In this document: positions 1 through 64,000 of the stretch, one piece after another
Layout: every line of letters begins with the position of its first letter
Position numbering within the stretch: position 1 is the stretch's first letter
Source of the DNA: an uncultured Draconibacterium sp.
Lineage (GTDB): Bacteria; Bacteroidota; Bacteroidia; Bacteroidales; Prolixibacteraceae
Assembly: GCF_913060805.1 (NCBI RefSeq)
Contig: NZ_CAJXTC010000004.1
Location: forward strand, 1 to 64,000
Length of the DNA stretch: 64,000 nucleotides
Reading direction: 5' to 3'
Notes under the pieces: generated by a model
Database searches by the model: none
Seen by the model: only the letters and a program-made list of their open reading frames with translations
Told to the model about the DNA's origin: nothing
Position numbers and translations under genes: made by a program

Positions 1-1845
1 CGTAAATTAGAAATTATTGTTGTAGGTACCGGTTTAGGTGGTGCCTCGGCAGCTGCTTCATTAGCAGAATTAGGATATAAAGTAAAAGCATTTTGTTACC
101 AGGACAGCCCGCGTCGTGCACACTCAATTGCGGCACAGGGTGGTATCAATGCTGCAAAAAACTATCAGAACGACAACGACTCGGTTTACCGTTTGTTCTA
201 CGATACTATTAAAGGTGGTGACTACCGTGCACGTGAAGCTAACGTTTACCGTTTGGCAGAAGTTTCGCCAAACATTATCGACCAGTGTGTTGCACAAGGT
301 GTACCTTTTGGCCGCGAATACGGTGGTTTGTTAGACAACCGTTCGTTTGGTGGTGTATTGGTAAGTCGTACGTTCTACGCACGTGGGCAAACCGGTCAGC
401 AGTTGTTGATTGGTGCTTACCAGGCGTTGAACCGTCAGATTTCGAAAGGTGCTGTTGAAATGTACAACCGCCACGAAATGTTGGATTTGGTTAAGATCGA
501 CGGAAAAGCTCGTGGTATTATTGCCCGCGACCTTGTATCTGGAGAGATCAAACGTTTTGGTGCACACGCCGTAGTTGTAGCAACCGGTGGTTACGGAAAC
601 GTATTCTTCCTGTCGACTAACGCAATGGGAAGTAATGGATCGGCAGCATGGCAGTGTTACAAACGTGGTGCTTTCATGTCGAACCCATGTTTCGTACAGA
701 TTCACCCAACTTGTATTCCTGTTCATGGCGATCAGCAATCGAAACTGACTTTGATGTCGGAGTCGTTGCGTAACGATGGTCGTGTTTGGGTACCAAAGAA
801 AAAAGAAGACGCAGTAAAATTGCAGAAAGGTGAACTTCACCCGAACGATATTGCTGATGAGGATCGTGACTTTTACCTGGAAAGAAGATATCCTTCGTAC
901 GGTAACCTTGTACCTCGTGACGTTGCGTCGCGTGCTGCAAAAGAACGTTGCGATGCCGGTTTTGGTGTAAATGCCGAAGGTAAAGCAGTATTCCTCGATT
1001 TTAAATATGCCATTGAGCGTTTAGGTAAACATGTAATTGAAGCACGTTATGGAAACCTTTTCCAGATGTACGAAAAAATTACCGACGTTGATCCTTACAA
1101 AGCGCCAATGATGATTTACCCGGCGATTCACTACTCAATGGGTGGTACCTGGGTTGATTACAACCTGATGACTTCAGTTCCTGGTTTGTACTCTATTGGT
1201 GAAGCAAACTTCTCCGATCACGGTGCTAACCGTCTTGGTGCTTCGGCGCTGATGCAAGGTTTGGCCGATGGATATTTTGTGTTGCCATACACTATTGGTG
1301 ATTATTTGGCTGACGAAATTATGACGCCAATGGCCGACACAAACGCTCCTGAGTTCGCTGCGGTTGAAAAAGAAGTAACAGATCGTATCGAGAAGTTATA
1401 CAATATTAAAGGTTCGAAACCGGTTGACTATTTCCACAAAAAACTTGGACAAGTAATGTGGGATTACGTTGGTATGGCCCGTAATGCTGAAGGATTGACA
1501 AAAGCGATCGAGATGATTAAGGAAATTCGCGAAGAATTCTGGAAAGATGTTCGTATTCCTGGCGAATTGGATAACCTTAATCCTGAGTTGGAGAAAGCCG
1601 GTCGTGTTGCCGATTTCTTCGATATTGGTGAGTTGATGGCTCGCGATGCACTCGACAGAAACGAATCGTGTGGTGGACACTTCCGTGAAGAGTCGGCTAC
1701 CGAAGAAGGTGAAGCAAAACGTAACGACGAGAAATTCACCTACGTATCGTGCTGGGAGTACAAAGGAGAGGGCGTTGAGCCGGATATGCATAAAGAAGAT
1801 TTGGTGTTTGAGAATGTGAAGCTTACGCAGCGTTCTTACAAATAA
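1..1845 (+). CDS. sdhA: Succinate dehydrogenase/fumarate reductase flavoprotein subunit (5' truncated by window)
   Basis: Catalytic FAD subunit of succinate:quinone oxidoreductase, interconverting succinate and fumarate on the cytoplasmic face of the inner membrane. The frame is open from base 1, so the true start lies outside; 614 codons are present. Seen: the dinucleotide-binding loop GTGLGG at bases 25-42, then AHSIAAQGG, whose His is the usual covalent FAD attachment site, HPTCIP and HYSMGGTW around the active site, and [10 protein letters not shown] near the end of the FAD domain. The iron-sulfur subunit follows after 37 bp, as expected of one operon; the cytochrome b subunit would be expected upstream of the window. 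Direction of catalysis (SDH or FRD) cannot be told from sequence alone, so the symbol could equally be frdA. Confidence 0.96.
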
Positions 1846-1882
1846 TCGATCGAATAATTATAAATCATAAATCTGTAAGATT

Positions 1883-2644
1883 ATGGCTGATAAGATTCTA
1901 AAAAAACTCAAAATAAAAGTTTGGCGTCAAAAGAATGCCAAATCAAAAGGTAAATTCGAAACATACACAATCGAGAATGTTTCAACCGGGTCTTCTTTCC
2001 TTGAAATGATGGATATCCTGAATTTCCAGCTTATCGAAGAAGGAATTGATCCAATCGCTTTCGACCACGACTGCCGCGAAGGTATCTGCGGTACTTGTAG
2101 TCTTTACATCAACGGACGTCCGCACGGACCAGACACAGAGGTTACTACTTGCCAGTTGCACATGCGTAAGTTCAAAGATGGTGAAACCATTGTTATTGAG
2201 CCTTGGCGTGCGCGTGCATTCCCGGTAATTAAAGACCTTGTGGTTGACCGTACAGCTTTCGAGAAAATTCTTCAGGCTGGTGGTTTCGTATCGGTAAATA
2301 CCGGTGGTGTTCCTGATGCAAACGCTATTCCTGTTGCTAAGGAAGATGCAGAAGAATCAATGGATGCAGCAGCATGTATCGGTTGTGGTGCTTGTGTGGC
2401 AGCTTGTAAAAACTCGTCGGCTATGTTGTTTGTTTCGGCAAAAGTTTCGCACCTGGCAAAATTGCCTCAAGGTAAAGTTGAAGCTGCTAGCCGTGCTAAA
2501 AACATGGTATCGAAAATGGATGAACTTGGTTTTGGTGGATGTACCAATACGCAGGCTTGTGAGGCCGAGTGTCCGAAGAGTATTTCGATTACAAACATTG
2601 CACGTTTGAACCGCGAATACCTGAAAGCAAGAATTAGCGAATAA
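1883..2644 (+). CDS. sdhB: Succinate dehydrogenase/fumarate reductase iron-sulfur subunit
   Basis: Electron-transfer subunit carrying electrons between the flavoprotein and the membrane cytochrome b. 253 residues, normal for the family. The N-terminal ferredoxin domain has CREGICGTC for the [2Fe-2S] cluster (about residues 69-77). The C-terminal domain has [11 protein letters not shown] (about 167-177) and a [14 protein letters not shown] stretch (about 213-226), which supply the [4Fe-4S] and [3Fe-4S] clusters. It lies directly behind the flavoprotein gene and is followed by a strong terminator, so it closes this operon. Confidence 0.96.
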
Positions 2645-2668
2645 GAAAATTCACGCTATAGTTTTGAA

Positions 2669-2700
2669 AAGCCTTCTCAGTTTCTGGGAAGGCTTTTTTG
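2669..2700 (+). terminator. Rho-independent terminator after sdhB
   Basis: AAGCCTTC and GAAGGCTT pair across an 11-nt loop and run straight into TTTTTTG, 25 bases after the sdhB stop codon. Confidence 0.85.
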
Positions 2701-3131
2701 TTTTAAGCTGCCTGGTTCGGCGAGAGAAAACTAACTTTATTGGCCAATTTTAAAATACCCCTAAATCCCCTGGAGGGGACTTGCTCAACTCCCCTTTAGG
2801 GGCCGGGGGTAAAACGATAGAATTGCAACATGCTTCCGATTATGCGCTAAGCGGTTACAATCGCTAAGTTCTTAAAGTCAATGGCAGATTCGTTGCTTTT
2901 ATTGTGGCTTCACTTTGTTTAGTTCGCTTGATTGTTAGTTACCCTTTTTGTTTCTAACCCTGTTAACTTCGTGCGAAGATAGAGACCGAAAGGTATTAAA
3001 ATAGGGCCGTTCGCTAAAAACAGCCTCCGGTTTTTCACACTAATAAACAAGTAGATGTGCATAAGTGCAAGGGCGAACACATGTATTCTCCATACACAAT
3101 CCATAACTTCGCATAAACACAAAGGATAATT
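2701..3131. other. Intergenic region with one palindromic repeat, otherwise no gene
   Basis: Between the sdhB terminator and the next gene there is no convincing open frame. The only recognisable content is the CCCCTAAA-type palindromic repeat at 2751-2814. The remaining 300 bases are of ordinary composition and presumably hold the promoter of the gene at 3132, which I could not place. Confidence 0.5.
2751..2814. repeat. Dispersed palindromic repeat, CCCCTAAA/TTTAGGGG type, copy 1
   Basis: The unit begins TACCCCTAAATCCCC and ends CCCCTTTAGGGGCCGGGGG, so its two ends are inverted complements that can fold into a hairpin. A second copy in inverted orientation lies at 16835-16918 and carries a small extra hairpin. 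It is intergenic at both places and codes for nothing. Confidence 0.75.
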
Positions 3132-3869
3132 ATGCCATACAGACGTTTACCCACGACGGATAAAGCCAGAATACGCGCACTTAACGCAGCGCTGGCAAAG
3201 GTGATTAAGAATGAACACAAGTTGGCATTCTCCAATCATTCGGTTGAAGAACTTCAGAATGTGAAGAACAATTTTGAGAATCATCTTACGCAATACGAGT
3301 TAGACACACGCCTTCAGTCGGAAAATATTAAAGAGTACAAAGAAGCTTTTGATCGCGCTAAAATGTATGTTTCGCATTTCATACAGGTTTTGCAGTTTGC
3401 ATCAGAGCGCGGCGAGATTAACGGAGGAATTAAGTTCTACGGAAACCTGGCTTCGTTTGAAGGGAAAGTACCGCCACTGAATACCGAGGAGGATATTATT
3501 GAGTGGGGCAAAATAATGGTGGAAGGCGAGCAAAAGCGTAAACAAAATGGTGGAAGTGCCATATATAATCCGTCAATTGCACTGGTAAAATTTAAGGTGG
3601 AAGAATTGCACGATGCTTCGGTATTTCAGCAAACCTTAAAACGAAATACTTTGCGCTCGTTCGATAAAATGCAAAAACTGCGCAAAATAACCAACGACTT
3701 TATAAGCAAGCTGTGGACAGAGATTGAAGAAAGCCTTGAAGTGGAATCGCCAAAAGCGAAACGTCAATTGGCACAGGAATATGGTATTGTTTATGTATTC
3801 CGTCGTAACGAAAAGAAAAAGCTTTCGGCTGAAGAAATGCAGACCGATCTCTTATTTGAATTTGCTTAG
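3132..3869 (+). CDS. Conserved hypothetical protein
   Basis: Predicted 245-residue soluble protein of unknown function; I do not recognise a named family. It has no signal peptide and no membrane segment. The first 110 residues are helical and charged (KNEHKLAFSN, LDTRLQSENIKEYKEAFDRA), the middle has a short GGIKFYGNLASFEGKVPPL stretch, and the C-terminal third is again helical and basic. It is transcribed alone and ends 31 bp before a terminator shared with the convergent CPBP gene. Codon use resembles its neighbours, so there is no sign of transfer. A structural or regulatory role is possible but nothing in the sequence proves it. Confidence 0.8.
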   Translation: MPYRRLPTTDKARIRALNAALAKVIKNEHKLAFSNHSVEELQNVKNNFENHLTQYELDTRLQSENIKEYKEAFDRAKMYVSHFIQVLQFASERGEINGGIKFYGNLASFEGKVPPLNTEEDIIEWGKIMVEGEQKRKQNGGSAIYNPSIALVKFKVEELHDASVFQQTLKRNTLRSFDKMQKLRKITNDFISKLWTEIEESLEVESPKAKRQLAQEYGIVYVFRRNEKKKLSAEEMQTDLLFEFA

Positions 3870-3900
3870 ACGAATGAATTTATTGTATTGATATTTTATG

Positions 3901-3933
3901 TCCCGGGTTGGTAAAACTGATCCGGGATTTTTT
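3901..3933 (+). terminator. Terminator between convergent genes
   Basis: TCCCGG and CCGGGA form a stem around a 15-nt loop followed by TTTTTT. It overlaps the last bases of the CPBP gene on the opposite strand. Confidence 0.75.
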
Positions 3934-4861
3934 ATACAGGAATTTCTTTCCCAGCATTGTGCCGTTTCAACATCAAGAGAAACACAAGCGTTAGCGCCAG
4001 GCTGATTCCGGCCATGTAATAACTGTCAGACGTTGAGCCGATCTCTTCATATTGTGGTTTCATCAGGCCGTTATTTATAAAGTACATGGCAATTACTGCA
4101 ATTGCATTATTCAAAAAATGGGCAATTATCGGTAGCCACATCGAGCCGCTCCAAACCAGCATATAACCAAACAAAGCGCCAAGCAAAACACGTGGAACAA
4201 AACCATAAAACTGCATGTGAAGCGCACTAAAAAGTATGGCCGAAATCCAGATTCCCCAATGGTGACTGTGTGTCATTTTACTAAATATCTTCTGAATGAC
4301 TCCACGGAATAAAAGCTCCTCGCCAACTGCCGGTAGCAGGGCGATCATAAACACGTTAAAAGCAAGTCCGCCAATGGATTTTACATTTAAAAAGGCTTCG
4401 GTAATATCGGCGGCATTTTCTTCGGCGTTGCGCATCCATTCTTCCACGCCCGATAACCATTCGGGAAAACTCATATTGCTGTTCAATTCGCCGATGAGGT
4501 TAATGAGCGGAGAGGCAAAAAACATCATCACAACAACCAGGATTATACTTTGCGAATTGAATGATTTATCGAGATAAAGGTATTCTTTTGATTTGCCATG
4601 AAACAGGTAGCCCAGAATAAACGGAGGAACGATAAAAAAACCGATAGCCTGAACAACCTGAATAAATTTATAAAGGTTGATAATATTTTGTGGCGTTTCG
4701 GAATTAACAGCCGGCAGGTGCAAAACAGTGTTGAATCCCCAGATTGGAATGGCCACAACAAGCGACAATACAAAGAATATTAAAATGCTGGCCACCACAA
4801 CAAATGCAGTAAAAAACAATTGCGAGAAAGGTTTCAGGTCTCTGAATGCAGTAAATTCCAT
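3932..4861 (-). CDS. CPBP-family intramembrane metalloprotease (CAAX/Abi)
   Basis: Polytopic inner-membrane protein of 309 residues of the CPBP (CAAX protease and bacteriocin-processing) family. The hallmark EELLFRG motif (about residues 180-186) supplies the paired glutamates and Arg. A later SALHMQFYG and HFLNNAIAV supply the downstream His/Asn metal ligands. At least seven hydrophobic segments are visible. In bacteria the substrates are mostly unknown; roles include maturation of peptides and immunity, so the physiological job here is open. The gene stands alone, with a good -7 box just upstream on the minus strand. Confidence 0.9.
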   Translation of the reverse strand: MEFTAFRDLKPFSQLFFTAFVVVASILIFFVLSLVVAIPIWGFNTVLHLPAVNSETPQNIINLYKFIQVVQAIGFFIVPPFILGYLFHGKSKEYLYLDKSFNSQSIILVVVMMFFASPLINLIGELNSNMSFPEWLSGVEEWMRNAEENAADITEAFLNVKSIGGLAFNVFMIALLPAVGEELLFRGVIQKIFSKMTHSHHWGIWISAILFSALHMQFYGFVPRVLLGALFGYMLVWSGSMWLPIIAHFLNNAIAVIAMYFINNGLMKPQYEEIGSTSDSYYMAGISLALTLVFLLMLKRHNAGKEIPV

Positions 4862-4879
4862 TTTTGAAAATGTTTAGGA

Positions 4880-4887
4880 CAAAGATA
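4880..4887 (-). promoter_or_regulatory. Promoter -7 box of the CPBP gene
   Basis: Read on the minus strand this is TATCTTTG, a full match to TAnnTTTG, ending 19 bases before the start codon. A TTTG -33 element is not evident. Confidence 0.5.
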
Positions 4888-4938
4888 ATTTTTCTGGGCA
4901 TTTCCGTTTAATAGGATTTCGAACGATGTAAAAAGTCC

Positions 4939-5772
4939 GTGATTTCGCTTAACTTTAAAGAAACAAAATTCTACAGAGTGGAAGTCAACAAATCAATAAT
5001 AGGGATGGTGCATGTGGGAGCGTTACCGGGCACCCCGAAAAACCACCTTACAATACCGGAAATTATTGAAGCGGCAATCAATGATGCACAAAAACTGGAA
5101 CAAGGCGGTGTGGATGCTATTATGATCGAAAATATGCACGACCGTCCTTATTTGAATCGCGAAGTTGGGCCCGAAATAGTGGCCGCAATGACGGTCGTTG
5201 CAACAAAACTCAGGCAGGTTGTATCACTTCCGCTGGGAATACAGATTTTGGCTGGAGCCAACAAGCAGGCGTTAGCCGTTGCACATGCTGCAGGTTTCAA
5301 TTTTATCCGGGCCGAAGGATTTGTGTTTGGGCACTTGGCCGATGAGGGAATGATGAACAGCGATGCGGCAGAACTTTTACGCTACCGGAAACAGATTGGT
5401 GCCGACAGCATAAAAATATGGACCGACATTAAAAAGAAACACTCATCGCATGCCATTTCCGCCGATGTTTCGATTTGCGATATGGCGAAAGCTGCCGGAT
5501 TCTTTTTGGCCGATGGCGTTATTGTTACCGGAAATGCAACGGGCGAGGAAGCGTCGATAAAAGATGTGCAGGCTGTAGTTGAGGCAGTTCGCTTGCCGGT
5601 GTTGGTTGGCTCGGGAATTACGGAGCAAAATATTTCGGATTTCTGGCCGTACGCCGATGCTTTTATTGTGGGCTCATCTTTTAAATACGATGGCGACTGG
5701 CAAAACGAAGTGGAACTGGAAAGAGTTCAGGCATTTATGGCCCGCGTAAAACATTTGCGAGAAAGTAGCTAA
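4939..5772 (+). CDS. BtpA/SgcQ-family TIM-barrel protein
   Basis: Belongs to the BtpA family (BtpA stabilises photosystem I in cyanobacteria; SgcQ is a homologue in an enteric sugar locus). The biochemical activity is not established for non-photosynthetic members. Seen: IGMVHVGALPG near the N-terminus, GGVDAIMIENMHDRPY, the FNFIRAEGFVFGHLADEG block, and a C-terminal phosphate-binding-like LVGSGIT and AFIVGSSFKYDG. The start is uncertain: GTG at 4939 gives 277 residues, but GTG at 4978 (beginning MEVNKSIIGMV) or ATG at 5005 are plausible. A possible -7 box, TAACTTTA, lies at 4950 and would favour the shorter forms. It is transcribed alone. Confidence 0.85.
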   Translation: MISLNFKETKFYRVEVNKSIIGMVHVGALPGTPKNHLTIPEIIEAAINDAQKLEQGGVDAIMIENMHDRPYLNREVGPEIVAAMTVVATKLRQVVSLPLGIQILAGANKQALAVAHAAGFNFIRAEGFVFGHLADEGMMNSDAAELLRYRKQIGADSIKIWTDIKKKHSSHAISADVSICDMAKAAGFFLADGVIVTGNATGEEASIKDVQAVVEAVRLPVLVGSGITEQNISDFWPYADAFIVGSSFKYDGDWQNEVELERVQAFMARVKHLRESS

Positions 5773-6173
5773 CATTTGTTTGATTAAAATCCTTAAAACC
5801 AGTTATGTGTGCTTATTTTGCTCAAGAAAAATGGAATTAGAGAATTGGTCAATGTGTCTGAAAAACAATAAGATACTAAAAAATTTTAATTTTACTTAAG
5901 TGTTAAATATCAGAATATTCTTTTTGCTAGTTGATTGATAATTAATGTCAAACCCATATTTTTGATCAACAAACTGATAGAAAATCATTTCCAAACCAAC
6001 TTTGTACTAAAACAAATTTTAGAATTGAAAACAAGAACGATTCAGGAGAGTGTGCCGGATCAGTGATTGAAAGAAGGCTGTTGAGTTTACATCAGGCGCC
6101 GGATGCCAATTCATAAAGCAATCTTTAAAGCACAAAGCCGGTAACTGTTCTGTTTCACAAAAAACTTTGAATT
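5773..6173. other. AT-rich intergenic region and long leader of the CBM48 gene
   Basis: No gene is visible. A possible promoter is TTTG at 5971 with CAACTTTG at 5997-6004 (one mismatch to the -7 consensus, spacer of 22). If this is used, the mRNA has a leader of about 160 nt containing three GCCGG segments (near 6054, 6100 and 6140), which is long for a short single gene. I see no known riboswitch. Confidence 0.35.
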
Positions 6174-6488
6174 ATGAGTATAAAAAAACAATATTTAAAA
6201 AGTAAACCCGAGTGTAAAGTATCTTTTAGAGTGGCAAAAGCTGATGCTCCAAGTGCAGATACAGTAAAAATTGTAGGTGAATTTAACGGCTGGGACGAAG
6301 AAGTTGAGCCAATGAAAAAACTGAAAAGCGGTGATTTTACACAAACGCTGAATCTTGAAACCGGTAAAGCCTACCAGTTTAAATATTTGATCGACGGTTC
6401 GGTTTGGGAAAACGATAGCGAAGCCGACAGTACGGCTCCAACCGGTATTGTTGAAGGCGAGTTTAATTCGGTACTCGACCTGAATTAA
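6174..6488 (+). CDS. Solitary glycogen-binding-like domain protein (CBM48/AMPK-beta E-set)
   Basis: A 104-residue cytoplasmic protein consisting only of an early-set immunoglobulin-like domain of the isoamylase/AMPK-beta type. Diagnostic residues are VGEFNGWD (about 33-40), the following MKKLKSGDFTQTLNL strand pair, and YQFKYLIDGSVWEND (about 67-81), which are the signature of CBM48 and related carbohydrate-binding modules. There is no enzymatic domain and no signal peptide, so it probably binds glycogen/alpha-glucan or mediates protein contacts; that is inference from the fold. It is monocistronic, with a long leader and a structured 3' region ending in a terminator at 6668-6705. Confidence 0.85.
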   Translation: MSIKKQYLKSKPECKVSFRVAKADAPSADTVKIVGEFNGWDEEVEPMKKLKSGDFTQTLNLETGKAYQFKYLIDGSVWENDSEADSTAPTGIVEGEFNSVLDLN

Positions 6489-6667
6489 TTAAAAAAACAT
6501 TACGGATCTGTAGCCATACGAAACAGAAGTTTTCGCGAAACTAAGTTTGGGGTTTTGTTACACCCGATTTCCCAAAGGGATGCAAATCGGCAAGGTTAGC
6601 TTCACTGCAGATTGACAAAATATTTAGTCCGGACTGTCTGATCCGGATTTCTATAAAGGTATTCCAC
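6489..6667 (+). other. Structured 3' UTR or small RNA downstream of the CBM48 gene
   Basis: Between the stop codon and the terminator lie several local inverted repeats. These are TTTCGCGAAA near 6526, a nested hairpin CCGATTT-CCC-aaa-GGG-AAATCGG at 6564-6590, and TCCGGA repeated around an 8-nt loop near 6627-6646. There is no open frame. It may be an extended 3' UTR or a 3'-derived small RNA. Confidence 0.35.
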
Positions 6668-6705
6668 AAAGCCACTTTGTCTTTATTGATGAAGTGGCTT
6701 TTTCT
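6668..6705 (+). terminator. Terminator of the CBM48 transcript
   Basis: AAAGCCACTT and AAGTGGCTTT form a 10-bp stem with a 14-nt loop, followed by TTTTTCTTTCTT. Confidence 0.85.
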
Positions 6706-6778
6706 TTCTTTCAAATCAATTTAATATGTAATATGGCAACAGAACCACAATATGTAGAATTTAATTATTTCTGTTGCA

Positions 6779-7140
6779 TTTGTCTTAATGCCAGACGGGC
6801 AGTTCCTTTTCCAATCGATGAAAAGGAACCAAAAATCTTGTCAAAAAATACCTTTGCGTTTTTTCAATTCAACCAATTAGCCCGACTGACGGATTTTTGA
6901 CGAGCCCGCACGAGATTTGCCTTCAAGGCCGCCTTCGAGAAAAAGCGTTAATAAAATAGATGGATGGAACGTTAAAAATCAAGTCTGTTTGACGCTCGTT
7001 AGACCTGAAGCATGAAGGTCTAAAAGGAGGAGTTTCTTGATTTTAGTGAAAGGAATTTATTTTTAGTTTTTTATCGTCAGCGGTGGCTTTTTTGAATCCT
7101 TTTTCAGCTAAAGGAAAAAGGATTTTCCGTCTGAAAAGAC
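6779..7140 (+). repeat. Dispersed 0.36-kb repeat, copy A
   Basis: Closely matches the reverse complement of 28361-28730 over its whole length: shared blocks include GCCCGACTGACGGATTTTTG, CTTCGAGAAAAAGCG, AAGTCTGTTTGACGCTCG and GTCAGCGGTGGCTTTTTTG. The match stops abruptly after CTGAAAAGAC (7140). The frames inside are interrupted and differ between copies, so it is treated as non-coding or as a decayed mobile fragment. Its 3' end carries a hairpin of the AATCCTTTTTC/GAAAAAGGATT type. Confidence 0.8.
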
Positions 7141-7211
7141 ATTTCCTAAATCTGGTTCAGGAAGGTGAAGTTGAAGTATCTGATGAAGTTGAATTGATAA
7201 TTGGAACACTC

Positions 7212-7421
7212 CCTGTAACCATTTCACCCATCCTGTTACAAAATCTCCAAATCCTGTTTAACAGGACACCCAAAAACATAACAGGATGAGGGAAAAAGGT
7301 AACAGGACGCCCCAAAATCTAACAGGGACGCCAAAAAGTTAACAGGAAGCAATAAAAATGGTACAGGACGCTATAAAAACTAACAGGACGGCTCATGATG
7401 TAACAGGACGCTATTAGTCAG
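7212..7421. repeat. Palindromic array of CCTGTTA/TAACAGG motifs with 20-21 bp period
   Basis: AACAGG-type motifs start at 7260, 7280, 7301, 7321, 7341, 7362, 7382 and 7402, mostly in the form TAACAGGACGC. The inverted motif CCTGTTA/CCTGTAA starts at 7212, 7232 and 7253. Spacing is 20 or 21 bp throughout, about two helical turns. The two orientations meet in the perfect palindrome CCTGTTTAACAGG at 7253-7265. Between motifs the sequence is A-rich and poorly conserved. Mixed 20/21-bp steps break any reading frame, so it is not a protein repeat. It ends 126 bases before the ileS -7 box. Confidence 0.7.
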
Positions 7422-7546
7422 CAAATTACAGTGCTGGGCAAATGGCTGCGAAAAGCTATGTGTTGCAATGTAAATTATTTGTAATTAGCTTTTTAGTCCG
7501 TTTTAATTAAGGCCTGTTTCATCCTCGCCACCCATCAAAATTTTTC

Positions 7547-7554
7547 TATATTTG
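7547..7554 (+). promoter_or_regulatory. Promoter -7 box of ileS
   Basis: TATATTTG, a full match to the phylum -7 consensus, 37 bases before the ileS start codon. The -33 region is not clearly conserved. Confidence 0.55.
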
Positions 7555-7591
7555 CATGTTTTTTAAAATCAGTGGATTATAAGGTATTCTT

Positions 7592-10500
7592 ATGAGTAAT
7601 AAATTTCAGGAATATAAGCAGTTAGATTTAGCACAGATAAACAAGGATGTGCTTGCGCGTTGGGAGAATGATGATACCTTTCATAAAAGTATTTCAACCC
7701 GCGAAGGGCACGAAACATTTGTATTTTACGAAGGACCGCCATCGGCAAACGGAATGCCGGGTATTCACCACGTGATGGCGCGTGCCATAAAAGATATTTT
7801 TTGCCGCTACAAAACCATGAAAGGTTTCCGTGTGCACCGTAAAGCCGGTTGGGACACGCATGGTTTGCCGGTAGAATTGAGCGTTGAAAAAGCGCTGAAC
7901 ATTACAAAAGACGATATAGGTAAAAAAATTACCGTTGAAGAATACAGCGACGCCTGCCGCAAAGAGGTGATGAAATACACTCGCGAGTGGGAAGAACTGA
8001 CACGTAAAATGGGTTATTGGGTGAATATGGATGATCCGTATATTACCTACGAAAACCAATACATTGAGTCGGTTTGGTGGTTGCTGAAACAAATTTACAA
8101 TAAAGGCTTGTTGTACAAAGGCTACACTATTCAGCCGTACTCGCCGGCAGCCGGAACAGGATTGAGCTCGCACGAGCTGAACCAACCTGGATGTTACCGC
8201 GATGTAAAAGATACAACAGCAATCGCCCAGTTTAAAGCCACACGAAACGAACGGTCGGAATTCCTTTTCGAAGGATTGGAAACCGATTTGTATTTCCTGG
8301 CCTGGACAACAACTCCATGGACATTGCCATCGAACACAGCACTGTGTGTTGGGCCGAATATTAAATACGTAAAAGTTCGTTCGTTTAATCCGTACACCGG
8401 AGATCCGGTAACGTTGATTTTGGCGAAAGACTTGTTCCCTGTTTATTTCAACTCGAAAAATGCCGAGCTGGCAATGGAGGATTATAAACCAGGCGACAAA
8501 AAAATACCATACGAAGTTCTGGCCGAATATACCGGCGAAGAATTGAAAGGTGTTCAGTACGAGCAGCTGATCGACTGGGTAAAACCTGAAGGAAAAGCTT
8601 TCGAGGTAATTACCGGCGACTTTGTAACCATCGAAGATGGTACCGGAATCGTTCACATTGCGCCTACTTTTGGTGCCGACGATGATCGTGTGGCAAAACA
8701 ACACGGAATTTCGCCGCTGATCGTTATCGATACCGAAGGAAAACGTCAGGCTTTGGTTGACAAAAAAGGACGTTTTTACCCCACTATCGATTTGGATCCG
8801 GAGTTTGTTGAGAAATATGTAAACACCGAATCGTATCACGAGTTTGCCGGTCGTTCGGTGAAAAACGAATACGACGATAAACTGGATGACGATGCTCCAA
8901 CAGTGGATATCGACATTTCGGTAATGCTGAAACAGCAGAATAAAGCATTCAAAATAGAGAAACACGTTCACAGTTACCCACACTGCTGGAGAACTGATAA
9001 GCCTGTGTTGTATTACCCGCTTGATTCGTGGTTTATCAAATCAACCGCCGTTAAAGACAAAATGGTGGAGTTGAACAACACGATCAACTGGAAACCAAAG
9101 TCGACCGGAACAGGACGTTTCGGAAACTGGCTTGAAAATCTGGTGGATTGGAACCTTAGCCGTTCACGTTTCTGGGGAACTCCGCTGCCAATCTGGAGAA
9201 CTGAGGATGGTTCGGAAGAGATCTGTATCGGTTCGATGGAAGAACTGATGGCAGAGATTGACAAAGCGGTTGCAGCCGGATTTATGACAGAAAATCCATT
9301 TGCTGAGTTTAAAGTTGGCGATTACGAAAAAGCCAATTACGAAAAGATCGACCTGCACAAATCACATGTCGATAATATCATTTTGGTTTCACCGTCGGGA
9401 CAAAAAATGGAGCGCGAATCCGACCTGATCGATGTTTGGTTCGACTCGGGTGCGATGCCTTTTGCACAACGCCATTATCCTTTCGAGTGGAAAGAGAATT
9501 TTAAAGATGTATTCCCGGCCGATTTTATTGCCGAGGGTGTTGACCAAACACGTGGTTGGTTCTTCACATTGCACGCTATTGCGACAATGATCGATGAATC
9601 GGTAGCGTTTAAAAATATTATTTCAAATGGTCTGGTACTCGACAAAAACGGCGTGAAAATGTCGAAACGTCTGGGTAATGCAGTCGATCCGTTTGAAACC
9701 ATCGATAAATACGGTTCTGATCCGCTACGTTGGTATATGATTACCAATGCGCAGCCATGGGATAACCTGAAATTTGATATCGAAGGTGTTGAAGAAGTAA
9801 AACGTAAGTTCTTCGGAACACTTTACAATACCTACAATTTCTTCGCATTGTACGCCAATGTCGACGGCTTTAAATATGCCGAAGAAGAAATTCCTGTAGA
9901 ACAACGTCCGGAAATTGATCGCTGGATTATTTCCTTGCTGAACTCGCTGATTAAAGAAGTGGGCGACAGCTACGAAAATTACGAGCCAACACGCGCCGGC
10001 CGTGCCATTTCGGAGTTTGTAACCGAGAACCTGAGTAACTGGTTTGTGCGTTTAAGCCGTAAACGTTACTGGGGTGGAGAGTACTCTACTGATAAAGTTT
10101 CGGCTTATCAAACGCTTTACACTTGTTTGGAAGTGGTGTCAAAATTAATGTCGCCAATTGCACCGTTTTACGCCGACTTGCTTTACAACGATTTGAATAA
10201 AGCAACAGGGAAAGCAGAAAACCAGAGTGTACACTTAGTTGATTTCCCTGCTTACAAAGAGGAATTGATTGACAAAGATCTGGAAGAAAAGATGGCCATT
10301 GCGCAAAAAGCTTCTTCTATGATTTTGGCATTGCGCCGAAAAGAAAAGCTAAAAGTGCGCCAACCGTTGGCTAAAATTATGGTGCCGGTGTTGAATCCGC
10401 ACTTTAAAGAGCAATTCGAGGCCGTGTCGAATATTATTCTGGCAGAAGTAAACGTTAAAGAAGTTGAGTTCTTAACCGATACTGCCGGGGTGATCAAAAA

Positions 10501-11029
10501 GAAGATCAAGCCGAACTTTAAAGCACTGGGGCCGAAATACGGTAAAATGATGAAACAAATTGCCGGAGCTGTAAATCAGCTGGATCAGAATGCAATTTCG
10601 GCATTTGAAAGCACCGGTGAATATGAGTTGACTGTGGCAGATGAGAAAATTATGCTGTCGCTTGACGATGTAGAAATTCAAACCGAAGATATTCCGGGAT
10701 GGACAGTGGCCACCGAAGGACAGATGACTATTGCGTTGGATATCAATCTTTCGGAAGAGCTCAAACAAGAAGGTATTGCCCGTGAATTTATCAACAAAAT
10801 ACAGAACTTACGAAAGGATAATGATTTTGAGGTAACCGATCGGATTAAGTTGCGTATTGCAAAGCATGAAGAGTACAATGTGGCGGTTGAAAACCACAAA
10901 AATTATATTTGTACACAGACACTTGCCGATGTTCTTGAATTGGTTGATGAGGCTGATTTAACAGGGGCGAACGAAGTCGAGATCGACAAAGATGTAACCG
11001 CTAAAATTGAGATAGAAAAGGTTATATAA
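7592..11029 (+). CDS. ileS: Isoleucyl-tRNA synthetase
   Basis: Charges tRNA-Ile with isoleucine and edits mischarged valine. 1145 residues, the long form found in Bacteroidota. Class I signatures: PPSANGMPGIHHV (HIGH-type motif, about residues 49-61) and KMSKRLGNAVDP (about 689-700). Between them is the editing CP1 domain with AWTTTPWTLPSN (about 238-249) and GTGIVHIAPTFGADD (about 352-366). WFDSGAMPF and GWFFTLH follow. The C-terminus has no Cys-rich zinc ribbon and resembles the eukaryote-like IleRS branch, which in other organisms is often mupirocin-tolerant; that phenotype is inference. Followed by a dksA-like gene in the same direction. Confidence 0.98.
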   Translation: MSNKFQEYKQLDLAQINKDVLARWENDDTFHKSISTREGHETFVFYEGPPSANGMPGIHHVMARAIKDIFCRYKTMKGFRVHRKAGWDTHGLPVELSVEKALNITKDDIGKKITVEEYSDACRKEVMKYTREWEELTRKMGYWVNMDDPYITYENQYIESVWWLLKQIYNKGLLYKGYTIQPYSPAAGTGLSSHELNQPGCYRDVKDTTAIAQFKATRNERSEFLFEGLETDLYFLAWTTTPWTLPSNTALCVGPNIKYVKVRSFNPYTGDPVTLILAKDLFPVYFNSKNAELAMEDYKPGDKKIPYEVLAEYTGEELKGVQYEQLIDWVKPEGKAFEVITGDFVTIEDGTGIVHIAPTFGADDDRVAKQHGISPLIVIDTEGKRQALVDKKGRFYPTIDLDPEFVEKYVNTESYHEFAGRSVKNEYDDKLDDDAPTVDIDISVMLKQQNKAFKIEKHVHSYPHCWRTDKPVLYYPLDSWFIKSTAVKDKMVELNNTINWKPKSTGTGRFGNWLENLVDWNLSRSRFWGTPLPIWRTEDGSEEICIGSMEELMAEIDKAVAAGFMTENPFAEFKVGDYEKANYEKIDLHKSHVDNIILVSPSGQKMERESDLIDVWFDSGAMPFAQRHYPFEWKENFKDVFPADFIAEGVDQTRGWFFTLHAIATMIDESVAFKNIISNGLVLDKNGVKMSKRLGNAVDPFETIDKYGSDPLRWYMITNAQPWDNLKFDIEGVEEVKRKFFGTLYNTYNFFALYANVDGFKYAEEEIPVEQRPEIDRWIISLLNSLIKEVGDSYENYEPTRAGRAISEFVTENLSNWFVRLSRKRYWGGEYSTDKVSAYQTLYTCLEVVSKLMSPIAPFYADLLYNDLNKATGKAENQSVHLVDFPAYKEELIDKDLEEKMAIAQKASSMILALRRKEKLKVRQPLAKIMVPVLNPHFKEQFEAVSNIILAEVNVKEVEFLTDTAGVIKKKIKPNFKALGPKYGKMMKQIAGAVNQLDQNAISAFESTGEYELTVADEKIMLSLDDVEIQTEDIPGWTVATEGQMTIALDINLSEELKQEGIAREFINKIQNLRKDNDFEVTDRIKLRIAKHEEYNVAVENHKNYICTQTLADVLELVDEADLTGANEVEIDKDVTAKIEIEKVI

Positions 11030-11119
11030 ATAATTGTTAACAGGCGATAAAAAAGATGGACTTTTTTATTACTTTAGGGCCTTGTTGAAAAAAGAGAGGA
11101 ACTTAAAAACCCACGAATT

Positions 11120-11494
11120 ATGGGAGACAAAAACAGATATTCTGATGAGGAGTTAATGGAATTCAAAACGATCATTCTGAATAAGCTTGAAAAAGCGCAG
11201 GAAGATTATACAATGTACAAGAATTCGATTACTCAGAGTGATGGGAATGATATTTCAGATACATCACCTACATTTAAAGTATTGGAAGAGGGCGCTGCTA
11301 CCCTTTCTAAAGAGGAAGCCGGAAAATTAGCACAGCGTCAGTTGAAATTTATTCAGCACCTACAAGCTGCTCTTATTCGTATTGAAAATAAAACCTACGG
11401 TATTTGTCGCGATACCGGTAAGTTAATAGCTAAAGAAAGATTGCGTGCAGTTCCTCATGCAACACTTAGTATTGATGCGAAACAAGGAAAATAG
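11120..11494 (+). CDS. TraR/DksA-family protein lacking most zinc ligands
   Basis: 124-residue protein of the DksA/TraR family, whose members insert a coiled coil into the RNA polymerase secondary channel and modulate initiation with ppGpp. The long helical hairpin covers roughly residues 10-90. The C-terminal motif YGICRDTGKLIAKERLRAVP is the family signature, but only the first Cys of the usual four-Cys zinc finger is present; the C-terminal pair is replaced by ATLSIDAK. I recall the same form in other Bacteroidota homologues. It sits between ileS and lspA, probably co-transcribed. Direct regulation by ppGpp is not shown by sequence. Confidence 0.9.
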   Translation: MGDKNRYSDEELMEFKTIILNKLEKAQEDYTMYKNSITQSDGNDISDTSPTFKVLEEGAATLSKEEAGKLAQRQLKFIQHLQAALIRIENKTYGICRDTGKLIAKERLRAVPHATLSIDAKQGK

Positions 11495-11519
11495 TAAGTA
11501 AAAAAAAAGAATTGGAATT

Positions 11520-11555
11520 GCTCTTCGAAAATGCTGTATAGAATTTTCGAAGGGC
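11520..11555 (+). terminator. Stem-loop between dksA-like gene and lspA
   Basis: CTTCGAAAAT and ATTTTCGAAG form a 10-bp stem with a 10-nt loop. The downstream T-run is weak (GGGCATTTCTG), so it may be an attenuator or processing site rather than a full terminator. Confidence 0.5.
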
Positions 11556-11579
11556 ATTTCTGTTATAAAGGGTTAGCAT

Positions 11580-12236
11580 ATGTCGCGTTCAGTAAAGTCA
11601 CTGATAATTATATTCTCCATTTTAATTGTCGATCAGGTTCTGAAATTCTGGATAAAAACCAACCTGTCGATCGGTGATGAGATTGTGGTCTTTAAAGATT
11701 GGTTTATCCTTCATTTTGTGGAAAATAACGGTATGGCTTTTGGTTTCGAGTTTGCCGGCGAATATGGAAAAATGTTCTTGAGTGTTTTTCGTATTGTTGC
11801 GGTAATGGCCATTGGTTGGTACCTGTTTAAACTGGCCAAACAAAAAGACGTGCCTTTTGGCTTTGTGGCCTGTATTGCATTGATTTTTGCCGGTGCCATC
11901 GGGAATATTATCGACAGTCTTTTTTACGGAATAATATTCAATCATAGCTACGGGCAGGTAGCTACTTTATTTCCTGCTGAAGGTGGTTATTCCAGCTTCC
12001 TGCACGGAAGAGTGGTCGACATGTTCTATTTCCCGCTGCTGGAAGGCCGCTACCCCGAGTGGATACCAAAAATCGGAGGAAATCCGTTTATCTTTTTCCG
12101 TCCGGTATTTAATGTTGCCGATTCGGCAATTACGGTAGGTATCTTTTCTATTTTGATTTTCTATCGCAAGTATTTTAACAAACTCGAGACTAGCAACACT
12201 GAAACTGAAGAGGCTGAAGCGGAACAAACAGTTTAG
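11580..12236 (+). CDS. lspA: Lipoprotein signal peptidase (signal peptidase II)
   Basis: Inner-membrane aspartyl protease that removes signal peptides from diacylated prolipoproteins. Four membrane segments are visible. The conserved NNGMAFG, the catalytic-Asp motif GNIIDS (about residues 103-108) and FNVADSAI (about 179-186) hold both catalytic aspartates. At 218 residues it is longer than the roughly 160 of proteobacterial enzymes. The extra length is a periplasmic insertion between the two Asp motifs plus an acidic tail. Several lipoproteins in this window (RND adaptor, GldH, PorW, beta-mannosidase, Gfo/Idh/MocA) would be its substrates. Confidence 0.95.
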   Translation: MSRSVKSLIIIFSILIVDQVLKFWIKTNLSIGDEIVVFKDWFILHFVENNGMAFGFEFAGEYGKMFLSVFRIVAVMAIGWYLFKLAKQKDVPFGFVACIALIFAGAIGNIIDSLFYGIIFNHSYGQVATLFPAEGGYSSFLHGRVVDMFYFPLLEGRYPEWIPKIGGNPFIFFRPVFNVADSAITVGIFSILIFYRKYFNKLETSNTETEEAEAEQTV

Positions 12237-12317
12237 CCATACAGAACCTCAGGTTAAGTACGGTTTACCTTTATGCAGAGGGATTTGCTAACAGCCACAA
12301 AATCACCCATTTTGTTT

Positions 12318-12325
12318 TACCTTTG
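12318..12325 (+). promoter_or_regulatory. Promoter -7 box of cysS
   Basis: TACCTTTG, a full consensus match 26 bases before the cysS start codon, implying a short leader. Confidence 0.5.
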
Positions 12326-12351
12326 CAAAATCATACGATTTCAGAAAAATT

Positions 12352-13824
12352 ATGAGTCAACTTTATATCTATAATACGCTGAGCCGAAAAAAGGAAGCGT
12401 TTGAACCGCTGGTTGAAGGTCGCGTTGGTTTATACGTATGTGGGCCAACGGTTTACAGTAACTCGCATTTGGGGCATGCCCGCCCGTTTATCACTTTCGA
12501 TTTGTTGTATCGTTACCTTACTTTCCTCGGAAACAAAGTTCGTTACGTGCGCAACATTACCGATGTTGGTCACCTGGAAGATGAGGTGGAAGGTGTTGGC
12601 GAAGATCGTATAGCCAAAAAAGCGCGTTTGGAGCAGCTGGAGCCAATGGAAGTGGTTCAAAAATACATGAACACTTTCCATCGTAACATGGACGATCTGA
12701 ACGTTACTCCGCCGAGTATCGAGCCGCGTGCTTCTGGTCATATCATCGAGCAAATTCAGGTGATTGAGGGTATTCTGAAAAACGGATACGCTTACGAAGC
12801 AAACGGATCTGTTTATTTTGATGTAGAGAAATACAACAACGACTACAAATACGGAAAACTTTCGGGCCGTAATCTTGATGATATAAAAACCAACACCCGC
12901 AAACTCGACGGGCAGGATGAAAAGAAAAACTCTTTTGATTTTGCTTTGTGGAAAAAAGCGGCACCCGAGCATATTATGCGCTGGCCTTCGCGTTGGAGTG
13001 ATGGTTTCCCGGGATGGCACCTCGAGTGTTCGGCAATGAGTACAAAATATTTGGGTGAACAGTTTGATATTCATGGTGGTGGAATGGATTTGACTTTCCC
13101 ACACCACGAATGCGAAATTGCGCAAAATACAGCTTGCCGCGGAACAGAATCGGTGCGTTACTGGATGCACAATAACATGATCACCATTAACGGCCAGAAA
13201 ATGGCTCGCTCGCTGGGTAACTTCATCACCTTGGATGAATTGTTTACCGGCACGCACGAAATTCTGGAGCAGTCGTATTCGCCAATGACCATCCGCTTCT
13301 TTATTTTGCAGGCACATTACCGCAGTACCATCGATTTCTCGAACGAAGCTTTACAAGCCTCGGAAAAAGGATTGGAGCGTTTGATGTCTGCCTTAAAAAC
13401 ATTGGGCGAATTAGTTGCATCTGAAGCATCAACAGTTGATATTGCATCGTTAAAAGAGAAATGTTTTGCTGCCTTGAGCGACGATCTGAATAGCCCGATC
13501 GCGATTGCACACCTTTTTGATGGTGTTAAAATGATCAACTCGATAAAAGCCGGTACCGAGAAAATTTCAGCAGCTGATCTGGAGGATTTGAAAGAATTTT
13601 ACAAAGCAGTGGTTTTTGATGTGCTTGGATTAAAAGAGGAAGGCGAAACAGGAAGCGGAAACAATGAAGTATTGGGTGGCGCTGTTGAGTTGCTCATTAA
13701 TCTTCGGAAAGACGCTAAAGCCAATAAAGATTGGGGTACTGCTGATAAAATTCGTGACGAATTAAACGCCATTGGTATTGAGTTAAAAGACACCAAAGAT
13801 GGTGTGGAGTGGAGTGTTAAATGA
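12352..13824 (+). CDS. cysS: Cysteinyl-tRNA synthetase
   Basis: Charges tRNA-Cys. 490 residues, a typical bacterial length. [17 protein letters not shown] (about 30-46) has the zinc-ligand Cys and the HIGH motif. WHLECSAMS and [10 protein letters not shown] hold the other zinc ligands. KMARSLGNF (about 283-291) is a variant of the KMSKS loop with Ala and Arg in place of Ser and Lys. The C-terminal anticodon-binding domain ends the protein. It is followed after about 80 bases by ribE. Confidence 0.98.
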
Positions 13825-13907
13825 ATTATGAATGTTGAATAATGATTAACGAATGTAGAAGAAGAATAGAATCGTTAATCGAAATTCGCTAATCAAAATA
13901 TAAAGCT
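13825..13907. other. Short A/T-rich intergenic spacer
   Basis: The spacer contains loosely repeated GAATTATGAATGTTGAATAATG-like sequence of a kind also seen before holB (near 37414-37465). No promoter was placed with confidence. Confidence 0.25.
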
Positions 13908-14519
13908 ATGTTTTCAGGAATTGTAGAAGAATACGGTACAGTTGTAGCCGTTGAAAAAGACCAGGAGAATGTACATTTTACATTGACCTGTTCGTTTGCC
14001 GACGAGCTGAAAGTTGACCAGAGTTTATCGCACAATGGTGTTTGTTTAACTGTGGTTTGGGTAGACAAAGCCGAAAAGAAATACAAAGTTACAGCCATTA
14101 AGGAAACGCTTATTAAATCGAATCTTGGCCTGTTGGAAGTAGGATCGAAAGTGAATTTGGAGCGTAGTATGATGATGAATGGCCGTTTGGATGGTCACAT
14201 TGTACAAGGTCACGTTGACCAAACCGCAAAGTGTGTAAAAATTGAGGAAGCCGACGGAAGTTGGTATTATACTTTTGAATACGAGTTTGACTTGGACAAA
14301 GCCAAACAAGGTTATATGACCGTTGAAAAAGGCTCGGTAACGGTTAATGGTGTAAGCCTTACTGTGGTAAACTCAAAAGACAATTCTTTCCAGGTGGCTA
14401 TTATTCCTTTCACGCAGGAAGTAACCAATTTCCACACCTTTGAAGTGGGATCGGTTATCAACCTTGAGTTTGATATTATCGGAAAATACCTGAGTAAATT
14501 GAATTCGTACAGCAAATAG
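13908..14519 (+). CDS. ribE: Riboflavin synthase, alpha subunit
   Basis: Dismutates two 6,7-dimethyl-8-ribityllumazine molecules to riboflavin. Two lumazine-binding domains in tandem are visible. The first begins MFSGIVEEYGTV and contains SLSHNGVCLTV (about residues 43-53); the second contains GHIVQGHVDQTAK and SVTVNGVSLTV (about 142-152). The N-terminal MFSGIVE motif is diagnostic. 203 residues is normal. A terminator follows, so it ends its transcription unit. Confidence 0.97.
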   Translation: MFSGIVEEYGTVVAVEKDQENVHFTLTCSFADELKVDQSLSHNGVCLTVVWVDKAEKKYKVTAIKETLIKSNLGLLEVGSKVNLERSMMMNGRLDGHIVQGHVDQTAKCVKIEEADGSWYYTFEYEFDLDKAKQGYMTVEKGSVTVNGVSLTVVNSKDNSFQVAIIPFTQEVTNFHTFEVGSVINLEFDIIGKYLSKLNSYSK

Positions 14520-14539
14520 AAAAACCATATAGTGTTTTT

Positions 14540-14568
14540 AAAAAGGTCCGTTTTACGGGCCTTTTTTT
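14540..14568 (+). terminator. Terminator of ribE
   Basis: AAAAAGGTCCG and CGGGCCTTTTT pair with one G-T pair around a TTTTA loop and run into TTTTTTT. Confidence 0.88.
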
Positions 14569-14623
14569 GTGAACATAAGTCTAACAGTCCTGTTCTTCTA
14601 ATAAAAATAGCTAACTTTTCAGA

Positions 14624-15352
14624 ATGAAACGAACAGCTTTAATAACAGGAGCATCAAAACGTATTGGCCGGTCGTTAACAGAACACCTGGCAGAAAAGGG
14701 CTGGAATGTTATAGTACATTACAACTCTTCGGCAAAAGGGGCGAATGAGTTGGTTGCCGGACTTGAAGCAAAATATCCTGACCAGGAATTTAAAGCAATA
14801 CAAGCCAATCTCGCTGAAACCGATGAAGTGGTCGGATTGATTCCAAAACTTGCAGCTGAAAAAATCAAGGTTGATCTGCTAATTAATAATGCTTCGGTAT
14901 TTAATCGTGGCTATCTGAACGTCACGTCAGTTGAGCTTTTTGATTCGCAGTTGGATGTGAACCTAAAAGCTCCGTTTTTTCTTATCCGCGACTTTGCTAA
15001 TTATTTCAAAACGGGCAACATCATAAATTTTGTCGATACACGCATAACTGCAAATACATCTAATTTTGCAGCTTATTCCATCTCAAAAAAGGCACTTTGG
15101 GAACTCACGAAAATGGCAGCTTTGGAATTTGCCCCCGATATTCGGATAAATGCTATTGCTCCCGGTGTTACACTGCCTCCTGAAGACGAAAATGAAGATT
15201 ACCTGGACAAGTTGGCACAGGGGATTCCGATGAAAAAACCAGGTGGAGTGGAACCTATTTTGAAAAGTTTGGATTATATTTTGGAAAACGATCACCTGAC
15301 CGGGCAACTGCTGTTTGCCGACGGTGGCGAAAACCTTGGAAAAAATCGTTAA
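14624..15352 (+). CDS. SDR-family oxidoreductase, FolM/pteridine-reductase-like
   Basis: Short-chain dehydrogenase of 242 residues. TGASKRIGRSL at the N-terminus is the glycine-rich NADPH loop, with the Arg typical of pteridine reductases and FolM. LLINNAS (about 86-92) and YSISK (about 150-154, catalytic Tyr and Lys) complete the SDR signature, and a LFADGGENLG tail follows. It lies 2 bases upstream of folB and in the same unit as folK, so a role reducing dihydromonapterin or dihydrofolate/biopterin is likely. That assignment comes from motif and neighbours; a generic SDR is the alternative. Confidence 0.85.
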   Translation: MKRTALITGASKRIGRSLTEHLAEKGWNVIVHYNSSAKGANELVAGLEAKYPDQEFKAIQANLAETDEVVGLIPKLAAEKIKVDLLINNASVFNRGYLNVTSVELFDSQLDVNLKAPFFLIRDFANYFKTGNIINFVDTRITANTSNFAAYSISKKALWELTKMAALEFAPDIRINAIAPGVTLPPEDENEDYLDKLAQGIPMKKPGGVEPILKSLDYILENDHLTGQLLFADGGENLGKNR

Positions 15353-15354
15353 GT

Positions 15355-15714
15355 ATGGCTAAAATACGCATAAAAGATTTGCTAATCAGAACCTACATCG
15401 GGTTTAATCCTGAAGAATTGGTGAATAAACAGGATGTGGTAATCAACCTTGAGATTGAGACTGATATTCCTGAATCGGCCTTAGAGTCGGACGAACCCGA
15501 AGACATTTTCAACTATAAAGTGATCACCAAAAAAATAATTGCGTTGGTTCAGGAGGGACGGTTCAAACTACTGGAAGTGCTTACCAAGCGCATACTCGAT
15601 ACCATAATGGAAGACGAAAAAGTAACGTGGGCCCGTGTTGAAGTGGACAAACCACATGCCTTGCGTTTTGCTGAATCGGTATCGATGGAAATGGAGGCTT
15701 CTCGTAAATCGTGA
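15355..15714 (+). CDS. folB: Dihydroneopterin aldolase
   Basis: Converts 7,8-dihydroneopterin to 6-hydroxymethyl-7,8-dihydropterin in folate synthesis. 119 residues, normal. MAKIRIKDLLIRTYIGFNPEE shows the conserved N-terminal strand and GFNPEE substrate-binding Glu. The middle has FNYKVITKKI and the end VEVDKPHALRFAESVSMEM. Its stop TGA overlaps an ATG at 15714-15716 (TGATG), the remnant start codon of an ancestral downstream folK reading frame now interrupted by a transposase. Confidence 0.95.
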   Translation: MAKIRIKDLLIRTYIGFNPEELVNKQDVVINLEIETDIPESALESDEPEDIFNYKVITKKIIALVQEGRFKLLEVLTKRILDTIMEDEKVTWARVEVDKPHALRFAESVSMEMEASRKS

Positions 15715-15740
15715 TGATCTCACTCAAAGTGAGGTTATCA
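15715..15740. repeat. REP-like palindrome, left copy
   Basis: TGAT-CTCACT-CAA-AGTGAG-GTT-ATCA. It is an imperfect palindrome that starts inside the folB stop/folK start overlap, 21 bases before the transposase start codon. Compared with the two other copies it lacks ACC after TGAT. Confidence 0.8.
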
Positions 15741-16378
15741 CTGGCATAAAATGAAATAACATGGATATTCAGCCCGGATTCTACTATCACATTTATAACA
15801 GGGGAAATAACTCGTCGCAGATTTTCTTCAAAGAGGAAAACTATTTCTTTTTTCTCACCAAAATGAAAGAGCATCTTTTGCCATACGTTTCTGTTGTCGC
15901 GTGGTGTTTAATGCCGAATCATTTCCATTGGGTTGTTTATGTACATAATCTTACGATTAGTGATACCCTAACTCTGAGTGAGGATATCACTAAAACGAAA
16001 AACAGAACACTTAATCAGTCTATCGGAATTTTATTGAGATCGTATACCCGGGCAATTCAGAAGCAAGAAGGTATTTCAGGATCATTGTTTCAGAAACATA
16101 CCAAAGCTAAAGTATTGATTGATGAGGTAGTAATTGAGCCAGCTTATTGGGATACTGCTTTTGGAACAAAAGTTAACCTCTTCGAAGGAAAAACTTACCT
16201 GGAAGCTTGCGTTCAGTATGTTCATAATAATCCGGTTTATTCACAATTAGTGAGAAAGGTGGAAGATTGGAAGTTTTCCTCTGCACGAGATTACTTAGGA
16301 ATGAGAAAAGGACAGATTATTGATTATGAGTTAATAAATAATGAGGGGCTTATTGATACCCTCACTTCGAGTGAGAGC
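15717..16378 (+). mobile_element. RAYT/REP insertion between folB and folK
   Basis: Inferred boundaries of the inserted segment. Left and right ends are REP palindromes. Removing these 662 bases restores TGATG-ATC-AAC-ATT, that is a folK gene starting MINIVIVGIGSN and overlapping the folB stop codon. No target duplication is needed, as expected for Y1 HUH transposition. The exact joints could shift by 3 bases because ATC occurs on both sides. Confidence 0.65.
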
Positions 16379-16762
16379 ATCAACATTGTAATAGTTGGCA
16401 TCGGCTCAAACATTAACGCAGACGAGAATATCGCCAAAATGCTCGAAATCCTGAAAGGAGAGGTGGATGTGCTTCAGGTATCGACTATGATAAAGACCAA
16501 ACCTATCGGAATTGAGGACCAACCTGATTACACTAATGGAGCGGTTAAAATTAGCACGGATTTAGAGCAGACCGATCTGAAAAAGATGCTCAAACAAATT
16601 GAAGACAGGATGGGGCGCGACCGGACTGGGCCAAAATTCGGACCACGTTGTATTGATTTGGATATTGCAGTGTGGAATGGAGAAGTAGTAGATGAAGATT
16701 ACTATACGCGCGATTTTCTGCGAAAAAGTGTGCAGGAGCTGGGTGGAGTAACAAAAAAGTAA
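15761..16762 (+). CDS. folK: Fusion: REP-associated tyrosine transposase (RAYT) with FolK pyrophosphokinase
   Basis: One uninterrupted 333-codon frame with two unrelated domains. Residues 1-198 are a complete Y1 HUH transposase of the REP-associated type: YHIYNRGNN (9-17), the metal-binding NHFH (53-56), LLRSYTRAI, GSLFQKHTKAK, and QYVHNNPV (152-159), whose Tyr153 is the probable nucleophile. Residues 199-207 are translated from the right-hand REP palindrome. Residues 208-333 are 6-hydroxymethyl-7,8-dihydropterin pyrophosphokinase: VGIGSN (212-217), QPDYTN (254-259) and GPRCIDLDI (294-302) with metal ligands Asp299 and Asp301. FolK follows FolB in the folate pathway. The FolK part has no ATG of its own near its natural start; Met181 is the nearest in-frame candidate for reinitiation. 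It is unknown whether the cell makes the full fusion, a cleaved product, or an internally started FolK. Confidence 0.93.
   Translation: MDIQPGFYYHIYNRGNNSSQIFFKEENYFFFLTKMKEHLLPYVSVVAWCLMPNHFHWVVYVHNLTISDTLTLSEDITKTKNRTLNQSIGILLRSYTRAIQKQEGISGSLFQKHTKAKVLIDEVVIEPAYWDTAFGTKVNLFEGKTYLEACVQYVHNNPVYSQLVRKVEDWKFSSARDYLGMRKGQIIDYELINNEGLIDTLTSSESINIVIVGIGSNINADENIAKMLEILKGEVDVLQVSTMIKTKPIGIEDQPDYTNGAVKISTDLEQTDLKKMLKQIEDRMGRDRTGPKFGPRCIDLDIAVWNGEVVDEDYYTRDFLRKSVQELGGVTKK
15961..15989. repeat. REP-like palindrome, internal copy within the transposase reading frame
   Basis: TGAT-ACC-CTAACT-CTG-AGTGAG-GAT-ATCA. It is translated in frame as SDTLTLSEDI (residues 67-76), in the variable loop after the HUH motif. 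Confidence 0.8.
16354..16382. repeat. REP-like palindrome, right copy forming the fusion linker
   Basis: TGAT-ACC-CTCACT-TCG-AGTGAG-AGC-ATCA. It is read in the same frame as the internal copy, giving DTLTSSESI at the junction between the transposase and the FolK domain. Confidence 0.82.
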
Positions 16763-16799
16763 GGTCAAATCACTAGTCTTTCATTCAATGATTTGACCT
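16762..16799 (+). terminator. Stem-loop after the folate cluster
   Basis: AGGTCAAATCA and TGATTTGACCT form an 11-bp perfect stem right after the stop codon, with no long T-run. Probably the 3' end of the folate transcript. Confidence 0.6.
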
Positions 16800-16834
16800 C
16801 CTATGTCAATGTTGGTTAATTAATCATTCTTTTA

Positions 16835-16918
16835 TTTACCCCCGGCCCCTAAAGGGGAGCTGGGCAAGTCCCCTTTAGAGCTTGTCCCGATTATAATCGG
16901 GAGGATTTAGGGGTAAAA
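16835..16918. repeat. Dispersed palindromic repeat, CCCCTAAA/TTTAGGGG type, copy 2
   Basis: Inverted relative to the copy at 2751-2814. It contains an extra internal hairpin, TCCCGATTATAATCGGGA, absent from copy 1. Confidence 0.75.
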
Positions 16919-16929
16919 TTCACCTTATA

Positions 16930-17697
16930 TTATTTATTGTTCTTTACAAACAGTTCGTTTAATCCTGAAATGCCGCCAACTTCTTCAAGGTCGGTTACAA
17001 CAAAATCGGCACCTCCTTCAGCTAGTTCTTTTTCGTTGTTTTCTCGGGCTATGCCAAGTGTTAAACCAAATTTGCCTTTCGCTCCGGCCTGAACTCCCGA
17101 AACAGCATCTTCAACAACAATGGATTTTGCCGGAGTCGATTCCAGCATATCGCAGGCAGTGGTAAAAATATCCGGTTCTGGTTTTCCGTGTAATCCAAGT
17201 TCAGCCGAAACAACACCGTCAACGCGGGCGCCAAACATCTTTAGCATGTCAACAGCTTCCAAAACCGGTGCGCAGTTCTTACTCGATGATGCAACGCCCA
17301 GTTTAATGCCGGCCTCCTTCAAATCGTTCAACATTTGTGCTGTCGATTCATAAACCTCAACTCCATCACGTGCAATTACTTCATTAAAAGCTTCATTTTT
17401 GCGATTACCCAAGCCACATACGGTTTCCATTCCCGGTGCATCGGAAGGATCGCCAAGTTCCATGATAATTTTTCGCGACTCTAAAAACGATGCCACTCCT
17501 TTATAACGCGGTTTTCCATCAACAAAAGCTAAATAATCGCTTTGTGTAAATTCTCTAAATATTCCCCCTGTTTCTTCAGCGTGTTTTTGCAGGTATTCGT
17601 CGAACATTTTCTTCCATGCCGCAGCATGCGTAATGGCGGTTTTCGTAATTACACCGTCCATGTCGAAAATAACTGCTTCAAATGCTAAGTCTCCCAT
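16930..17697 (-). CDS. HAD-superfamily hydrolase, beta-phosphoglucomutase-like
   Basis: Cytoplasmic HAD enzyme of the beta-phosphoglucomutase-like branch. Starting from ATG at 17697 it has 255 residues. FDMDGVITKT (motif I, nucleophile and acid/base Asp) lies at about 9-18, VASSSKNC is motif II, the Lys of HGKPEPDIF is motif III and VVEDAVSGVQAG is motif IV. GLGNRKNEAF and the cap sequence resemble the group often linked to disaccharide phosphorylases, so glucose-1-phosphate mutase or sugar-phosphate phosphatase are candidate activities. The frame stays open to an ATG at 17736, but the -7 box at 17724-17731 lies inside that extension and favours the shorter start. Confidence 0.88.
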   Translation of the reverse strand: MGDLAFEAVIFDMDGVITKTAITHAAAWKKMFDEYLQKHAEETGGIFREFTQSDYLAFVDGKPRYKGVASFLESRKIIMELGDPSDAPGMETVCGLGNRKNEAFNEVIARDGVEVYESTAQMLNDLKEAGIKLGVASSSKNCAPVLEAVDMLKMFGARVDGVVSAELGLHGKPEPDIFTTACDMLESTPAKSIVVEDAVSGVQAGAKGKFGLTLGIARENNEKELAEGGADFVVTDLEEVGGISGLNELFVKNNK

Positions 17698-17723
17698 TTT
17701 CAATTTCTTTTTCTTATTTGCCG

Positions 17724-17731
17724 CAAAATTA
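17724..17731 (-). promoter_or_regulatory. Promoter -7 box that decides the HAD gene start
   Basis: TAATTTTG on the minus strand, a full consensus match 26 bases upstream of the ATG at 17697. Confidence 0.5.
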
Positions 17732-17736
17732 GGCAT

Positions 17737-18074
17737 TTATTACACACGAGGATTTAAAATTGGTTAAAACTGATATTTATCGTGTTGCAAATCCGTTCAG
17801 GCACATTAAATTTGTAGCGTAGTAAAATCACAAGGTCATGATTAAATTTTTAATGGCTATTTACCTCCACAACCGAAGCTTCCTGAATATCAAAAACAGG
17901 GACGCTTACGCTATTCTGTAATTCATTGTTTTCGTCATGCTGAACTTGTTTCAGCATCTTTAAAATTAGATTCCGAATCAAGTTCGGAATGACGTCCTAT
18001 ATCATTTTAGTATTATTTCGGATAGATTTTTTCCTTGTGTTTTAAATGAAAATCTGTCCATCAAAAAAAGAATT
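17737..18074. other. Intergenic region upstream of tryptophanase
   Basis: Holds one palindromic repeat (17933-17994). The 80 bases before the tryptophanase start are T-rich. I see no tnaC-like leader peptide with a Trp codon followed by a boxA-like site, so the Escherichia type of control is not evident. Confidence 0.4.
17933..17994. repeat. Palindromic repeat of the CGTCATGCTGAAC type
   Basis: Begins CGTCATGCTGAACTTGTTTC and ends AAGTTCGGAATGACG; the ends are inverted complements. Related to the core of the element at 43170-43318. Confidence 0.7.
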
Positions 18075-19469
18075 ATGGAATTACCATTTGCAGAATCATA
18101 TAAAATTAAGATGGTGGAACCCATCTATAAAAGTACGCGCAAACAGCGCGAAGAGTGGATAAAAAATGCGAACTACAACCTTTTTAATTTACGGAGTGAG
18201 CAGGTTTTTATTGATTTGTTGACCGACAGCGGAACGGGCTCTATGAGCCAGAATCAGTGGGCCGCAATTATGACCGGCGACGAAAGTTATGCCGGATCAT
18301 CGTCGTATTATCATTTAAAAGACGCGATTAAAAACATTCTTGGTTTCGATTACTTTTTGCCAACGCATCAGGGGCGTGCTGCAGAGAATGTTTTGTTTTC
18401 AGTTCTGGTAAAAGAAAATGATGTGGTGCCCGGTAACAGTCATTTTGATACCACAAAAGGCCACATTGAATACCGAAAAGCATCGGCTGTTGATTGCACT
18501 ATCGACGAGGCTTTTGATACTGAATCCCTGCATCCGTTTAAGGGGAACATCGATTTGGAAAAGCTGGAAGCCGTTTATTCAACACATCCGGCTGAGCAAA
18601 TTCCGATGGTAATTGTAACGGTCACCTGCAATACTTCGGGTGGGCAGCCGGTGTCGATGCAAAACCTACGCGATGTACATGCATTGTCGAAAAAATACGG
18701 AATAAAAGTGGTGTTTGACTCGGCACGTTTTGCCGAAAATGCCTGGTTTATCCAACAACGTGAAGACGAGTATCGTAACAGCACGATTAAAGAAATTGTG
18801 GCTGAAATGTTCTCGTATGCCGATGCCATGACCATGAGCAGCAAAAAGGACGGCATTGTAAATATCGGTGGTTTTATTGCCATGAAAGACGAAGAGTTGC
18901 TAAAACAGGCTTCGGTTTATAATATCATGTTCGAGGGTTTTAATACTTACGGCGGAATGGCCGGTCGCGATATGAATGCACTTGCTGTTGGTTTGGATGA
19001 AGTAACAACCGGTTATTACCTTGAAAATCGTATTCAGCAGGTTGCCTATTTGGGGAACAAGTTGATGGAATGGGGAATCCCGGTGCAGAAACCCATTGGC
19101 GGGCATGCTGTTTTTGTTGATGCCAAGAAGTTTCTGGGACACGTTCCGAAGGAGGAATACATTGCACAAACACTCGCTATCGAGTTGTACCTTGAGGCAG
19201 GAGTTCGCGGTGTAGAAGTAGGAACATTGCTGGCAGATCGTGACCCTAAAACGCGCGAAAACCGCTATCCGAAACTGGAAATGTTGCGTTTGGCGATTCC
19301 GCGCCGTACATACACCAATAATCATATGGATGTTGTGGCCGTGGCATTAAAAAATATCTTCGATCGACGCGAAGAGATTGATCACGGTTACCGGATTAAA
19401 AAGGAAGCGCCAATAATGCGCCACTTCTCTGTGGAGTTGGAGCATGCTGAAAAGGTGCGTAGAAAATAA
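18075..19469 (+). CDS. tnaA: Tryptophanase
   Basis: PLP-dependent beta-eliminating lyase converting tryptophan to indole, pyruvate and ammonia. 464 residues. DLLTDSGTGSMS, the PLP Lys in MSSKKDG (about residues 256-262) and HQGRAAEN are shared by tryptophanase and tyrosine phenol-lyase. Features pointing to tryptophanase are DTTKGH, DSARFAENA, GVRGVEVG where phenol-lyase has a substrate-binding Arg, and MRHFS near the C-terminus with His where phenol-lyase has Phe. Some stretches (MSQNQWAAIMTGDESYAGS, NIGGF) are closer to phenol-lyase, so indole production should be tested. No permease gene adjoins it. Confidence 0.88.
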   Translation: MELPFAESYKIKMVEPIYKSTRKQREEWIKNANYNLFNLRSEQVFIDLLTDSGTGSMSQNQWAAIMTGDESYAGSSSYYHLKDAIKNILGFDYFLPTHQGRAAENVLFSVLVKENDVVPGNSHFDTTKGHIEYRKASAVDCTIDEAFDTESLHPFKGNIDLEKLEAVYSTHPAEQIPMVIVTVTCNTSGGQPVSMQNLRDVHALSKKYGIKVVFDSARFAENAWFIQQREDEYRNSTIKEIVAEMFSYADAMTMSSKKDGIVNIGGFIAMKDEELLKQASVYNIMFEGFNTYGGMAGRDMNALAVGLDEVTTGYYLENRIQQVAYLGNKLMEWGIPVQKPIGGHAVFVDAKKFLGHVPKEEYIAQTLAIELYLEAGVRGVEVGTLLADRDPKTRENRYPKLEMLRLAIPRRTYTNNHMDVVAVALKNIFDRREEIDHGYRIKKEAPIMRHFSVELEHAEKVRRK

Positions 19470-19477
19470 GCCGATTT

Positions 19478-21988
19478 TTATAACTGATCGGCGTAATGAT
19501 GGGTGAATTCTTTAAAGCTTAAGGCGTAGGATTCGCCCATTGTTTTTTCATATTTAGTACAGAAAATCTCGAAATTGAACTTCGCTAAATGCGAGTTATT
19601 AGCTTTCTGTAAAGCCCAGATTTGCAGATAAAGCGCCTCTTCATTCAGGTCGTCGTAATCTAAAATTCGCTGCGAAACCTTCTCAACTTCTTTCGGCTTA
19701 TTCTCTTTTTTGTAATCGGATGCCAGTTTTAACAGATTGTCAATCACCTGGTTCCCGGTAAATCCTCTCACTTCGTCGAGCCATGGCCAGTCGACACCTT
19801 TTAACAACCGGCCTTTTTTTACCAAATGGAAAAACAATTGCAACTGTTGCCGCGTCATTCCCTGTGGAATTTTACAGAGCTGAAAAGCTTCCACATAATC
19901 GCAGAAAAAGTCTTCAGAGAGATTTAAGTGTAGGTAGCCATTTTGAGAAGTAATTTCAACCTTGCTGAAATGTGCCAGAATCTTGCGCAATTTGTTGAGT
20001 GTAACCGCGCGGTTGTTGGCCACCTTTTTATCCTCAATTCCATACCACAGCGTTTCGTTAACATCCGGAATAGGCACCCCGATTCCATTTTTCATGCTGT
20101 GGATAAGTGTGAAAATAAACAGTTCGCGCACTTTTGGCGTGAAAAGATCGGTAACGTCTTCGTTATTGTTATTGATCGCTTTGAATTCGCCAAAAAGCTG
20201 AACCTGGTTCTTTGTCGGTGTTTCAGGTTTGTTGACTAAAATTGAATGTTTTCGTGCATTCATTTTTCGCAACAGAATGAAAATTAACACCAGGAAAATA
20301 AAGGCCAGAGAAGCTAAAATGGCGACGATGGTTTTAGTCGACAATAGCGTGGCAGGGGTTTCTGCCGATTGGTATGTGATTTCTTCATCGAGTGCCAGCC
20401 GGTTTATTTCTTCGTTACCCAGCGGGCGGTTCCAAATATACAGGTTGTCGATATATCCTCTAAGACTCGCTCCTCCAGAGAGGGCACTACCGATAAAAAT
20501 GTCGTTGGTGCCGGAATAGGGTGGATGGCCGTCGGAGCCGCCAACATACTGGCCGTTAACAAAAATGGCTTGCTGGCCGGTTTCCAAAATATAACGCCAT
20601 GTGAGGTGGTACCATTTGTTGGTTTCCAGTAACTCGTCCGACATAAAATCGTTCGCCCAAAGTCCGAAATAGGGATGCCCCGAGCGTAATACCAGGTGAA
20701 GTCCTCTGCGGTAACCTTGCTCGTCGTTTCCGAGGATTGCGTTGTCGCCAAATTCCAGAATATCAATAAATTTTACAAAGCAGCTAATGGTAAAACTACT
20801 GTTGGGCAGGCCGTAAAGCTCGGGATGGCCAAGATTTACATTGGCATTTTCCGGCAAACGAAGCACGTTTCCCCGATCAATATCCTGGCTAAAGGTGAAG
20901 CCGTTTCCATCGAAAGTCCGTTCGGGATTCACCACATCAGCCAATTCATTCTCGAAATGGAAACTGGCCATCAAACGCCGGTTAAGATCGAGTGGAGTTG
21001 CCAATATGGAATATTGTTCGGGTTTCACCATTTCGGCAGTGATGGTTAGTTGCGAGGGTGTTAAACTAAAACCCGGAACAAAGGGCGTTAATATCATTTC
21101 CTCACCACCGCGAATAGGAAAGCTGAATTTCCCGCCGGTGATCAGGGTTTCGGCATTTTTCCAGAATACGCGATCAAAGTTTTTCCCAACTGTCCGTACC
21201 TGGCCTTTTACTGCTTCAAATGAATTCAACTGTTCAATGATAAATCCAAAATTGTAAATGCTCTTTTCAACAAAAAGGAAGTTGGGTTTCTTGCCGTATT
21301 TTGTCCAGCTCTCCAGCAAAAAGTTAATGTATTCGGGGTATAAATTCCGGTTTACCAACGAAGTGGAAACGCCGATCGGCAAACGGTCGAAATTACTGAT
21401 TTTGAAAAGCTCTTTGTTAATGTTCGATTCTCGTTTCAGAATGGCAGAATTCGGTGTGATCTGGCTGGCTCCAATTTCCAAAGCATAGTTGGATGTTTCG
21501 TGAAGAATCCGGCTTTCGTTTTGCAACTCGCCTTCTACAAAAAATATCACTCTGCGATTGGCTTGCACCAGATATTCTATCGATGGCCACTTTTCTCCTT
21601 GCGGTAAATAAAATATCTGATTCGTCAGGCTGCTTGCGTTTATTACCGAATCCAGCACACGTACATTGCCCGAATAGTTGATGAATACCGGAATAATTTT
21701 GGATTCTTCCTCTTGTAGCAATAGTTCTATTTTTTCAAGAATATCTGAGAACGGAGCATTACTGTTTTGCAGATGTATTCCTTTTTCATCAAAATCAACT
21801 GATAATTCAATCCCGGTCCAGTTGTTGTCTTTTATAAAATCGAAAAGTCGGTTGTTTTGGTATTCGGCGGGTGTTAACTGGCCTATCAAAAAGGAGTTGT
21901 CGCCAAAATCATTGGCTCTGCCTGTCAGGCAAAACGCAATACCTGCAAAAAGCAATAAGAATAGCCTTAGTCTAATCTTAAGCAGCAT
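19478..21988 (-). CDS. Membrane-spanning regulator: periplasmic LamG domain, one TM, cytoplasmic winged helix
   Basis: An 836-residue one-component signal transducer with an unusual order of parts. A signal peptide (about 1-25) is followed by a periplasmic region (about 30-300) with no confident family; it looks alpha/beta and may be a decayed TIM-barrel/PI-PLC-like domain. A LamG/concanavalin-like jellyroll follows (about 334-530, with FDGNGFTFS, WYHLTWRY, GYIDNLYIWNRPL), then one membrane helix (about 550-573) and a basic stop-transfer RKMNARKH. Next is a winged helix of the OmpR/SARP type (about 594-690, LFTPKVRELFIF, NNRAVTLNKLRKIL), then a helical BTAD/TPR-like tail. Inference: the jellyroll senses a glycan or envelope ligand and the tail binds DNA. 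The divergent operon 246 bp away, with heptamer repeats between, is the obvious target. Confidence 0.85.
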   Translation of the reverse strand: MLLKIRLRLFLLLFAGIAFCLTGRANDFGDNSFLIGQLTPAEYQNNRLFDFIKDNNWTGIELSVDFDEKGIHLQNSNAPFSDILEKIELLLQEEESKIIPVFINYSGNVRVLDSVINASSLTNQIFYLPQGEKWPSIEYLVQANRRVIFFVEGELQNESRILHETSNYALEIGASQITPNSAILKRESNINKELFKISNFDRLPIGVSTSLVNRNLYPEYINFLLESWTKYGKKPNFLFVEKSIYNFGFIIEQLNSFEAVKGQVRTVGKNFDRVFWKNAETLITGGKFSFPIRGGEEMILTPFVPGFSLTPSQLTITAEMVKPEQYSILATPLDLNRRLMASFHFENELADVVNPERTFDGNGFTFSQDIDRGNVLRLPENANVNLGHPELYGLPNSSFTISCFVKFIDILEFGDNAILGNDEQGYRRGLHLVLRSGHPYFGLWANDFMSDELLETNKWYHLTWRYILETGQQAIFVNGQYVGGSDGHPPYSGTNDIFIGSALSGGASLRGYIDNLYIWNRPLGNEEINRLALDEEITYQSAETPATLLSTKTIVAILASLAFIFLVLIFILLRKMNARKHSILVNKPETPTKNQVQLFGEFKAINNNNEDVTDLFTPKVRELFIFTLIHSMKNGIGVPIPDVNETLWYGIEDKKVANNRAVTLNKLRKILAHFSKVEITSQNGYLHLNLSEDFFCDYVEAFQLCKIPQGMTRQQLQLFFHLVKKGRLLKGVDWPWLDEVRGFTGNQVIDNLLKLASDYKKENKPKEVEKVSQRILDYDDLNEEALYLQIWALQKANNSHLAKFNFEIFCTKYEKTMGESYALSFKEFTHHYADQL

Positions 21989-22135
21989 CTTATATGGTCT
22001 TCTAACTGGAATGATAATGTCCTTAATTTGATATTATTTTCAGTCCAAATATATTAAAATATACGTAAATCGATATTTTTTTCAATAAAAAATGTAATTC
22101 TTAAAACGCTTTTCAATCAATTAGTTACAAAATAA

Positions 22136-22187
22136 ATTAAGATGAAATTAAGACGTCGTTAAGACACATTTAGCACAAATATTAAGA
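22136..22187 (+). promoter_or_regulatory. Heptamer direct repeats, probable operator for the LamG/winged-helix regulator
   Basis: ATTAAGA at 22136-22142, ATTAAGA at 22147-22153, GTTAAGA at 22158-22164 and ATTAAGA at 22181-22187. The first three are exactly 11 bp apart (7 bp plus 4-bp spacer); the fourth is 23 bp on. OmpR/PhoB and SARP winged helices bind such 7+4 direct repeats. An inverted copy, TCTTAAA, lies at 22099-22105. Confidence 0.6.
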
Positions 22188-22207
22188 ACCAGCTAATTGC
22201 GCGCGCG

Positions 22208-22215
22208 TATTATTG
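22208..22215 (+). promoter_or_regulatory. Probable -7 box of the cytochrome-SUMF1 operon
   Basis: TATTATTG, one mismatch from consensus, 19 bases before the ATG. The last heptamer ends 20 bases upstream, in the place of a -33 element, as at an activator-dependent promoter. Confidence 0.45.
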
Positions 22216-22234
22216 CCGCTCAAATTGACGACGA

Positions 22235-23758
22235 ATGACTGATAAGACGATTAAACGCAAACACTACATGCTGTTTATTGCGGGGGGACTGAGTGTTATA
22301 CTCTTTTTACTGTTATTTAATAAGACAGTAGATTATACTTCAACAAACGATTTTTGTAATTCATGTCATGTTCACGAACATGCCGAAACCAGTTGGAAAT
22401 TATCAGTTCATCATAACACCTCAAGCGGTGTTTCTACCAAATGTGTTGATTGCCATTTACCGCCTGAAGATCAAACCGCACGTTTTTTAACCCGAAAAGC
22501 TTATCATGGATTTCATGATTTGTATGCCTACCTGACTTTGGATCCCGAAGAAATTGATTGGGAGGCCAAACGTTCGGTTGAAGCTTCAAAACATTTTGTT
22601 TACGAAGATGGATGTGTGAAATGTCATACTAATATGTTTCCGTCGACGCTAAATGAGCAAGGTTCTTTGCAACATATAAAATACATCCGTGATCCGGAGA
22701 ATAACTCGTGTATGCAGTGCCATCATGATGTTGGCCATTACCGAGGCGAAACCAACTTGCTGGTTGGACTGGAAGAAACCGTAGATCCGACAGAAATTTT
22801 CAACGAGCCTGCTGAAGTAAAAGCTTTCGAAACATTTGAAGAACAGATTCCCGGAACAGCGGTATCATTTAAAATGATTGCCATTCCCGGTGGTCAGTTT
22901 AAAATGGGAAGCCCGGCAGATGAACCTTATCGCGAAAGAGATGAAGGTCCGGTGCGCGATGTGGAAGTTGGTAATTTCTGGATGGCAGAAATTGAAGTTT
23001 CGTGGAATGAATATCTGGCCTTTTTCACTGCAACCGGCTCACAAGGACGAAAAGAAGCTGTAGAAATTGATGAAGAAACCGATGGCGTTTCAGGTGCAAC
23101 ACCACCGTGGGGAGCGCCTGATCAGGGCTGGGGAAAAGGAACACGCCCGGCTATTACTATGAGTCATCACGCTGCTGAAACTTATTGTAGATGGTTAACG
23201 CAAGAAACAGGTAGAAAATATCGTCTGCCAACCGAAGCGGAGTGGGAATATGCAGCACGCGGTGGTACACAGATGCCATATTTCTTCGAGGGGTCGCCAA
23301 AAGATTTTGAAGCCGATGGTTTTATCAAGAAGTTATTTGGCAGCAATAAAGAAGTCATCAACCAATATGTGATATCGCACTTGAATAGCCCGAATAAAAC
23401 CCAGCAACCCGATGCGGTTGAGGCCAATCCTTTCGGGTTGAAAAATATGTTGGGTAACGTGGCTGAATTCTGTCTCGATTATTACGATCCGCAGGTGTAT
23501 GGAAAATATCCAAAAGGTGTGGTGAAAAATCCAAGAGGACCGCGAAATGGAATGGAACATGTGGTTCGTGGAGGTTCGTTCCGGAACTCGCCAAAAGACT
23601 TGCGTGTGGCAGCCCGCGATTTCACCAGGACCGACGCATGGTTAGTAACCGATCCGCAAATCCCAAAAAGTATTTGGTGGTATTCTGATACCAAAAGTGT
23701 TGGTTTTAGGGTGGTTTGCGAGTACAATGACGAAATGTTTACAACTGAAAAAAATTAA
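22235..23758 (+). CDS. Fusion: membrane-anchored tetraheme cytochrome c (NapC/NrfH-like) with SUMF1/FGE-like domain
   Basis: 507 residues. One membrane helix (about 12-28) anchors a periplasmic domain with four CxxCH haem sites at 41-45, 70-74, 127-131 and 159-163, in NapC/NirT/NrfH style. From about 210 to 500 it is a formylglycine-generating-enzyme-like domain: IPGGQFKMGSP, YCRWLTQETGRKYRLPTEAEWEYAARGG, NMLGNVAEFCLDYY and VVRGGSF, ending GFRVVCEYN. The two copper-binding Cys of true FGE, expected after GGSF, are absent (GGSFRNSPKDLRVAARDF), so it should not make formylglycine. The haem part probably passes electrons from menaquinol; the SUMF1 part may be a binding domain or a different oxygenase-like enzyme. 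First gene of a five-gene unit. Confidence 0.88.
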   Translation: MTDKTIKRKHYMLFIAGGLSVILFLLLFNKTVDYTSTNDFCNSCHVHEHAETSWKLSVHHNTSSGVSTKCVDCHLPPEDQTARFLTRKAYHGFHDLYAYLTLDPEEIDWEAKRSVEASKHFVYEDGCVKCHTNMFPSTLNEQGSLQHIKYIRDPENNSCMQCHHDVGHYRGETNLLVGLEETVDPTEIFNEPAEVKAFETFEEQIPGTAVSFKMIAIPGGQFKMGSPADEPYRERDEGPVRDVEVGNFWMAEIEVSWNEYLAFFTATGSQGRKEAVEIDEETDGVSGATPPWGAPDQGWGKGTRPAITMSHHAAETYCRWLTQETGRKYRLPTEAEWEYAARGGTQMPYFFEGSPKDFEADGFIKKLFGSNKEVINQYVISHLNSPNKTQQPDAVEANPFGLKNMLGNVAEFCLDYYDPQVYGKYPKGVVKNPRGPRNGMEHVVRGGSFRNSPKDLRVAARDFTRTDAWLVTDPQIPKSIWWYSDTKSVGFRVVCEYNDEMFTTEKN

Positions 23759-23769
23759 AACGAAATACA

Positions 23770-25110
23770 ATGAGTAAAGATCAACTATCACGCAGGAATT
23801 TTCTGGAGAAATCAGCATTAATTGGTGCTGCCGGAGTAATTGGTTTAAATGCACTGAGTTCTTGCAAAAACACGACAAAAGAGGTTGATTACGAATTTCC
23901 CCCTTTGCTTGATCAGGCTCCTGATGGAAAGGATTTGAAAGTAGGTTTGGTAGGATGCGGAAACAGGGGAACCGGCGCTGCGTTGAACTTTTTGGCTGCA
24001 GGACATGGTTTGCACCTGGTGGCACTTGCCGATGTGTTTGAAGATAAGGTTTGGGATTGCCGCGATAAATTGTTAAAACAACGCGTTGAAGTGCCGGAAG
24101 CCAATTGTTTCTGGGGATTCGACGCTTATAAAAGTCTGCTGGATGTAGATTTGGATGTAGTAATTTTGGCTACACCTCCACATTTCCGGCCAATGCAATT
24201 TGATGCTGCGGTGCAGGCAAAAAAGCATGTATTTCTTGAAAAACCTGTTTGTGTTGATCCGGTTGGAGCGCGCCAGATAATGGCCACAGCAAAAAAGGCC
24301 GAGAGCATGGGCTTGTCGGTTATTACCGGAACACAACGTCGCCATAGTCGCGATTATAATGAAACTTATCGTCAGGTAGCTTCGGGAGCGATCGGTGAAC
24401 TGGTATCTGCAAAAGCGTATTGGTTACAATCGCATGTTTGGTTCCGCACCCGCGAAGAAGGTTGGAGCGACATGGAATATATGCTGCGTAACTGGAACAG
24501 CTTCTGTTGGTTAGGTGGCGATCATATTTTGGATACGCACGTGCACAACATCGACATTGTAAACTGGTTTATGGGAAAAACTCCCGAATCGGCTATCGGT
24601 TTTGGCGGACGTCACCGCCGATTAACAGGCGATCAGTACGATTTCTTTAGCATCGATTTCGACTTCGGAAATGGTATTTCATCGCACAGTTTTTCGCGCC
24701 AGATTGATGGTTGTGCGAACCAACTTGGGGAAGTGATTATGGGAACCGAAGGTTACACCAACTGTAAAAATACGGTCTTCAATCACGATGGTTCGGTGAA
24801 ATGGACCTACGAATATCCGAAAAATAAAGACGGCCGTTCTACCGGAGTTGTAGCGGTTTCGCCATACGTGCAGGAGCACATTCACCTGGTAACTGCTATC
24901 CGTACAAACAAGCCGGTTGTTGAGGCACACCGCACTGCAGAGTCTACATTGACCGCAGTTATGGGAAGAACTGCAGCATACACAGGGCAAAAAGTAAACT
25001 GGGAAGAGATGATGACTTCGAACGAAAAACTGGGACCTAAGAAGTATGAAATGGGCCCGGTTGATATGGAATTTCCGGTACCAAAACAGGGAACTCAACA
25101 TAAAGCATAA
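23770..25110 (+). CDS. Tat-exported Gfo/Idh/MocA-family oxidoreductase, probable lipoprotein
   Basis: 446 residues. The N-terminus has a twin-arginine signal (SRRNFLEKSALIGAAG) ending in a lipobox-like LSSC, so it is likely folded with its nucleotide cofactor, exported and lipidated. GLVGCGNRGTGAA (about 58-70) is the NAD(P) loop, FLEKPVCVDP (about 156-165) holds the catalytic Lys of the EKP motif, and DHILDTHVHNID (about 255-266) the C-terminal substrate His/Asp region. Family members oxidise or isomerise sugars and polyols, and exported ones in this phylum act on glycans. Starts 11 bp after the cytochrome-SUMF1 gene. Confidence 0.92.
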   Translation: MSKDQLSRRNFLEKSALIGAAGVIGLNALSSCKNTTKEVDYEFPPLLDQAPDGKDLKVGLVGCGNRGTGAALNFLAAGHGLHLVALADVFEDKVWDCRDKLLKQRVEVPEANCFWGFDAYKSLLDVDLDVVILATPPHFRPMQFDAAVQAKKHVFLEKPVCVDPVGARQIMATAKKAESMGLSVITGTQRRHSRDYNETYRQVASGAIGELVSAKAYWLQSHVWFRTREEGWSDMEYMLRNWNSFCWLGGDHILDTHVHNIDIVNWFMGKTPESAIGFGGRHRRLTGDQYDFFSIDFDFGNGISSHSFSRQIDGCANQLGEVIMGTEGYTNCKNTVFNHDGSVKWTYEYPKNKDGRSTGVVAVSPYVQEHIHLVTAIRTNKPVVEAHRTAESTLTAVMGRTAAYTGQKVNWEEMMTSNEKLGPKKYEMGPVDMEFPVPKQGTQHKA

Positions 25111-25116
25111 AACTGA

Positions 25117-26034
25117 ATGAAACTATCTGTTGTCATACCATTATTTAACGAAAGTGCCGTTTTATCGCTGCTGATAAACGAAGTGCACCATAACCTGATG
25201 ACTTTGGGCGAAGCTTTCGAAGTGGTGTGTGTTGACGACGGAAGTGCAGACGATACACTTCAACAGCTTCTGGAGATGAAAGCTGAGAAGCCGGAGTTGA
25301 AAGTAGTGTCGTTGTCAAGAAATTTTGGATTGCAGCCTGCCATTGCTGCCGGTTTGGAATATACCAAAGGCGAGTTTGTGGTGGTTATGGATGGCGATAT
25401 GCAGGATCCGCCGGAATTGATAGAAGAGCTTTACCAAAAAATACTGGAAACTAAAGGCGATGTAGTTTCGGCAGTTCGCTCGGAGCGTGGCGAAAAGTTA
25501 AGCAAGCGCTTTTACATCAATGTATTTCATAAAGTTTTCCGTAATGTTTCGGAAGAGCAGCAGTTGGAGCAGGCCGGTAACTTTTGCATTATGAGCCGCA
25601 GAGCAGTTTCGGCCATTTTGAAGTTTACCGAGCAAAATCGTTATTTCCCGGGCATCCGGAATTTTATCGGTTTTCAGCACGATACCATTGTTTACGAACG
25701 TCCGGATCGAGCTGAAGGCCAGCCCAAAATGACCAGCAAAAAACTGTTTGCGCTGGCGGCAGATGCCATTTATTCGTTCTCGAAATGGCCCATAAAACTA
25801 TGTTTGTATCTGGGATTGCTGGGCGTTCTTGTGTTTTTACTGGCAATTATTTATACGCTGATTTCAAAGTTTACAGGTTTGGCTCCAACCGGATGGTCGT
25901 CTACCTTTTTGGCAATCAGTTTTTTTGGATCGGTGCAGCTTACTTTTTTGGGGCTCATTGGCGAATATATATACCGCATTTACAAAGAGGTGCAAAAACG
26001 TCCGGTTTACCTGGTGAAGGAGGTTTATGAATAA
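25117..26034 (+). CDS. GT2 glycosyltransferase, polyprenyl-phosphate sugar synthase-like
   Basis: 305 residues of the DPM1/GtrB/ArnC type: SVVIPLFNES at the N-terminus, VCVDDGSADDTL, a VMDGDMQDPPE metal-binding DxD (about 92-102), then two C-terminal membrane helices (about 230-290). Such enzymes move a hexose or related sugar to undecaprenyl phosphate on the cytoplasmic face, giving the donor used by GT-C transferases on the outer face. The next gene is such a GT-C enzyme and overlaps by 8 bases, so the two almost certainly work in sequence. Confidence 0.92.
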   Translation: MKLSVVIPLFNESAVLSLLINEVHHNLMTLGEAFEVVCVDDGSADDTLQQLLEMKAEKPELKVVSLSRNFGLQPAIAAGLEYTKGEFVVVMDGDMQDPPELIEELYQKILETKGDVVSAVRSERGEKLSKRFYINVFHKVFRNVSEEQQLEQAGNFCIMSRRAVSAILKFTEQNRYFPGIRNFIGFQHDTIVYERPDRAEGQPKMTSKKLFALAADAIYSFSKWPIKLCLYLGLLGVLVFLLAIIYTLISKFTGLAPTGWSSTFLAISFFGSVQLTFLGLIGEYIYRIYKEVQKRPVYLVKEVYE

Positions 26035-27970
26035 ATTAGTCGACATATTAACGGCACGCAATGTGTTTCGCATCAGCTTGTTTGTGGCTGCTGTGATTCT
26101 GCTGTCGTTAGCGCCAAAAGCGGCCGTTAATGTCGATGAAATGTTGCATTACCCGCATGCCAAACGTGTGGTAAATTGGTATTACACCGGTGGTGAAGAT
26201 GCATCGTGCCTTGATACGCCTGTTGACAACTTAAAATATTACGGTCAGTCGGTTGATAATCTCACAGCACTCATCAACCGCGTGTTTTCCATCGAAAATG
26301 AATTTCTGACACGACATTTTACAGGAGCTGTATTTTTCTTTTTGCTGCTAGTTTTTGCAGGTCTTCTCGGTAAAGAAATTACCGGTTCATACTGGGTGGC
26401 AGCAATTGTAGTTTTATCGCTAATGCTCACGCCGCGTTTGTTCGGACAGGCATTTGGCAACTTAAAAGACATCCCATTTGCGGCAGGTTATGTTGCCGGC
26501 ATTTATTTCATCATAAAATATTTAAAACAATTCCCGAAAGTGAACTGGAAAACGGTGATCGGTCTGGGATTGGCCATCGCTTTTACCTGTTCGGTGCGAA
26601 TTGGTGGATTGATCCTTTTCGCCTACCTGGGATTGGGAATTGTGGTTATCATTCTTTCGAAGCCTTTTTTACTTAAATATATCGTTTCAACTAAATCTTG
26701 TTTTGTAAGGTTAATGGGCCAGTGGCTGGTAATAGTGCTCGCAGGTTATTTCCTCGGACTATTATTCTGGCCCTATGCCTTGCAGGATGTGGTGCGTTAT
26801 CCGCTCGAAAGTTTGTCGGTGATGGAGCATTACAAAATCAGCATTAAACAGTTGTTCGAAGGCGAGGTAATCTGGAGTTCATCGCTACCGTGGAATTACC
26901 TCGTAAAATGGATTTTGATAGCAACACCCGAGTTTATTCTACTCGGGACTCTATACTTTGTAGCCTTTTTAACCTATAAATTTTCTAAACCGTTAAGCGA
27001 ACAACTCATTATTGAGTTGTTCGTGTTTTTTACGCTGCTTTTCCCGGTGGCCTATGTAATTGTTATCGGATCGAACTTGTACAGCGGGATTCGGCAGATG
27101 TTGTTTGTAGTTCCGGTACTGGTTGTTTTGGCCGTTAGTGGTTTGTTTCAATTCATAAAAACGGACATCAGAAAGACAGTGAAAGTTCCGGCCGTGGCCC
27201 TGTTTTTTGTTTTGATGATCTTACCATTTCAACATCAGGCGAAAACCTTTCCGGCAGATTATATTTATTTCAATGCTATTTCGGGAGGAAATAAGGCGGC
27301 CTGGAGTAATTACGAATACGATTATTATTTCCATGGAATGAAGGAGGCAACGGATTTCCTGATCACCGAAATTGGTGATGAAAAAGCCAAAGTTGCTATG
27401 AATTGCCAGTTGCCGAATTATTTCGAGAAGATACCGAACATTGATTTTCAATATACGCGCTACCTTGAACGTAGTTCGGCAGATTGGGATTATGCATTGT
27501 TTGGTGTGAATTATATTCATCCGTATTTGCTGAAGAACGATACCTGGCAATCAACACGGATTGTAAAGACTTTTTATCACAAAGGAAATCCGCTGGTGGT
27601 TTTGCTGGAAAGGCAATCGAAAGATGATTTTAAAGGGATAGACCTGTTGAAACACCGACAATGGGATGAAGCTGAAATCTTATTAAAAAAGGAACTGGAA
27701 ACCGACCCCAATAATGTTTGGATGTTTGTAAATTTGGCGAATTTGAAACTGGCGCAACGCAAGTATGCCGAACTTGACGAATTGTTGGAGGGCGGCAGAG
27801 CAATACATCGTTATTACGAGCCGTTGTATTTGATCGAGGCGCAAAAATTGTTCGATCAAGGCAAGTTCGACGAAAGTTATGCGGTTTTAAATGAGTTGAT
27901 AGAAGTGAATCCGCGCTACAAAAATGCGGCACCGCTATTAAAGAAAGTGAAAGAGAAATTAAATAAGTAA
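26027..27970 (+). CDS. GT-C family glycosyltransferase (PMT/GT39-like) with C-terminal TPR
   Basis: 647 residues. An N-terminal membrane region of about ten helices has the first-loop acidic pair NVDEMLHYPHAK (about 35-46), the catalytic position in lipid-linked-sugar transferases. From about 415 a soluble domain follows, then at about 530-645 TPR-like helices (WDEAEILLKKELETDPNN, LANLKLAQRKYAELDELL, FDESYAVLNELIEVNP). Inference: it uses the polyprenyl-P sugar made by the upstream GT2 to modify an envelope glycan or protein, with the TPR as a docking module. Acceptor unknown. Confidence 0.82.
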   Translation: MNKLVDILTARNVFRISLFVAAVILLSLAPKAAVNVDEMLHYPHAKRVVNWYYTGGEDASCLDTPVDNLKYYGQSVDNLTALINRVFSIENEFLTRHFTGAVFFFLLLVFAGLLGKEITGSYWVAAIVVLSLMLTPRLFGQAFGNLKDIPFAAGYVAGIYFIIKYLKQFPKVNWKTVIGLGLAIAFTCSVRIGGLILFAYLGLGIVVIILSKPFLLKYIVSTKSCFVRLMGQWLVIVLAGYFLGLLFWPYALQDVVRYPLESLSVMEHYKISIKQLFEGEVIWSSSLPWNYLVKWILIATPEFILLGTLYFVAFLTYKFSKPLSEQLIIELFVFFTLLFPVAYVIVIGSNLYSGIRQMLFVVPVLVVLAVSGLFQFIKTDIRKTVKVPAVALFFVLMILPFQHQAKTFPADYIYFNAISGGNKAAWSNYEYDYYFHGMKEATDFLITEIGDEKAKVAMNCQLPNYFEKIPNIDFQYTRYLERSSADWDYALFGVNYIHPYLLKNDTWQSTRIVKTFYHKGNPLVVLLERQSKDDFKGIDLLKHRQWDEAEILLKKELETDPNNVWMFVNLANLKLAQRKYAELDELLEGGRAIHRYYEPLYLIEAQKLFDQGKFDESYAVLNELIEVNPRYKNAAPLLKKVKEKLNK

Positions 27971-27993
27971 TACGAATTTAAAAATTTAGAAAA

Positions 27994-28239
27994 ATGAAGA
28001 GAGTAATTGCAATGATCGGATTGTTCATTTTGAGTTTACCAACAATGTTGCTAATGGCGCAAGACCAGGGAACATACATTGACAATTTGGGTGCTCAGGA
28101 CAGTTCGTACTTGGAAGAGGCTCCGCTAACCGGAGTTGAGCAAGCTTCAGGTTCAAACTCAACTGTAATCATTATTGTTGTTGCAGTTGTAGTTATCGCG
28201 GCGGCTGTTTTCTTTTTTATGAAGAAAAAGAAAAAGTAA
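27994..28239 (+). CDS. Small exported membrane protein
   Basis: 81 residues. A signal peptide (about 1-22, ending MAQD), a short acidic/polar segment of about 30 residues, then a C-terminal hydrophobic helix (about 57-75) capped by KKKKK. The layout of polar linker, membrane helix and basic tail resembles sorting tails, but I see no recognisable recognition motif before the helix. It is the last gene before a perfect terminator, 23 bp after the GT-C gene, so it may be the acceptor or anchor for the locus. Function unknown. Confidence 0.7.
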   Translation: MKRVIAMIGLFILSLPTMLLMAQDQGTYIDNLGAQDSSYLEEAPLTGVEQASGSNSTVIIIVVAVVVIAAAVFFFMKKKKK

Positions 28240-28261
28240 TGTAGAGTGAGATCTGATTACA

Positions 28262-28291
28262 AAAAAACCGGCTTAATTAAGCCGGTTTTTT
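28262..28291 (+). terminator. Terminator of the 22.2-28.2 kb operon
   Basis: A perfect palindrome: ACCGGCTT and AAGCCGGT around an AATT centre, with an A-run before and TTTTTT after. Confidence 0.92.
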
Positions 28292-28360
28292 GTTTTTATT
28301 TATTTGGGTTGCAAATATTCTTCGAATAACCGTAGCACTTTGAAGTGGCAATTAGTTCTT

Positions 28361-28730
28361 GTCTTTTCAGACAGAAAATCCTTTTTCCTATAGCTGAAAA
28401 AGGATTCAAAAAAGCCACCGCTGACGATAAAAAGCTAAAAATAAATTCCTTTCACTAAAATCAAGAAACTCCTCCTTTTAGCCCTTCGTTCCTCAGGTCT
28501 AACGAGCGTCAAACAGACTTGATTTATTAACGTTCTCTCCATTTATTTTCTTCACGCTTTTTCTCGAAGGCGGACCTCAAGGCAACTCTGGAGCGGGCTC
28601 GTCAAAAATCCGTCAGTCGGGCTAACCCGCTTCATTGAAAAAACGCAAAGGTTATTTTTTGATCCCGATAAAATCGGGACTTACTTTTCATCGAATGGAA
28701 AAGAAAGAGCCCGTCTGGCTTGAAGACAAA
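28361..28730 (-). repeat. Dispersed 0.37-kb repeat, copy B
   Basis: Inverted copy of 6779-7140. It differs by point changes and a small hairpin insertion, TCCCGATAAAATCGGGA, near 28663. That insertion resembles the one distinguishing copy 2 of the CCCCTAAA repeat. Confidence 0.8.
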
Positions 28731-28787
28731 AGTTGCATAGATAATCGAACACTTAAATTCATGATTTATCACAATTTAACTTCAGAA

Positions 28788-28806
28788 ATTGAAACTCAGT
28801 TTCAAT
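28788..28806 (-). terminator. Possible terminator of gltX
   Basis: ATTGAAAC/GTTTCAAT hairpin with a 3-nt loop about 40 bases past the gltX stop. The U-run is poor. Confidence 0.35.
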
Positions 28807-28847
28807 ATTTTATAATGTTGATAGTAAAGCCTGCCGGGATTTAAACC

Positions 28848-30374
28848 TTAAATGTTTTCTATGGCTGTTTTTATGCGGGCAATGCTTTCGTCTTTACCCA
28901 GTAGCTCGCAAATAACAAACAGGTCGGGACCCATATTTCCTCCAACAAGTGCCAAACGCAGCGGATTCATAATGGCTCCAAATCCCCATTCTTTTTCAGT
29001 CATAAAGGCTGAGAAAACTTCTTTTATCGAATCAGCTTTCCAACTTTCAACCGTTTCAAAAGCGTTTACAATTTCAGTCAGCTGACTTGATGTATTTTCT
29101 TTCCATCGTTTTTTCACTGTTTTTGCGTCGTACTCGGCTGGAGCCACAAAAAAGTAGCTGCTTTGGTCCCACAATTCGGCAACAAATTCGCAACGTTCTT
29201 TAATCTCTGCAACTACCGCATTTACTTTTTCATCGCTGGCTTCCACACCTTTTCCGGCCAAAACTGGTTTGAATAATTCTGCAAGTTCCTCAACCGATTT
29301 CTCCTGGAAATAATGTTTGTTGAACCATTTGGCTTTTTCAGGATCAAAACGTGATCCCGATTTCACTACGCGCTCCAAACTAAAGATTTCTCCCAGCTCT
29401 TCCAGCGAGAAAAATTCCTGTTCTGTTCCCGGGTTCCAGCCCAATAAGGCCAGCAGGTTGATAAATGCCTCAGGGAAATAACCGTCTTCGCGGTATCCGC
29501 GCGAAACGTCACCGGTTTTAGGATCAGTCCACAACAATGGAAATACCGGGAATCCCAGTTTGTCGCCATCGCGTTTGCTGAGTTTGCCTTTTCCAACAGG
29601 CTTTAAAATCAGCGGAAGGTGGGCAAAACGTGGTTTGGTTTCTTCCCAACCCAGCGCTTTGTATAATAAAACGTGCAGTGGCATCGATGGCAACCATTCT
29701 TCACCACGGATAACGTGCGAGATTTCCATCAAATGATCGTCAACCACGTTGGCAAGGTGGTAAGTCGGCATACCATCCGATTTAAAAAGCACCTTGTCGT
29801 CGAGACTTTTTGTGGTGTTAAAAGTTACGTTTCCACGAATAAGATCGTCTTCCGAAACGTCGGTATCCGCAGGCATTTTAAAACGAATTACATAAGCTTC
29901 GCCTGCTGCTATTTTTTGCTGAACTTCTTCTGCTGATAATTTGAGCGAGTTATTCAGGTTGTCGCGGGTGGCAATTCCGTACGAGAAAGTTTCTTTGTTG
30001 GCTTCGGCATCTTTACGCAAAGCATCAATTTCCTCGGGAGTGTCGAATGCATAATACGCCCAGCCGCTTTCTACCAGCTGGTCGGCATATTTTTTATACA
30101 GCTCTTTCCGTTCGCTCTGACGGTATGGGCCAAAATCTCCACCAATTCCAGGGCCTTCAACCGGTGTTAATCCGCACCAGTTCAAACTTTCGATAATATA
30201 ATCTTCGGCACCCGGAACAAAACGGGTTTGGTCGGTATCTTCAATTCGGAGTATAAATTCGCCACCGTGTTTTTTTGCAAACAGGTAATTAAATAAAGCT
30301 GTTCGCACGCCGCCCATATGCAACGGCCCGGTTGGACTTGGGGCAAATCGTACCCGTACTTTTTTGTCGCTCAT
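28848..30374 (-). CDS. gltX: Glutamyl-tRNA synthetase
   Basis: Charges tRNA-Glu. 508 residues. RFAPSPTGPLHMGGVRTALF (about 8-27) is the HIGH region of the class I glutamyl/glutaminyl group, GEEWLPSMPLHV is a conserved active-site block, and KLSKRDGDKLG (about 264-274) is the KMSKS loop. No zinc-binding Cys set is seen at about 100-125. Monocistronic, with a good -7 box upstream. Confidence 0.97.
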   Translation of the reverse strand: MSDKKVRVRFAPSPTGPLHMGGVRTALFNYLFAKKHGGEFILRIEDTDQTRFVPGAEDYIIESLNWCGLTPVEGPGIGGDFGPYRQSERKELYKKYADQLVESGWAYYAFDTPEEIDALRKDAEANKETFSYGIATRDNLNNSLKLSAEEVQQKIAAGEAYVIRFKMPADTDVSEDDLIRGNVTFNTTKSLDDKVLFKSDGMPTYHLANVVDDHLMEISHVIRGEEWLPSMPLHVLLYKALGWEETKPRFAHLPLILKPVGKGKLSKRDGDKLGFPVFPLLWTDPKTGDVSRGYREDGYFPEAFINLLALLGWNPGTEQEFFSLEELGEIFSLERVVKSGSRFDPEKAKWFNKHYFQEKSVEELAELFKPVLAGKGVEASDEKVNAVVAEIKERCEFVAELWDQSSYFFVAPAEYDAKTVKKRWKENTSSQLTEIVNAFETVESWKADSIKEVFSAFMTEKEWGFGAIMNPLRLALVGGNMGPDLFVICELLGKDESIARIKTAIENI

Positions 30375-30396
30375 TCTGTCGTTTTTTTATTCGGTG

Positions 30397-30404
30397 CAAA
30401 GATA
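30397..30404 (-). promoter_or_regulatory. Promoter -7 box of gltX
   Basis: TATCTTTG on the minus strand, 22 bases before the start codon. Confidence 0.55.
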
Positions 30405-30531
30405 GAAGATTTTAATGATTGTGTTTCCCGATGCCGATAGAAGTGCGATTCATAATAATCTGCCTTTTATCAATGTTTAATACTATTGCTTTCCATTACT
30501 TTGTGTATTGGTTTAACAAACAATTGAAATC

Positions 30532-31719
30532 ATGTACGGAAAAATTAAGAACGACCTAAGAAACACGCTTGAAGAATTAAAAGAGCAGGGATTATATAAA
30601 AGTGAACGTATCATTACGACTTCGCAAAGTTCTGAAATTGCAGTGTCGACCGGTGAGTCGGTGCTGAATTTTTGTGCTAACAATTACCTGGGACTTGCAA
30701 ATAATCCGGAGGTGGTTAAAGCTGCTCAGGATATTATGAACGATTGGGGATTTGGACTTTCTTCAGTGCGTTTTATTTGCGGAACACAATCCATTCACAA
30801 AGAGTTGGAAGAAAAGGTTTCTGAGTTTTTGGGAACTGAAGACACGATTTTATATTGTGCCTGTTTTGATGCAAACGGTGGAGTTTTCGAGCCACTTTTA
30901 GGTGCCGATTCAGCGATTATTTCTGATGAGTTAAACCATGCATCGATTATCGACGGAGTGCGTTTGTGTAAAGCACAGCGTTTCCGTTACAAGCACTCTG
31001 ATATGGCTGAGCTGGAGCAATGTTTAAAAGATGCATCGGGAGCAAAATACCGTTTAATTGTAACTGATGGTGTTTTCTCGATGGACGGAGATATAGCCAA
31101 CTTGCCCGACATTGTGAAGCTGGCTAAAAAATACGATGCACTGGTGATGGTCGACGATTCGCATGCAACAGGATACATCGGAAAAACCGGTCGCGGTACT
31201 GCAGAACATTACGATTTATTGGGTGAAATAGATATTATAACAACTACTTTCGGAAAAGCCATGGGTGGTGGAAACGGCGGTTGTACATCTGGTCGTCGCG
31301 AGATTATTGACATGTTGCGTCAACGTTCGCGTCCGTATTTATTCTCGAATACTTTGGCGCCGGCAACTGTTGGAGCAACGATGAAAGTTATCGAAATGCT
31401 TTCGGGTGGTGCCGATCTGCCAGCCAAAACAATGGCAAATGCCGATCGTTTCAGAACGAAAATGGAAGCTGCAGGTTTCGATTTGGTAAAAGGAGACACC
31501 GCTATTGTTCCGGTAATGGTTTACGATGAGCCACTGGCCATAAAATTTGCCGACAAGCTGTTAAAAGAGGGCGTTTATGTTATTGGGTTCTGTTTCCCGG
31601 TTGTACCTCGCGGAAAAGCTAGAATTCGTGTTCAGCTCTCGGCAGCACATTCGTTCGAGGAAATCGACAGGGCTGTTGACGCCTTTATTAAGGTGGGCAA
31701 AGAATTGGGAATTATTTAA
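30532..31719 (+). CDS. kbl: Glycine C-acetyltransferase (2-amino-3-ketobutyrate CoA ligase)
   Basis: PLP-dependent alpha-oxoamine synthase that interconverts 2-amino-3-ketobutyrate plus CoA with glycine plus acetyl-CoA, in threonine breakdown. 395 residues. NFCANNYLGLANNP (about 43-56), VDDSHATGYIGKTGRG (about 206-221) and the PLP-lysine motif TTFGKAMGG (about 239-247) mark the family. Family members such as SPT and BioF share these motifs; the N-terminal sequence and length fit Kbl best. No threonine dehydrogenase gene adjoins it. Transcribed alone. Confidence 0.93.
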   Translation: MYGKIKNDLRNTLEELKEQGLYKSERIITTSQSSEIAVSTGESVLNFCANNYLGLANNPEVVKAAQDIMNDWGFGLSSVRFICGTQSIHKELEEKVSEFLGTEDTILYCACFDANGGVFEPLLGADSAIISDELNHASIIDGVRLCKAQRFRYKHSDMAELEQCLKDASGAKYRLIVTDGVFSMDGDIANLPDIVKLAKKYDALVMVDDSHATGYIGKTGRGTAEHYDLLGEIDIITTTFGKAMGGGNGGCTSGRREIIDMLRQRSRPYLFSNTLAPATVGATMKVIEMLSGGADLPAKTMANADRFRTKMEAAGFDLVKGDTAIVPVMVYDEPLAIKFADKLLKEGVYVIGFCFPVVPRGKARIRVQLSAAHSFEEIDRAVDAFIKVGKELGII

Positions 31720-31724
31720 ATATT

Positions 31725-31810
31725 CTGTCATTTCGAACGAAGTGAGAAATCTGTTGCTTTCAATCTCTGAAGCTACAGATTTCTCAGTCGTACCTCCTTC
31801 GAAATGACAG
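31725..31810. repeat. Palindromic repeat, CTGTCATTTCGA type, copy 1
   Basis: CTGTCATTTCGA and TCGAAATGACAG are perfect inverted ends, and GAGAAATCTG/CAGATTTCTC pair inside. It lies between the convergent ends of kbl and the next gene, where it could also act as a terminator. Confidence 0.8.
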
Positions 31811-31812
31811 TT

Positions 31813-32340
31813 TTATTTTATCCCCCGAATGGATTGTGTTGAAATATCCTGGCCAATTTTATCTGCAGCTTTTTTGAATTGCGCGGCTGTAATGGCTTCT
31901 ACTAAAACTCCGACCGAACCGCCGGCATTGTGAATGCCAAATTCTGCGATCGCATTAAATTTGTCCTCGCCATCTTGCTCTTCCCTGAATATCGCTGAAA
32001 AATTCTCGCTTTTGATCCTTGAAAGATCTCTGAATTTTATGGAGAAAAAACCTTCAGTTCCCTGGTAATAGTAAGTTTTGTTTCTCGGATTGTAAGTGGC
32101 TTTGGTCATGGTTTCGTGTTTGGGCTTTTCTTTGATGTATTTGCCCTCTTGTTGCGGAAAAACCAAAAGCAATTTGTAGCTGCCTTCGTCGAGGTGTTTA
32201 AAGCTCACTTTTCCCTTTTCGCCGGTAGCCTGAAAGGCGATCAACTGGCCTCCTTTTTCAAGATAGACTTCGGTTTTTTCGGCCGGTTTGCCAATGAAAA
32301 TAGAGAGAATGCTAAAAAAAAGTACAATAAATAAGTTCAT
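31813..32340 (-). CDS. Hypothetical exported protein
   Basis: 175 residues with a signal peptide (about 1-17). The first half (about 20-60) reads like a small beta-sandwich such as carboxypeptidase-regulatory or prealbumin-like domains (VYLEKGGQLIAFQATGEKGKVSFKHL). The second half (KTYYYQGTEGFFSIKF, FSAIFREEQDGEDKFNAIAEF) is unrecognised. Probably periplasmic or surface exposed. It is monocistronic between two palindromic repeats. No function can be assigned. Confidence 0.72.
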   Translation of the reverse strand: MNLFIVLFFSILSIFIGKPAEKTEVYLEKGGQLIAFQATGEKGKVSFKHLDEGSYKLLLVFPQQEGKYIKEKPKHETMTKATYNPRNKTYYYQGTEGFFSIKFRDLSRIKSENFSAIFREEQDGEDKFNAIAEFGIHNAGGSVGVLVEAITAAQFKKAADKIGQDISTQSIRGIK

Positions 32341-32453
32341 GTTGAGCTAAAGGTCGGGAAATTGAGATTGAATAAAAATGTGTGGGTGGATTTGTTTTAA
32401 ACAGTTGGGTGTCAGCAAAAGAAGCAGCAAATCTGAAGACTAACTTAAAGGAA

Positions 32454-32516
32454 GTCATGTTGAGCGAAGTCGAAACATCTCATTTGTTAAGATTCTTCGA
32501 CTACGCTCAGAATGAC
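32454..32516. repeat. Palindromic repeat, GTCATGTTGAGCG type
   Basis: GTCATGTTGAGCGAAGTCGA at one end and TCGACTACGCTCAGAATGAC at the other are near-complements. It lies between two minus-strand genes. Confidence 0.72.
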
Positions 32517-32532
32517 TATCAATAATTATTGC

Positions 32533-35127
32533 TTAAAAAGCATCATCCAAAGTACGGATGGTCAGTACTTCGTTCAGCTTTTCTTCCGACATATCGGTTT
32601 CTAAATTGATCGATACCTTTTCGTTTGGCAACAAATCAAAGTAATTGTCGGAGAAGAAACCATCTTCGTCGCCAATTTCCATGAACAGGTTTTTAGCCAG
32701 TTTGTCGGTTTTCAGTGCAATGTCGAAACCGTTATCCACTTTTGTAATGGCATATTCAATTTCCGGAGCTTTAACGCTCAGGTTTTTAAATGGCAGGAAG
32801 TAATATTTGTTATTCGAAATTACCTTTCCGTTTTCAACCAGCTCGGTGGTGAAAACAACGTTTTTCAGATTTCTTCTGTATTTGTAACGCCACTCGTTTT
32901 TGTTTACATCGAAATAATCGTCGCTCGAGTTGGCAGGAATATCAACCAGGTGAGCTTCTTCCCAAATCACTTGTCCGTCGAAATCAACCATTTGCATACG
33001 GAGCTCGGCTTGAATTGGCTCAAGGCGGTCGTTTACGATACCCACTTTAAACTTAATTCCTTCTTCGTACGGGCTAACCAAAACCTGGCTAAATCCTTTT
33101 TTCACGTAGTATTGCAGCGCTTTCCAGTTTTGGTAGTAGTCGGTTGAGCTCCACGAAGCCACAGGCCAAACATCGTTGATTTGCCAGTACAAACTTCCCA
33201 TACAGAACGGCATTGCGCGGCGGTGTCCTTCCAGTCCAAATTTAATACCATCGGCTTGCAGCACGTGGTTTACATACAGGAACGACTCAAAATCTTTTGG
33301 TTTTTTGTATTCCTGAAGCATGTAATATTCGATGGTTCCGTTGCCGATTGATGAACGTTGGTGCGACTCCATCACTTCCGAATAAATATCGTAATCTTCC
33401 GGCTCGGCGTATTTACGTACCGACGCCATTTCAGGGAAACTCTGGAATCCGTATTCGCTCATAAAACGCGCCAGGTGAGTGGCGTATGTGCTGAATGGCT
33501 CTTTGGCCCACCAAACTCCCCAGTAGTGCTCGTCGCCATTTACAAGGTCGGCCTGTACGCCAAGACCAGACGATGGACTTGATCCCCAGTAACTGCGCGA
33601 AGGATCGTATTCGTCAACCACGTCGGGCAGTGTTTTATGGAAAATATCAACATAACCTTGCCATACTTTGTCCGGTACATCGTCGCCCTGGTCTTCAGCA
33701 ATCTTTTTCCATCCCCAGGTGTTCCAGGCAGTAAGAATTTCGTTGTTTCCGCACCACAATGCAATACTCGGGTGATTGCGCAAACGTTTTACATTATCAA
33801 TCGCTTCGTGTTTGATGTTATCCAAAAACTCAGGATTATTCGGGAACATGGCGCAGGCAAACATAAAGTCTTGCCAGATCAGAATTCCGTTTTCGTCGCA
33901 GAGATCGTAGAAAATATCGTTTTCGTAAATACCGCCACCCCAAACACGCAACATGTTGTTGTTCGCATTCTTGGCATTCATAACCACCTTGCGATAATTT
34001 TCGTCGGTAACACGTGGCAAAAACATATCGTTTGGAATGTAGTTGGCACCTTTCATAAACACCGGGTGTCCGTTCAATTTGAAGTAGAACGAAGTACCAT
34101 CATCGTCTTTTTCGCGAACCAGTTCAAGCGTGCGAATTCCGATGCGGGTATCTTCAGTAACGGTGCGGCCTTTTACATCCAAAACTCCTGAAAGGTTGTA
34201 TAAATGTGCTTCGCCCAAACCGTTGGTCCACCAAAGTTGTGGATTGGCAATTTCGAAATCAACCGAATATTTATTTATGCCAGGGGTCAAACTAACTTCG
34301 CTAGAAGCAAGTGCTTGTCCGTCGTTATTAATAGAAATGGTAGCATTTGCTTTTTTAACTGCATTTACCTCGAAAACAGCTGTAAATGTTGCTTTCTCGT
34401 CAGAAACTTCGTGCTGAACGATTTGCAGGTTTTCTATGGTTGCCTGGTCCCAGGCTTTTAGGTAAACCGGTTTCCAGATACCGCTGGTTACCAAACGTGG
34501 ACCCCAGTCCCAACCAAAATGATAACCGGCTTTACGGGTGTAAATGCTCACGCGTTTGTTTCCTTCAACTTCACCACGCTCGGCCTGGTCGTTTTCACCA
34601 CCCGGATAAACAAAACCGTTGGCGTCGTATTTTTTCAATCCTTCAACAATTGGCGAACGGAAAACAATGTGGATTTCGTTGTCGCCTTCTTTTAACAGGT
34701 CTTTTACATCAACCTGCCACTCGCGAAACATGTTGTCGGCCGAAAGTACTTTTTCGCCGTTTACGGAAACGTCGGCATAAGTGTCCAGTCCTTCAAAATC
34801 GAGGACAACTTTATCGCGGTTTAAAATTGATTTGTCAACTGAGAAAGTGCTTTTGTATTCCCAGTCTACTTTGTCGATCCATTGCTGATCCAGTTCGTTC
34901 AGGCGATAAAAAGGATCTTCAATTTTTTCGTTGGCCAGTAAATCGGTGTGAACCGTTCCGGGAACTGATGCAGGCAGCCATTCGTTTTCTCCCACCTGGT
35001 TAAAGGTCCAGTTGGTATTTAATTCTTTTTGTATCATGAGGTCGGGGCCAGATTCATTAGTTGTACATGCTACCGAAAAGAGCAGCGCAAAAATGGCCAG
35101 AAGCGGCCAACGGTTAATCGCATTCAT
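32533..35127 (-). CDS. Beta-mannosidase, GH2 lipoprotein
   Basis: 864 residues. A lipoprotein signal ends FSVAC, so it is exported and lipid-anchored, probably facing the periplasm. The GH2 order is visible: sugar-binding domain (about 50-200, DTYADVSVNGEKV), immunoglobulin-like domain, then the TIM barrel with MRVWGGGIYE-like LRVWGGGIYENDIFYDLCDE. WCGNNEILTAW (about 460-470) contains the acid/base Glu and MSEYGFQSFPE (about 555-565) the nucleophile Glu. These motifs match beta-mannosidases better than beta-galactosidases. It would remove terminal beta-mannose from mannan or N-glycan fragments. No SusCD pair adjoins it. Confidence 0.92.
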   Translation of the reverse strand: MNAINRWPLLAIFALLFSVACTTNESGPDLMIQKELNTNWTFNQVGENEWLPASVPGTVHTDLLANEKIEDPFYRLNELDQQWIDKVDWEYKSTFSVDKSILNRDKVVLDFEGLDTYADVSVNGEKVLSADNMFREWQVDVKDLLKEGDNEIHIVFRSPIVEGLKKYDANGFVYPGGENDQAERGEVEGNKRVSIYTRKAGYHFGWDWGPRLVTSGIWKPVYLKAWDQATIENLQIVQHEVSDEKATFTAVFEVNAVKKANATISINNDGQALASSEVSLTPGINKYSVDFEIANPQLWWTNGLGEAHLYNLSGVLDVKGRTVTEDTRIGIRTLELVREKDDDGTSFYFKLNGHPVFMKGANYIPNDMFLPRVTDENYRKVVMNAKNANNNMLRVWGGGIYENDIFYDLCDENGILIWQDFMFACAMFPNNPEFLDNIKHEAIDNVKRLRNHPSIALWCGNNEILTAWNTWGWKKIAEDQGDDVPDKVWQGYVDIFHKTLPDVVDEYDPSRSYWGSSPSSGLGVQADLVNGDEHYWGVWWAKEPFSTYATHLARFMSEYGFQSFPEMASVRKYAEPEDYDIYSEVMESHQRSSIGNGTIEYYMLQEYKKPKDFESFLYVNHVLQADGIKFGLEGHRRAMPFCMGSLYWQINDVWPVASWSSTDYYQNWKALQYYVKKGFSQVLVSPYEEGIKFKVGIVNDRLEPIQAELRMQMVDFDGQVIWEEAHLVDIPANSSDDYFDVNKNEWRYKYRRNLKNVVFTTELVENGKVISNNKYYFLPFKNLSVKAPEIEYAITKVDNGFDIALKTDKLAKNLFMEIGDEDGFFSDNYFDLLPNEKVSINLETDMSEEKLNEVLTIRTLDDAF

Positions 35128-35347
35128 AGTATAATAGTTTATTAGTTTTCAAAATTGATAAAAACACTAGGAATAACCTAAAGATAGACCCCAAATATAT
35201 TCAAATTTCTTGTTTCAAGGCTCTTTATGTATAAAATACAATAAGAAAATACGGACAAGGATTTACTACTCAGCTTGTTTTGAGAAAAGTAATGTTAAAG
35301 TGAATTGAGGATTACTAAATAGGAATGGGAAAAACAGCGATTTGTAG

Positions 35348-35536
35348 TTATTCGTCCTTTCCGGTAGTTGAAATGTTTAAAGGAAAATACAGCGGGCAGA
35401 ACCTAAAAAGTCCGGTGGCCAATGGCACAATGCCAATTAATCCCCACCAACTGTCGAAAATAACTCCGATAATAGCAATTATCAATCCTACAATTATTCG
35501 TAATAATCTGTCAACTGATCCTACGTTACCTTTCAT
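35348..35536 (-). CDS. DUF2892 small inner-membrane protein
   Basis: 62 residues, a complete DUF2892 (YgaP-type membrane tail) protein: NVGSVDRLLRIIVGL then two membrane helices with GIVPLATGLFRFCPLY. In other proteins this domain follows a rhodanese domain and the C of FCP is conserved; here it stands alone. Function unknown. Confidence 0.85.
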   Translation of the reverse strand: MKGNVGSVDRLLRIIVGLIIAIIGVIFDSWWGLIGIVPLATGLFRFCPLYFPLNISTTGKDE

Positions 35537-35683
35537 TTTTTCTCTGTTTTAAGTTTGTTGTGAAACAGTTGGGTGGTGGGTTATGTTCAAGGGGTAAAAT
35601 TGGCAGACAAAGAAAGTCGGGAATTAAAATTTGACCCATTCAGAGCTTTTTTATACAATCAGCTTATAGTTGCTTTCGGTTTA

Positions 35684-35956
35684 TTTCGTCCGGAGCAACG
35701 AACAATCTCTTTTGAGCTTTCTTCGCCGGACGAGATCGACTTCATTTTTTATCCCGGCGCTTACTGACTGCCGTCAGTCGCACCGGGTTATTGCCTTTCG
35801 CTCCTTTGGAGCTATTAATTAAAAGCGCTGAAAGTGCGTTTTGCTTTAGCCCGGGGCAAAGTAATTCTTTGAATTACGCCGCCCCGGGTAAAAGGTTTTC
35901 AGATAAATCGTCCGGCGAAGAAAGCTTTTCAACGCTGATGGTTCTTCCGGACGAAA
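35684..35956. repeat. Large multi-branched inverted-repeat element
   Basis: The outer stem is TTTCGTCCGGA (35684-35694) with TCCGGACGAAA (35946-35956). The second stem is a perfect 19-bp pair, AGCTTTCTTCGCCGGACGA (35715-35733) with 35908-35926. Enclosed hairpins are ACTGAC-TGCC-GTCAGT (35763-35778) inside CCCGG/CCGGG, GCTCC-TTT-GGAGC (35800-35812), AAAAGCGCT/AGTGCGTTTT (35821-35842), and CCCGGGGC (35850-35857)/GCCCCGGG (35881-35888) enclosing GTAATTC-TTT-GAATTAC. Either a folded RNA or a palindromic mobile sequence. Confidence 0.75.
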
Positions 35957-36024
35957 ACAAAAACAGCTCCATTTAAAACCAGTGAGGACGGAAATAGCTG
36001 CTTTTAATCAAGATTGAATTCCAC

Positions 36025-36057
36025 AAAAAAGCCCGGTTCGAAAGGAACCAGGCTTTT
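36025..36057 (-). terminator. Terminator of pgk
   Basis: On the minus strand AAAAGCCTGGTTC pairs with GAACCGGGCTTTTTT, ending in six T, 21 bases past the pgk stop. Confidence 0.85.
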
Positions 36058-36077
36058 CAGTATATTGTAATTTTTGA

Positions 36078-37274
36078 TTATTCGCCACGAACAGCAGCAA
36101 CACCAGGGAGTGTTTTTCCTTCTAGGTATTCCAACAATGCGCCACCTGCAGTTGAGATGTACGAAACGCCATCAGCAAATCCCAATTGATTTACCGCAGC
36201 TACCGAGTCGCCACCACCAACAAGCGAGAATGCACCTTTTTTGGTTGCTTCAACAACAGCTTCACCAACTGCTCTTGTTCCTTCGGCGAAAGCTTCCATT
36301 TCGAAAACACCGATAGGACCATTCCAAAGAATTGTTCCCGATTTTTCGATCACTTTCTTAAAGTCTTCAATCGCATCAGGACCGGCATCCAATCCCATCC
36401 ATCCTTCAGGAATTTCACCGATAGGAAGAATTTTTGTGTTGGCATCGTTGCTAAATGCATCGGCAGCCACAACATCGCTTGCCATGTATAAATTAACTCC
36501 TTTTTCTTTTGCCAGCTTTTCAATATTCAAAGCTGTTTCCAGAAAATCGTCTTCGCAAATTGAGCTACCTACATTACCACCGTGAGCTTTCACGAAAGTA
36601 AATTTCATTCCACCACCTAAAATCAGGTTGTCTACTTTGTCCAACAGGTTTTCGATAATGGTAATTTTCGACGAAACTTTAGCTCCACCCATAATTGCAG
36701 TAAGCGGACGTTGTGGTGCTTTAACAACTTTGTCCAAGCTTTCAACTTCGCTTTCAATCAGGTAACCAAACATTTTGTCGTTCGGGAAAAACTTAGCGAT
36801 AACAGCTGTTGAAGCGTGCGCACGGTGAGCTGTACCAAATGCATCGTTTACCCAGCAGTCGCCGTTTTCAGCTAATTTAGCAGCAAATTCTTCGTCGCCG
36901 GCAGTTTCTTCTTTGTAAAAACGCAGGTTTTCAAGAATAAGAACTTCACCAGGTTTTACATCCTCAGCCATTGCTTTTACTTCGTCGCCAATACAATCAG
37001 GAGCGATTTTTACAGTAGCACCACCAAGCAGTTCGCTCAGGTGATTTACCAATGGTTTCAGCGAGAATTTTTCTTCCGGACCGTTTTTCGGACGTCCAAG
37101 GTGCGACATGATGATTGGTGAACCACCACCTTCAATAATTTTCTTAATTGTAGGAAGCGCTGCACGCATACGTGTATCGTCTGTAATCTCGAATTTGTCG
37201 TTTAAAGGTACGTTGAAATCAACGCGGATAAGAGCTCTTTTACCTTTAAAGTCATAGCTGCTAATAGTTTGCAT
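36078..37274 (-). CDS. pgk: Phosphoglycerate kinase
   Basis: Glycolytic enzyme that transfers phosphate from 1,3-bisphosphoglycerate to ADP. 398 residues, usual size. RVDFNVPLN (about 17-25), SHLGRPK (about 58-64), GGAKVSSKI (about 193-201) and the nucleotide-loop GGGDSVAAV (about 351-359) are all present. Monocistronic, with its own -7 box and terminator. Confidence 0.98.
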
Positions 37275-37310
37275 GATATTATATTTTTAGTGTTTTTTGA
37301 AAAATCCAAC

Positions 37311-37318
37311 CAAAGATA
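37311..37318 (-). promoter_or_regulatory. Promoter -7 box of pgk
   Basis: TATCTTTG on the minus strand, 36 bases before the start codon. Confidence 0.5.
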
Positions 37319-37561
37319 GAAATTAATAGCACGAAAAAACAGCGGAATTTTAAGGCCTTTCATAATTTAATGTTGCGGTAAGATAACGAGCAGTGTAGGA
37401 AGGCTTGAATTTGAGAATATTAGAATTACGGACTGCGTGAATGAATGAATTATGGAATATTAGAATTTGCCAACTGCTATTTGCTTATTGCCAACTTTTT
37501 CTTTGAGCATATTTCTTCAAAGTTCCACCGCCGAACAGGCAGAAAATACTATTTTTGGCTT

Positions 37562-38686
37562 ATGTTTTTCAAAGACGTAGTAGGACAAGACAATATAAAA
37601 AACCGCCTAATCCGGTCGGTTCAGGAGCAACGAATCAGTCACGCACAATTATTTTCGGGCCCGTCGGGAACCGGAAAGCTGGCCATGGCTTTGGCTTATG
37701 CACAGTATGTTTCGTGCAAAAACCGCAGCGAAACCGATTCGTGCGGAACCTGCCCGTCGTGCCACAAATACCAAAAAATGGCGCACCCCGATTTGCATTT
37801 TGTGTACCCGATTTTCAACGCCAAACAGTTTAACAAACCGGTTAGCGATGATTTTCTTCCCATGTGGCGCGAGAAAGTTTTGGCTAATCCGTATTTCGAA
37901 CTGAGCGACTGGCTGAGCCACATTGACGCCGGGAATGCACAGGGCGAAATTTACGAACGCGAAAGCGAGTCGATCCTGCGAAAACTGAACCTCAAATCGT
38001 TTGAGTCGGAGTTTAAAGTGATGATTATTTGGTTGCCCGAAAAAATGAACATCGCCTGCTCGAACAAGCTCTTGAAAATGATTGAGGAGCCGCCCAGCAA
38101 AACACTTTTTATTTTGGTAACCGAAAACGAAGAAGGAGTGATCGGCACCATCCGTTCGCGGGCGCAACTGGTAAAGTTTCCGTTTGTCGATAACCAATCT
38201 ATCCAAAATGCTTTGCTGAAAATTGAGGGCGTTGATCCGGAGATTATTCCCGATGCGGTTCACCTGGCTTCGGGAAGTTATCTGAAAGCACTCAGTTATT
38301 TGTCGCCGTCGGACGATGAGCAGTTTTATTTCCAGAAATTTCAGGAAATGATGCGTTTTGCCTATGCCCGGCAAGTGAAAGATATGATTGACTGGGCCGA
38401 CGAAATGGCGAAGATTGGCCGCGACAAACAAAAAGCCTTTTTTGCAGCTTCGTTGCGTTTGGTGCGCGAATATTTTGTGTCGAACATGAAACGCAGCGAA
38501 ATTGTATATATGAACCGCGCCGAAAAAGACTGGGGCAAAAAATTTGCACCGTTTATTAATGAACGCAACATTGTGGCTTTTGCCGACGAATTTGAGCTGG
38601 CCATAAAACACATCTCCATGAACGGAAATCCGCGTATTGTTTTTATGGATACCGGTTTGCGGATGGTGCGGCTGATTAAGCGGTAG
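37562..38686 (+). CDS. holB: DNA polymerase III delta'-like subunit
   Basis: Clamp-loader ATPase-like subunit of DNA polymerase III. With ATG at 37562 it has 374 residues and starts MFFKDVVGQDNIKNRL, the family start; an upstream ATG at 37445 would add 39 residues of no family resemblance. The P-loop-like GPSGTGK (about 34-40) is present, and CGTCPSC with neighbouring Cys form the small zinc module. SNKLLKMIEEPPSKTLFILVTE and a TIRSRAQ sensor region follow. The DnaX subunits supply ATP hydrolysis in most clamp loaders; activity here is not shown. Confidence 0.9.
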   Translation: MFFKDVVGQDNIKNRLIRSVQEQRISHAQLFSGPSGTGKLAMALAYAQYVSCKNRSETDSCGTCPSCHKYQKMAHPDLHFVYPIFNAKQFNKPVSDDFLPMWREKVLANPYFELSDWLSHIDAGNAQGEIYERESESILRKLNLKSFESEFKVMIIWLPEKMNIACSNKLLKMIEEPPSKTLFILVTENEEGVIGTIRSRAQLVKFPFVDNQSIQNALLKIEGVDPEIIPDAVHLASGSYLKALSYLSPSDDEQFYFQKFQEMMRFAYARQVKDMIDWADEMAKIGRDKQKAFFAASLRLVREYFVSNMKRSEIVYMNRAEKDWGKKFAPFINERNIVAFADEFELAIKHISMNGNPRIVFMDTGLRMVRLIKR

Positions 38687-38853
38687 TTATTCCATCTTGC
38701 TATTTCCCTTTTTAGATTCATTTTAAAAACCAAGCCACTAGCTATCAAATTGCTATTAATCATTACTTTTGTGAGTTATTTAGTTATCTTGGCATTGCCG
38801 GATAAAACAGGCTTTTGGAGAAATTTTGAAAGCCGGGGACTTAAGCCTAAAGA

Positions 38854-40122
38854 ATGAAAGAAGTAAATACCACAGATAGAGGGATTTGTCAAACGAAAGT
38901 TGGGAACTGCGGAAAACTGCAGGTTACCGACTGGCTTGGCGATGTACAGCCTGCCTACAAAGGCGAAGACATTGTTGAGGTGCGTTTTAAAAATACCCGA
39001 AAAGACTACTATAAAAACGTAAATAACCTAAAACTTAAAGTTGGCGAACTGGTGGCCGTTGAAGGAAATCCGGGTCACGACATTGGGATTATTTCGCTGA
39101 AAGGGGAGCTGGTGTTCGAGCAAATGAAACGCCACAAAGTAACCCTAAATAACGGCGAATACCGCAAAGTATATCGCCACGCCAAACCGGTCGACATTGA
39201 CAAGTGGAAAGAAGCGATTTCGCTGGAGCACGAAACCATGATTAAGTCGCGCCAGATTGTTCAGGATTTGCGCCTCGATATGAAAATTGGCGATGTGGAA
39301 TACCAGGGCGACAAAACAAAAGCGATATTCTATTACATTGCTGATGGTCGGGTAGATTTTCGTCAGCTGATAAAAGTGCTGGCCGAAACATTCCGCATCC
39401 GCATCGAAATGAAACAGATAGGTGCGCGCCAGGAAGCCGGCCGCATTGGAGGAATTGGTCCTTGTGGGCGCACACTGTGCTGCTCAACGTGGATGAGCAA
39501 TTTTGTGTCGGTAACCACCAATGCAGCGCGTCATCAGGAGATTTCGCTGAATCCGCAAAAACTTGCCGGGCAATGTGGTAAATTAAAGTGCTGCCTCAAT
39601 TTCGAGGTGGATGCATACATTGATGCGACAAAAGATTTCCCGCCTAATCATATTCCGCTCGAAACGGAACACATGACTTACTCATTCTTAAAAGCCGATA
39701 TTTTTGGAGGAATATACTGGTACGCACCGCGCGGCGAAGGTCCCGGAACATTGGTGGCCGTTCCTGTAAAACGGGTAAAAGAGGTGTTACGTTTAAACCG
39801 CAGCGGTAAAAAACCTGAAAAACTGGTGATCGAAAAATACGATGCCGGAGCACAAAAGATCGACACTTTCCACAATGTAGTGGGGCAGGAAGATCTGGAC
39901 CGTTTCGACCGCGCAAAGAAAAAAAGCCGCTCGAAAAAGCGCAGCAACCGTCGTAATCCAAACCGGGGCAGAAATCAAAATCAGCCAAATGCGCAAGGCC
40001 AGAGACCGGATCGCAGGCAAGATAACAGCCAGGGAAATGGCCAAAACCGCAAACCGAAACAAAACCGCGGGGGCAGTCAAAACAGGCGATCCAATCAAAA
40101 TCGTAACCAAAACCGTGATTAA
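38854..40122 (+). CDS. ricT: RicT/YaaT-like PSP1-domain protein
   Basis: 422 residues. The PSP1 domain (about 50-260) contains GGIGPCGRTLCCSTW (about 200-214) and GQCGKLKCCLNFE (about 239-251), Cys sets that in Bacillus RicT help carry Fe-S clusters in the Ric complex affecting RNA processing and sporulation. RicA and RicF partners are not visible here. A highly basic N/Q/R-rich, low-complexity tail runs from about residue 350 to the end and looks like an RNA-binding disordered region. It lies just upstream of gldH. Confidence 0.9.
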   Translation: MKEVNTTDRGICQTKVGNCGKLQVTDWLGDVQPAYKGEDIVEVRFKNTRKDYYKNVNNLKLKVGELVAVEGNPGHDIGIISLKGELVFEQMKRHKVTLNNGEYRKVYRHAKPVDIDKWKEAISLEHETMIKSRQIVQDLRLDMKIGDVEYQGDKTKAIFYYIADGRVDFRQLIKVLAETFRIRIEMKQIGARQEAGRIGGIGPCGRTLCCSTWMSNFVSVTTNAARHQEISLNPQKLAGQCGKLKCCLNFEVDAYIDATKDFPPNHIPLETEHMTYSFLKADIFGGIYWYAPRGEGPGTLVAVPVKRVKEVLRLNRSGKKPEKLVIEKYDAGAQKIDTFHNVVGQEDLDRFDRAKKKSRSKKRSNRRNPNRGRNQNQPNAQGQRPDRRQDNSQGNGQNRKPKQNRGGSQNRRSNQNRNQNRD

Positions 40123-40186
40123 AGAAAACAACTTACGTTTTACTGCGTTTGATTAATGTCTTTTGAAAAAAAATAGTTGAAACAGA

Positions 40187-40657
40187 ATGAGTCGTTTTTT
40201 TCAGGTTATACTTTTTGCGGGAATTGTGGTTTTAATGGCAGCGTGCGATTCGCAAAGTGTTTTCGATAAATATAAGCCGATAGACAAAGGCGTTTGGAAC
40301 AAAGATTCGCTGGTGGTTTTTGATGTGCCGGTTACCGATACCCTTCAAAATCATAACCTTTATATTAATGTGCGCAACAAGGTTGATTACCGCTACAGCA
40401 ACCTGTGGCTGTTTGTTACCATTGAGCAACCCGGAGGCGAAGCCGTTAAAGATACCTTTGAAATGGTGCTGGCCGATCCGTCGGGGAAATGGCTGGGCGA
40501 AGGTTTTGGCGGACTAAAAACCCGTGAGGCAATTTACCGGCGAAATGTGTTTTTCCCCCACTCGGGCGATTACACCATAAGTTTGCAGCAAGGAATGCGC
40601 AACGACGAACTTAAAGGAATTTCCGACGTGGGTGTGCGTGTGGAAAAAGTCAAATAG
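40187..40657 (+). CDS. gldH: Gliding motility lipoprotein GldH
   Basis: 156-residue lipoprotein (signal ending LMAACDS). The sequence VFDKYKPIDKGVWNKDS, then NLYINVRNKVDYRYSNLWLF and KWLGEGFGG, matches GldH of gliding Bacteroidota. GldH is needed for gliding in Flavobacterium but also occurs in non-gliding members with type IX secretion. Follows ricT by 64 bases and precedes trmB. Confidence 0.92.
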   Translation: MSRFFQVILFAGIVVLMAACDSQSVFDKYKPIDKGVWNKDSLVVFDVPVTDTLQNHNLYINVRNKVDYRYSNLWLFVTIEQPGGEAVKDTFEMVLADPSGKWLGEGFGGLKTREAIYRRNVFFPHSGDYTISLQQGMRNDELKGISDVGVRVEKVK

Positions 40658-40701
40658 ATTATCAAGGAAATTTATAAATACCAACAGTTTATTTTTTAGA
40701 G

Positions 40702-41442
40702 GTGGGAAAAGGAAAGCTGAAAAAGTTTGATGAAATGATGGGCTTTGAACATGTTGTTCAGGCGCCGTTTCATAAGGTTGGCCACGAAGATTTTCATTTA
40801 AAAGGAAAATGGTCGGCCGAGTTTTTTAAAAACGATCAACCCCTGATTCTAGAGTTGGGTTGTGGCAAGGGAGAATATACCGTTGAGCTGGCGGCAATGA
40901 ATCCGAACATCAATTATATTGGTGTGGATATTAAAGGCGCGCGGCTGTGGAAAGGTGCAAAACTGGCCTTCCAGCGCGAAATGAAAAATGTGGGATTTTT
41001 GCGTACCAATATCGAACTGATTCCGCAGTTTTTTGGCAAGGATGAGGTGGATGAAATCTGGCTGACTTTCCCCGATCCGCAAATGCGTAAAGCACGGAAA
41101 CGTCTTACATCAACCACTTTCCTGAAGAAGTACCGGACTTTTCTGAAACCCGGTGGTGTGGTGCATTTAAAAACCGACAGTAATTTTCAGTACAACTACA
41201 CGCTGGAAATGGCCAAACTGAATCAATTCGAGGTATTGGCCGAAACTGATAATCTGTATGAGTGGGAAGGATTGACAGATGTTTTGCGCATCCGCACTTT
41301 TTACGAAAAGCAGTGGCTCGATCGCGGAATACCAAGTAAGTACCTTACTTTTATTCCTCATGACGGCGAACTCATCGAGCCTGAAATTGATATTGAACGT
41401 GACGAGTACCGAAGTTTTGGTCGTAGTGCGAGAGACTTATAA
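40702..41442 (+). CDS. trmB: tRNA (guanine-N7-)-methyltransferase
   Basis: Methylates G46 in the tRNA variable loop using S-adenosylmethionine. Starts at GTG (40702), giving 246 residues. LGCGKGEYTVELA (about 52-64) is the SAM loop, GVDIKGARLWKGAK follows, and TFPDPQMRKARKRLT (about 120-134) is the TrmB signature. The C-terminus has TFYEKQWLDRG. Co-directional with gldH. Confidence 0.95.
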   Translation: MGKGKLKKFDEMMGFEHVVQAPFHKVGHEDFHLKGKWSAEFFKNDQPLILELGCGKGEYTVELAAMNPNINYIGVDIKGARLWKGAKLAFQREMKNVGFLRTNIELIPQFFGKDEVDEIWLTFPDPQMRKARKRLTSTTFLKKYRTFLKPGGVVHLKTDSNFQYNYTLEMAKLNQFEVLAETDNLYEWEGLTDVLRIRTFYEKQWLDRGIPSKYLTFIPHDGELIEPEIDIERDEYRSFGRSARDL

Positions 41443-41448
41443 ATAAAC

Positions 41449-41527
41449 CTGTCATTTCGAGCGTAGCGAGAAATCTGTTACAATAATTCTTTTGAACTTA
41501 CAGATTTCTCACTGAATTCGAAATGAC
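41449..41527. repeat. Palindromic repeat, CTGTCATTTCGA type, copy 2
   Basis: CTGTCATTTCGAGCG and GAGAAATCTG at one side match CAGATTTCTC and TTCGAAATGAC at the other, as in copy 1 at 31725. Confidence 0.8.
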
Positions 41528-41541
41528 AAATAACTTTTGAG

Positions 41542-41865
41542 ATGTCCGACTTTTTCAACCAGGTTTACGAAGTAGTAAAACAAATCCCGCCGGGACGAGT
41601 AACGTCGTACGGTGCCATTGCTGCCTGCCTCGGTTCACCGGGAGCTGCACGAATGGTCGGTTGGGCAATGAATGCCAGTCACTCGCACTCGGAGTTTGTG
41701 CCGGCGCACCGGGTGGTAAATCGCAACGGACTGCTAACCGGGAAACATCATTTTGATAATCCAAATGCCATGCAGGAACTGCTTGAAGCGGAAGGATTAA
41801 AACTCGATGGCGATCAAATCCTTGATTTTAAAGAGAAATTCTGGGATCCGCAGAAAGAATTGTAG
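41542..41865 (+). CDS. Alkyltransferase-like protein (ATL)
   Basis: 107-residue MGMT-like DNA-binding protein. IPPGRVTSYGAIA (winged-helix recognition, with the Tyr and the nearby Arg finger) and the active-site motif PAHRVV are clear. In real O6-alkylguanine transferases the motif is PCHRV; here Ala replaces Cys, so it cannot accept the alkyl group and is probably an ATL that flags lesions for nucleotide excision repair. Starts 15 bases after a palindromic repeat. Confidence 0.9.
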   Translation: MSDFFNQVYEVVKQIPPGRVTSYGAIAACLGSPGAARMVGWAMNASHSHSEFVPAHRVVNRNGLLTGKHHFDNPNAMQELLEAEGLKLDGDQILDFKEKFWDPQKEL

Positions 41866-41998
41866 CTGCTTTTTTCCAAACCCCAGTCCCGTAGGTACGA
41901 AACGTTTTTCGGAGATATGAATTATTTCAATTGGTCAAAAGTTCAAAATAATAATCAAAACATTTCCGTGTTTAAACTGTTCATCTAATTGCAATTAT

Positions 41999-42006
41999 TA
42001 AATTTG
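41999..42006 (+). promoter_or_regulatory. Promoter -7 box of apbC
   Basis: TAAATTTG, full consensus, 46 bases before the start codon. Confidence 0.45.
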
Positions 42007-42052
42007 CAGTTTCAAATAACAGACAATAAAAGTCAAAATAAAGCATTTTAAA

Positions 42053-43168
42053 ATGGCAGATATACCAAGAAAATTAATTGTCCCCAAAGATGTTACCGAT
42101 GCCTTGCGCACCGTAAAATATCCCGGAAGCGACGAAGATGTGGTGCAACTGGAAATGCCACAGGAAATCCGTATTGCCGGACAGCGAATCAGTTTTTCGC
42201 TGGTTTTTCAGAAAAGTAACGATCCAAATATTGAAACACTTGTTTTGGCTTGTGAAGCAGCCATAAAAAAATACCTTGGCGAGCAGGTTGAAATTGAGGA
42301 CAACATTGCCGTAAAATTCATTCACGACATGGAACGCCCGGTTCTGCCCAACGTTAAAAACATTGTGGCCATTGCATCGGGTAAAGGTGGTGTTGGTAAA
42401 TCTACTGTTGCCGTAAATACTGCAGTTGCACTGGCAAAAAGCGGTGCAAAAGTTGGATTGCTGGATGCCGATATTTTTGGCCCGTCAATTCCAAAAATGT
42501 TTGGTGTTGAAGGCGAACGTCCGGCAGGAGTGAAAATCGACGACAGAGAAATGATCAACCCGCTGGAAAAATACGGTGTTAAATTCTTGTCGGTAGGTTT
42601 TTTTGTTGATCCCGACAGTGCGATTATCTGGCGCGGACCAATGGCATCGAATGCATTGAAACAACTGATCTCGGAAGGAAACTGGGGCGAGCTGGATTAT
42701 TTGCTGATCGACTTGCCTCCGGGCACCAGCGATATTCACCTGACTTTGGTACAAAGTGTTCCGGTAACCGGAGCAGTAATTGTTACTACTCCGCAGGATG
42801 TGGCTTTGGCGGATGTAGTTCGCGGAACCAGTATGTTCCAGAGTAAATCGGTTGATGTGCCGGTATTGGGGTTGGTGGAAAATATGGCATGGTTTACACC
42901 TGCCGAATTACCCGAAAACAAATACTACATTTTTGGTAAAGAAGGTGGTAAAAAACTGGCCGATAAATTGGGCTTGCCTTTGCTGGGGCAAATTCCAATT
43001 GTTCAGAGCATCCGCGAAGGTGGCGATGAAGGAACTCCGGTAGCTGCCAACGGTGATACAATTACCGGAATGGCCTTTGCCGATGTGGCTGATAAAGTGA
43101 AACACCGTGTTCATGTGCGCAACATTCAAATGGCGCCAACTAAAAAGGTAAAAATTTCCCGAAAATAA
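42053..43168 (+). CDS. apbC: Mrp/ApbC-type Fe-S cluster carrier ATPase
   Basis: 371 residues. An N-terminal MIP18-like (DUF59) domain, about 1-95, precedes the deviant Walker A SGKGGVGKST (about 109-118), then LLDADIFGPSIP, a LIDLPPGTSD Walker B and VTTPQDVALADV. Members bind and deliver [4Fe-4S] clusters. The usual C-terminal CxxC pair before the FG motif is missing (ENMAWFTPAELPENKYYIFG), so cluster binding through that motif is not expected; whether this subgroup still carries clusters is open. Confidence 0.93.
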   Translation: MADIPRKLIVPKDVTDALRTVKYPGSDEDVVQLEMPQEIRIAGQRISFSLVFQKSNDPNIETLVLACEAAIKKYLGEQVEIEDNIAVKFIHDMERPVLPNVKNIVAIASGKGGVGKSTVAVNTAVALAKSGAKVGLLDADIFGPSIPKMFGVEGERPAGVKIDDREMINPLEKYGVKFLSVGFFVDPDSAIIWRGPMASNALKQLISEGNWGELDYLLIDLPPGTSDIHLTLVQSVPVTGAVIVTTPQDVALADVVRGTSMFQSKSVDVPVLGLVENMAWFTPAELPENKYYIFGKEGGKKLADKLGLPLLGQIPIVQSIREGGDEGTPVAANGDTITGMAFADVADKVKHRVHVRNIQMAPTKKVKISRK

Positions 43169-43169
43169 A

Positions 43170-43318
43170 CTAAAAACGAGAGTCTGTTTAAGAAGTTCTT
43201 ATTGTGTCATCCTGAACTTGTTTCAGGATCTTACGCAATTCGAAATCAAGTCCAGCAGATTCTGAAATGAATTCAGAATGACGTTATTGATGACTTCTTA
43301 AACAGACTCTGTTTTTAG
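43170..43318. repeat. Nested palindromic element after apbC (MITE-like)
   Basis: The outer arms, 43170-43196 and 43293-43318, are 26-bp near-perfect complements (AGAGTCTGTTTAAGAAGT with ACTTCTTAAACAGACTCT). Inside, GTCATCCTGAACTTGTTTC and GAATTCAGAATGAC form a second palindrome related to 17933-17994. At 149 bp with 26-bp arms it could be a non-autonomous mobile element; the outer stem with GTTTTTAG could also serve as the apbC terminator. Confidence 0.7.
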
Positions 43319-43484
43319 GACTACAATCCCATAAAAATGCATTATTCCAGCCTCCTGATAATTAATTCTGTTACACATTCATTTTTTCTTATTTTTGCAG
43401 CGTTTACAAAATGCAACAATTCAGGATATGCAGGCAATAATCTTGTGATTCCTGAGTTTATTCAATGAGTTAACAAAAAACTGC
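43319..43484. other. Leader region of porW
   Basis: Apart from the promoter at 43367-43397 there is no feature and no open frame. Confidence 0.35.
43367..43397 (+). promoter_or_regulatory. Promoter of porW
   Basis: TCTG (43367-43370), 19-base spacer, TATTTTTG (43390-43397), close to the TTTG/TAnnTTTG pair of this phylum. Confidence 0.5.
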
Positions 43485-46400
43485 TTGAAGAAACGATTTT
43501 TACATACCATATTCCTGTTCTTATTGGTTTCGATTTTTGCCGGCTGTTCCACTGAAAAAAACACCCGTGCATCACGAACTTTCCATAATGTTACCTCGCG
43601 TTACAATGTTTATTTTAATGCTACCGAGGCAGTAAAAGAGGGCGTTGCAACCATCGACGAGCGCATTGAAGACGACTTTACACGTATTTTACCCATTTAC
43701 AAAGCCAGCGATCCGTCGGTTGCGCGAATGGTAAAATCGGATATGGATTATGCGGTTGTAAAATGTTCGAAACTGATCGAGATCCACTCGATTACCAAAA
43801 AACCAAAACGTAAAAGAGGTGGTGGTTCGCGCAAATACCAGGAATTTGCCAGCCAGGAGGAGTTTAACAATTGGACCGACGACAGTTACCTGTTAATGGG
43901 AAAAGCCTATTTCTACCAACATAATTTTTTTGCAGCCATCGATAATTTCTCGTATGTGGTACGTAAATACCCCGACGAAGAAACTGCCGACGAGGCGCAA
44001 GTTTGGCTGATTCGTGCCTACACTGAGTTGGAACGCTATATTGAGGCCAACGAAGTTATTCAGGCTATTCAGGCCTACGATGATTTCCCAAAAAGTTTGG
44101 AGCGCGATTTTGCCATTGCAACGGCTTTTTATTACAAAAAGCAATATGAATACGACAATGCAATTCGCTTGCTCGATATTGCCATCGACAAAACATTCTG
44201 GAAAAAAGATAAAGCCCGCCTGCAATATATTATTGCACAATTGTACCAGGAACTTGGGCAGAATGAAGCTGCAGCAGCGGCCTTTAGAAAGGTAACCAAA
44301 ATGAATCCGGATTACACCATGGCGTTTAACGCGATGATTAACGGTGCCGGAGTATTTTCGGGCGAAGGAAATACCGAAGATTTGAAAAAGCAGTTGAATA
44401 AAATGCTGCGCGACAAAAAGAATGTCGATTTCCGCGACCAGATCTATTATGCTTTGGGTAACATCTTTTTCCGCGAAGGAAACCGCGATGTTGCCAAGGA
44501 TAATTACAAACAATCAGTAGCTACAAGTTTTAAAAATCAATACCAACGGGCATTGTCGTCAATCACTTTGGCCGATATTTATTTTGAGGATCTGAATTAT
44601 CGTGGTGCGCAGTCGTATTACGATAGTGCGATGATCATTATCGACGAAACGTATCCGAATTACGATAATGTTTCGGCGCGTTACCGCAGTTTAACCAATT
44701 TGGTCGACAACATCCTGATGGTTGAACGCGAAGACAGTTTGCAAAAAGTAGCAAATATGCCCGATGCCGAGCGCGAAGCGTTGATTGCCAACTTGATGAA
44801 AGAAGAGCAGGAGCGCCAGCGAAACATGGAAAATCTGGCCATGCAGGGAGCGCAAAGTCAGGGGTATTACCGCTCAAACCGCTACCGTATGGGAATGGGA
44901 AATTCTGGTGGCGGAGGCTGGTATTTTTACAATCCGCAAACCGTGTCGTACGGGCGGGTAACTTTCCAGCAACAATGGGGCCGACGAACCTTGGAAGACG
45001 ACTGGCGGAGATCGAACAAGAATACCGTTTCGTTGGCCGAAGGCGAGGAGATGGTAAAAGCCGAACCCGAAGAACAGCGTGTGGAAGACCCGTTGCAAAA
45101 GGAATTCTATACGCAGGATCTGCCGTTAACTGACTCGCTGATGGCAGTGTCGCACGAGCGAATTCGCGATGCTTTGTACAATGCCGGAAAAATATTTAAA
45201 TCAGAGTTTCAGGATTACGAGCGATCGGCCATGGCTTTCGAAGAGTTGATAAAACGCTATCCGAACAATATTTACCTGTTGTCGGCTTATTTCGATTTGT
45301 ACGATTTGTATGAATTGATGGGCGACAAAGAAAAATCGAATTATTACCGTAACCTCATTATTTCTGAATATCCGCGAAGTAAGTTTGCGCAGTTCCTGCA
45401 AAATCCAAATTTCTTTGTGGAAATGGCGGCCAAAACTGACAGCATGAACCGCTTGTACCAGGAGACTTTCAGAAATTATAAACTGGGAAGATACCAGAAC
45501 GTGCTGTCGCTTACCGGGCAAATGAAAAACATGGAGCCGGACAGTGTGATTATGCCGAAAATTGATTTTATGGAAATGGTTGCCGACGGTGTGTTAACCG
45601 ATGTGCACAATTTTGAAGCCTTGCTAAAAGGTTATCTGGCAGAATATCCGGCAAAAGAACCATCGCCGCTGGCACAGGAAATACTTACGCTTATTCAGGA
45701 CAGTACCTTAACCGATTATCAGAAACTGGTGGAAATGGGTTACATCAGCGAAGAGATTCAGAACGAAGAATTGTTGCCTGAAAATTTCTTTGCCGACGAT
45801 GAGTTTGGCGGTAAGTTCAGTTACGACGAAGATCTGTTGCACTATTTTGTAATTGCCTATCCGCGCGAGGATGAGGATAACATCGATCTGAATCGCCTGA
45901 AGTTTGATATTGCCAATTACAACATCGACCACTATACTAAAATTGACTACGATATTGAAACGGAATACCTCGATGATAAGCTGGCCTTTTTGCTGGTACG
46001 CTCAATGACCAACAAAGAAAATGCCTTGATCTATCATGGCGCAATCATCAGAAAAGCTTCTGTTTTCAAAACTTTACAGGGAGTTGATTACATGAACTTT
46101 GTAATATCGTCGACCAACTACCGGGCGGTTATGGAAGAGCGCTCAACGGCCGATTACATGAAGTTCTTTGTGAAGAATTACAGCCGTTTTATCCGTTCGA
46201 ATTTCAGCGACGACGAAATGGATATCTCGCCTGAAGAGCTGATGGCACGTGCCGCAGCCGAAGACAACGCACTGAACGAGCGCGGTACTTTTGTTACGGT
46301 AAAAGCAGGTCCGGCAGGATTGTACGATACGCATGTTGATACAACGCAGAATTTTGTGATTGCCGTTAAAGACAAAAGCTTGTCGTTACGTCCGTTAATG

Positions 46401-47177
46401 CGTGGATTTGCCGACTTTAACCGCGACCAATTCCGTACATGGGGACTGGCACTGCAGGTAAAAGAAGTGGGTGATTACCAGTTGTTGGTGGTTCACGGAA
46501 TTCCGGCGCTGAACGAATCGATGTCGTATTTCCGCCGTGCAATTACAACACGTAGTTTGTTCGAACCGCTGGGACAATCGACCTACCGCAATTTCCTGAT
46601 TACGGATGATAACCTGCAGACGCTGCTCGACGAGAATAAGGTGGACGAATACATTACATTCTTCCGTAATAATTACATCCAACGCAGAGCTTCAAGTTCT
46701 ACATCGGAAACTGAAAGTCAGACAACGGCACCAGCACAAACAACAACGCAGACTGCTGAGCCAACTACGGCCGTTCAGCCCGATGCAACTTCGGTGGATA
46801 ATCTGCCATATAACCAGAACATTGCAGGACCACATCGCATTGTGTTTGTAATTCCGGCAACCGGCGTATTTAAAGACGCGTTTATTAATGGAATAGCCGC
46901 GTACAACCAGTCGAATTTTGCCAACGCGGGATTTATCATCGAGGAGCAACAACTGGATCAGGTTCGTCAATTGATCATTGTTAAAGGTATGGAAGATGAG
47001 GCAACAGCTCGTCAATACTTCAGCGTTGTGGTGCGTAACCGCGATCTGTTCGATCCGCTTGGAACAGCGCAGTACCGTAACTTCCTGATTTCGGATGAAA
47101 ACTTCGATATTTTCCTCCGCGAGAAGAACATTACGGAATACATGGACTTCTACAAACAAGTATACCTCAATAAATAG
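43485..47177 (+). CDS. porW: PorW/SprE-family type IX secretion lipoprotein
   Basis: 1230-residue outer-membrane lipoprotein (signal ending FAGCS) essential for type IX secretion in relatives (PorW in Porphyromonas, SprE in Flavobacterium). The start is TTG at 43485, beginning MKKRFLHTIF. RTFHNVTSRYNVYFNATEAV (about 30-50) is the family N-terminal block. TPR-like helices fill about 140-400, and a YYRSNRYRMGMGN/GGGGWYFYNP block (about 465-490) is typical. From about 786 to 1230 are three related repeats, each opening FVI and ending in a Y-x-NF-x-I-S/T block and an EYM-x-F-like helix. Lies 145 bp upstream of porX, as in other genomes. Confidence 0.93.
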   Translation: MKKRFLHTIFLFLLVSIFAGCSTEKNTRASRTFHNVTSRYNVYFNATEAVKEGVATIDERIEDDFTRILPIYKASDPSVARMVKSDMDYAVVKCSKLIEIHSITKKPKRKRGGGSRKYQEFASQEEFNNWTDDSYLLMGKAYFYQHNFFAAIDNFSYVVRKYPDEETADEAQVWLIRAYTELERYIEANEVIQAIQAYDDFPKSLERDFAIATAFYYKKQYEYDNAIRLLDIAIDKTFWKKDKARLQYIIAQLYQELGQNEAAAAAFRKVTKMNPDYTMAFNAMINGAGVFSGEGNTEDLKKQLNKMLRDKKNVDFRDQIYYALGNIFFREGNRDVAKDNYKQSVATSFKNQYQRALSSITLADIYFEDLNYRGAQSYYDSAMIIIDETYPNYDNVSARYRSLTNLVDNILMVEREDSLQKVANMPDAEREALIANLMKEEQERQRNMENLAMQGAQSQGYYRSNRYRMGMGNSGGGGWYFYNPQTVSYGRVTFQQQWGRRTLEDDWRRSNKNTVSLAEGEEMVKAEPEEQRVEDPLQKEFYTQDLPLTDSLMAVSHERIRDALYNAGKIFKSEFQDYERSAMAFEELIKRYPNNIYLLSAYFDLYDLYELMGDKEKSNYYRNLIISEYPRSKFAQFLQNPNFFVEMAAKTDSMNRLYQETFRNYKLGRYQNVLSLTGQMKNMEPDSVIMPKIDFMEMVADGVLTDVHNFEALLKGYLAEYPAKEPSPLAQEILTLIQDSTLTDYQKLVEMGYISEEIQNEELLPENFFADDEFGGKFSYDEDLLHYFVIAYPREDEDNIDLNRLKFDIANYNIDHYTKIDYDIETEYLDDKLAFLLVRSMTNKENALIYHGAIIRKASVFKTLQGVDYMNFVISSTNYRAVMEERSTADYMKFFVKNYSRFIRSNFSDDEMDISPEELMARAAAEDNALNERGTFVTVKAGPAGLYDTHVDTTQNFVIAVKDKSLSLRPLMRGFADFNRDQFRTWGLALQVKEVGDYQLLVVHGIPALNESMSYFRRAITTRSLFEPLGQSTYRNFLITDDNLQTLLDENKVDEYITFFRNNYIQRRASSSTSETESQTTAPAQTTTQTAEPTTAVQPDATSVDNLPYNQNIAGPHRIVFVIPATGVFKDAFINGIAAYNQSNFANAGFIIEEQQLDQVRQLIIVKGMEDEATARQYFSVVVRNRDLFDPLGTAQYRNFLISDENFDIFLREKNITEYMDFYKQVYLNK

Positions 47178-47328
47178 GGTATATTTTGTTATTTCCCTTG
47201 GAGTAACAGAACTGGTACAGAACTCTTAAAGTTTGTTAAGCGCATACTTTAACGGCACCTTTTTTGTTCTTATCTTTAACTGATTTGAATTAATAGGGAC
47301 AGAAACAGAAAACAAAAAAGAATTGCAC

Positions 47329-48885
47329 ATGAACAAGCCAAAAATACTTTGGACAGACGACGAAATTGATCTCTTACGGGCGCACATCATATTTTTACAG
47401 GAAAAAGGTTACGAAGTAGATACCGCTACCAACGGACTCGATGCCATTGAGAAAGTTGAAGCCGGTTATTACGATATTATTTTTCTCGACGAGAATATGC
47501 CTGGCCTGACCGGTTTGGAAACGCTGACAAAAATTAAAGATGTTGCACCCAATGTGCCGGTGGTGATGATCACCAAAAGCGAAGAGGAAAATATAATGGA
47601 TGAGGCGGTTGGAGCTAAGATCTCTGATTACCTGATAAAACCGGTAAATCCAAAACAGATTTTGCTGACGTTGAAAAAGAACATCGATCAGAAACGTTTG
47701 GTTACCGAACAAACCACATCGAAATACCAGATGCAGTTTGCCCAAATCGGTATGAAACTGAACGACCGCCTGACTTTTGATGAGTGGAAAGATATTTACC
47801 GTCAACTGGTTTATTGGGAACTGGAGTTGAGTGAGTCGGAAGATTCGGCCATGGACCAGATTCTTTCGATGCAAAAGGAGGAGGCGAACAAGGCTTTTTT
47901 CCGGTTTATAAAAGAGAATTACCAGGATTGGTTTGAGGCCGATTTTGAAGATCGTCCGATGTTGTCGCCCGATATTTTTAAGCACCGCGTTCTTCCGCAC
48001 CTCAACGATGGTAAAAAGACCTTTGTGCTGGTGGTAGATAATTTGCGTTACGACCAGTGGCGCGTTATTAGCCCCGAGATAAATACTTATTTCCGCACGG
48101 TTACAGAAGATTTGTATTGTGGAATTTTGCCCACTGCAACTATGTATGCGCGTAATGCCATGTTTGCCGGTTTAATGCCTTCTGAGATTGAAAAGGTGTA
48201 CCCGCAATTGTGGCTCGACGATGATAATGAAGGCCACAAAAACCGCAATGAAGAAGAGTTGTTGCGTAAGCAGCTGGAGCGTTTTGCACGTAAAGAGAGC
48301 CTGTATTTCGAAAAAGGATCGGGTGCTAAAAAGGAACGTTGGGTAACCGAAAACCTGAATAATATATTGAAGAATGACCTTTCGGTGATGGTGGTGAATT
48401 TTGTAGACATGATTTCGCATGCTCGCACCGAAATGGATATGATTCGCGAGTTGGCCAACAACGAAAAGGCTTACCGCTCACTAACTTTAAGCTGGTTTAA
48501 AAATTCGTCGTTGCTGGAATTGCTCAAAGCACTGGCCGACGAAGATATTCGTGTAGTAATTACCACCGACCACGGCGCTATTCGCGTTGATAATCCGGTG
48601 AAGATTATTGGCGACCGCGAAACCAATACCAATCTGCGTTACAAGCTGGGTAAAAACCTGAATTTTAAATCGAAAAATGTGTTTGAAATTCGCGATCCGC
48701 GAAGCATTTATCTGCCATCGAGGAATGTGAGTACCAGCTATGTTTTTGCGCAGGGAACCGACTTCTTTGCTTATCCGAATAATTACAATTATTACGCTAA
48801 TTATTACAAAGATACTTTCCAACACGGCGGAATATCGATGGAAGAATTGATTATTCCGGTGGTTACGTTAGATCCTAAAAAGTAA
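47329..48885 (+). CDS. porX: PorX-type response regulator with PglZ domain
   Basis: 518 residues from ATG at 47329 (an in-frame TTG precedes it by 6 bases). Receiver domain about 1-120: LWTDDEIDLL, phosphoacceptor Asp in IIFLDENMPGLTG (about 50-62), and LIKPVNPKQ with the switch Lys. Then a helical linker and an alkaline-phosphatase-like PglZ domain from about 210 (LVVDNLRYDQW, TTDHGAI about 415-421). PorX acts with histidine kinase PorY and sigma factor SigP to control type IX secretion genes in Porphyromonas. Neighbouring porW supports the call. Confidence 0.95.
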   Translation: MNKPKILWTDDEIDLLRAHIIFLQEKGYEVDTATNGLDAIEKVEAGYYDIIFLDENMPGLTGLETLTKIKDVAPNVPVVMITKSEEENIMDEAVGAKISDYLIKPVNPKQILLTLKKNIDQKRLVTEQTTSKYQMQFAQIGMKLNDRLTFDEWKDIYRQLVYWELELSESEDSAMDQILSMQKEEANKAFFRFIKENYQDWFEADFEDRPMLSPDIFKHRVLPHLNDGKKTFVLVVDNLRYDQWRVISPEINTYFRTVTEDLYCGILPTATMYARNAMFAGLMPSEIEKVYPQLWLDDDNEGHKNRNEEELLRKQLERFARKESLYFEKGSGAKKERWVTENLNNILKNDLSVMVVNFVDMISHARTEMDMIRELANNEKAYRSLTLSWFKNSSLLELLKALADEDIRVVITTDHGAIRVDNPVKIIGDRETNTNLRYKLGKNLNFKSKNVFEIRDPRSIYLPSRNVSTSYVFAQGTDFFAYPNNYNYYANYYKDTFQHGGISMEELIIPVVTLDPKK

Positions 48886-48889
48886 GAAG

Positions 48890-48982
48890 CTGTCATTTCG
48901 AAGGAGGAACGACTGAGAATTGAAAATCAGCGGAGCTAAATCTCCATGATAATACAGATTCCTCTCTTCGTTCGGAATGACG
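48890..48982. repeat. Palindromic repeat, CTGTCATTTCGA type, copy 3
   Basis: CTGTCATTTCGAAGG at one end and CTTCGTTCGGAATGAC at the other; the interior differs from copies 1 and 2. It lies between convergent porX and DUF89 genes. Confidence 0.7.
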
Positions 48983-48983
48983 G

Positions 48984-49835
48984 TTAGTTAGAACCACTTC
49001 GTTTTACCACAAAATCCCCTTTTTCGGCACCAACTTTTTGGCCGATAACCGGGCATTTTATCATCAGCAGGTAAAACAGTCGCGGATCGTTTTCGTCCAT
49101 TAAACCTTCAAAGTTGCCCATACCTTTTGAGATGATGAGGTCGGCGGATCGGTAGATTTCCAAAAACTCTTTGCTCACCCGGTGCAGCAGTGTTGACGGT
49201 GTATTGTCGCCATTGGTGATTAAAGTGGCTACCTCGTGCAAACCTACTTCCTGTGCTTCTTTTAAGGTGGCATCATTTAAAATTGGTTGATCGCGAACAG
49301 CAAATATTACATTTGGGTGATCAATGGTTTCCAGGAAAAGTTTGTCCATAACAATTTCGCCACAATTGTCGCCCAGGTACAAAATGGTTTTAGCCCCTTT
49401 TATCGCTGTTTTTAAGGCCTCCGAATCGTCAACCGCAAACGAGGTTTGAAATACCTGTTCGATGGTCTCGTCCACATCAAAACGGTGAGTTGGGCCAAAG
49501 TCGATGATGTTTCCGGCAATGGCATAACGCAGTGCAGTATCAAATTTATCGTCCGACTCTTCAACCTTTGTTTTGAACTCCTTGTAGCGACCTAACAATG
49601 CCTGGTTACTTTCTTTTTTTTCGGCTGCATACGGATCTTTGATTTCCGATTCTTTCTCTAATTCTCTTAAAATGTTGCTGGTAATTTCAGGCGAGAAACT
49701 TTTGTCGAGGTCGATGCCGGCAATGGTTGAAATGGCCTGACTAACAATCGAATTTCGTTTATCCTCTGCGATCTCGTATTTGTCCATTCGCTTTTGCAGC
49801 GCTTTTACCTGGCAAATTAGGCATTCGTAGTTCAT
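48984..49835 (-). CDS. DUF89/ARMT1-like family protein
   Basis: 283 residues of the DUF89 family, metal-dependent phosphatases proposed to remove damaged sugar phosphates. YLGDNCGEIVMDKL (about 152-165) is the metal-site signature, with AVRDQPILNDAT, SADLIISKGMGNFEG (about 228-242) following. A CLIC motif at residues 5-8 marks the Cys-bearing prokaryotic subgroup, suggesting an extra metal. Substrate is unknown. Close to convergent with porX. Confidence 0.9.
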   Translation of the reverse strand: MNYECLICQVKALQKRMDKYEIAEDKRNSIVSQAISTIAGIDLDKSFSPEITSNILRELEKESEIKDPYAAEKKESNQALLGRYKEFKTKVEESDDKFDTALRYAIAGNIIDFGPTHRFDVDETIEQVFQTSFAVDDSEALKTAIKGAKTILYLGDNCGEIVMDKLFLETIDHPNVIFAVRDQPILNDATLKEAQEVGLHEVATLITNGDNTPSTLLHRVSKEFLEIYRSADLIISKGMGNFEGLMDENDPRLFYLLMIKCPVIGQKVGAEKGDFVVKRSGSN

Positions 49836-49946
49836 GCTAAAAAAATTTGAAGCCGGAAGTTCTGTTTCCGAAGTTTTGAGTAAAAGTAACAGAACTTTTT
49901 ATGGTTGATACAAATGAACTAATGTTTAATAAGATTAGGGTGCAAT

Positions 49947-51140
49947 TTAATTTTTCAGTAATCTATTTATAGCGGAGACTAAAATCTCAGTCATATCCTC
50001 GCTATAATTATACCACTTATAAACGCGACCTTTTCTGTCTACCAATAATAAATCGGGATAGGCGTGTAAACCAAAAGCTTTGACAACATCTTTTCCTCCC
50101 GCACAAATTGGGTAATTTATCTTCTCTTTTCTACTATATTTTTCCAAGACGCTTGGCGGATCGTATGGATAAAATGCCACCATTTCAAAATGCCGGTTTT
50201 CGGAGAAGATATTATTGATATTCTTTAAGTGCGGAAGTGACTGTACGCACGGACAACAATTAATCATTCCAAAGAAAATAAGTTTTACTTTTTCGTTGTC
50301 AGGATCAAGTTGTAATGGAACTCCTGCAACGGTCGTATCTATAATTTCAGGGACTTGAGAGTTTACCGAGAGGTGTTTTAGAATTGGAGTATTCGGATCT
50401 GCTTTGAGTTGAATTTGTGATTCATTAATTGAAAACAAATTGATTAATTCAGGATTTTCAAGTTCGCCCTTCTCATTACTAAAAAAACTATAATTAGCTA
50501 AATTATTTGAGCTAACAATTTGTGGTTTCTTTCTGTTTACGTGAGCAATTTGAATAACTCTTGATGGAAAGTAATCATTGCCAATCCATACCTCAAATTC
50601 ATCAATTTCATCTTCCATGAAAGCAATTCTGGAGTATTTTTGTCCATCATATATTGTGTCGCTTTTTGTTATTATTTCATTTGGATCTTTGGTTTTAAGA
50701 GCTTTATAGATATGAGGTAACTGCCCGTATATACTTTTTTGCAGTGCAGTTGTTCCCGAGGAATTTGATAAATCTTGCTTACGATAGCTCGGATCAGGAA
50801 TATAATTGTCCTTGATTTTTTCTACTGAATAAAAATACTGGCCACTATAAATTAAACTCTTCAGGCGATCGAAGTTGTGTGTTTTTTCGCGTTTGTCGAA
50901 ACGGAAGTTCATAAAATACAGTGTATCGTATTCATTCATCATGTAGTCGAATCGAGACAGGTATTTAATTTTGATTGTTGTGTCGGCAAGAGTCGGTACT
51001 TCAATCGTAATAGTACTTTCGTAGCTTGCTCCACCTGATTCTTCAATAGCTGTAATTACTTGATTAATCAGTTCTTGTTTCTGCGAATAGCAAACAAATG
51101 TTGATAGTAAAATGAATGTTAGAGAGACCAGAAGTTTCAT
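49947..51140 (-). CDS. TlpA-like thioredoxin-fold protein with long N-terminal domain
   Basis: From ATG at 51140 (in-frame ATG at 51170 is possible) it has 397 residues with a signal peptide (FILLSTFVCYS). The first 250 residues are beta-rich with no family I recognise (perhaps an outer-membrane lipoprotein/DUF-type sandwich). The last 130 form an AhpC/TSA-TlpA fold: LIFFGMINCCPCVQSLPHL, whose CCPC replaces WCGPC, then FGLHAYPDLLLVDRKGRVY. It probably acts as a periplasmic thiol reductase or, because such fusions in this phylum pair with nutrient uptake, on a specific substrate. Function uncertain. Confidence 0.78.
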   Translation of the reverse strand: MKLLVSLTFILLSTFVCYSQKQELINQVITAIEESGGASYESTITIEVPTLADTTIKIKYLSRFDYMMNEYDTLYFMNFRFDKREKTHNFDRLKSLIYSGQYFYSVEKIKDNYIPDPSYRKQDLSNSSGTTALQKSIYGQLPHIYKALKTKDPNEIITKSDTIYDGQKYSRIAFMEDEIDEFEVWIGNDYFPSRVIQIAHVNRKKPQIVSSNNLANYSFFSNEKGELENPELINLFSINESQIQLKADPNTPILKHLSVNSQVPEIIDTTVAGVPLQLDPDNEKVKLIFFGMINCCPCVQSLPHLKNINNIFSENRHFEMVAFYPYDPPSVLEKYSRKEKINYPICAGGKDVVKAFGLHAYPDLLLVDRKGRVYKWYNYSEDMTEILVSAINRLLKN

Positions 51141-51240
51141 GGGAATATTTTTGTTTAAGCTAGTTAACAATAATCATACCAGTGTAATTTGTTGTTTGTC
51201 AGGAAGGATGGTTTGTGGGAGGTAAAAATGAATTATCATT

Positions 51241-51996
51241 CTATTGCCCCTTCTTCATCTGCGCATAAAGTTTATTGGCAAAAATAAAGTCGTCGAGTTT
51301 TTGATTACCTGAATCCAGAATTTCTTTTTTGGTGCCTTCCCATTCCTTTTCACCTTTCGAGATAAACAACACCGATTCGCCAATCTCAATTACCGAATTC
51401 ATATCGTGTGTATTGATGATAGTGGTCATTTCAAACTCTTTGGTCAGCGTTTGAATCAGTTGATCGATAACTGTAGCGGTTTCGGGATCGAGGCCCGAGT
51501 TGGGTTCGTCGCAAAACAGGTATTTGGGATTTAGTGCAATGGCGCGGGCAATGGCCACACGTTTTTGCATTCCACCACTAATTTCGCTGGGAGCCAGTTT
51601 GAATGCTTGTTTTTCGATGTTTACATGCTCGAGGCAAAATTCAACACGTTTTTGTTTTTCGGCCGAACTCATTTCTGTAAACATATCGAGCGGAAAACGT
51701 ACATTGCCTTCAACTGAAATACTGTCGAACAAAGCTCCTCCCTGAAAAACCATTCCCACCTCGCGGCGCAGCACTTTGCGTTCTTTCTCGTTCATTTGGG
51801 TAAAGTTGCGGTCGTTGTACCAAATCTCGCCACTGTCAACCTCAAAAAGTCCGAGTGTCGATTTCAGTAAAACCGTTTTCCCCGATCCGCTTCGGCCAAT
51901 AATCAGGTTGGTTTTTCCCTGCTCAAAAACGGTTGAAATATCTTTCAAAACCGTATTGCCGTCGAATGTTTTTACTATGTTTTTAAGTGTAATCAT
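51241..51996 (-). CDS. ABC transporter ATPase, MlaF-like
   Basis: 251 residues. GRSGSGKTVLLKS (Walker A, about 34-46), SGGMQKRVAIARAIA (signature, about 138-152) and YLFCDEPNSGLD (Walker B, about 157-168). Overlaps the MlaE-like permease by 4 bases, so the two form a complex for phospholipid movement between membranes. The MCE periplasmic subunit is not in this window. Confidence 0.93.
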   Translation of the reverse strand: MITLKNIVKTFDGNTVLKDISTVFEQGKTNLIIGRSGSGKTVLLKSTLGLFEVDSGEIWYNDRNFTQMNEKERKVLRREVGMVFQGGALFDSISVEGNVRFPLDMFTEMSSAEKQKRVEFCLEHVNIEKQAFKLAPSEISGGMQKRVAIARAIALNPKYLFCDEPNSGLDPETATVIDQLIQTLTKEFEMTTIINTHDMNSVIEIGESVLFISKGEKEWEGTKKEILDSGNQKLDDFIFANKLYAQMKKGQ

Positions 51997-52733
51997 GTTA
52001 ATAGCAGGCGGGTTAAAATTAAGTCGAAAAACAGGATGAGGATATTGGTGTTTACCACGGCTTTTGTACTGGCTTTACCTACTTCAAGCGCTCCGCCCTG
52101 TACGTAGTATCCAAAATAAGCAGGTACCGAGGCTACCAAAAATCCGAAAAACAACGATTTTATTATGGAGAAAGTAATGTAATACGGGTAAAACAACCAC
52201 TGAATTCCATCAATGTATTCAGGTATGGTAATAACACCGGCAATTGGGCCGGTAACCAAACCGCCCAGCAATCCGAAAAATACGCTGATAATATACAGGA
52301 ACGGAAAGATAAATACCACCGCAATTATTTTGGGCAGGATAAGAAAACTGGCCGAGTTTACCCCCATAATTTCCAGCGAATCGATCTGTTCGGTAACACG
52401 CATCGTTCCTATTTCGGAGGTGATGTTCGATCCCACTTTTCCGGCCATAATAAGCGCCAGCATGGTTGATGAGAACTCGAGCAGCAAGGTATCGCGGGTT
52501 CCCAAACCCACCAGTTCCGATGGATAAATCGGGTTCGCCATACTGTAAGCGAACTGGATGGTCATAATTCCGCCAATAAAAATCGAAATGATTATTACGA
52601 TACCCACCGAGTTTACACCCAGGTTATCGATCTCGTGAAACAACTGCCTGAAATACAGTTTGTGTTTCTCGGGCCGGGCAAAAACCCGTTTCAGCATCGA
52701 AAAATATCGGCCTATATGAAAGAAAAACCCCAT
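51993..52733 (-). CDS. MlaE-family phospholipid transport permease
   Basis: 246-residue inner-membrane protein with about five helices. GLGTRDTLLLEF and the hallmark MAGKVGSNITSEIGTMRV (about 98-115), EQIDSLEIMG, mark the MlaE/YrbE family. Translationally coupled to the ATPase. Confidence 0.94.
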   Translation of the reverse strand: MGFFFHIGRYFSMLKRVFARPEKHKLYFRQLFHEIDNLGVNSVGIVIIISIFIGGIMTIQFAYSMANPIYPSELVGLGTRDTLLLEFSSTMLALIMAGKVGSNITSEIGTMRVTEQIDSLEIMGVNSASFLILPKIIAVVFIFPFLYIISVFFGLLGGLVTGPIAGVITIPEYIDGIQWLFYPYYITFSIIKSLFFGFLVASVPAYFGYYVQGGALEVGKASTKAVVNTNILILFFDLILTRLLLT

Positions 52734-52898
52734 TGTTTAAAGTTTCTTGCTATGTAATCGGCTAAAATTACAACTTAATATGCGGAAACAAAATTTTTAT
52801 GAATTTGAATCGGGCTGAGGCAACAATAACAAAATAATTCCGTATTTTCAAAGTTACAATCTCAGGGAAGATTCATTTTACGAACAAAACACAGACAG

Positions 52899-53987
52899 AT
52901 GGCTAACAATTTTTGTGTGATAATGGCAGGTGGCGTAGGAAGTCGATTTTGGCCACTTAGCCGCACAGCACGTCCGAAACAATTTTTAGATATTTTAGGA
53001 ACTGGAAAAACTTTTATTCAACAAGCATACGAGCGGTTTCAGGAGATCGTACCCAAAGAAAACTTTATTGTTGTAACCAACGCGTTGTACAAAGATCTTG
53101 TAAAATCGCAGCTTCCTGCGCTTCGAGATGAGCAGATTCTGCTGGAACCTTTACGACGGAATACAGCACCGTGTTTGGCTTATGCGGCCAATAAAATTGC
53201 ATTGATCGATCCGGAAGCCAACATTATTGTTACGCCTTCCGATCATTTAATTCTGAAAGAGGAGGAGTTTAAAAAGCAAATCCGAAACGGCTTGGAGTTT
53301 GTTGCTGAAAAGCCGGCTCTACTAACGCTCGGTATTAAGCCCAACCGCCCTGAAACCGGTTATGGTTACATTCAGGTGAAACGGAAAAAGGAGTTTAACG
53401 ATTTGGACAACCTGTATAAAGTAAAAACCTTCACGGAAAAGCCGAATGAAGAGATGGCGAAGATTTTTATCGAAAGTGGAGAGTTTTATTGGAACTCGGG
53501 AATATTTATTTCCTCATTGTCAACAATGCTTGAGTCGCTTCAGCAGCATTTAACCGAAATTGCCCTGAAATTTGAACATGGCCGCAGCAAAATGAACACG
53601 TCGAGTGAGGAACCTTTTATACGGAAAACGTACTCGGAATGCCAGGCTATTTCAATCGACTATGGAATAATGGAGAAGGCAAAAAATGTGTATGTGCTTA
53701 CTGCTGATTTTGGCTGGAGCGACCTGGGAACCTGGAGTTCGTTATACGAAAACAAAGAAAAAGATGAAGATGGTAATGTAATACGGGCAGACAATGTGAT
53801 GTTATATGATACCGAAAATTGCATTGTCGACATCTCGAAAAATAAAATGGCTGTTATTCAAGGCCTCGATGGTTTTATTATTGCCGAACGAAACGATACT
53901 TTAATGATTTGCCGGCGCGAAGATGAAGATCAGGTGAAGAAGTTTGTTACCGATGTGCGAATCCAAAAAGGCGATTCGCTAGTGTAA
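52899..53987 (+). CDS. manC: Mannose-1-phosphate guanylyltransferase
   Basis: Makes GDP-mannose for cell-surface glycans. 362 residues. MAGGVGSRFWPLSRTARPKQFL (about 9-30) holds the nucleotide-binding loop and the Arg/Lys pair, PSDHL (about 108-112) and FTEKP (about 175-179) follow, and DFGWSDLGTWSSLYE (about 272-286) is the metal-binding block. Short form without the isomerase domain. Ends at a bidirectional terminator. Confidence 0.95.
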   Translation: MANNFCVIMAGGVGSRFWPLSRTARPKQFLDILGTGKTFIQQAYERFQEIVPKENFIVVTNALYKDLVKSQLPALRDEQILLEPLRRNTAPCLAYAANKIALIDPEANIIVTPSDHLILKEEEFKKQIRNGLEFVAEKPALLTLGIKPNRPETGYGYIQVKRKKEFNDLDNLYKVKTFTEKPNEEMAKIFIESGEFYWNSGIFISSLSTMLESLQQHLTEIALKFEHGRSKMNTSSEEPFIRKTYSECQAISIDYGIMEKAKNVYVLTADFGWSDLGTWSSLYENKEKDEDGNVIRADNVMLYDTENCIVDISKNKMAVIQGLDGFIIAERNDTLMICRREDEDQVKKFVTDVRIQKGDSLV

Positions 53988-54017
53988 ATTGAACGGCAAA
54001 CAATAGCTAAAAATAAA

Positions 54018-54050
54018 AAAACGGGTAGTCAAAAAATGGCTACCCGTTTT
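54018..54050. terminator. Bidirectional terminator between manC and the RND operon
   Basis: AAAACGGGTAG and CTACCCGTTTT form an 11-bp stem with an 11-nt loop; A-run before and T-run after, so it can stop both convergent transcripts. Confidence 0.9.
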
Positions 54051-54067
54051 CTGTTAAAAGCACCGGA

Positions 54068-57000
54068 TTATTCCGACACTTCTGCTTTTTTCGGTTTATT
54101 ATCTTCCGGTAAATTACCGGTCCATTTTTTTATCGAATAATTTATCCGGATGGTAATCATATACATTACCGGAGAAAGTAACAACGTTAAGAAAGTGGCA
54201 AAGGTAAGACCAAAAATTACGGTCCACGACATTGGCCCCCAGAAAGCTACACTCTCGCCGCCCAGGGTTATTTGCGGATCGAAACGCGAGTAAAGCGTAA
54301 AGAAGTTAAAGTTTAAACCAATGGCCAGCGGAAGCAAACCTAACACCGTTGTAATTGCGGTTAGCAATACCGGGCGTAAACGGGTTTTTCCGGCCTCTAC
54401 CAGTGCGTCAATCTGCACTTGTTTTGGTAAGAAAGCTTTTTCAGAATAGCCCAGTTCTTCACGTTTTCGTTTTCGCGTCAGGTCAATGTAGTCAATCAAT
54501 ACAATACCGTTGTTCACCACAATTCCGGCTAGCGAAATAATTCCAATACCCGTCATAATTACTACAAATTCCATTTTAAAAATTCCCAAACCAAGGAAAA
54601 CGCCAATGGTACTGAATACCACAGTTGCGATAATAATTGCCGGGCGGATAAACGAGTTAAACTGCGTAACCATAATAATCATGATCATGGCTATTGCAAT
54701 AATCAGCGCATAAACAAGGAACTCCATACTTTCGGCCTGCTCTTGTTGCTCGCCCGAAAATTCGTAGGTGTAACCCTCCGGCATTTCATAGTCTTCAAGT
54801 AGTTGTGCAATACGGCCGTTAATTTCGTTGGCATTGTAGCCTTCAACAACTCCCGATGTAATGCTGATTACACGTTTATGATCAACACGACTGATTTTAT
54901 CGTACGATGTTGAATATTTAAACGATGCCACCGACGAAATTGGAATTTTACTTCCGTTAACCGGAATTTTCTGGTTCATCAGAGTAGAAACATCGTTGCG
55001 GTATTTTTCATCCAAACGCACAAAAATATCGTATTCATCTTCCCCATCTTTAAACTGGCTGGCTTCGTAACCATAAATCGAGTTACGGAAAGCCATTGCA
55101 ATTTGCTGCGTAGAAAGTTCGTACAAACGTGCCTGCTCGCGGTCAACCTCAATAAGCATTTCGGGCTGGTTGGTGTTGATGTTCAGTTGCAGCTCGTCAA
55201 TTCCCGGAATGTTATCATCTTCAATTATTCGTAGAAAATCGTCGGTGATTCGTATCAACTGGTCGAACTCATCACCCGATACATCAATACTAACCGGATC
55301 GCCCGTTGGGGGACCCTGTTCATCTTTATCTACGAATATTTTTGCCCCAACAAAACCATCAAGGTTTTTGGCAATGTCCTGCATAACAATCGACGTGTTT
55401 ATTCCATCGCGCAGTTTATACTCCACAAACGAAACCGATGTAAGCGACTTGTTCGGGCTTTCTTCGTTATTGCTGAACATGCCACCACTCATTCCAACTC
55501 CAACGTTGGTGGTAACCGATTTTACAATATGGTTAACCGGTTTAATGGTTTCTTTTATAATGTTTTCCACCTCGCGCGAAACTTCATCGGTTTTTTCAAT
55601 TGAAGTTCCCAGTGGCAATTCCATGGTTACATAAACGGTTGTTGGATCGGTTTCGGGGAAGAATACCATTTTCGGGTTGCTGCCAAAATAGAAACCCACC
55701 GAAAACAGCAGCAACAGGAATGTTCCGCCAAAATAAATGTAAGGCCACGGACCGGTTAACGCGTGTTTCAACTGCTTGGTGTACATGTGCTCGAGCCATA
55801 CCAAAAATTTGGTTTGGAACCAGCGTGCCACCGGACGTAAAACAAACAGGTTGGCCACCATTAAAAAGGCTACTGTTGCCAGAAGGTTTCCGAGTAAGAA
55901 AATTTTAGCTACGTAGAACAAAACTGAAATACCGGCAAAAATGGCTGCATTTCGCAACACCTTTTTTACGTTGGCTTTGGTGTTAATATCCTCTACTTTC
56001 ATAAAGGATGAAATAAACGCTGGATTAATAATCAGCGCCACAAACAGCGACGAGGCAAGCACCACAATCAATGTTTGGGGAAGTATGCTCATGAACTCGC
56101 CAATTATTCCTTCCCAGGCCAGTAGCGGGAAAAAAGCAGCAAGTGTTGTTAATGTCGATGAAATAATTGGGAAGGCAATTTCGCTTACCCCTTGTTTGGT
56201 TGCTTTTTCTAAAGGATTGCCTTCGCTAAAGAGTCGGTACACATTTTCAACCACAACAATGGCGTTGTCTACCAACATCCCGAGTGCGAGAATCAATCCG
56301 TAAAGCACCATCGAGTTCAGCGTAATTCCACTTTGCTGCAGAATTACAAACGACAGGAACATGGACAACGGAATGGCCAAACCGGCAAATAGTGCGTTGC
56401 GGAAACCCAGGAACAGAAACAGTACAAAAGTTACCAGAATCATTCCGAGGATAATACTGTTCTCGAGGTTCGAAATGGTATCTTCAATGTAGTGGGTCAT
56501 GTCGTCAGTAACCACCACATCAAGGTCTTTGGGAATTTGGCCGCGTGCTTTTAGCTGGTCAATTGCGTTGAGTACATTCTGAGATGCAGCAAGTATATTT
56601 TCGCCCGATTTTTTGGTAACCGACAAGGTAATTACCGGCTGGTCGTTCAGGCGGGCAATGGTTGCCTGCTCTTTATACCCGTCAACAACAGTTGCCACAT
56701 CGCGAATATAAACCGGTTTCCCGCTGTTCACTTTTATAATGGTATTCGCAATCTGTTCGATACTGGTGTAATTGGCATCGGTACGAATGGTTCGGCGGGT
56801 TTGGTCAGCTGTAAACTGGCCTGCTCCCATACTGATATTTTCGAACTGAATGGCTAAAGCCACATCTTCAAAACTAAGTCCAACTGCATTGAGTTTATAC
56901 GGATCTAAGTTGATCTGGATCTCGCGTTCTTCGATACCACGAATGTTGGCTTCCGAAATTTCCTTGAAACCTTCAAATTCGTCTTGCATTATTTCGGCGT

Positions 57001-57511
57001 ACTTTTTCAGGTCGCGCATGTTGTACTCGCCCGAAACGTTTACGTTCATAATCGGGTATTCCGAAAGGTCGAAATCGGTTACATACGGATCGCTTGGAAG
57101 GTCGTTTGGTAATTCCGACTTTGCCTGGTCAACGCGGTCTTTGGTATCCTGCAATGCCTGTTTTATGGTAACATTTGTGTTGAACTCCACAATAATGGTA
57201 CTCACATCCTGGTACGATGCCGACGTTACTTCTTTCACGCCTTTCAGCCCTTTCAGTTCTTTTTCAATAGGGCGGGTACACAGGTTTTCAATGTCAACCG
57301 GCGAGTTTCCGGGATACAAAGTTTGAATAAAAATGTACGGAACCACAATCTCGGGCATAGCCTCGCGCGGCATTTGCTGGTACGAGAAGATTCCGAATAA
57401 AACCAGCAGGGCCGTAAAAATATACACCGTGGTTTTATTCTTTAGCGCAAGAAACGTTGGTTGAAACTTACGCGTTATATCTGATTTATGTTTTTCAGTT
57501 TCTTTCTCCAT
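54068..57511 (-). CDS. RND efflux transporter permease
   Basis: 1147-residue inner-membrane proton antiporter of the AcrB/HAE type. After a 20-residue cytoplasmic lead the first helix follows, then the periplasmic porter domain (MPREAMPEIVVPY). The TM4 motif LGMLVDNAIVVVENV (about 408-422) carries an Asp of the proton relay. The last domain has ITGIGIISLAGIVVNNGIVLIDY. It expels hydrophobic compounds or drugs; substrate unknown. Third structural gene of the tetR-tolC-adaptor-RND unit, 24 bp after the adaptor. Confidence 0.95.
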   Translation of the reverse strand: MEKETEKHKSDITRKFQPTFLALKNKTTVYIFTALLVLFGIFSYQQMPREAMPEIVVPYIFIQTLYPGNSPVDIENLCTRPIEKELKGLKGVKEVTSASYQDVSTIIVEFNTNVTIKQALQDTKDRVDQAKSELPNDLPSDPYVTDFDLSEYPIMNVNVSGEYNMRDLKKYAEIMQDEFEGFKEISEANIRGIEEREIQINLDPYKLNAVGLSFEDVALAIQFENISMGAGQFTADQTRRTIRTDANYTSIEQIANTIIKVNSGKPVYIRDVATVVDGYKEQATIARLNDQPVITLSVTKKSGENILAASQNVLNAIDQLKARGQIPKDLDVVVTDDMTHYIEDTISNLENSIILGMILVTFVLFLFLGFRNALFAGLAIPLSMFLSFVILQQSGITLNSMVLYGLILALGMLVDNAIVVVENVYRLFSEGNPLEKATKQGVSEIAFPIISSTLTTLAAFFPLLAWEGIIGEFMSILPQTLIVVLASSLFVALIINPAFISSFMKVEDINTKANVKKVLRNAAIFAGISVLFYVAKIFLLGNLLATVAFLMVANLFVLRPVARWFQTKFLVWLEHMYTKQLKHALTGPWPYIYFGGTFLLLLFSVGFYFGSNPKMVFFPETDPTTVYVTMELPLGTSIEKTDEVSREVENIIKETIKPVNHIVKSVTTNVGVGMSGGMFSNNEESPNKSLTSVSFVEYKLRDGINTSIVMQDIAKNLDGFVGAKIFVDKDEQGPPTGDPVSIDVSGDEFDQLIRITDDFLRIIEDDNIPGIDELQLNINTNQPEMLIEVDREQARLYELSTQQIAMAFRNSIYGYEASQFKDGEDEYDIFVRLDEKYRNDVSTLMNQKIPVNGSKIPISSVASFKYSTSYDKISRVDHKRVISITSGVVEGYNANEINGRIAQLLEDYEMPEGYTYEFSGEQQEQAESMEFLVYALIIAIAMIMIIMVTQFNSFIRPAIIIATVVFSTIGVFLGLGIFKMEFVVIMTGIGIISLAGIVVNNGIVLIDYIDLTRKRKREELGYSEKAFLPKQVQIDALVEAGKTRLRPVLLTAITTVLGLLPLAIGLNFNFFTLYSRFDPQITLGGESVAFWGPMSWTVIFGLTFATFLTLLLSPVMYMITIRINYSIKKWTGNLPEDNKPKKAEVSE

Positions 57512-57535
57512 TTTGAAGAATTTTTTGGTAGGTGT

Positions 57536-58657
57536 TTAATTGATTTTAACGGCTGTTCCGTTAACAACCTGGTTGTAGCCTTCAGAAATAACCTGTGTTC
57601 CGGCAGTCAGACCTTCAGTAATTTCGGTCATATTATTATTGCTAACACCAGGTGTTACATATACTTTTTTGGCTACATTTTCTCCGCTGTTATTTTCAAC
57701 AATGTACAGGTAGTGGCCCTTAAAATCTTCCTTGATAAAAAGCGAAGGCACTACAATTGCCGATTCGTTTACATAGTCGCGCATTGAAAGAACCGAAACC
57801 AGGTTTGGTTTTATCATGTTTGTTGGATTGCCAATATTAATACGAACGCGGAACGTACGGTTATTCGGATCGATCGTGTTACCGATCTGGTTAATTTTTG
57901 CATCAACGGTTTTATCCAGCGCCGGGAAACGAATTTCAACATCGTCGCCACGGTGTACTTTGGTAATGTACGTTTCAGAAATATCGCCGTAAATTTTAAT
58001 GTTGCTGGTATTAATTACCTTGGCAAATGGTGTTTGCGGACTTCCGATATTTCCTTTTTCCTGATACACGATATCAACCACCCCGTTTATTGGCGATTTA
58101 ACTTCGGCCATTTCAATTTGGGTGTTCAGGCTGTTAATTCTTTTTTGCAAACTTTCTTTGCTGTTTTTGGCTTGCAGATATTCCATTTCGGAGCCAATAT
58201 TCTGGTCCCAAAGGTTTTTCTGACGTTCGTAATTTGTTACGGCCAAATCCAGTTGTACCTGCAATTCTTCAACCGAACGTTCCAAAACATCGGTGTTCAG
58301 GCGGGCCAGAATTTGTCCCTTGCTTACATGTTCGCCTTCAGTTACCAAAACTTCTTTAATGATACCGGCCGATTCGGGACTTACATCCACATCCTGCTCG
58401 GCTTCAACTTTACCGGTAACTTCAATAAAGTGTTCAAACTTTTGGTTTTCAAGAGTGGTGGCTTTAATGTTAACCAGCTCTTCGGTTTCGTTGGCAGACA
58501 GCTCGGTTTCAAGCGTATGAATTTGCTGCTCGAGCGTGTGAACCTGCTGCTTTAATTCCTGCAATTGCTTACGTTTGGCGGCTTCGTCGGTAACGTTTGT
58601 GTTTCCGCAAGCCGAAACTATAAGTGCGGTTGTTAGAATGAATAGAATCTTTTTCAT
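57536..58657 (-). CDS. RND efflux periplasmic adaptor (MFP) lipoprotein
   Basis: 373 residues. A lipoprotein signal (TTALIVSACGN), a helical hairpin (about 30-65), a lipoyl domain (VSPESAGIIKEVLVTEGEHV), a second coiled-coil region, then beta-barrel and membrane-proximal parts (VDIVYQEKGNIGSPQTPF). It bridges the RND pump to TolC. Spacing of 24 bp on both sides. Confidence 0.95.
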   Translation of the reverse strand: MKKILFILTTALIVSACGNTNVTDEAAKRKQLQELKQQVHTLEQQIHTLETELSANETEELVNIKATTLENQKFEHFIEVTGKVEAEQDVDVSPESAGIIKEVLVTEGEHVSKGQILARLNTDVLERSVEELQVQLDLAVTNYERQKNLWDQNIGSEMEYLQAKNSKESLQKRINSLNTQIEMAEVKSPINGVVDIVYQEKGNIGSPQTPFAKVINTSNIKIYGDISETYITKVHRGDDVEIRFPALDKTVDAKINQIGNTIDPNNRTFRVRINIGNPTNMIKPNLVSVLSMRDYVNESAIVVPSLFIKEDFKGHYLYIVENNSGENVAKKVYVTPGVSNNNMTEITEGLTAGTQVISEGYNQVVNGTAVKIN

Positions 58658-58681
58658 TGTATCTTATTTTTTGTTTTTCGT

Positions 58682-60025
58682 TTATAATGCGCCGGCGGCT
58701 TTTTTAAGATTTAGTTCGGCTTGCAGCAACGACATGGTTGAACTTACCAATTGTTGCGAAGTGGTTATGTACTGTGTTTCCTGCTGCGTGAGCTCGGCAC
58801 TGCTAACCATACCGTTATTGAATTTAATTTGTGTTTTATCCAAAATACTTTTTGCCAGATCGCGGTTTTCGCGTGTATTTAAAAACTGTTCGCGTGCTGT
58901 TTCCATTTCTGCCGATGCTGTTAAATAATCTTTCTGAAGTGTGATTTCGGCGTAACGCATATCGTTTGCGGCTTTGTCGAGTTCAATACGGGCCTGCTGT
59001 ACTTTTGCGCGTTTGTTTCCTGAATTGAAAATTGGAATGGAAGCCTGGAATCCAACAAGCGACGACGGGAACCACTCTTCTTTAAACAGGTTGGCCTTGT
59101 TGCCGTACGATGTTCTGGTGTAACTGTAAAATGCATCGAGGCGGGGAAGGTATGCTACTTTCTCCAAGCGGTACAATTTTTCAGAAACCTCGAAATTCGA
59201 CTGGGCCAAACGATAATCAATGTGGTTGATCAAGTCGAGTTTTGTGGTATTCAGTTCCTGTACCAATGGCGACACAAAAATGTTGAGATCGTCGGTCAGC
59301 TCAATCTCTGTGTTAATATCGTAGCCCATGGTATATTTCAGAACTGTTTTGGCAATTATCAGTTCTCTCTCTGAGCGAATTACTTCGTTTTCGGCATTTT
59401 TCTGCAAAATCCTCAGCTGGTCAACATCCTGCTGCTCGCGAAAACCATTTTCGTAATACACCTTGGTTTCTTCGTACAAACGGGTGCTGTTGTCCAGACT
59501 TTCGAGCATTACCTCGCGATAGCGCTGGCTAATCAGTACCGTGTAGTAGGCTTGTGCCACTGCACTGCGAATATCGATTTCCGTTTTTTCGTTGGCTTGT
59601 TTTGCCAGGTTCAAATACAGTTCGGCCGAGCTAACGCCAACAATCCACGAGCCGTCGAAGATTTGTTGCGACACGCTGAATCCGAAATCGGCATTGAAGT
59701 CCTGCCCAAATTTTACCGGGATGTACGTGCCCGGGTCTCCTCCAAAAAACTCTCCGGGAAGCAACGAAACCGGCAGATTCAGGAAAGCGCTGTAATTGGC
59801 CGTTCCCGATACTTGCGGTAATCCCGTGGTGATGGTTTCCCAAACCTGTTTCTGGGCAATTGTCACATCTTGTTTCGTGTTAAACAAAACATACGAGTTT
59901 TGCATGGCATATTCTGTGGCCTGATCGAGCGAAAAGCTGGTGTTTTCTTCCTCCTGAGCTTTCAGCGACAGTCCCACAACGCACAAGAATAAAAACAAGA
60001 TTAGTTGTTTAATTTGTTTCTTCAT
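58682..60025 (-). CDS. TolC-family outer-membrane efflux protein
   Basis: 447 residues with a signal peptide (LILFLFLCVVGLSLKAQ). Two internally similar alpha-helical repeats (YAMQNSYVLFNTKQDV and YEETKVYYENGF) give the TolC fold; the channel domain has TAEMETAREQFLNTRENRDL. Its start codon lies 17 bases before the end of the tetR gene (overlap), so the two are translationally coupled. Confidence 0.94.
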   Translation of the reverse strand: MKKQIKQLILFLFLCVVGLSLKAQEEENTSFSLDQATEYAMQNSYVLFNTKQDVTIAQKQVWETITTGLPQVSGTANYSAFLNLPVSLLPGEFFGGDPGTYIPVKFGQDFNADFGFSVSQQIFDGSWIVGVSSAELYLNLAKQANEKTEIDIRSAVAQAYYTVLISQRYREVMLESLDNSTRLYEETKVYYENGFREQQDVDQLRILQKNAENEVIRSERELIIAKTVLKYTMGYDINTEIELTDDLNIFVSPLVQELNTTKLDLINHIDYRLAQSNFEVSEKLYRLEKVAYLPRLDAFYSYTRTSYGNKANLFKEEWFPSSLVGFQASIPIFNSGNKRAKVQQARIELDKAANDMRYAEITLQKDYLTASAEMETAREQFLNTRENRDLAKSILDKTQIKFNNGMVSSAELTQQETQYITTSQQLVSSTMSLLQAELNLKKAAGAL

Positions 60026-60635
60026 ATTGAACTTTGTTTAGCTGTTTTTTATAATATTTTATTCCTTTTTCGGTGCAAATGGCATTCATGTGGTAATCCA
60101 TCATGCTATCAAAAAATGCGAGCGAGTTTACTTCGTACTCCTCAAAAATTCCATAATCCGGGTTCATCGTGTACAACATTCTTCCCACCTGCAGTTTGGC
60201 AATTAGGTACGGATCAAGATCGGTGCGATACAGGTTTTGGGACATTCCCAGTTTCAGGTTGTCGATGGTGTTGGTAAATATTCGTTCGCGTTTTACTTCG
60301 TTAATCTTTTTATACAGTTCGGGATAATATTTTTTTAGATCCTTCTCAATGCCATTGTTGTAGAATTTGTAAATAAATGCCACGTGTTTACGAATGAGAA
60401 GAATGCTGTCGATGGCGTTTTTGTCATCCAGCTCTTTAAAAGTCTTTCCACTTTCTTCAATAAAAAACTCGATAACCTGGTTAACGAGATCTTCTTTATC
60501 GGTAAAATATTGGTAAAGGGTTTTTTTCGATATCCCGAATTCGGCTGCCACGGTATCCATGGTAACCGCACGTATGCCTTTCTTAAAATAAAGATGGCCC
60601 ACGTTTTCTATGATGTATTTCTTTTTTTCTTCCAC
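60009..60635 (-). CDS. TetR/AcrR-family repressor of the efflux operon
   Basis: 208 residues beginning at GTG (60635). The N-terminal helix-turn-helix is TMDTVAAEFGISKKTLYQYF (about 25-44); the C-terminal ligand domain is not conserved. It heads the operon it presumably controls, with a 19-bp palindrome 40 bases upstream. Start codon and -7 box lie 5 bases apart, so the message is leaderless or nearly so. Confidence 0.92.
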   Translation of the reverse strand: MEEKKKYIIENVGHLYFKKGIRAVTMDTVAAEFGISKKTLYQYFTDKEDLVNQVIEFFIEESGKTFKELDDKNAIDSILLIRKHVAFIYKFYNNGIEKDLKKYYPELYKKINEVKRERIFTNTIDNLKLGMSQNLYRTDLDPYLIAKLQVGRMLYTMNPDYGIFEEYEVNSLAFFDSMMDYHMNAICTEKGIKYYKKQLNKVQYEETN

Positions 60636-60639
60636 GCGG

Positions 60640-60647
60640 CAAAAGTA
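60640..60647 (-). promoter_or_regulatory. Promoter -7 box of the tetR-RND operon
   Basis: TACTTTTG on the minus strand, full consensus, ending 5 bases before the GTG start codon. Confidence 0.6.
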
Positions 60648-60674
60648 TGCTTATTTTCTCAGGAAACTTTGACA

Positions 60675-60693
60675 GTGTAAAAAGTTTTTACAC
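60675..60693. promoter_or_regulatory. Palindromic operator of the TetR repressor
   Basis: GTGTAAAAAGTTTTTACAC, a perfect 19-bp palindrome centred on G60684, about 28 bases upstream of the -7 box. A smaller palindrome, GTTTAAAC, lies at 60702-60709. Size and place fit a TetR dimer site. Confidence 0.65.
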
Positions 60694-60737
60694 GACGGTG
60701 TGTTTAAACTTCCCAGTTATATAGACTTTTGAATTAT

Positions 60738-60761
60738 AAAATAGTTACACAAAACTATTTT
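60738..60761 (-). terminator. Possible ispD terminator
   Basis: AAAATAGTT and AACTATTTT stem with a 6-nt loop, 67 bases past the ispD stop; A/T-only and followed by ATAATTC. It might instead be part of the efflux regulatory region. Confidence 0.3.
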
Positions 60762-60827
60762 ATTTATAAAAGTTTCCGTGGTTTTAATCGGTAAGTGGCG
60801 AATATCGACCAATAAACGCCGCGTATT

Positions 60828-61499
60828 CTATTGTGGAAAAAGAAAGGTTTTTGCGATGATAAGATCCTGGGGCCAGGTAATTTTTATGTTTTCGCGGTTG
60901 CCTTTAACCAAATGAATTTTATGTCCGGCATTTTCAAGCACCGACGCATCGTCGGTAAAATTTTCGTGATTCGCGAACTGATAGGCATCTTTTATATCGT
61001 TTACCTGAAATGTTTGTGGAGTTTGTACCAAAAAGTATTTGTTGCGATCGACGGCTTTATTGCCACTTTCATCGGAATAACGAATCGATTCCGACGGAGG
61101 AACAACCGGCAAAGCATTGCCCGATCTTTTGGCTTCGGTAAAACAGTGCTCGATGGTTTCTTTGGCAACAAGCGGACGAACGCCGTCGTGGATAAAAACA
61201 ATACCGTCGTCACCGATTTGTGCCAGTCCGTTTTTTACCGATTGAAAACGGTTTTCGCCGCCAAAAGCAAGTTTGTAATTTGTAGTAAAAGAATGCTTGT
61301 GGCAAAGTTCTTTCCAATGTTCAACCTGTGTTTCGGGTAAAACCAGTACAAATTCAATGTTCGGATCGAAACGCAAAAAGGCCTCAAAAGTGTAGAGTAG
61401 AACAGGCTTCCCCTCAATTTCGAGAAACTGTTTAGGAACCGAGGCTCCCATACGGTTTCCGCTGCCACCTGCAACAATTAAAGCAAACTTTTTTAGCAT
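60828..61499 (-). CDS. ispD: 2-C-methyl-D-erythritol 4-phosphate cytidylyltransferase
   Basis: Third step of the MEP isoprenoid pathway. 223 residues. ALIVAGGSGNRMGASVPKQFL (about 6-26) is the CTP-binding signature, VFIHDGVRPLV (about 101-111) the substrate loop, and QTPQTFQ (about 155-161) and FTDDASVLEN (about 178-187) the remaining motifs. Divergent from DUF2461. Confidence 0.95.
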   Translation of the reverse strand: MLKKFALIVAGGSGNRMGASVPKQFLEIEGKPVLLYTFEAFLRFDPNIEFVLVLPETQVEHWKELCHKHSFTTNYKLAFGGENRFQSVKNGLAQIGDDGIVFIHDGVRPLVAKETIEHCFTEAKRSGNALPVVPPSESIRYSDESGNKAVDRNKYFLVQTPQTFQVNDIKDAYQFANHENFTDDASVLENAGHKIHLVKGNRENIKITWPQDLIIAKTFLFPQ

Positions 61500-61553
61500 C
61501 GGTACTGTTTTTTACATAAATTGAAATTTAAAAATAGTGCAAAATATTCTACT

Positions 61554-62207
61554 ATGGAGAAAGTTCTTGGATTTTTAAAGCAGCTGGCAGAAAACAACAA
61601 TCGCGAATGGTTTAACGACAACCGGAAATGGTATGAAGAGAGTCGAGAAAAAATACTTTTTCTTACCGATGTTCTGATTAATGAGATTGGCGAATTCGAT
61701 CCGGCAGTGCGCGGCTTGCAACCCAAAGACTGTGTGTTTCGGATCTTCCGCGATGTACGTTTTTCGAAAGATAAACGCCCGTATAAAACCAATTTTGGCA
61801 GTTTTATTTGCAAAGGCGGCCGGAAAAGTATGAATCCGGGGTACTATTTTCATTTGGAGCCAGGTGGTTGTTTTATTGCCGGCGGAATTTATATGCCACC
61901 AGCGCCGGTGTTAAAATCGATAAGGAATTATGTGGCCGACCATGCCGAAGAATGGCTGGAAATTACCAACGAACCCGATTTTAAAAAACAATTTCCGGAA
62001 ATGTATGGCGACAAATTAAAGTTGGCGCCAAAGGGTTTCCCGAAAGATCATGAGCACATCGAATTGCTGAAACACAAATCGTATATTTATTCAAAAACAC
62101 TGGAAGAGAAGGTAGTAACCAGCGATAACTACATTAAAGAAGTGGTGCAGCTTTACGAGCAGCTTCAGCCGGTAAATGTATTTTTATACGAGGCCCTGGC
62201 AGAGTAA
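61554..62207 (+). CDS. DUF2461 domain protein
   Basis: 217 residues from ATG at 61554 (a TTG at 61521 would add 11). DUF2461 (TIGR02453) features are KQLAENNNREWFNDNRKWYE, FRIFRDVRFSKDKRPYKTNFG and GYYFHLEPGGCFIAGGIYMP. Function of the family is not known to me. Cytoplasmic, single gene, with a terminator at 62316. Confidence 0.92.
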   Translation: MEKVLGFLKQLAENNNREWFNDNRKWYEESREKILFLTDVLINEIGEFDPAVRGLQPKDCVFRIFRDVRFSKDKRPYKTNFGSFICKGGRKSMNPGYYFHLEPGGCFIAGGIYMPPAPVLKSIRNYVADHAEEWLEITNEPDFKKQFPEMYGDKLKLAPKGFPKDHEHIELLKHKSYIYSKTLEEKVVTSDNYIKEVVQLYEQLQPVNVFLYEALAE

Positions 62208-62315
62208 TTATTTTTATTGCATCTTAATAAAGCTTGGCAGGGTTACTTTTTTCGGTTCTAAGGAATATTATAATATAAGACCCTTATTTTTTATCTTCCC
62301 GATTTCAATGAAATG

Positions 62316-62345
62316 CCCCGGTTGTTCTGACCGGGGTTCTTTTAT
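62316..62345 (+). terminator. Terminator after DUF2461 gene
   Basis: CCCCGGT and ACCGGGG with a 7-nt loop, followed by TTCTTTTATTT. Confidence 0.8.
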
Positions 62346-62382
62346 TTATAACGGATCAATACTGAGGGGGTTAGCACCATAT

Positions 62383-62417
62383 TTTGTTTTTCAAAATGGA
62401 AAGAATAATTACTTTTG
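62383..62417 (+). promoter_or_regulatory. Promoter of the DUF5020-NCS2 unit
   Basis: TTTG (62383-62386), 23-base spacer, TACTTTTG (62410-62417), the latter a full match; start codon 37 bases on. Confidence 0.5.
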
Positions 62418-62454
62418 CTGCCATTAAATATCAAATTCTTATAATTTAACGACT

Positions 62455-63135
62455 ATGAAAAAAGTACTACTTGCAATGGCTTTTGTTGCATTTATGTTTT
62501 CTGTTAATGCCCAAAATGTACAGTTACACTACGATTTCGGTGAAGGCCGAAAAATGCTGACCTCAACAGTTGAGATGTTCCGTCCCGACAAATATGGATC
62601 AACATTCTTTTTCGTTGATATGGATTACGGTTCGGACGAGAGTGGCATCGACAATGGAATTTCGCTGGGTTACTGGGAAATTGCACGTGCTTTTAAATGG
62701 AGCGAAACGCAGAAGTATATGCCGCGTGTTGAATACAACGGTGGAGCAATGAGTATTGGCGAAGGCGTTTGGATTCCGATTGAAAACTGCTGGTTGGCCG
62801 GTGTGGAACGTACCTGGGCTTCGGCCGATTTTTCAAAAATTCTGACTTTGCAGGCCAACTACAAATACATCAAAGATAAAGAAGATGCAGCGTTTCAGTT
62901 AACAGCTGTATGGACCGTGCAAATGGCTGAAGGAAAAGTAACTTTCACAGGTTTTGCTGATTTCTGGAAAGAAGAAATGTTCTGGGGAACTGACTACCGT
63001 TTCTTAACCGAGCCACAATTGTGGTACAACCCATGTAAAAACTTCTCGTTTGGTACTGAGATTGAATTGAGCAACAACTTTGTTGGCGATGAATTTGCTG
63101 TGAAGCCAACACTGGCAGTGAAATACACATTCTAA
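62455..63135 (+). CDS. DUF5020 outer-membrane protein (Tsx-like)
   Basis: 226 residues with a signal peptide (MAFVAFMFSVNAQ) and a run of amphipathic beta strands with aromatic girdles, ending VKPTLAVKYTF, a C-terminal Phe typical of outer-membrane barrels. The DUF5020 family is related to nucleoside channel Tsx. The next gene, 10 bp downstream, is a purine/nucleobase permease, so together they may bring nucleosides or bases across both membranes. That link is inference from context. Confidence 0.87.
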   Translation: MKKVLLAMAFVAFMFSVNAQNVQLHYDFGEGRKMLTSTVEMFRPDKYGSTFFFVDMDYGSDESGIDNGISLGYWEIARAFKWSETQKYMPRVEYNGGAMSIGEGVWIPIENCWLAGVERTWASADFSKILTLQANYKYIKDKEDAAFQLTAVWTVQMAEGKVTFTGFADFWKEEMFWGTDYRFLTEPQLWYNPCKNFSFGTEIELSNNFVGDEFAVKPTLAVKYTF

Positions 63136-63145
63136 AACCTGAATT

Positions 63146-64000
63146 ATGATCGATAAATATTTTAATATCAGCGGCCGTGGTTCTTCTTTCAAAAAGGAGA
63201 TCATTGGTGGGGCAACCACCTTTTTAACTATGGCCTACATCATTTTTGTAAACCCATCGATTTTGGGCGATGCAGGAATGGATAGAAATGCACTGATCAC
63301 AGTTACGATTGTAGCCTCTCTTATTGGTACGCTTTTGGCTGGTGTTTGGGCAAAAGTGCCTTATGCAATGGCTCCGGGAATGGGATTGAATGCCTTTTTT
63401 ACCTACACGCTTGTGTTGGGTGCCGGTGTTGACTGGCAGACAGCTCTTGGAGTGGTATTTATTTCGGGTGTAATATTTTTGGCGCTTACTGTTACCGGTA
63501 TTCGAACCAAGATTATCCATACTATTCCGCTGGCACTGCGTTTAGCAACCGGAGCAGGTATTGGATTGTTTATCTCGTTCATCGGTTTTAAAAACATGGG
63601 ACTGGTTGTTGCCAATCCTGCAACTTATGTTGGTTTAGGTGAGTTCACACCGACCTTGTTGATCGGTTTGGCCGGTTTACTTATTACTGCCATTTTGGAA
63701 GTGAAAAAAGTACGCGGCGGAATCTTCTACGGAATTATTATCACTACAATAATTGCGATAGTTGCCGGAGAAGTTCAGGCACCTGAATCGGTTGTTTCTA
63801 TGCCTCCATCGATGAGTCCGCTTCTATTGAAACTGGATATTCTTTCGGCGCTTAGCCTGGGATTGATCGGTGCGATTTTCTCGTTTATGTTTGTCGACCT
63901 TTTTGATTCGGTAGGAACAATTGTAGCGTGTTCGTACGAAGCTGGTTTTGTGGATAAAGATGGTAAAGTAGAGAATGTTGACCGTATTCTGGAAGCTGAT
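63146..64000 (+). CDS. NCS2-family nucleobase permease, AzgA-like (3' truncated by window)
   Basis: 285 codons are seen from ATG at 63146 to the window end without a stop. Polytopic inner-membrane transporter for adenine/guanine/hypoxanthine-type bases. GATTFLTMAYIIFVNPSIL (about 23-41), APGMGLNAFFTYTLV (about 79-93) and FSFMFVDLFDSVGTIV (about 247-262) are the AzgA-type signatures. The rest of the protein (about 150 residues) lies beyond the window. Confidence 0.95.
   Translation, partial: MIDKYFNISGRGSSFKKEIIGGATTFLTMAYIIFVNPSILGDAGMDRNALITVTIVASLIGTLLAGVWAKVPYAMAPGMGLNAFFTYTLVLGAGVDWQTALGVVFISGVIFLALTVTGIRTKIIHTIPLALRLATGAGIGLFISFIGFKNMGLVVANPATYVGLGEFTPTLLIGLAGLLITAILEVKKVRGGIFYGIIITTIIAIVAGEVQAPESVVSMPPSMSPLLLKLDILSALSLGLIGAIFSFMFVDLFDSVGTIVACSYEAGFVDKDGKVENVDRILEAD

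Follow-up and report, generated by a model that had tools for sequence, protein, structure and literature searches.

A RAYT transposase gene continues in frame through its 3' REP into a FolK paralog in Prolixibacteraceae

The window analysed here is a stretch of 64,000 nucleotides from an uncultured Draconibacterium species, and in it the gene of a RAYT transposase runs without interruption into a gene for FolK (Table 1). A preliminary description of this frame had read it as a mobile element captured as the N-terminus of an essential folate enzyme. Is this joint real, and does the folate synthesis of the cell depend on a transposase? We conclude that the RAYT-FolK fusion is a real and odd gene capture, and not an essential enzyme taken hostage.

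The fused frame and the folate genes of the cell

The presence of both proteins in a single open frame was confirmed by the lack of stops and by profile and fold matches to its parts. A sequencing indel breaking the frame at about position 16370 had been named as a possible source of error. The frame, however, is open in at least nine genomes, and the site in question is a translated REP. In favour of an assembly or sequencing artefact joining two genes, nothing can be cited except that the window's genome is a draft of 79 contigs. Against it stands the same frame in nine genomes, including the single- or few-contig assemblies G029, G013 and G008 as well as Tangfeifania diversioriginum DSM 27063, so that such an artefact is exceedingly improbable.

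Table 1. Features of the fused locus in the window, and coordinates of the RAYT-helicase fusions (within their own loci)
Feature	Coordinates	Strand	Remarks
SDR gene, first of the pterin cluster	14624..15352	+	NCBIfam matches all below cut-off
FolX-like gene	15355..15714	+	PRK11245 (epimerase model) 150.6 bits, cut-off 152; FolB domain
5' flanking REP-like palindrome	15713..15740	.	at the folX stop
Fused open frame RAYT-FolK	15761..16762	+	333 aa, ATG start, zero internal stops
RAYT / TnpA_REP part of the fusion	15761..16369	+	HUH His54, His56; Tyr153; subclass 2.4-like
REP-like palindrome inside the RAYT coding sequence	15962..15989	.	lies between the HUH and Tyr motifs and is translated in frame
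3' REP-like palindrome, RAYT/FolK joint	16355..16382	.	translated as linker, about IDTLTSSESIN
Short FolK (HPPK) paralog domain of the fusion	16382..16762	+	contains Asp299 and Asp301 (fusion numbering)
RAYT-helicase fusion, L201	3001-4389		
RAYT-helicase fusion, L206	3001-6081		

The N-terminal part matched the NCBIfam model REP_Tyr_transpos (NF047646) over aa 42-173 with 42.7 bits, below the cut-off of 80, and Pfam Y1_Tnp was not reported for the fusion at E 0.001. Despite this low model score, we file this part as RAYT-like on the basis of its motifs, REPs, kin and fold. The motifs NHFH (residues 53-56) and Tyr153 were found exactly where they had been described. Three REP-like palindromes lie at the fused gene, whereas none appeared in 100 shuffles of the window. 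The first overlaps the folX stop (TGA, 15712-15714), and the final RAYT codons fall within the third. Throughout the window's genome (G000), the REP pattern occurs at 19 sites with at most two mismatches, compared to 0 for a reversed-pattern control. The in-frame REP at 15962-15989, between the HUH and Tyr motifs, is a feature described for RAYT subclass 2.4 (PMC6006769). Several near-identical copies per genome, as expected of IS200/IS605 elements, were not found in the window's genome, where the next longer RAYT match shows 38% identity over residues 5-116. No phage or plasmid record covered 80% of the fusion.

The whole protein was modelled from an alignment of 47 of the 81 available rows, with a mean pLDDT of 84.2 and a pTM of 0.66; an earlier model from three rows was poor (pLDDT 59.2) and was discarded. 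In a Foldseek comparison, the model matched PDB 4er8, the complex of a RAYT with a REP hairpin (E 3.8e-6, with 14% identity and an rmsd of 7.4), and its FolK part matched E. coli HPPK structures.

The C-terminal part matched Pfam HPPK over aa 212-326 with 81.6 bits (cut-off 25.7) and the folK model TIGR01498 with 83.7 bits (cut-off 54.1). It had been called a complete FolK catalytic domain. The two aspartates are indeed in place, but the domain is not complete: the TIGR01498 match ends at model position 104 of 128, and the alignment shows that the fused FolK lacks the C-terminal VPHP segment present in canonical FolK. This segment is important in FolK. The short form without it is common to the four lone relatives that were aligned.

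The preliminary description had further held that an essential enzyme now appears to depend on the start site of the transposase, on cleavage or on reinitiation, a reading that by its own terms a second intact folK would refute. Such a gene was found: contig C60 of the window's genome carries a canonical folK (163 aa, TIGR01498 126.1 bits, all 128 positions), and a canonical folB lies on contig C19 (TIGR00525 101.6 bits), both apart from the contig of the fusion. Fused and canonical FolK share 29% identity over 107 residues. The claim therefore fails, since full-length folK and regular folB are present elsewhere, and what is joined to the RAYT is a short FolK paralog next to a FolX-like gene. 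The first gene of the cluster has pteridine reductase and dihydromonapterin reductase among its top NCBIfam models, each under its cut-off. Given the FolX-like and SDR neighbours, our guess is that the fused FolK belongs to a monapterin-type pathway, for which the role of FolM is part of the background. For the role of FolX we rely partly on PMC1971073.

Empty, fused and scarred loci

The fused frame was found in at least nine of 140 family genomes, the window's included, each representing a different species. Eight of them are among the 37 genomes of the genus, and one belongs to another genus. The remaining 29 genomes of the genus lack the fused frame: 24 have a clean folX/folK overlap, three carry scars (G026, G027 and G021), and two (G018 and G023) showed no FolK paralog among the matches listed. 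A fourth scarred genome, G132, belongs to another genus. Two of the nine carry names, since the protein of Tangfeifania diversioriginum DSM 27063 (L167) is identical to that of G156 and the protein of Prolixibacteraceae bacterium UBA8494 (L168) to that of G035. It should be noted that frame lengths from the survey and from direct reading were discrepant in G090 (561 and 227), G119 (509 and 141), G134 (182 and 146) and G035 (375 and 367). Three long RAYT frames, in G096 (365 aa), G110 (265 aa) and G017 (256 aa), were rejected as fusions: their extra length lies upstream of the RAYT and they end at a normal stop.

For the gap between folX and folK, 74 FolK loci were examined, one of which (L076) comes from another family. 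In 50 of the 65 non-fused loci the two genes overlap in exactly ATGA. In the eight of nine fused genomes whose left end is present, the RAYT unit occupies the space between folX and folK. In all nine, the RAYT is connected to FolK by codons of the 3' REP, and the ATG with which folK begins at the empty site is missing. The linkers measure 20, 25, 27, 29, 47 or 49 codons, and all are in frame and free of stops. In 13 free RAYTs, the stop codon lies ahead of the 3' REP or inside it wherever a REP could be seen by eye. The captured transposase at the N-terminus of FolK is thus borne out, in the form of a REP-bounded RAYT unit at the folK start.

Does this continuous frame yield one protein? FolK might instead be translated from an internal start, in which case the frame would be an operon overlap of little functional meaning. 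Met181 (codon -28) is a possible start in the window, and G013 and G029 have an in-frame ATG at the same codon; between this codon and the FolK start, the window's frame contains no ATG, GTG or TTG. Other fused species have an in-frame ATG inside the junction REP (G156, G035 and G022) or a GTG, at codon -4 inside the junction REP in G011 and at +1, one codon into FolK, in G013. Therefore, a separate FolK could be made in G156, G035, G022, G011 and G013. The four scarred loci point in the same direction, as each has a new in-frame ATG before FolK. However, the fused genomes have no common start close to the joint: in the 15 codons that precede FolK, an ATG is present in three of the nine and a GTG in one. 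Moreover, six different linker lengths all keep the frame without a single stop. We therefore consider split translation unlikely.

The scars contain a whole or partial REP and, in G132 and G021, also an apparent RAYT end. At the G132 locus (L080), the frame of the FolK paralog opens with a REP-coded N-terminal peptide after apparent debris of a RAYT end. Here, a host protein carries a REP-derived extension but no transposase.

The reading that we favor, and hold to be probable, is that a REPtron entered the folX/folK joint and that its RAYT frame reads via its own 3' REP into FolK, giving one coupled product. A subclass-2.4-like REPtron, that is a RAYT with a REP before, inside and after it, would have entered the pterin cluster at the folX/folK ATGA. 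The product would be one two-domain protein of 38 kDa, and the activity of the FolK paralog would therefore depend on translation of the RAYT. This coupling may help the RAYT to persist: any stop or frameshift arising in the RAYT would cost the cell the FolK paralog as well, except where FolK gains a new start, which is apparently what took place in the scarred genomes. Dependence on the fused FolK may nevertheless matter little, as regular folK and folB lie elsewhere and 29 of the 37 genus genomes do without the fused frame. The unit would also still be dynamic, whether through loss, through exchange by recombination in the flanks or through new insertion.

The state of the transposase was assessed from its conservation. 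N53, H54, H56, Y153, N157 and P158 are invariant across the eight fused rows that reach them; the fused frame of G028 is cut at a contig end, and the HUH motif is not reached in that row. The same residues, N53 excepted, are kept in 44 free RAYT rows as well. G022 has the variant NHVH of the HUH motif. Overall, 293 of 320 strongly conserved RAYT cells are kept in the fused rows. The dN/dS of the RAYT part is 0.08-0.33 in those 33 of the 36 fused pairs that have a finite dS, indicating purifying selection, with many dS values in this comparison close to saturation. Judged by these sequence comparisons, RAYT conservation appears to exceed what is needed merely to keep the frame open for FolK. 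The locus had been described as a striking domestication. The capture stands, but a tamed remnant is doubtful, since the nuclease residues are intact and the hosts are patchily distributed.

History of the unit at the folX/folK site

In order to place the fused RAYTs, a tree of 22 rows was built; five of 18 free loci (L062, L063, L064, L066 and L068) had no motif-bearing frame above 150 aa and gave no row. All nine fused RAYTs fall together in a single clade (100/100), separate from the 13 free ones. Whole-length RAYTs elsewhere reach at most 54% identity to the fused one among the matches listed. The FolK tree (46 rows) behaves differently, as a single clade of fused FolKs was rejected (tree test, p 2.8e-6). 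As species marker we used alaS (44 rows; absent in G011), since rpoB gave no match in the window's genome, although that assembly is given as 99.53% complete. In the alaS tree, fused genomes are sister to empty ones, G013 to G007 and G008 to G006. Since its hosts are scattered among empty relatives, the unit has repeatedly come, gone or been exchanged; our reading is that loss and exchange recurred at this single locus.

The explanation that we rate highest among those for this distribution, though at somewhat less than even chances, is a single old fusion that descended vertically and was cleanly lost many times, the simplest means being replacement by the allele of empty relatives, with no new insertions. 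Its cost is considerable: a single gain on the alaS tree needs 14 losses as drawn or 11 with weak branches collapsed. These first counts scored G018, in which no paralog was seen, as empty, and in both trees "empty" includes G131, G133, G134 and G163, which lack the exact overlap. When the counts were repeated without G018, G131, G133 and G134, leaving the exact-ATGA genomes alone, 12 losses as drawn or 9 collapsed were still required. On the other hand, there is one RAYT clade, and it was found at this site alone among the matches listed. Recombination at the locus also has a trace: the FolK of G007 is 89% identical to that of G000 but 79% to that of its alaS sister G013, and is therefore taken as a sign of such exchange.

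The REPs give a divided answer. The window's pattern lingers, as if in relics, in empty relatives of the inner clade (35 sites in G005, 15 in G024, 11 in G002), as expected after loss. It is absent from G006, however, the empty sister of fused G008, which argues against descent with loss. The pattern is likewise absent from fused G011, G028, G022 and G035, whose REP types differ. G005, with its empty folK site and 35 REPs, exceeds all other 34 genomes tested, fused ones included. The REP sequence varies between fused species and tends to match within a unit (e.g. in G011 and G156), whereas G029 is mixed; RAYT and REPs look as if they change together.

G029 bears on the same question. Compared with G000, its RAYT has a dN of 0.246, much higher than the values for the flanking folX (0.028) and folK (0.122), which is a point against vertical descent. 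The body of this RAYT carries other REPs, while its joint REP is that of the window. These distances suggest that the RAYT of G029 is foreign, although the tree test did not reject grouping the RAYTs of G000, G013 and G029 (p 0.28), as vertical descent would have it.

IS200/IS605 elements are able to leave their insertion site precisely. By analogy, one RAYT lineage might home on folK, reinserting at the same folX/folK ATGA and perhaps departing precisely. The scattered hosts, reflected in the rejected fused-FolK clade, fit such homing, and 11 gains would be needed if there were no clean losses, or 10 once the genomes that do not show the exact overlap are set aside. Identical site and orientation in the fused genomes and the intact nuclease residues agree with it, too. 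However, neither insertion nor excision was observed among the genomes compared, and recombination between species accounts equally well for precise presence and absence. Homing on folK thus appears rather unlikely.

Other RAYT arrangements and known systems

In two of 80 loci from named records, L201 and L206, both from Flavobacteriaceae MAGs, a RAYT likewise continues in frame into a Pif1-like helicase. The L206 fusion comprises 1026 aa and includes HRDC and HTH domains, whereas that of L201 is cut by the contig end. A REP-like palindrome, read by eye, lies at the RAYT/helicase joint, and in L206 it is a REP-coded linker. L201 retains an ATG before the helicase; in L206 the helicase ATG is gone and a GTG is found there. 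Among the matches listed for 395 genomes of the class, no RAYT-helicase fusion was seen, as all begin at query residue 152 or later and thus lack a whole RAYT. These two cases indicate that capture happened more than once, by a route that is rare but not unique to folK.

RAYT genes also stand directly before cas1 and cas2 (Pfam PF01867 and PF09827) in L190 (2986-5048) and L207 (2989-4915) without being fused; in L207 the frame of the RAYT closes at 3615, and that of cas1 begins at 3627. A similar-looking gene start lies downstream of the RAYT in L069 and L072. It is conceivable, if rather speculative, that REPtrons of this subclass persist by seizing the starts of host genes in operons, with the 3' REP as a ready linker and host-gene expression made dependent on the frame of the transposase. 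If true, takeover would have happened twice independently, to the FolK paralog in Prolixibacteraceae and to a Pif1-like helicase in Flavobacteriaceae, and the RAYTs before cas1 would be a third, unfused setting.

To our knowledge, the long-term persistence of low-copy RAYTs is an open question in the field. The loci compared here, some empty, some fused and some scarred, form a natural series at a single site across many related species. With this series it can be tested whether a transposase survives by being welded to a host gene, and whether enzyme and nuclease affect each other. In addition, palindromic REPs can turn into linkers between unrelated proteins.

Compared with known systems, the FolK part resembles FolK/HPPK (TIGR01498; E. 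coli HPPK structures) in fold and sequence over the first ~105 residues, with both aspartates, but it is a short paralog without the C-terminal segment. Eukaryotic host-transposase fusions likewise join a transposase domain to a host protein, and they arise by splicing. The predicted N-terminal fold is similar to that of TnpA_REP (PDB 4er8; 14% identity in aligned columns), an E. coli protein (PMC6006769) that has no host enzyme attached. Second folK copies (folK1/folK2) and a FolK-FolB fusion are known, and among the folate-gene fusions in the parts of PMC1971073 consulted no transposase partner was found, unlike in RAYT-FolK. According to PMC6006769, RAYTs of subclass 2.4 (RAYT group 4) are abundant in Cyanobacteria and Bacteroidetes, and a few unexpectedly long RAYT proteins were excluded there as gene fusions or annotation errors. 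In the literature searched, including parts of PMC6006769, PMC8266576 and PMC1971073, we found no report of a RAYT fused to FolK or another host enzyme, in line with the earlier statement that no described example was known. The REPtrons of subclass 2.4, as presented in PMC6006769, share with the fusion the HUH-Y1 core, the NH-F-H and Y-x-x-x-N-P motifs, the flanking REPs and the internal in-frame REPs that separate the HUH motif from the Tyr motif. Unlike in those REPtrons, the 3' REP of the fusion is coding and leads into FolK. Internal in-frame REPs of subclass 2.4 are therefore already known, while the fusion of a RAYT to a host enzyme is, judging by the literature searched, apparently new.
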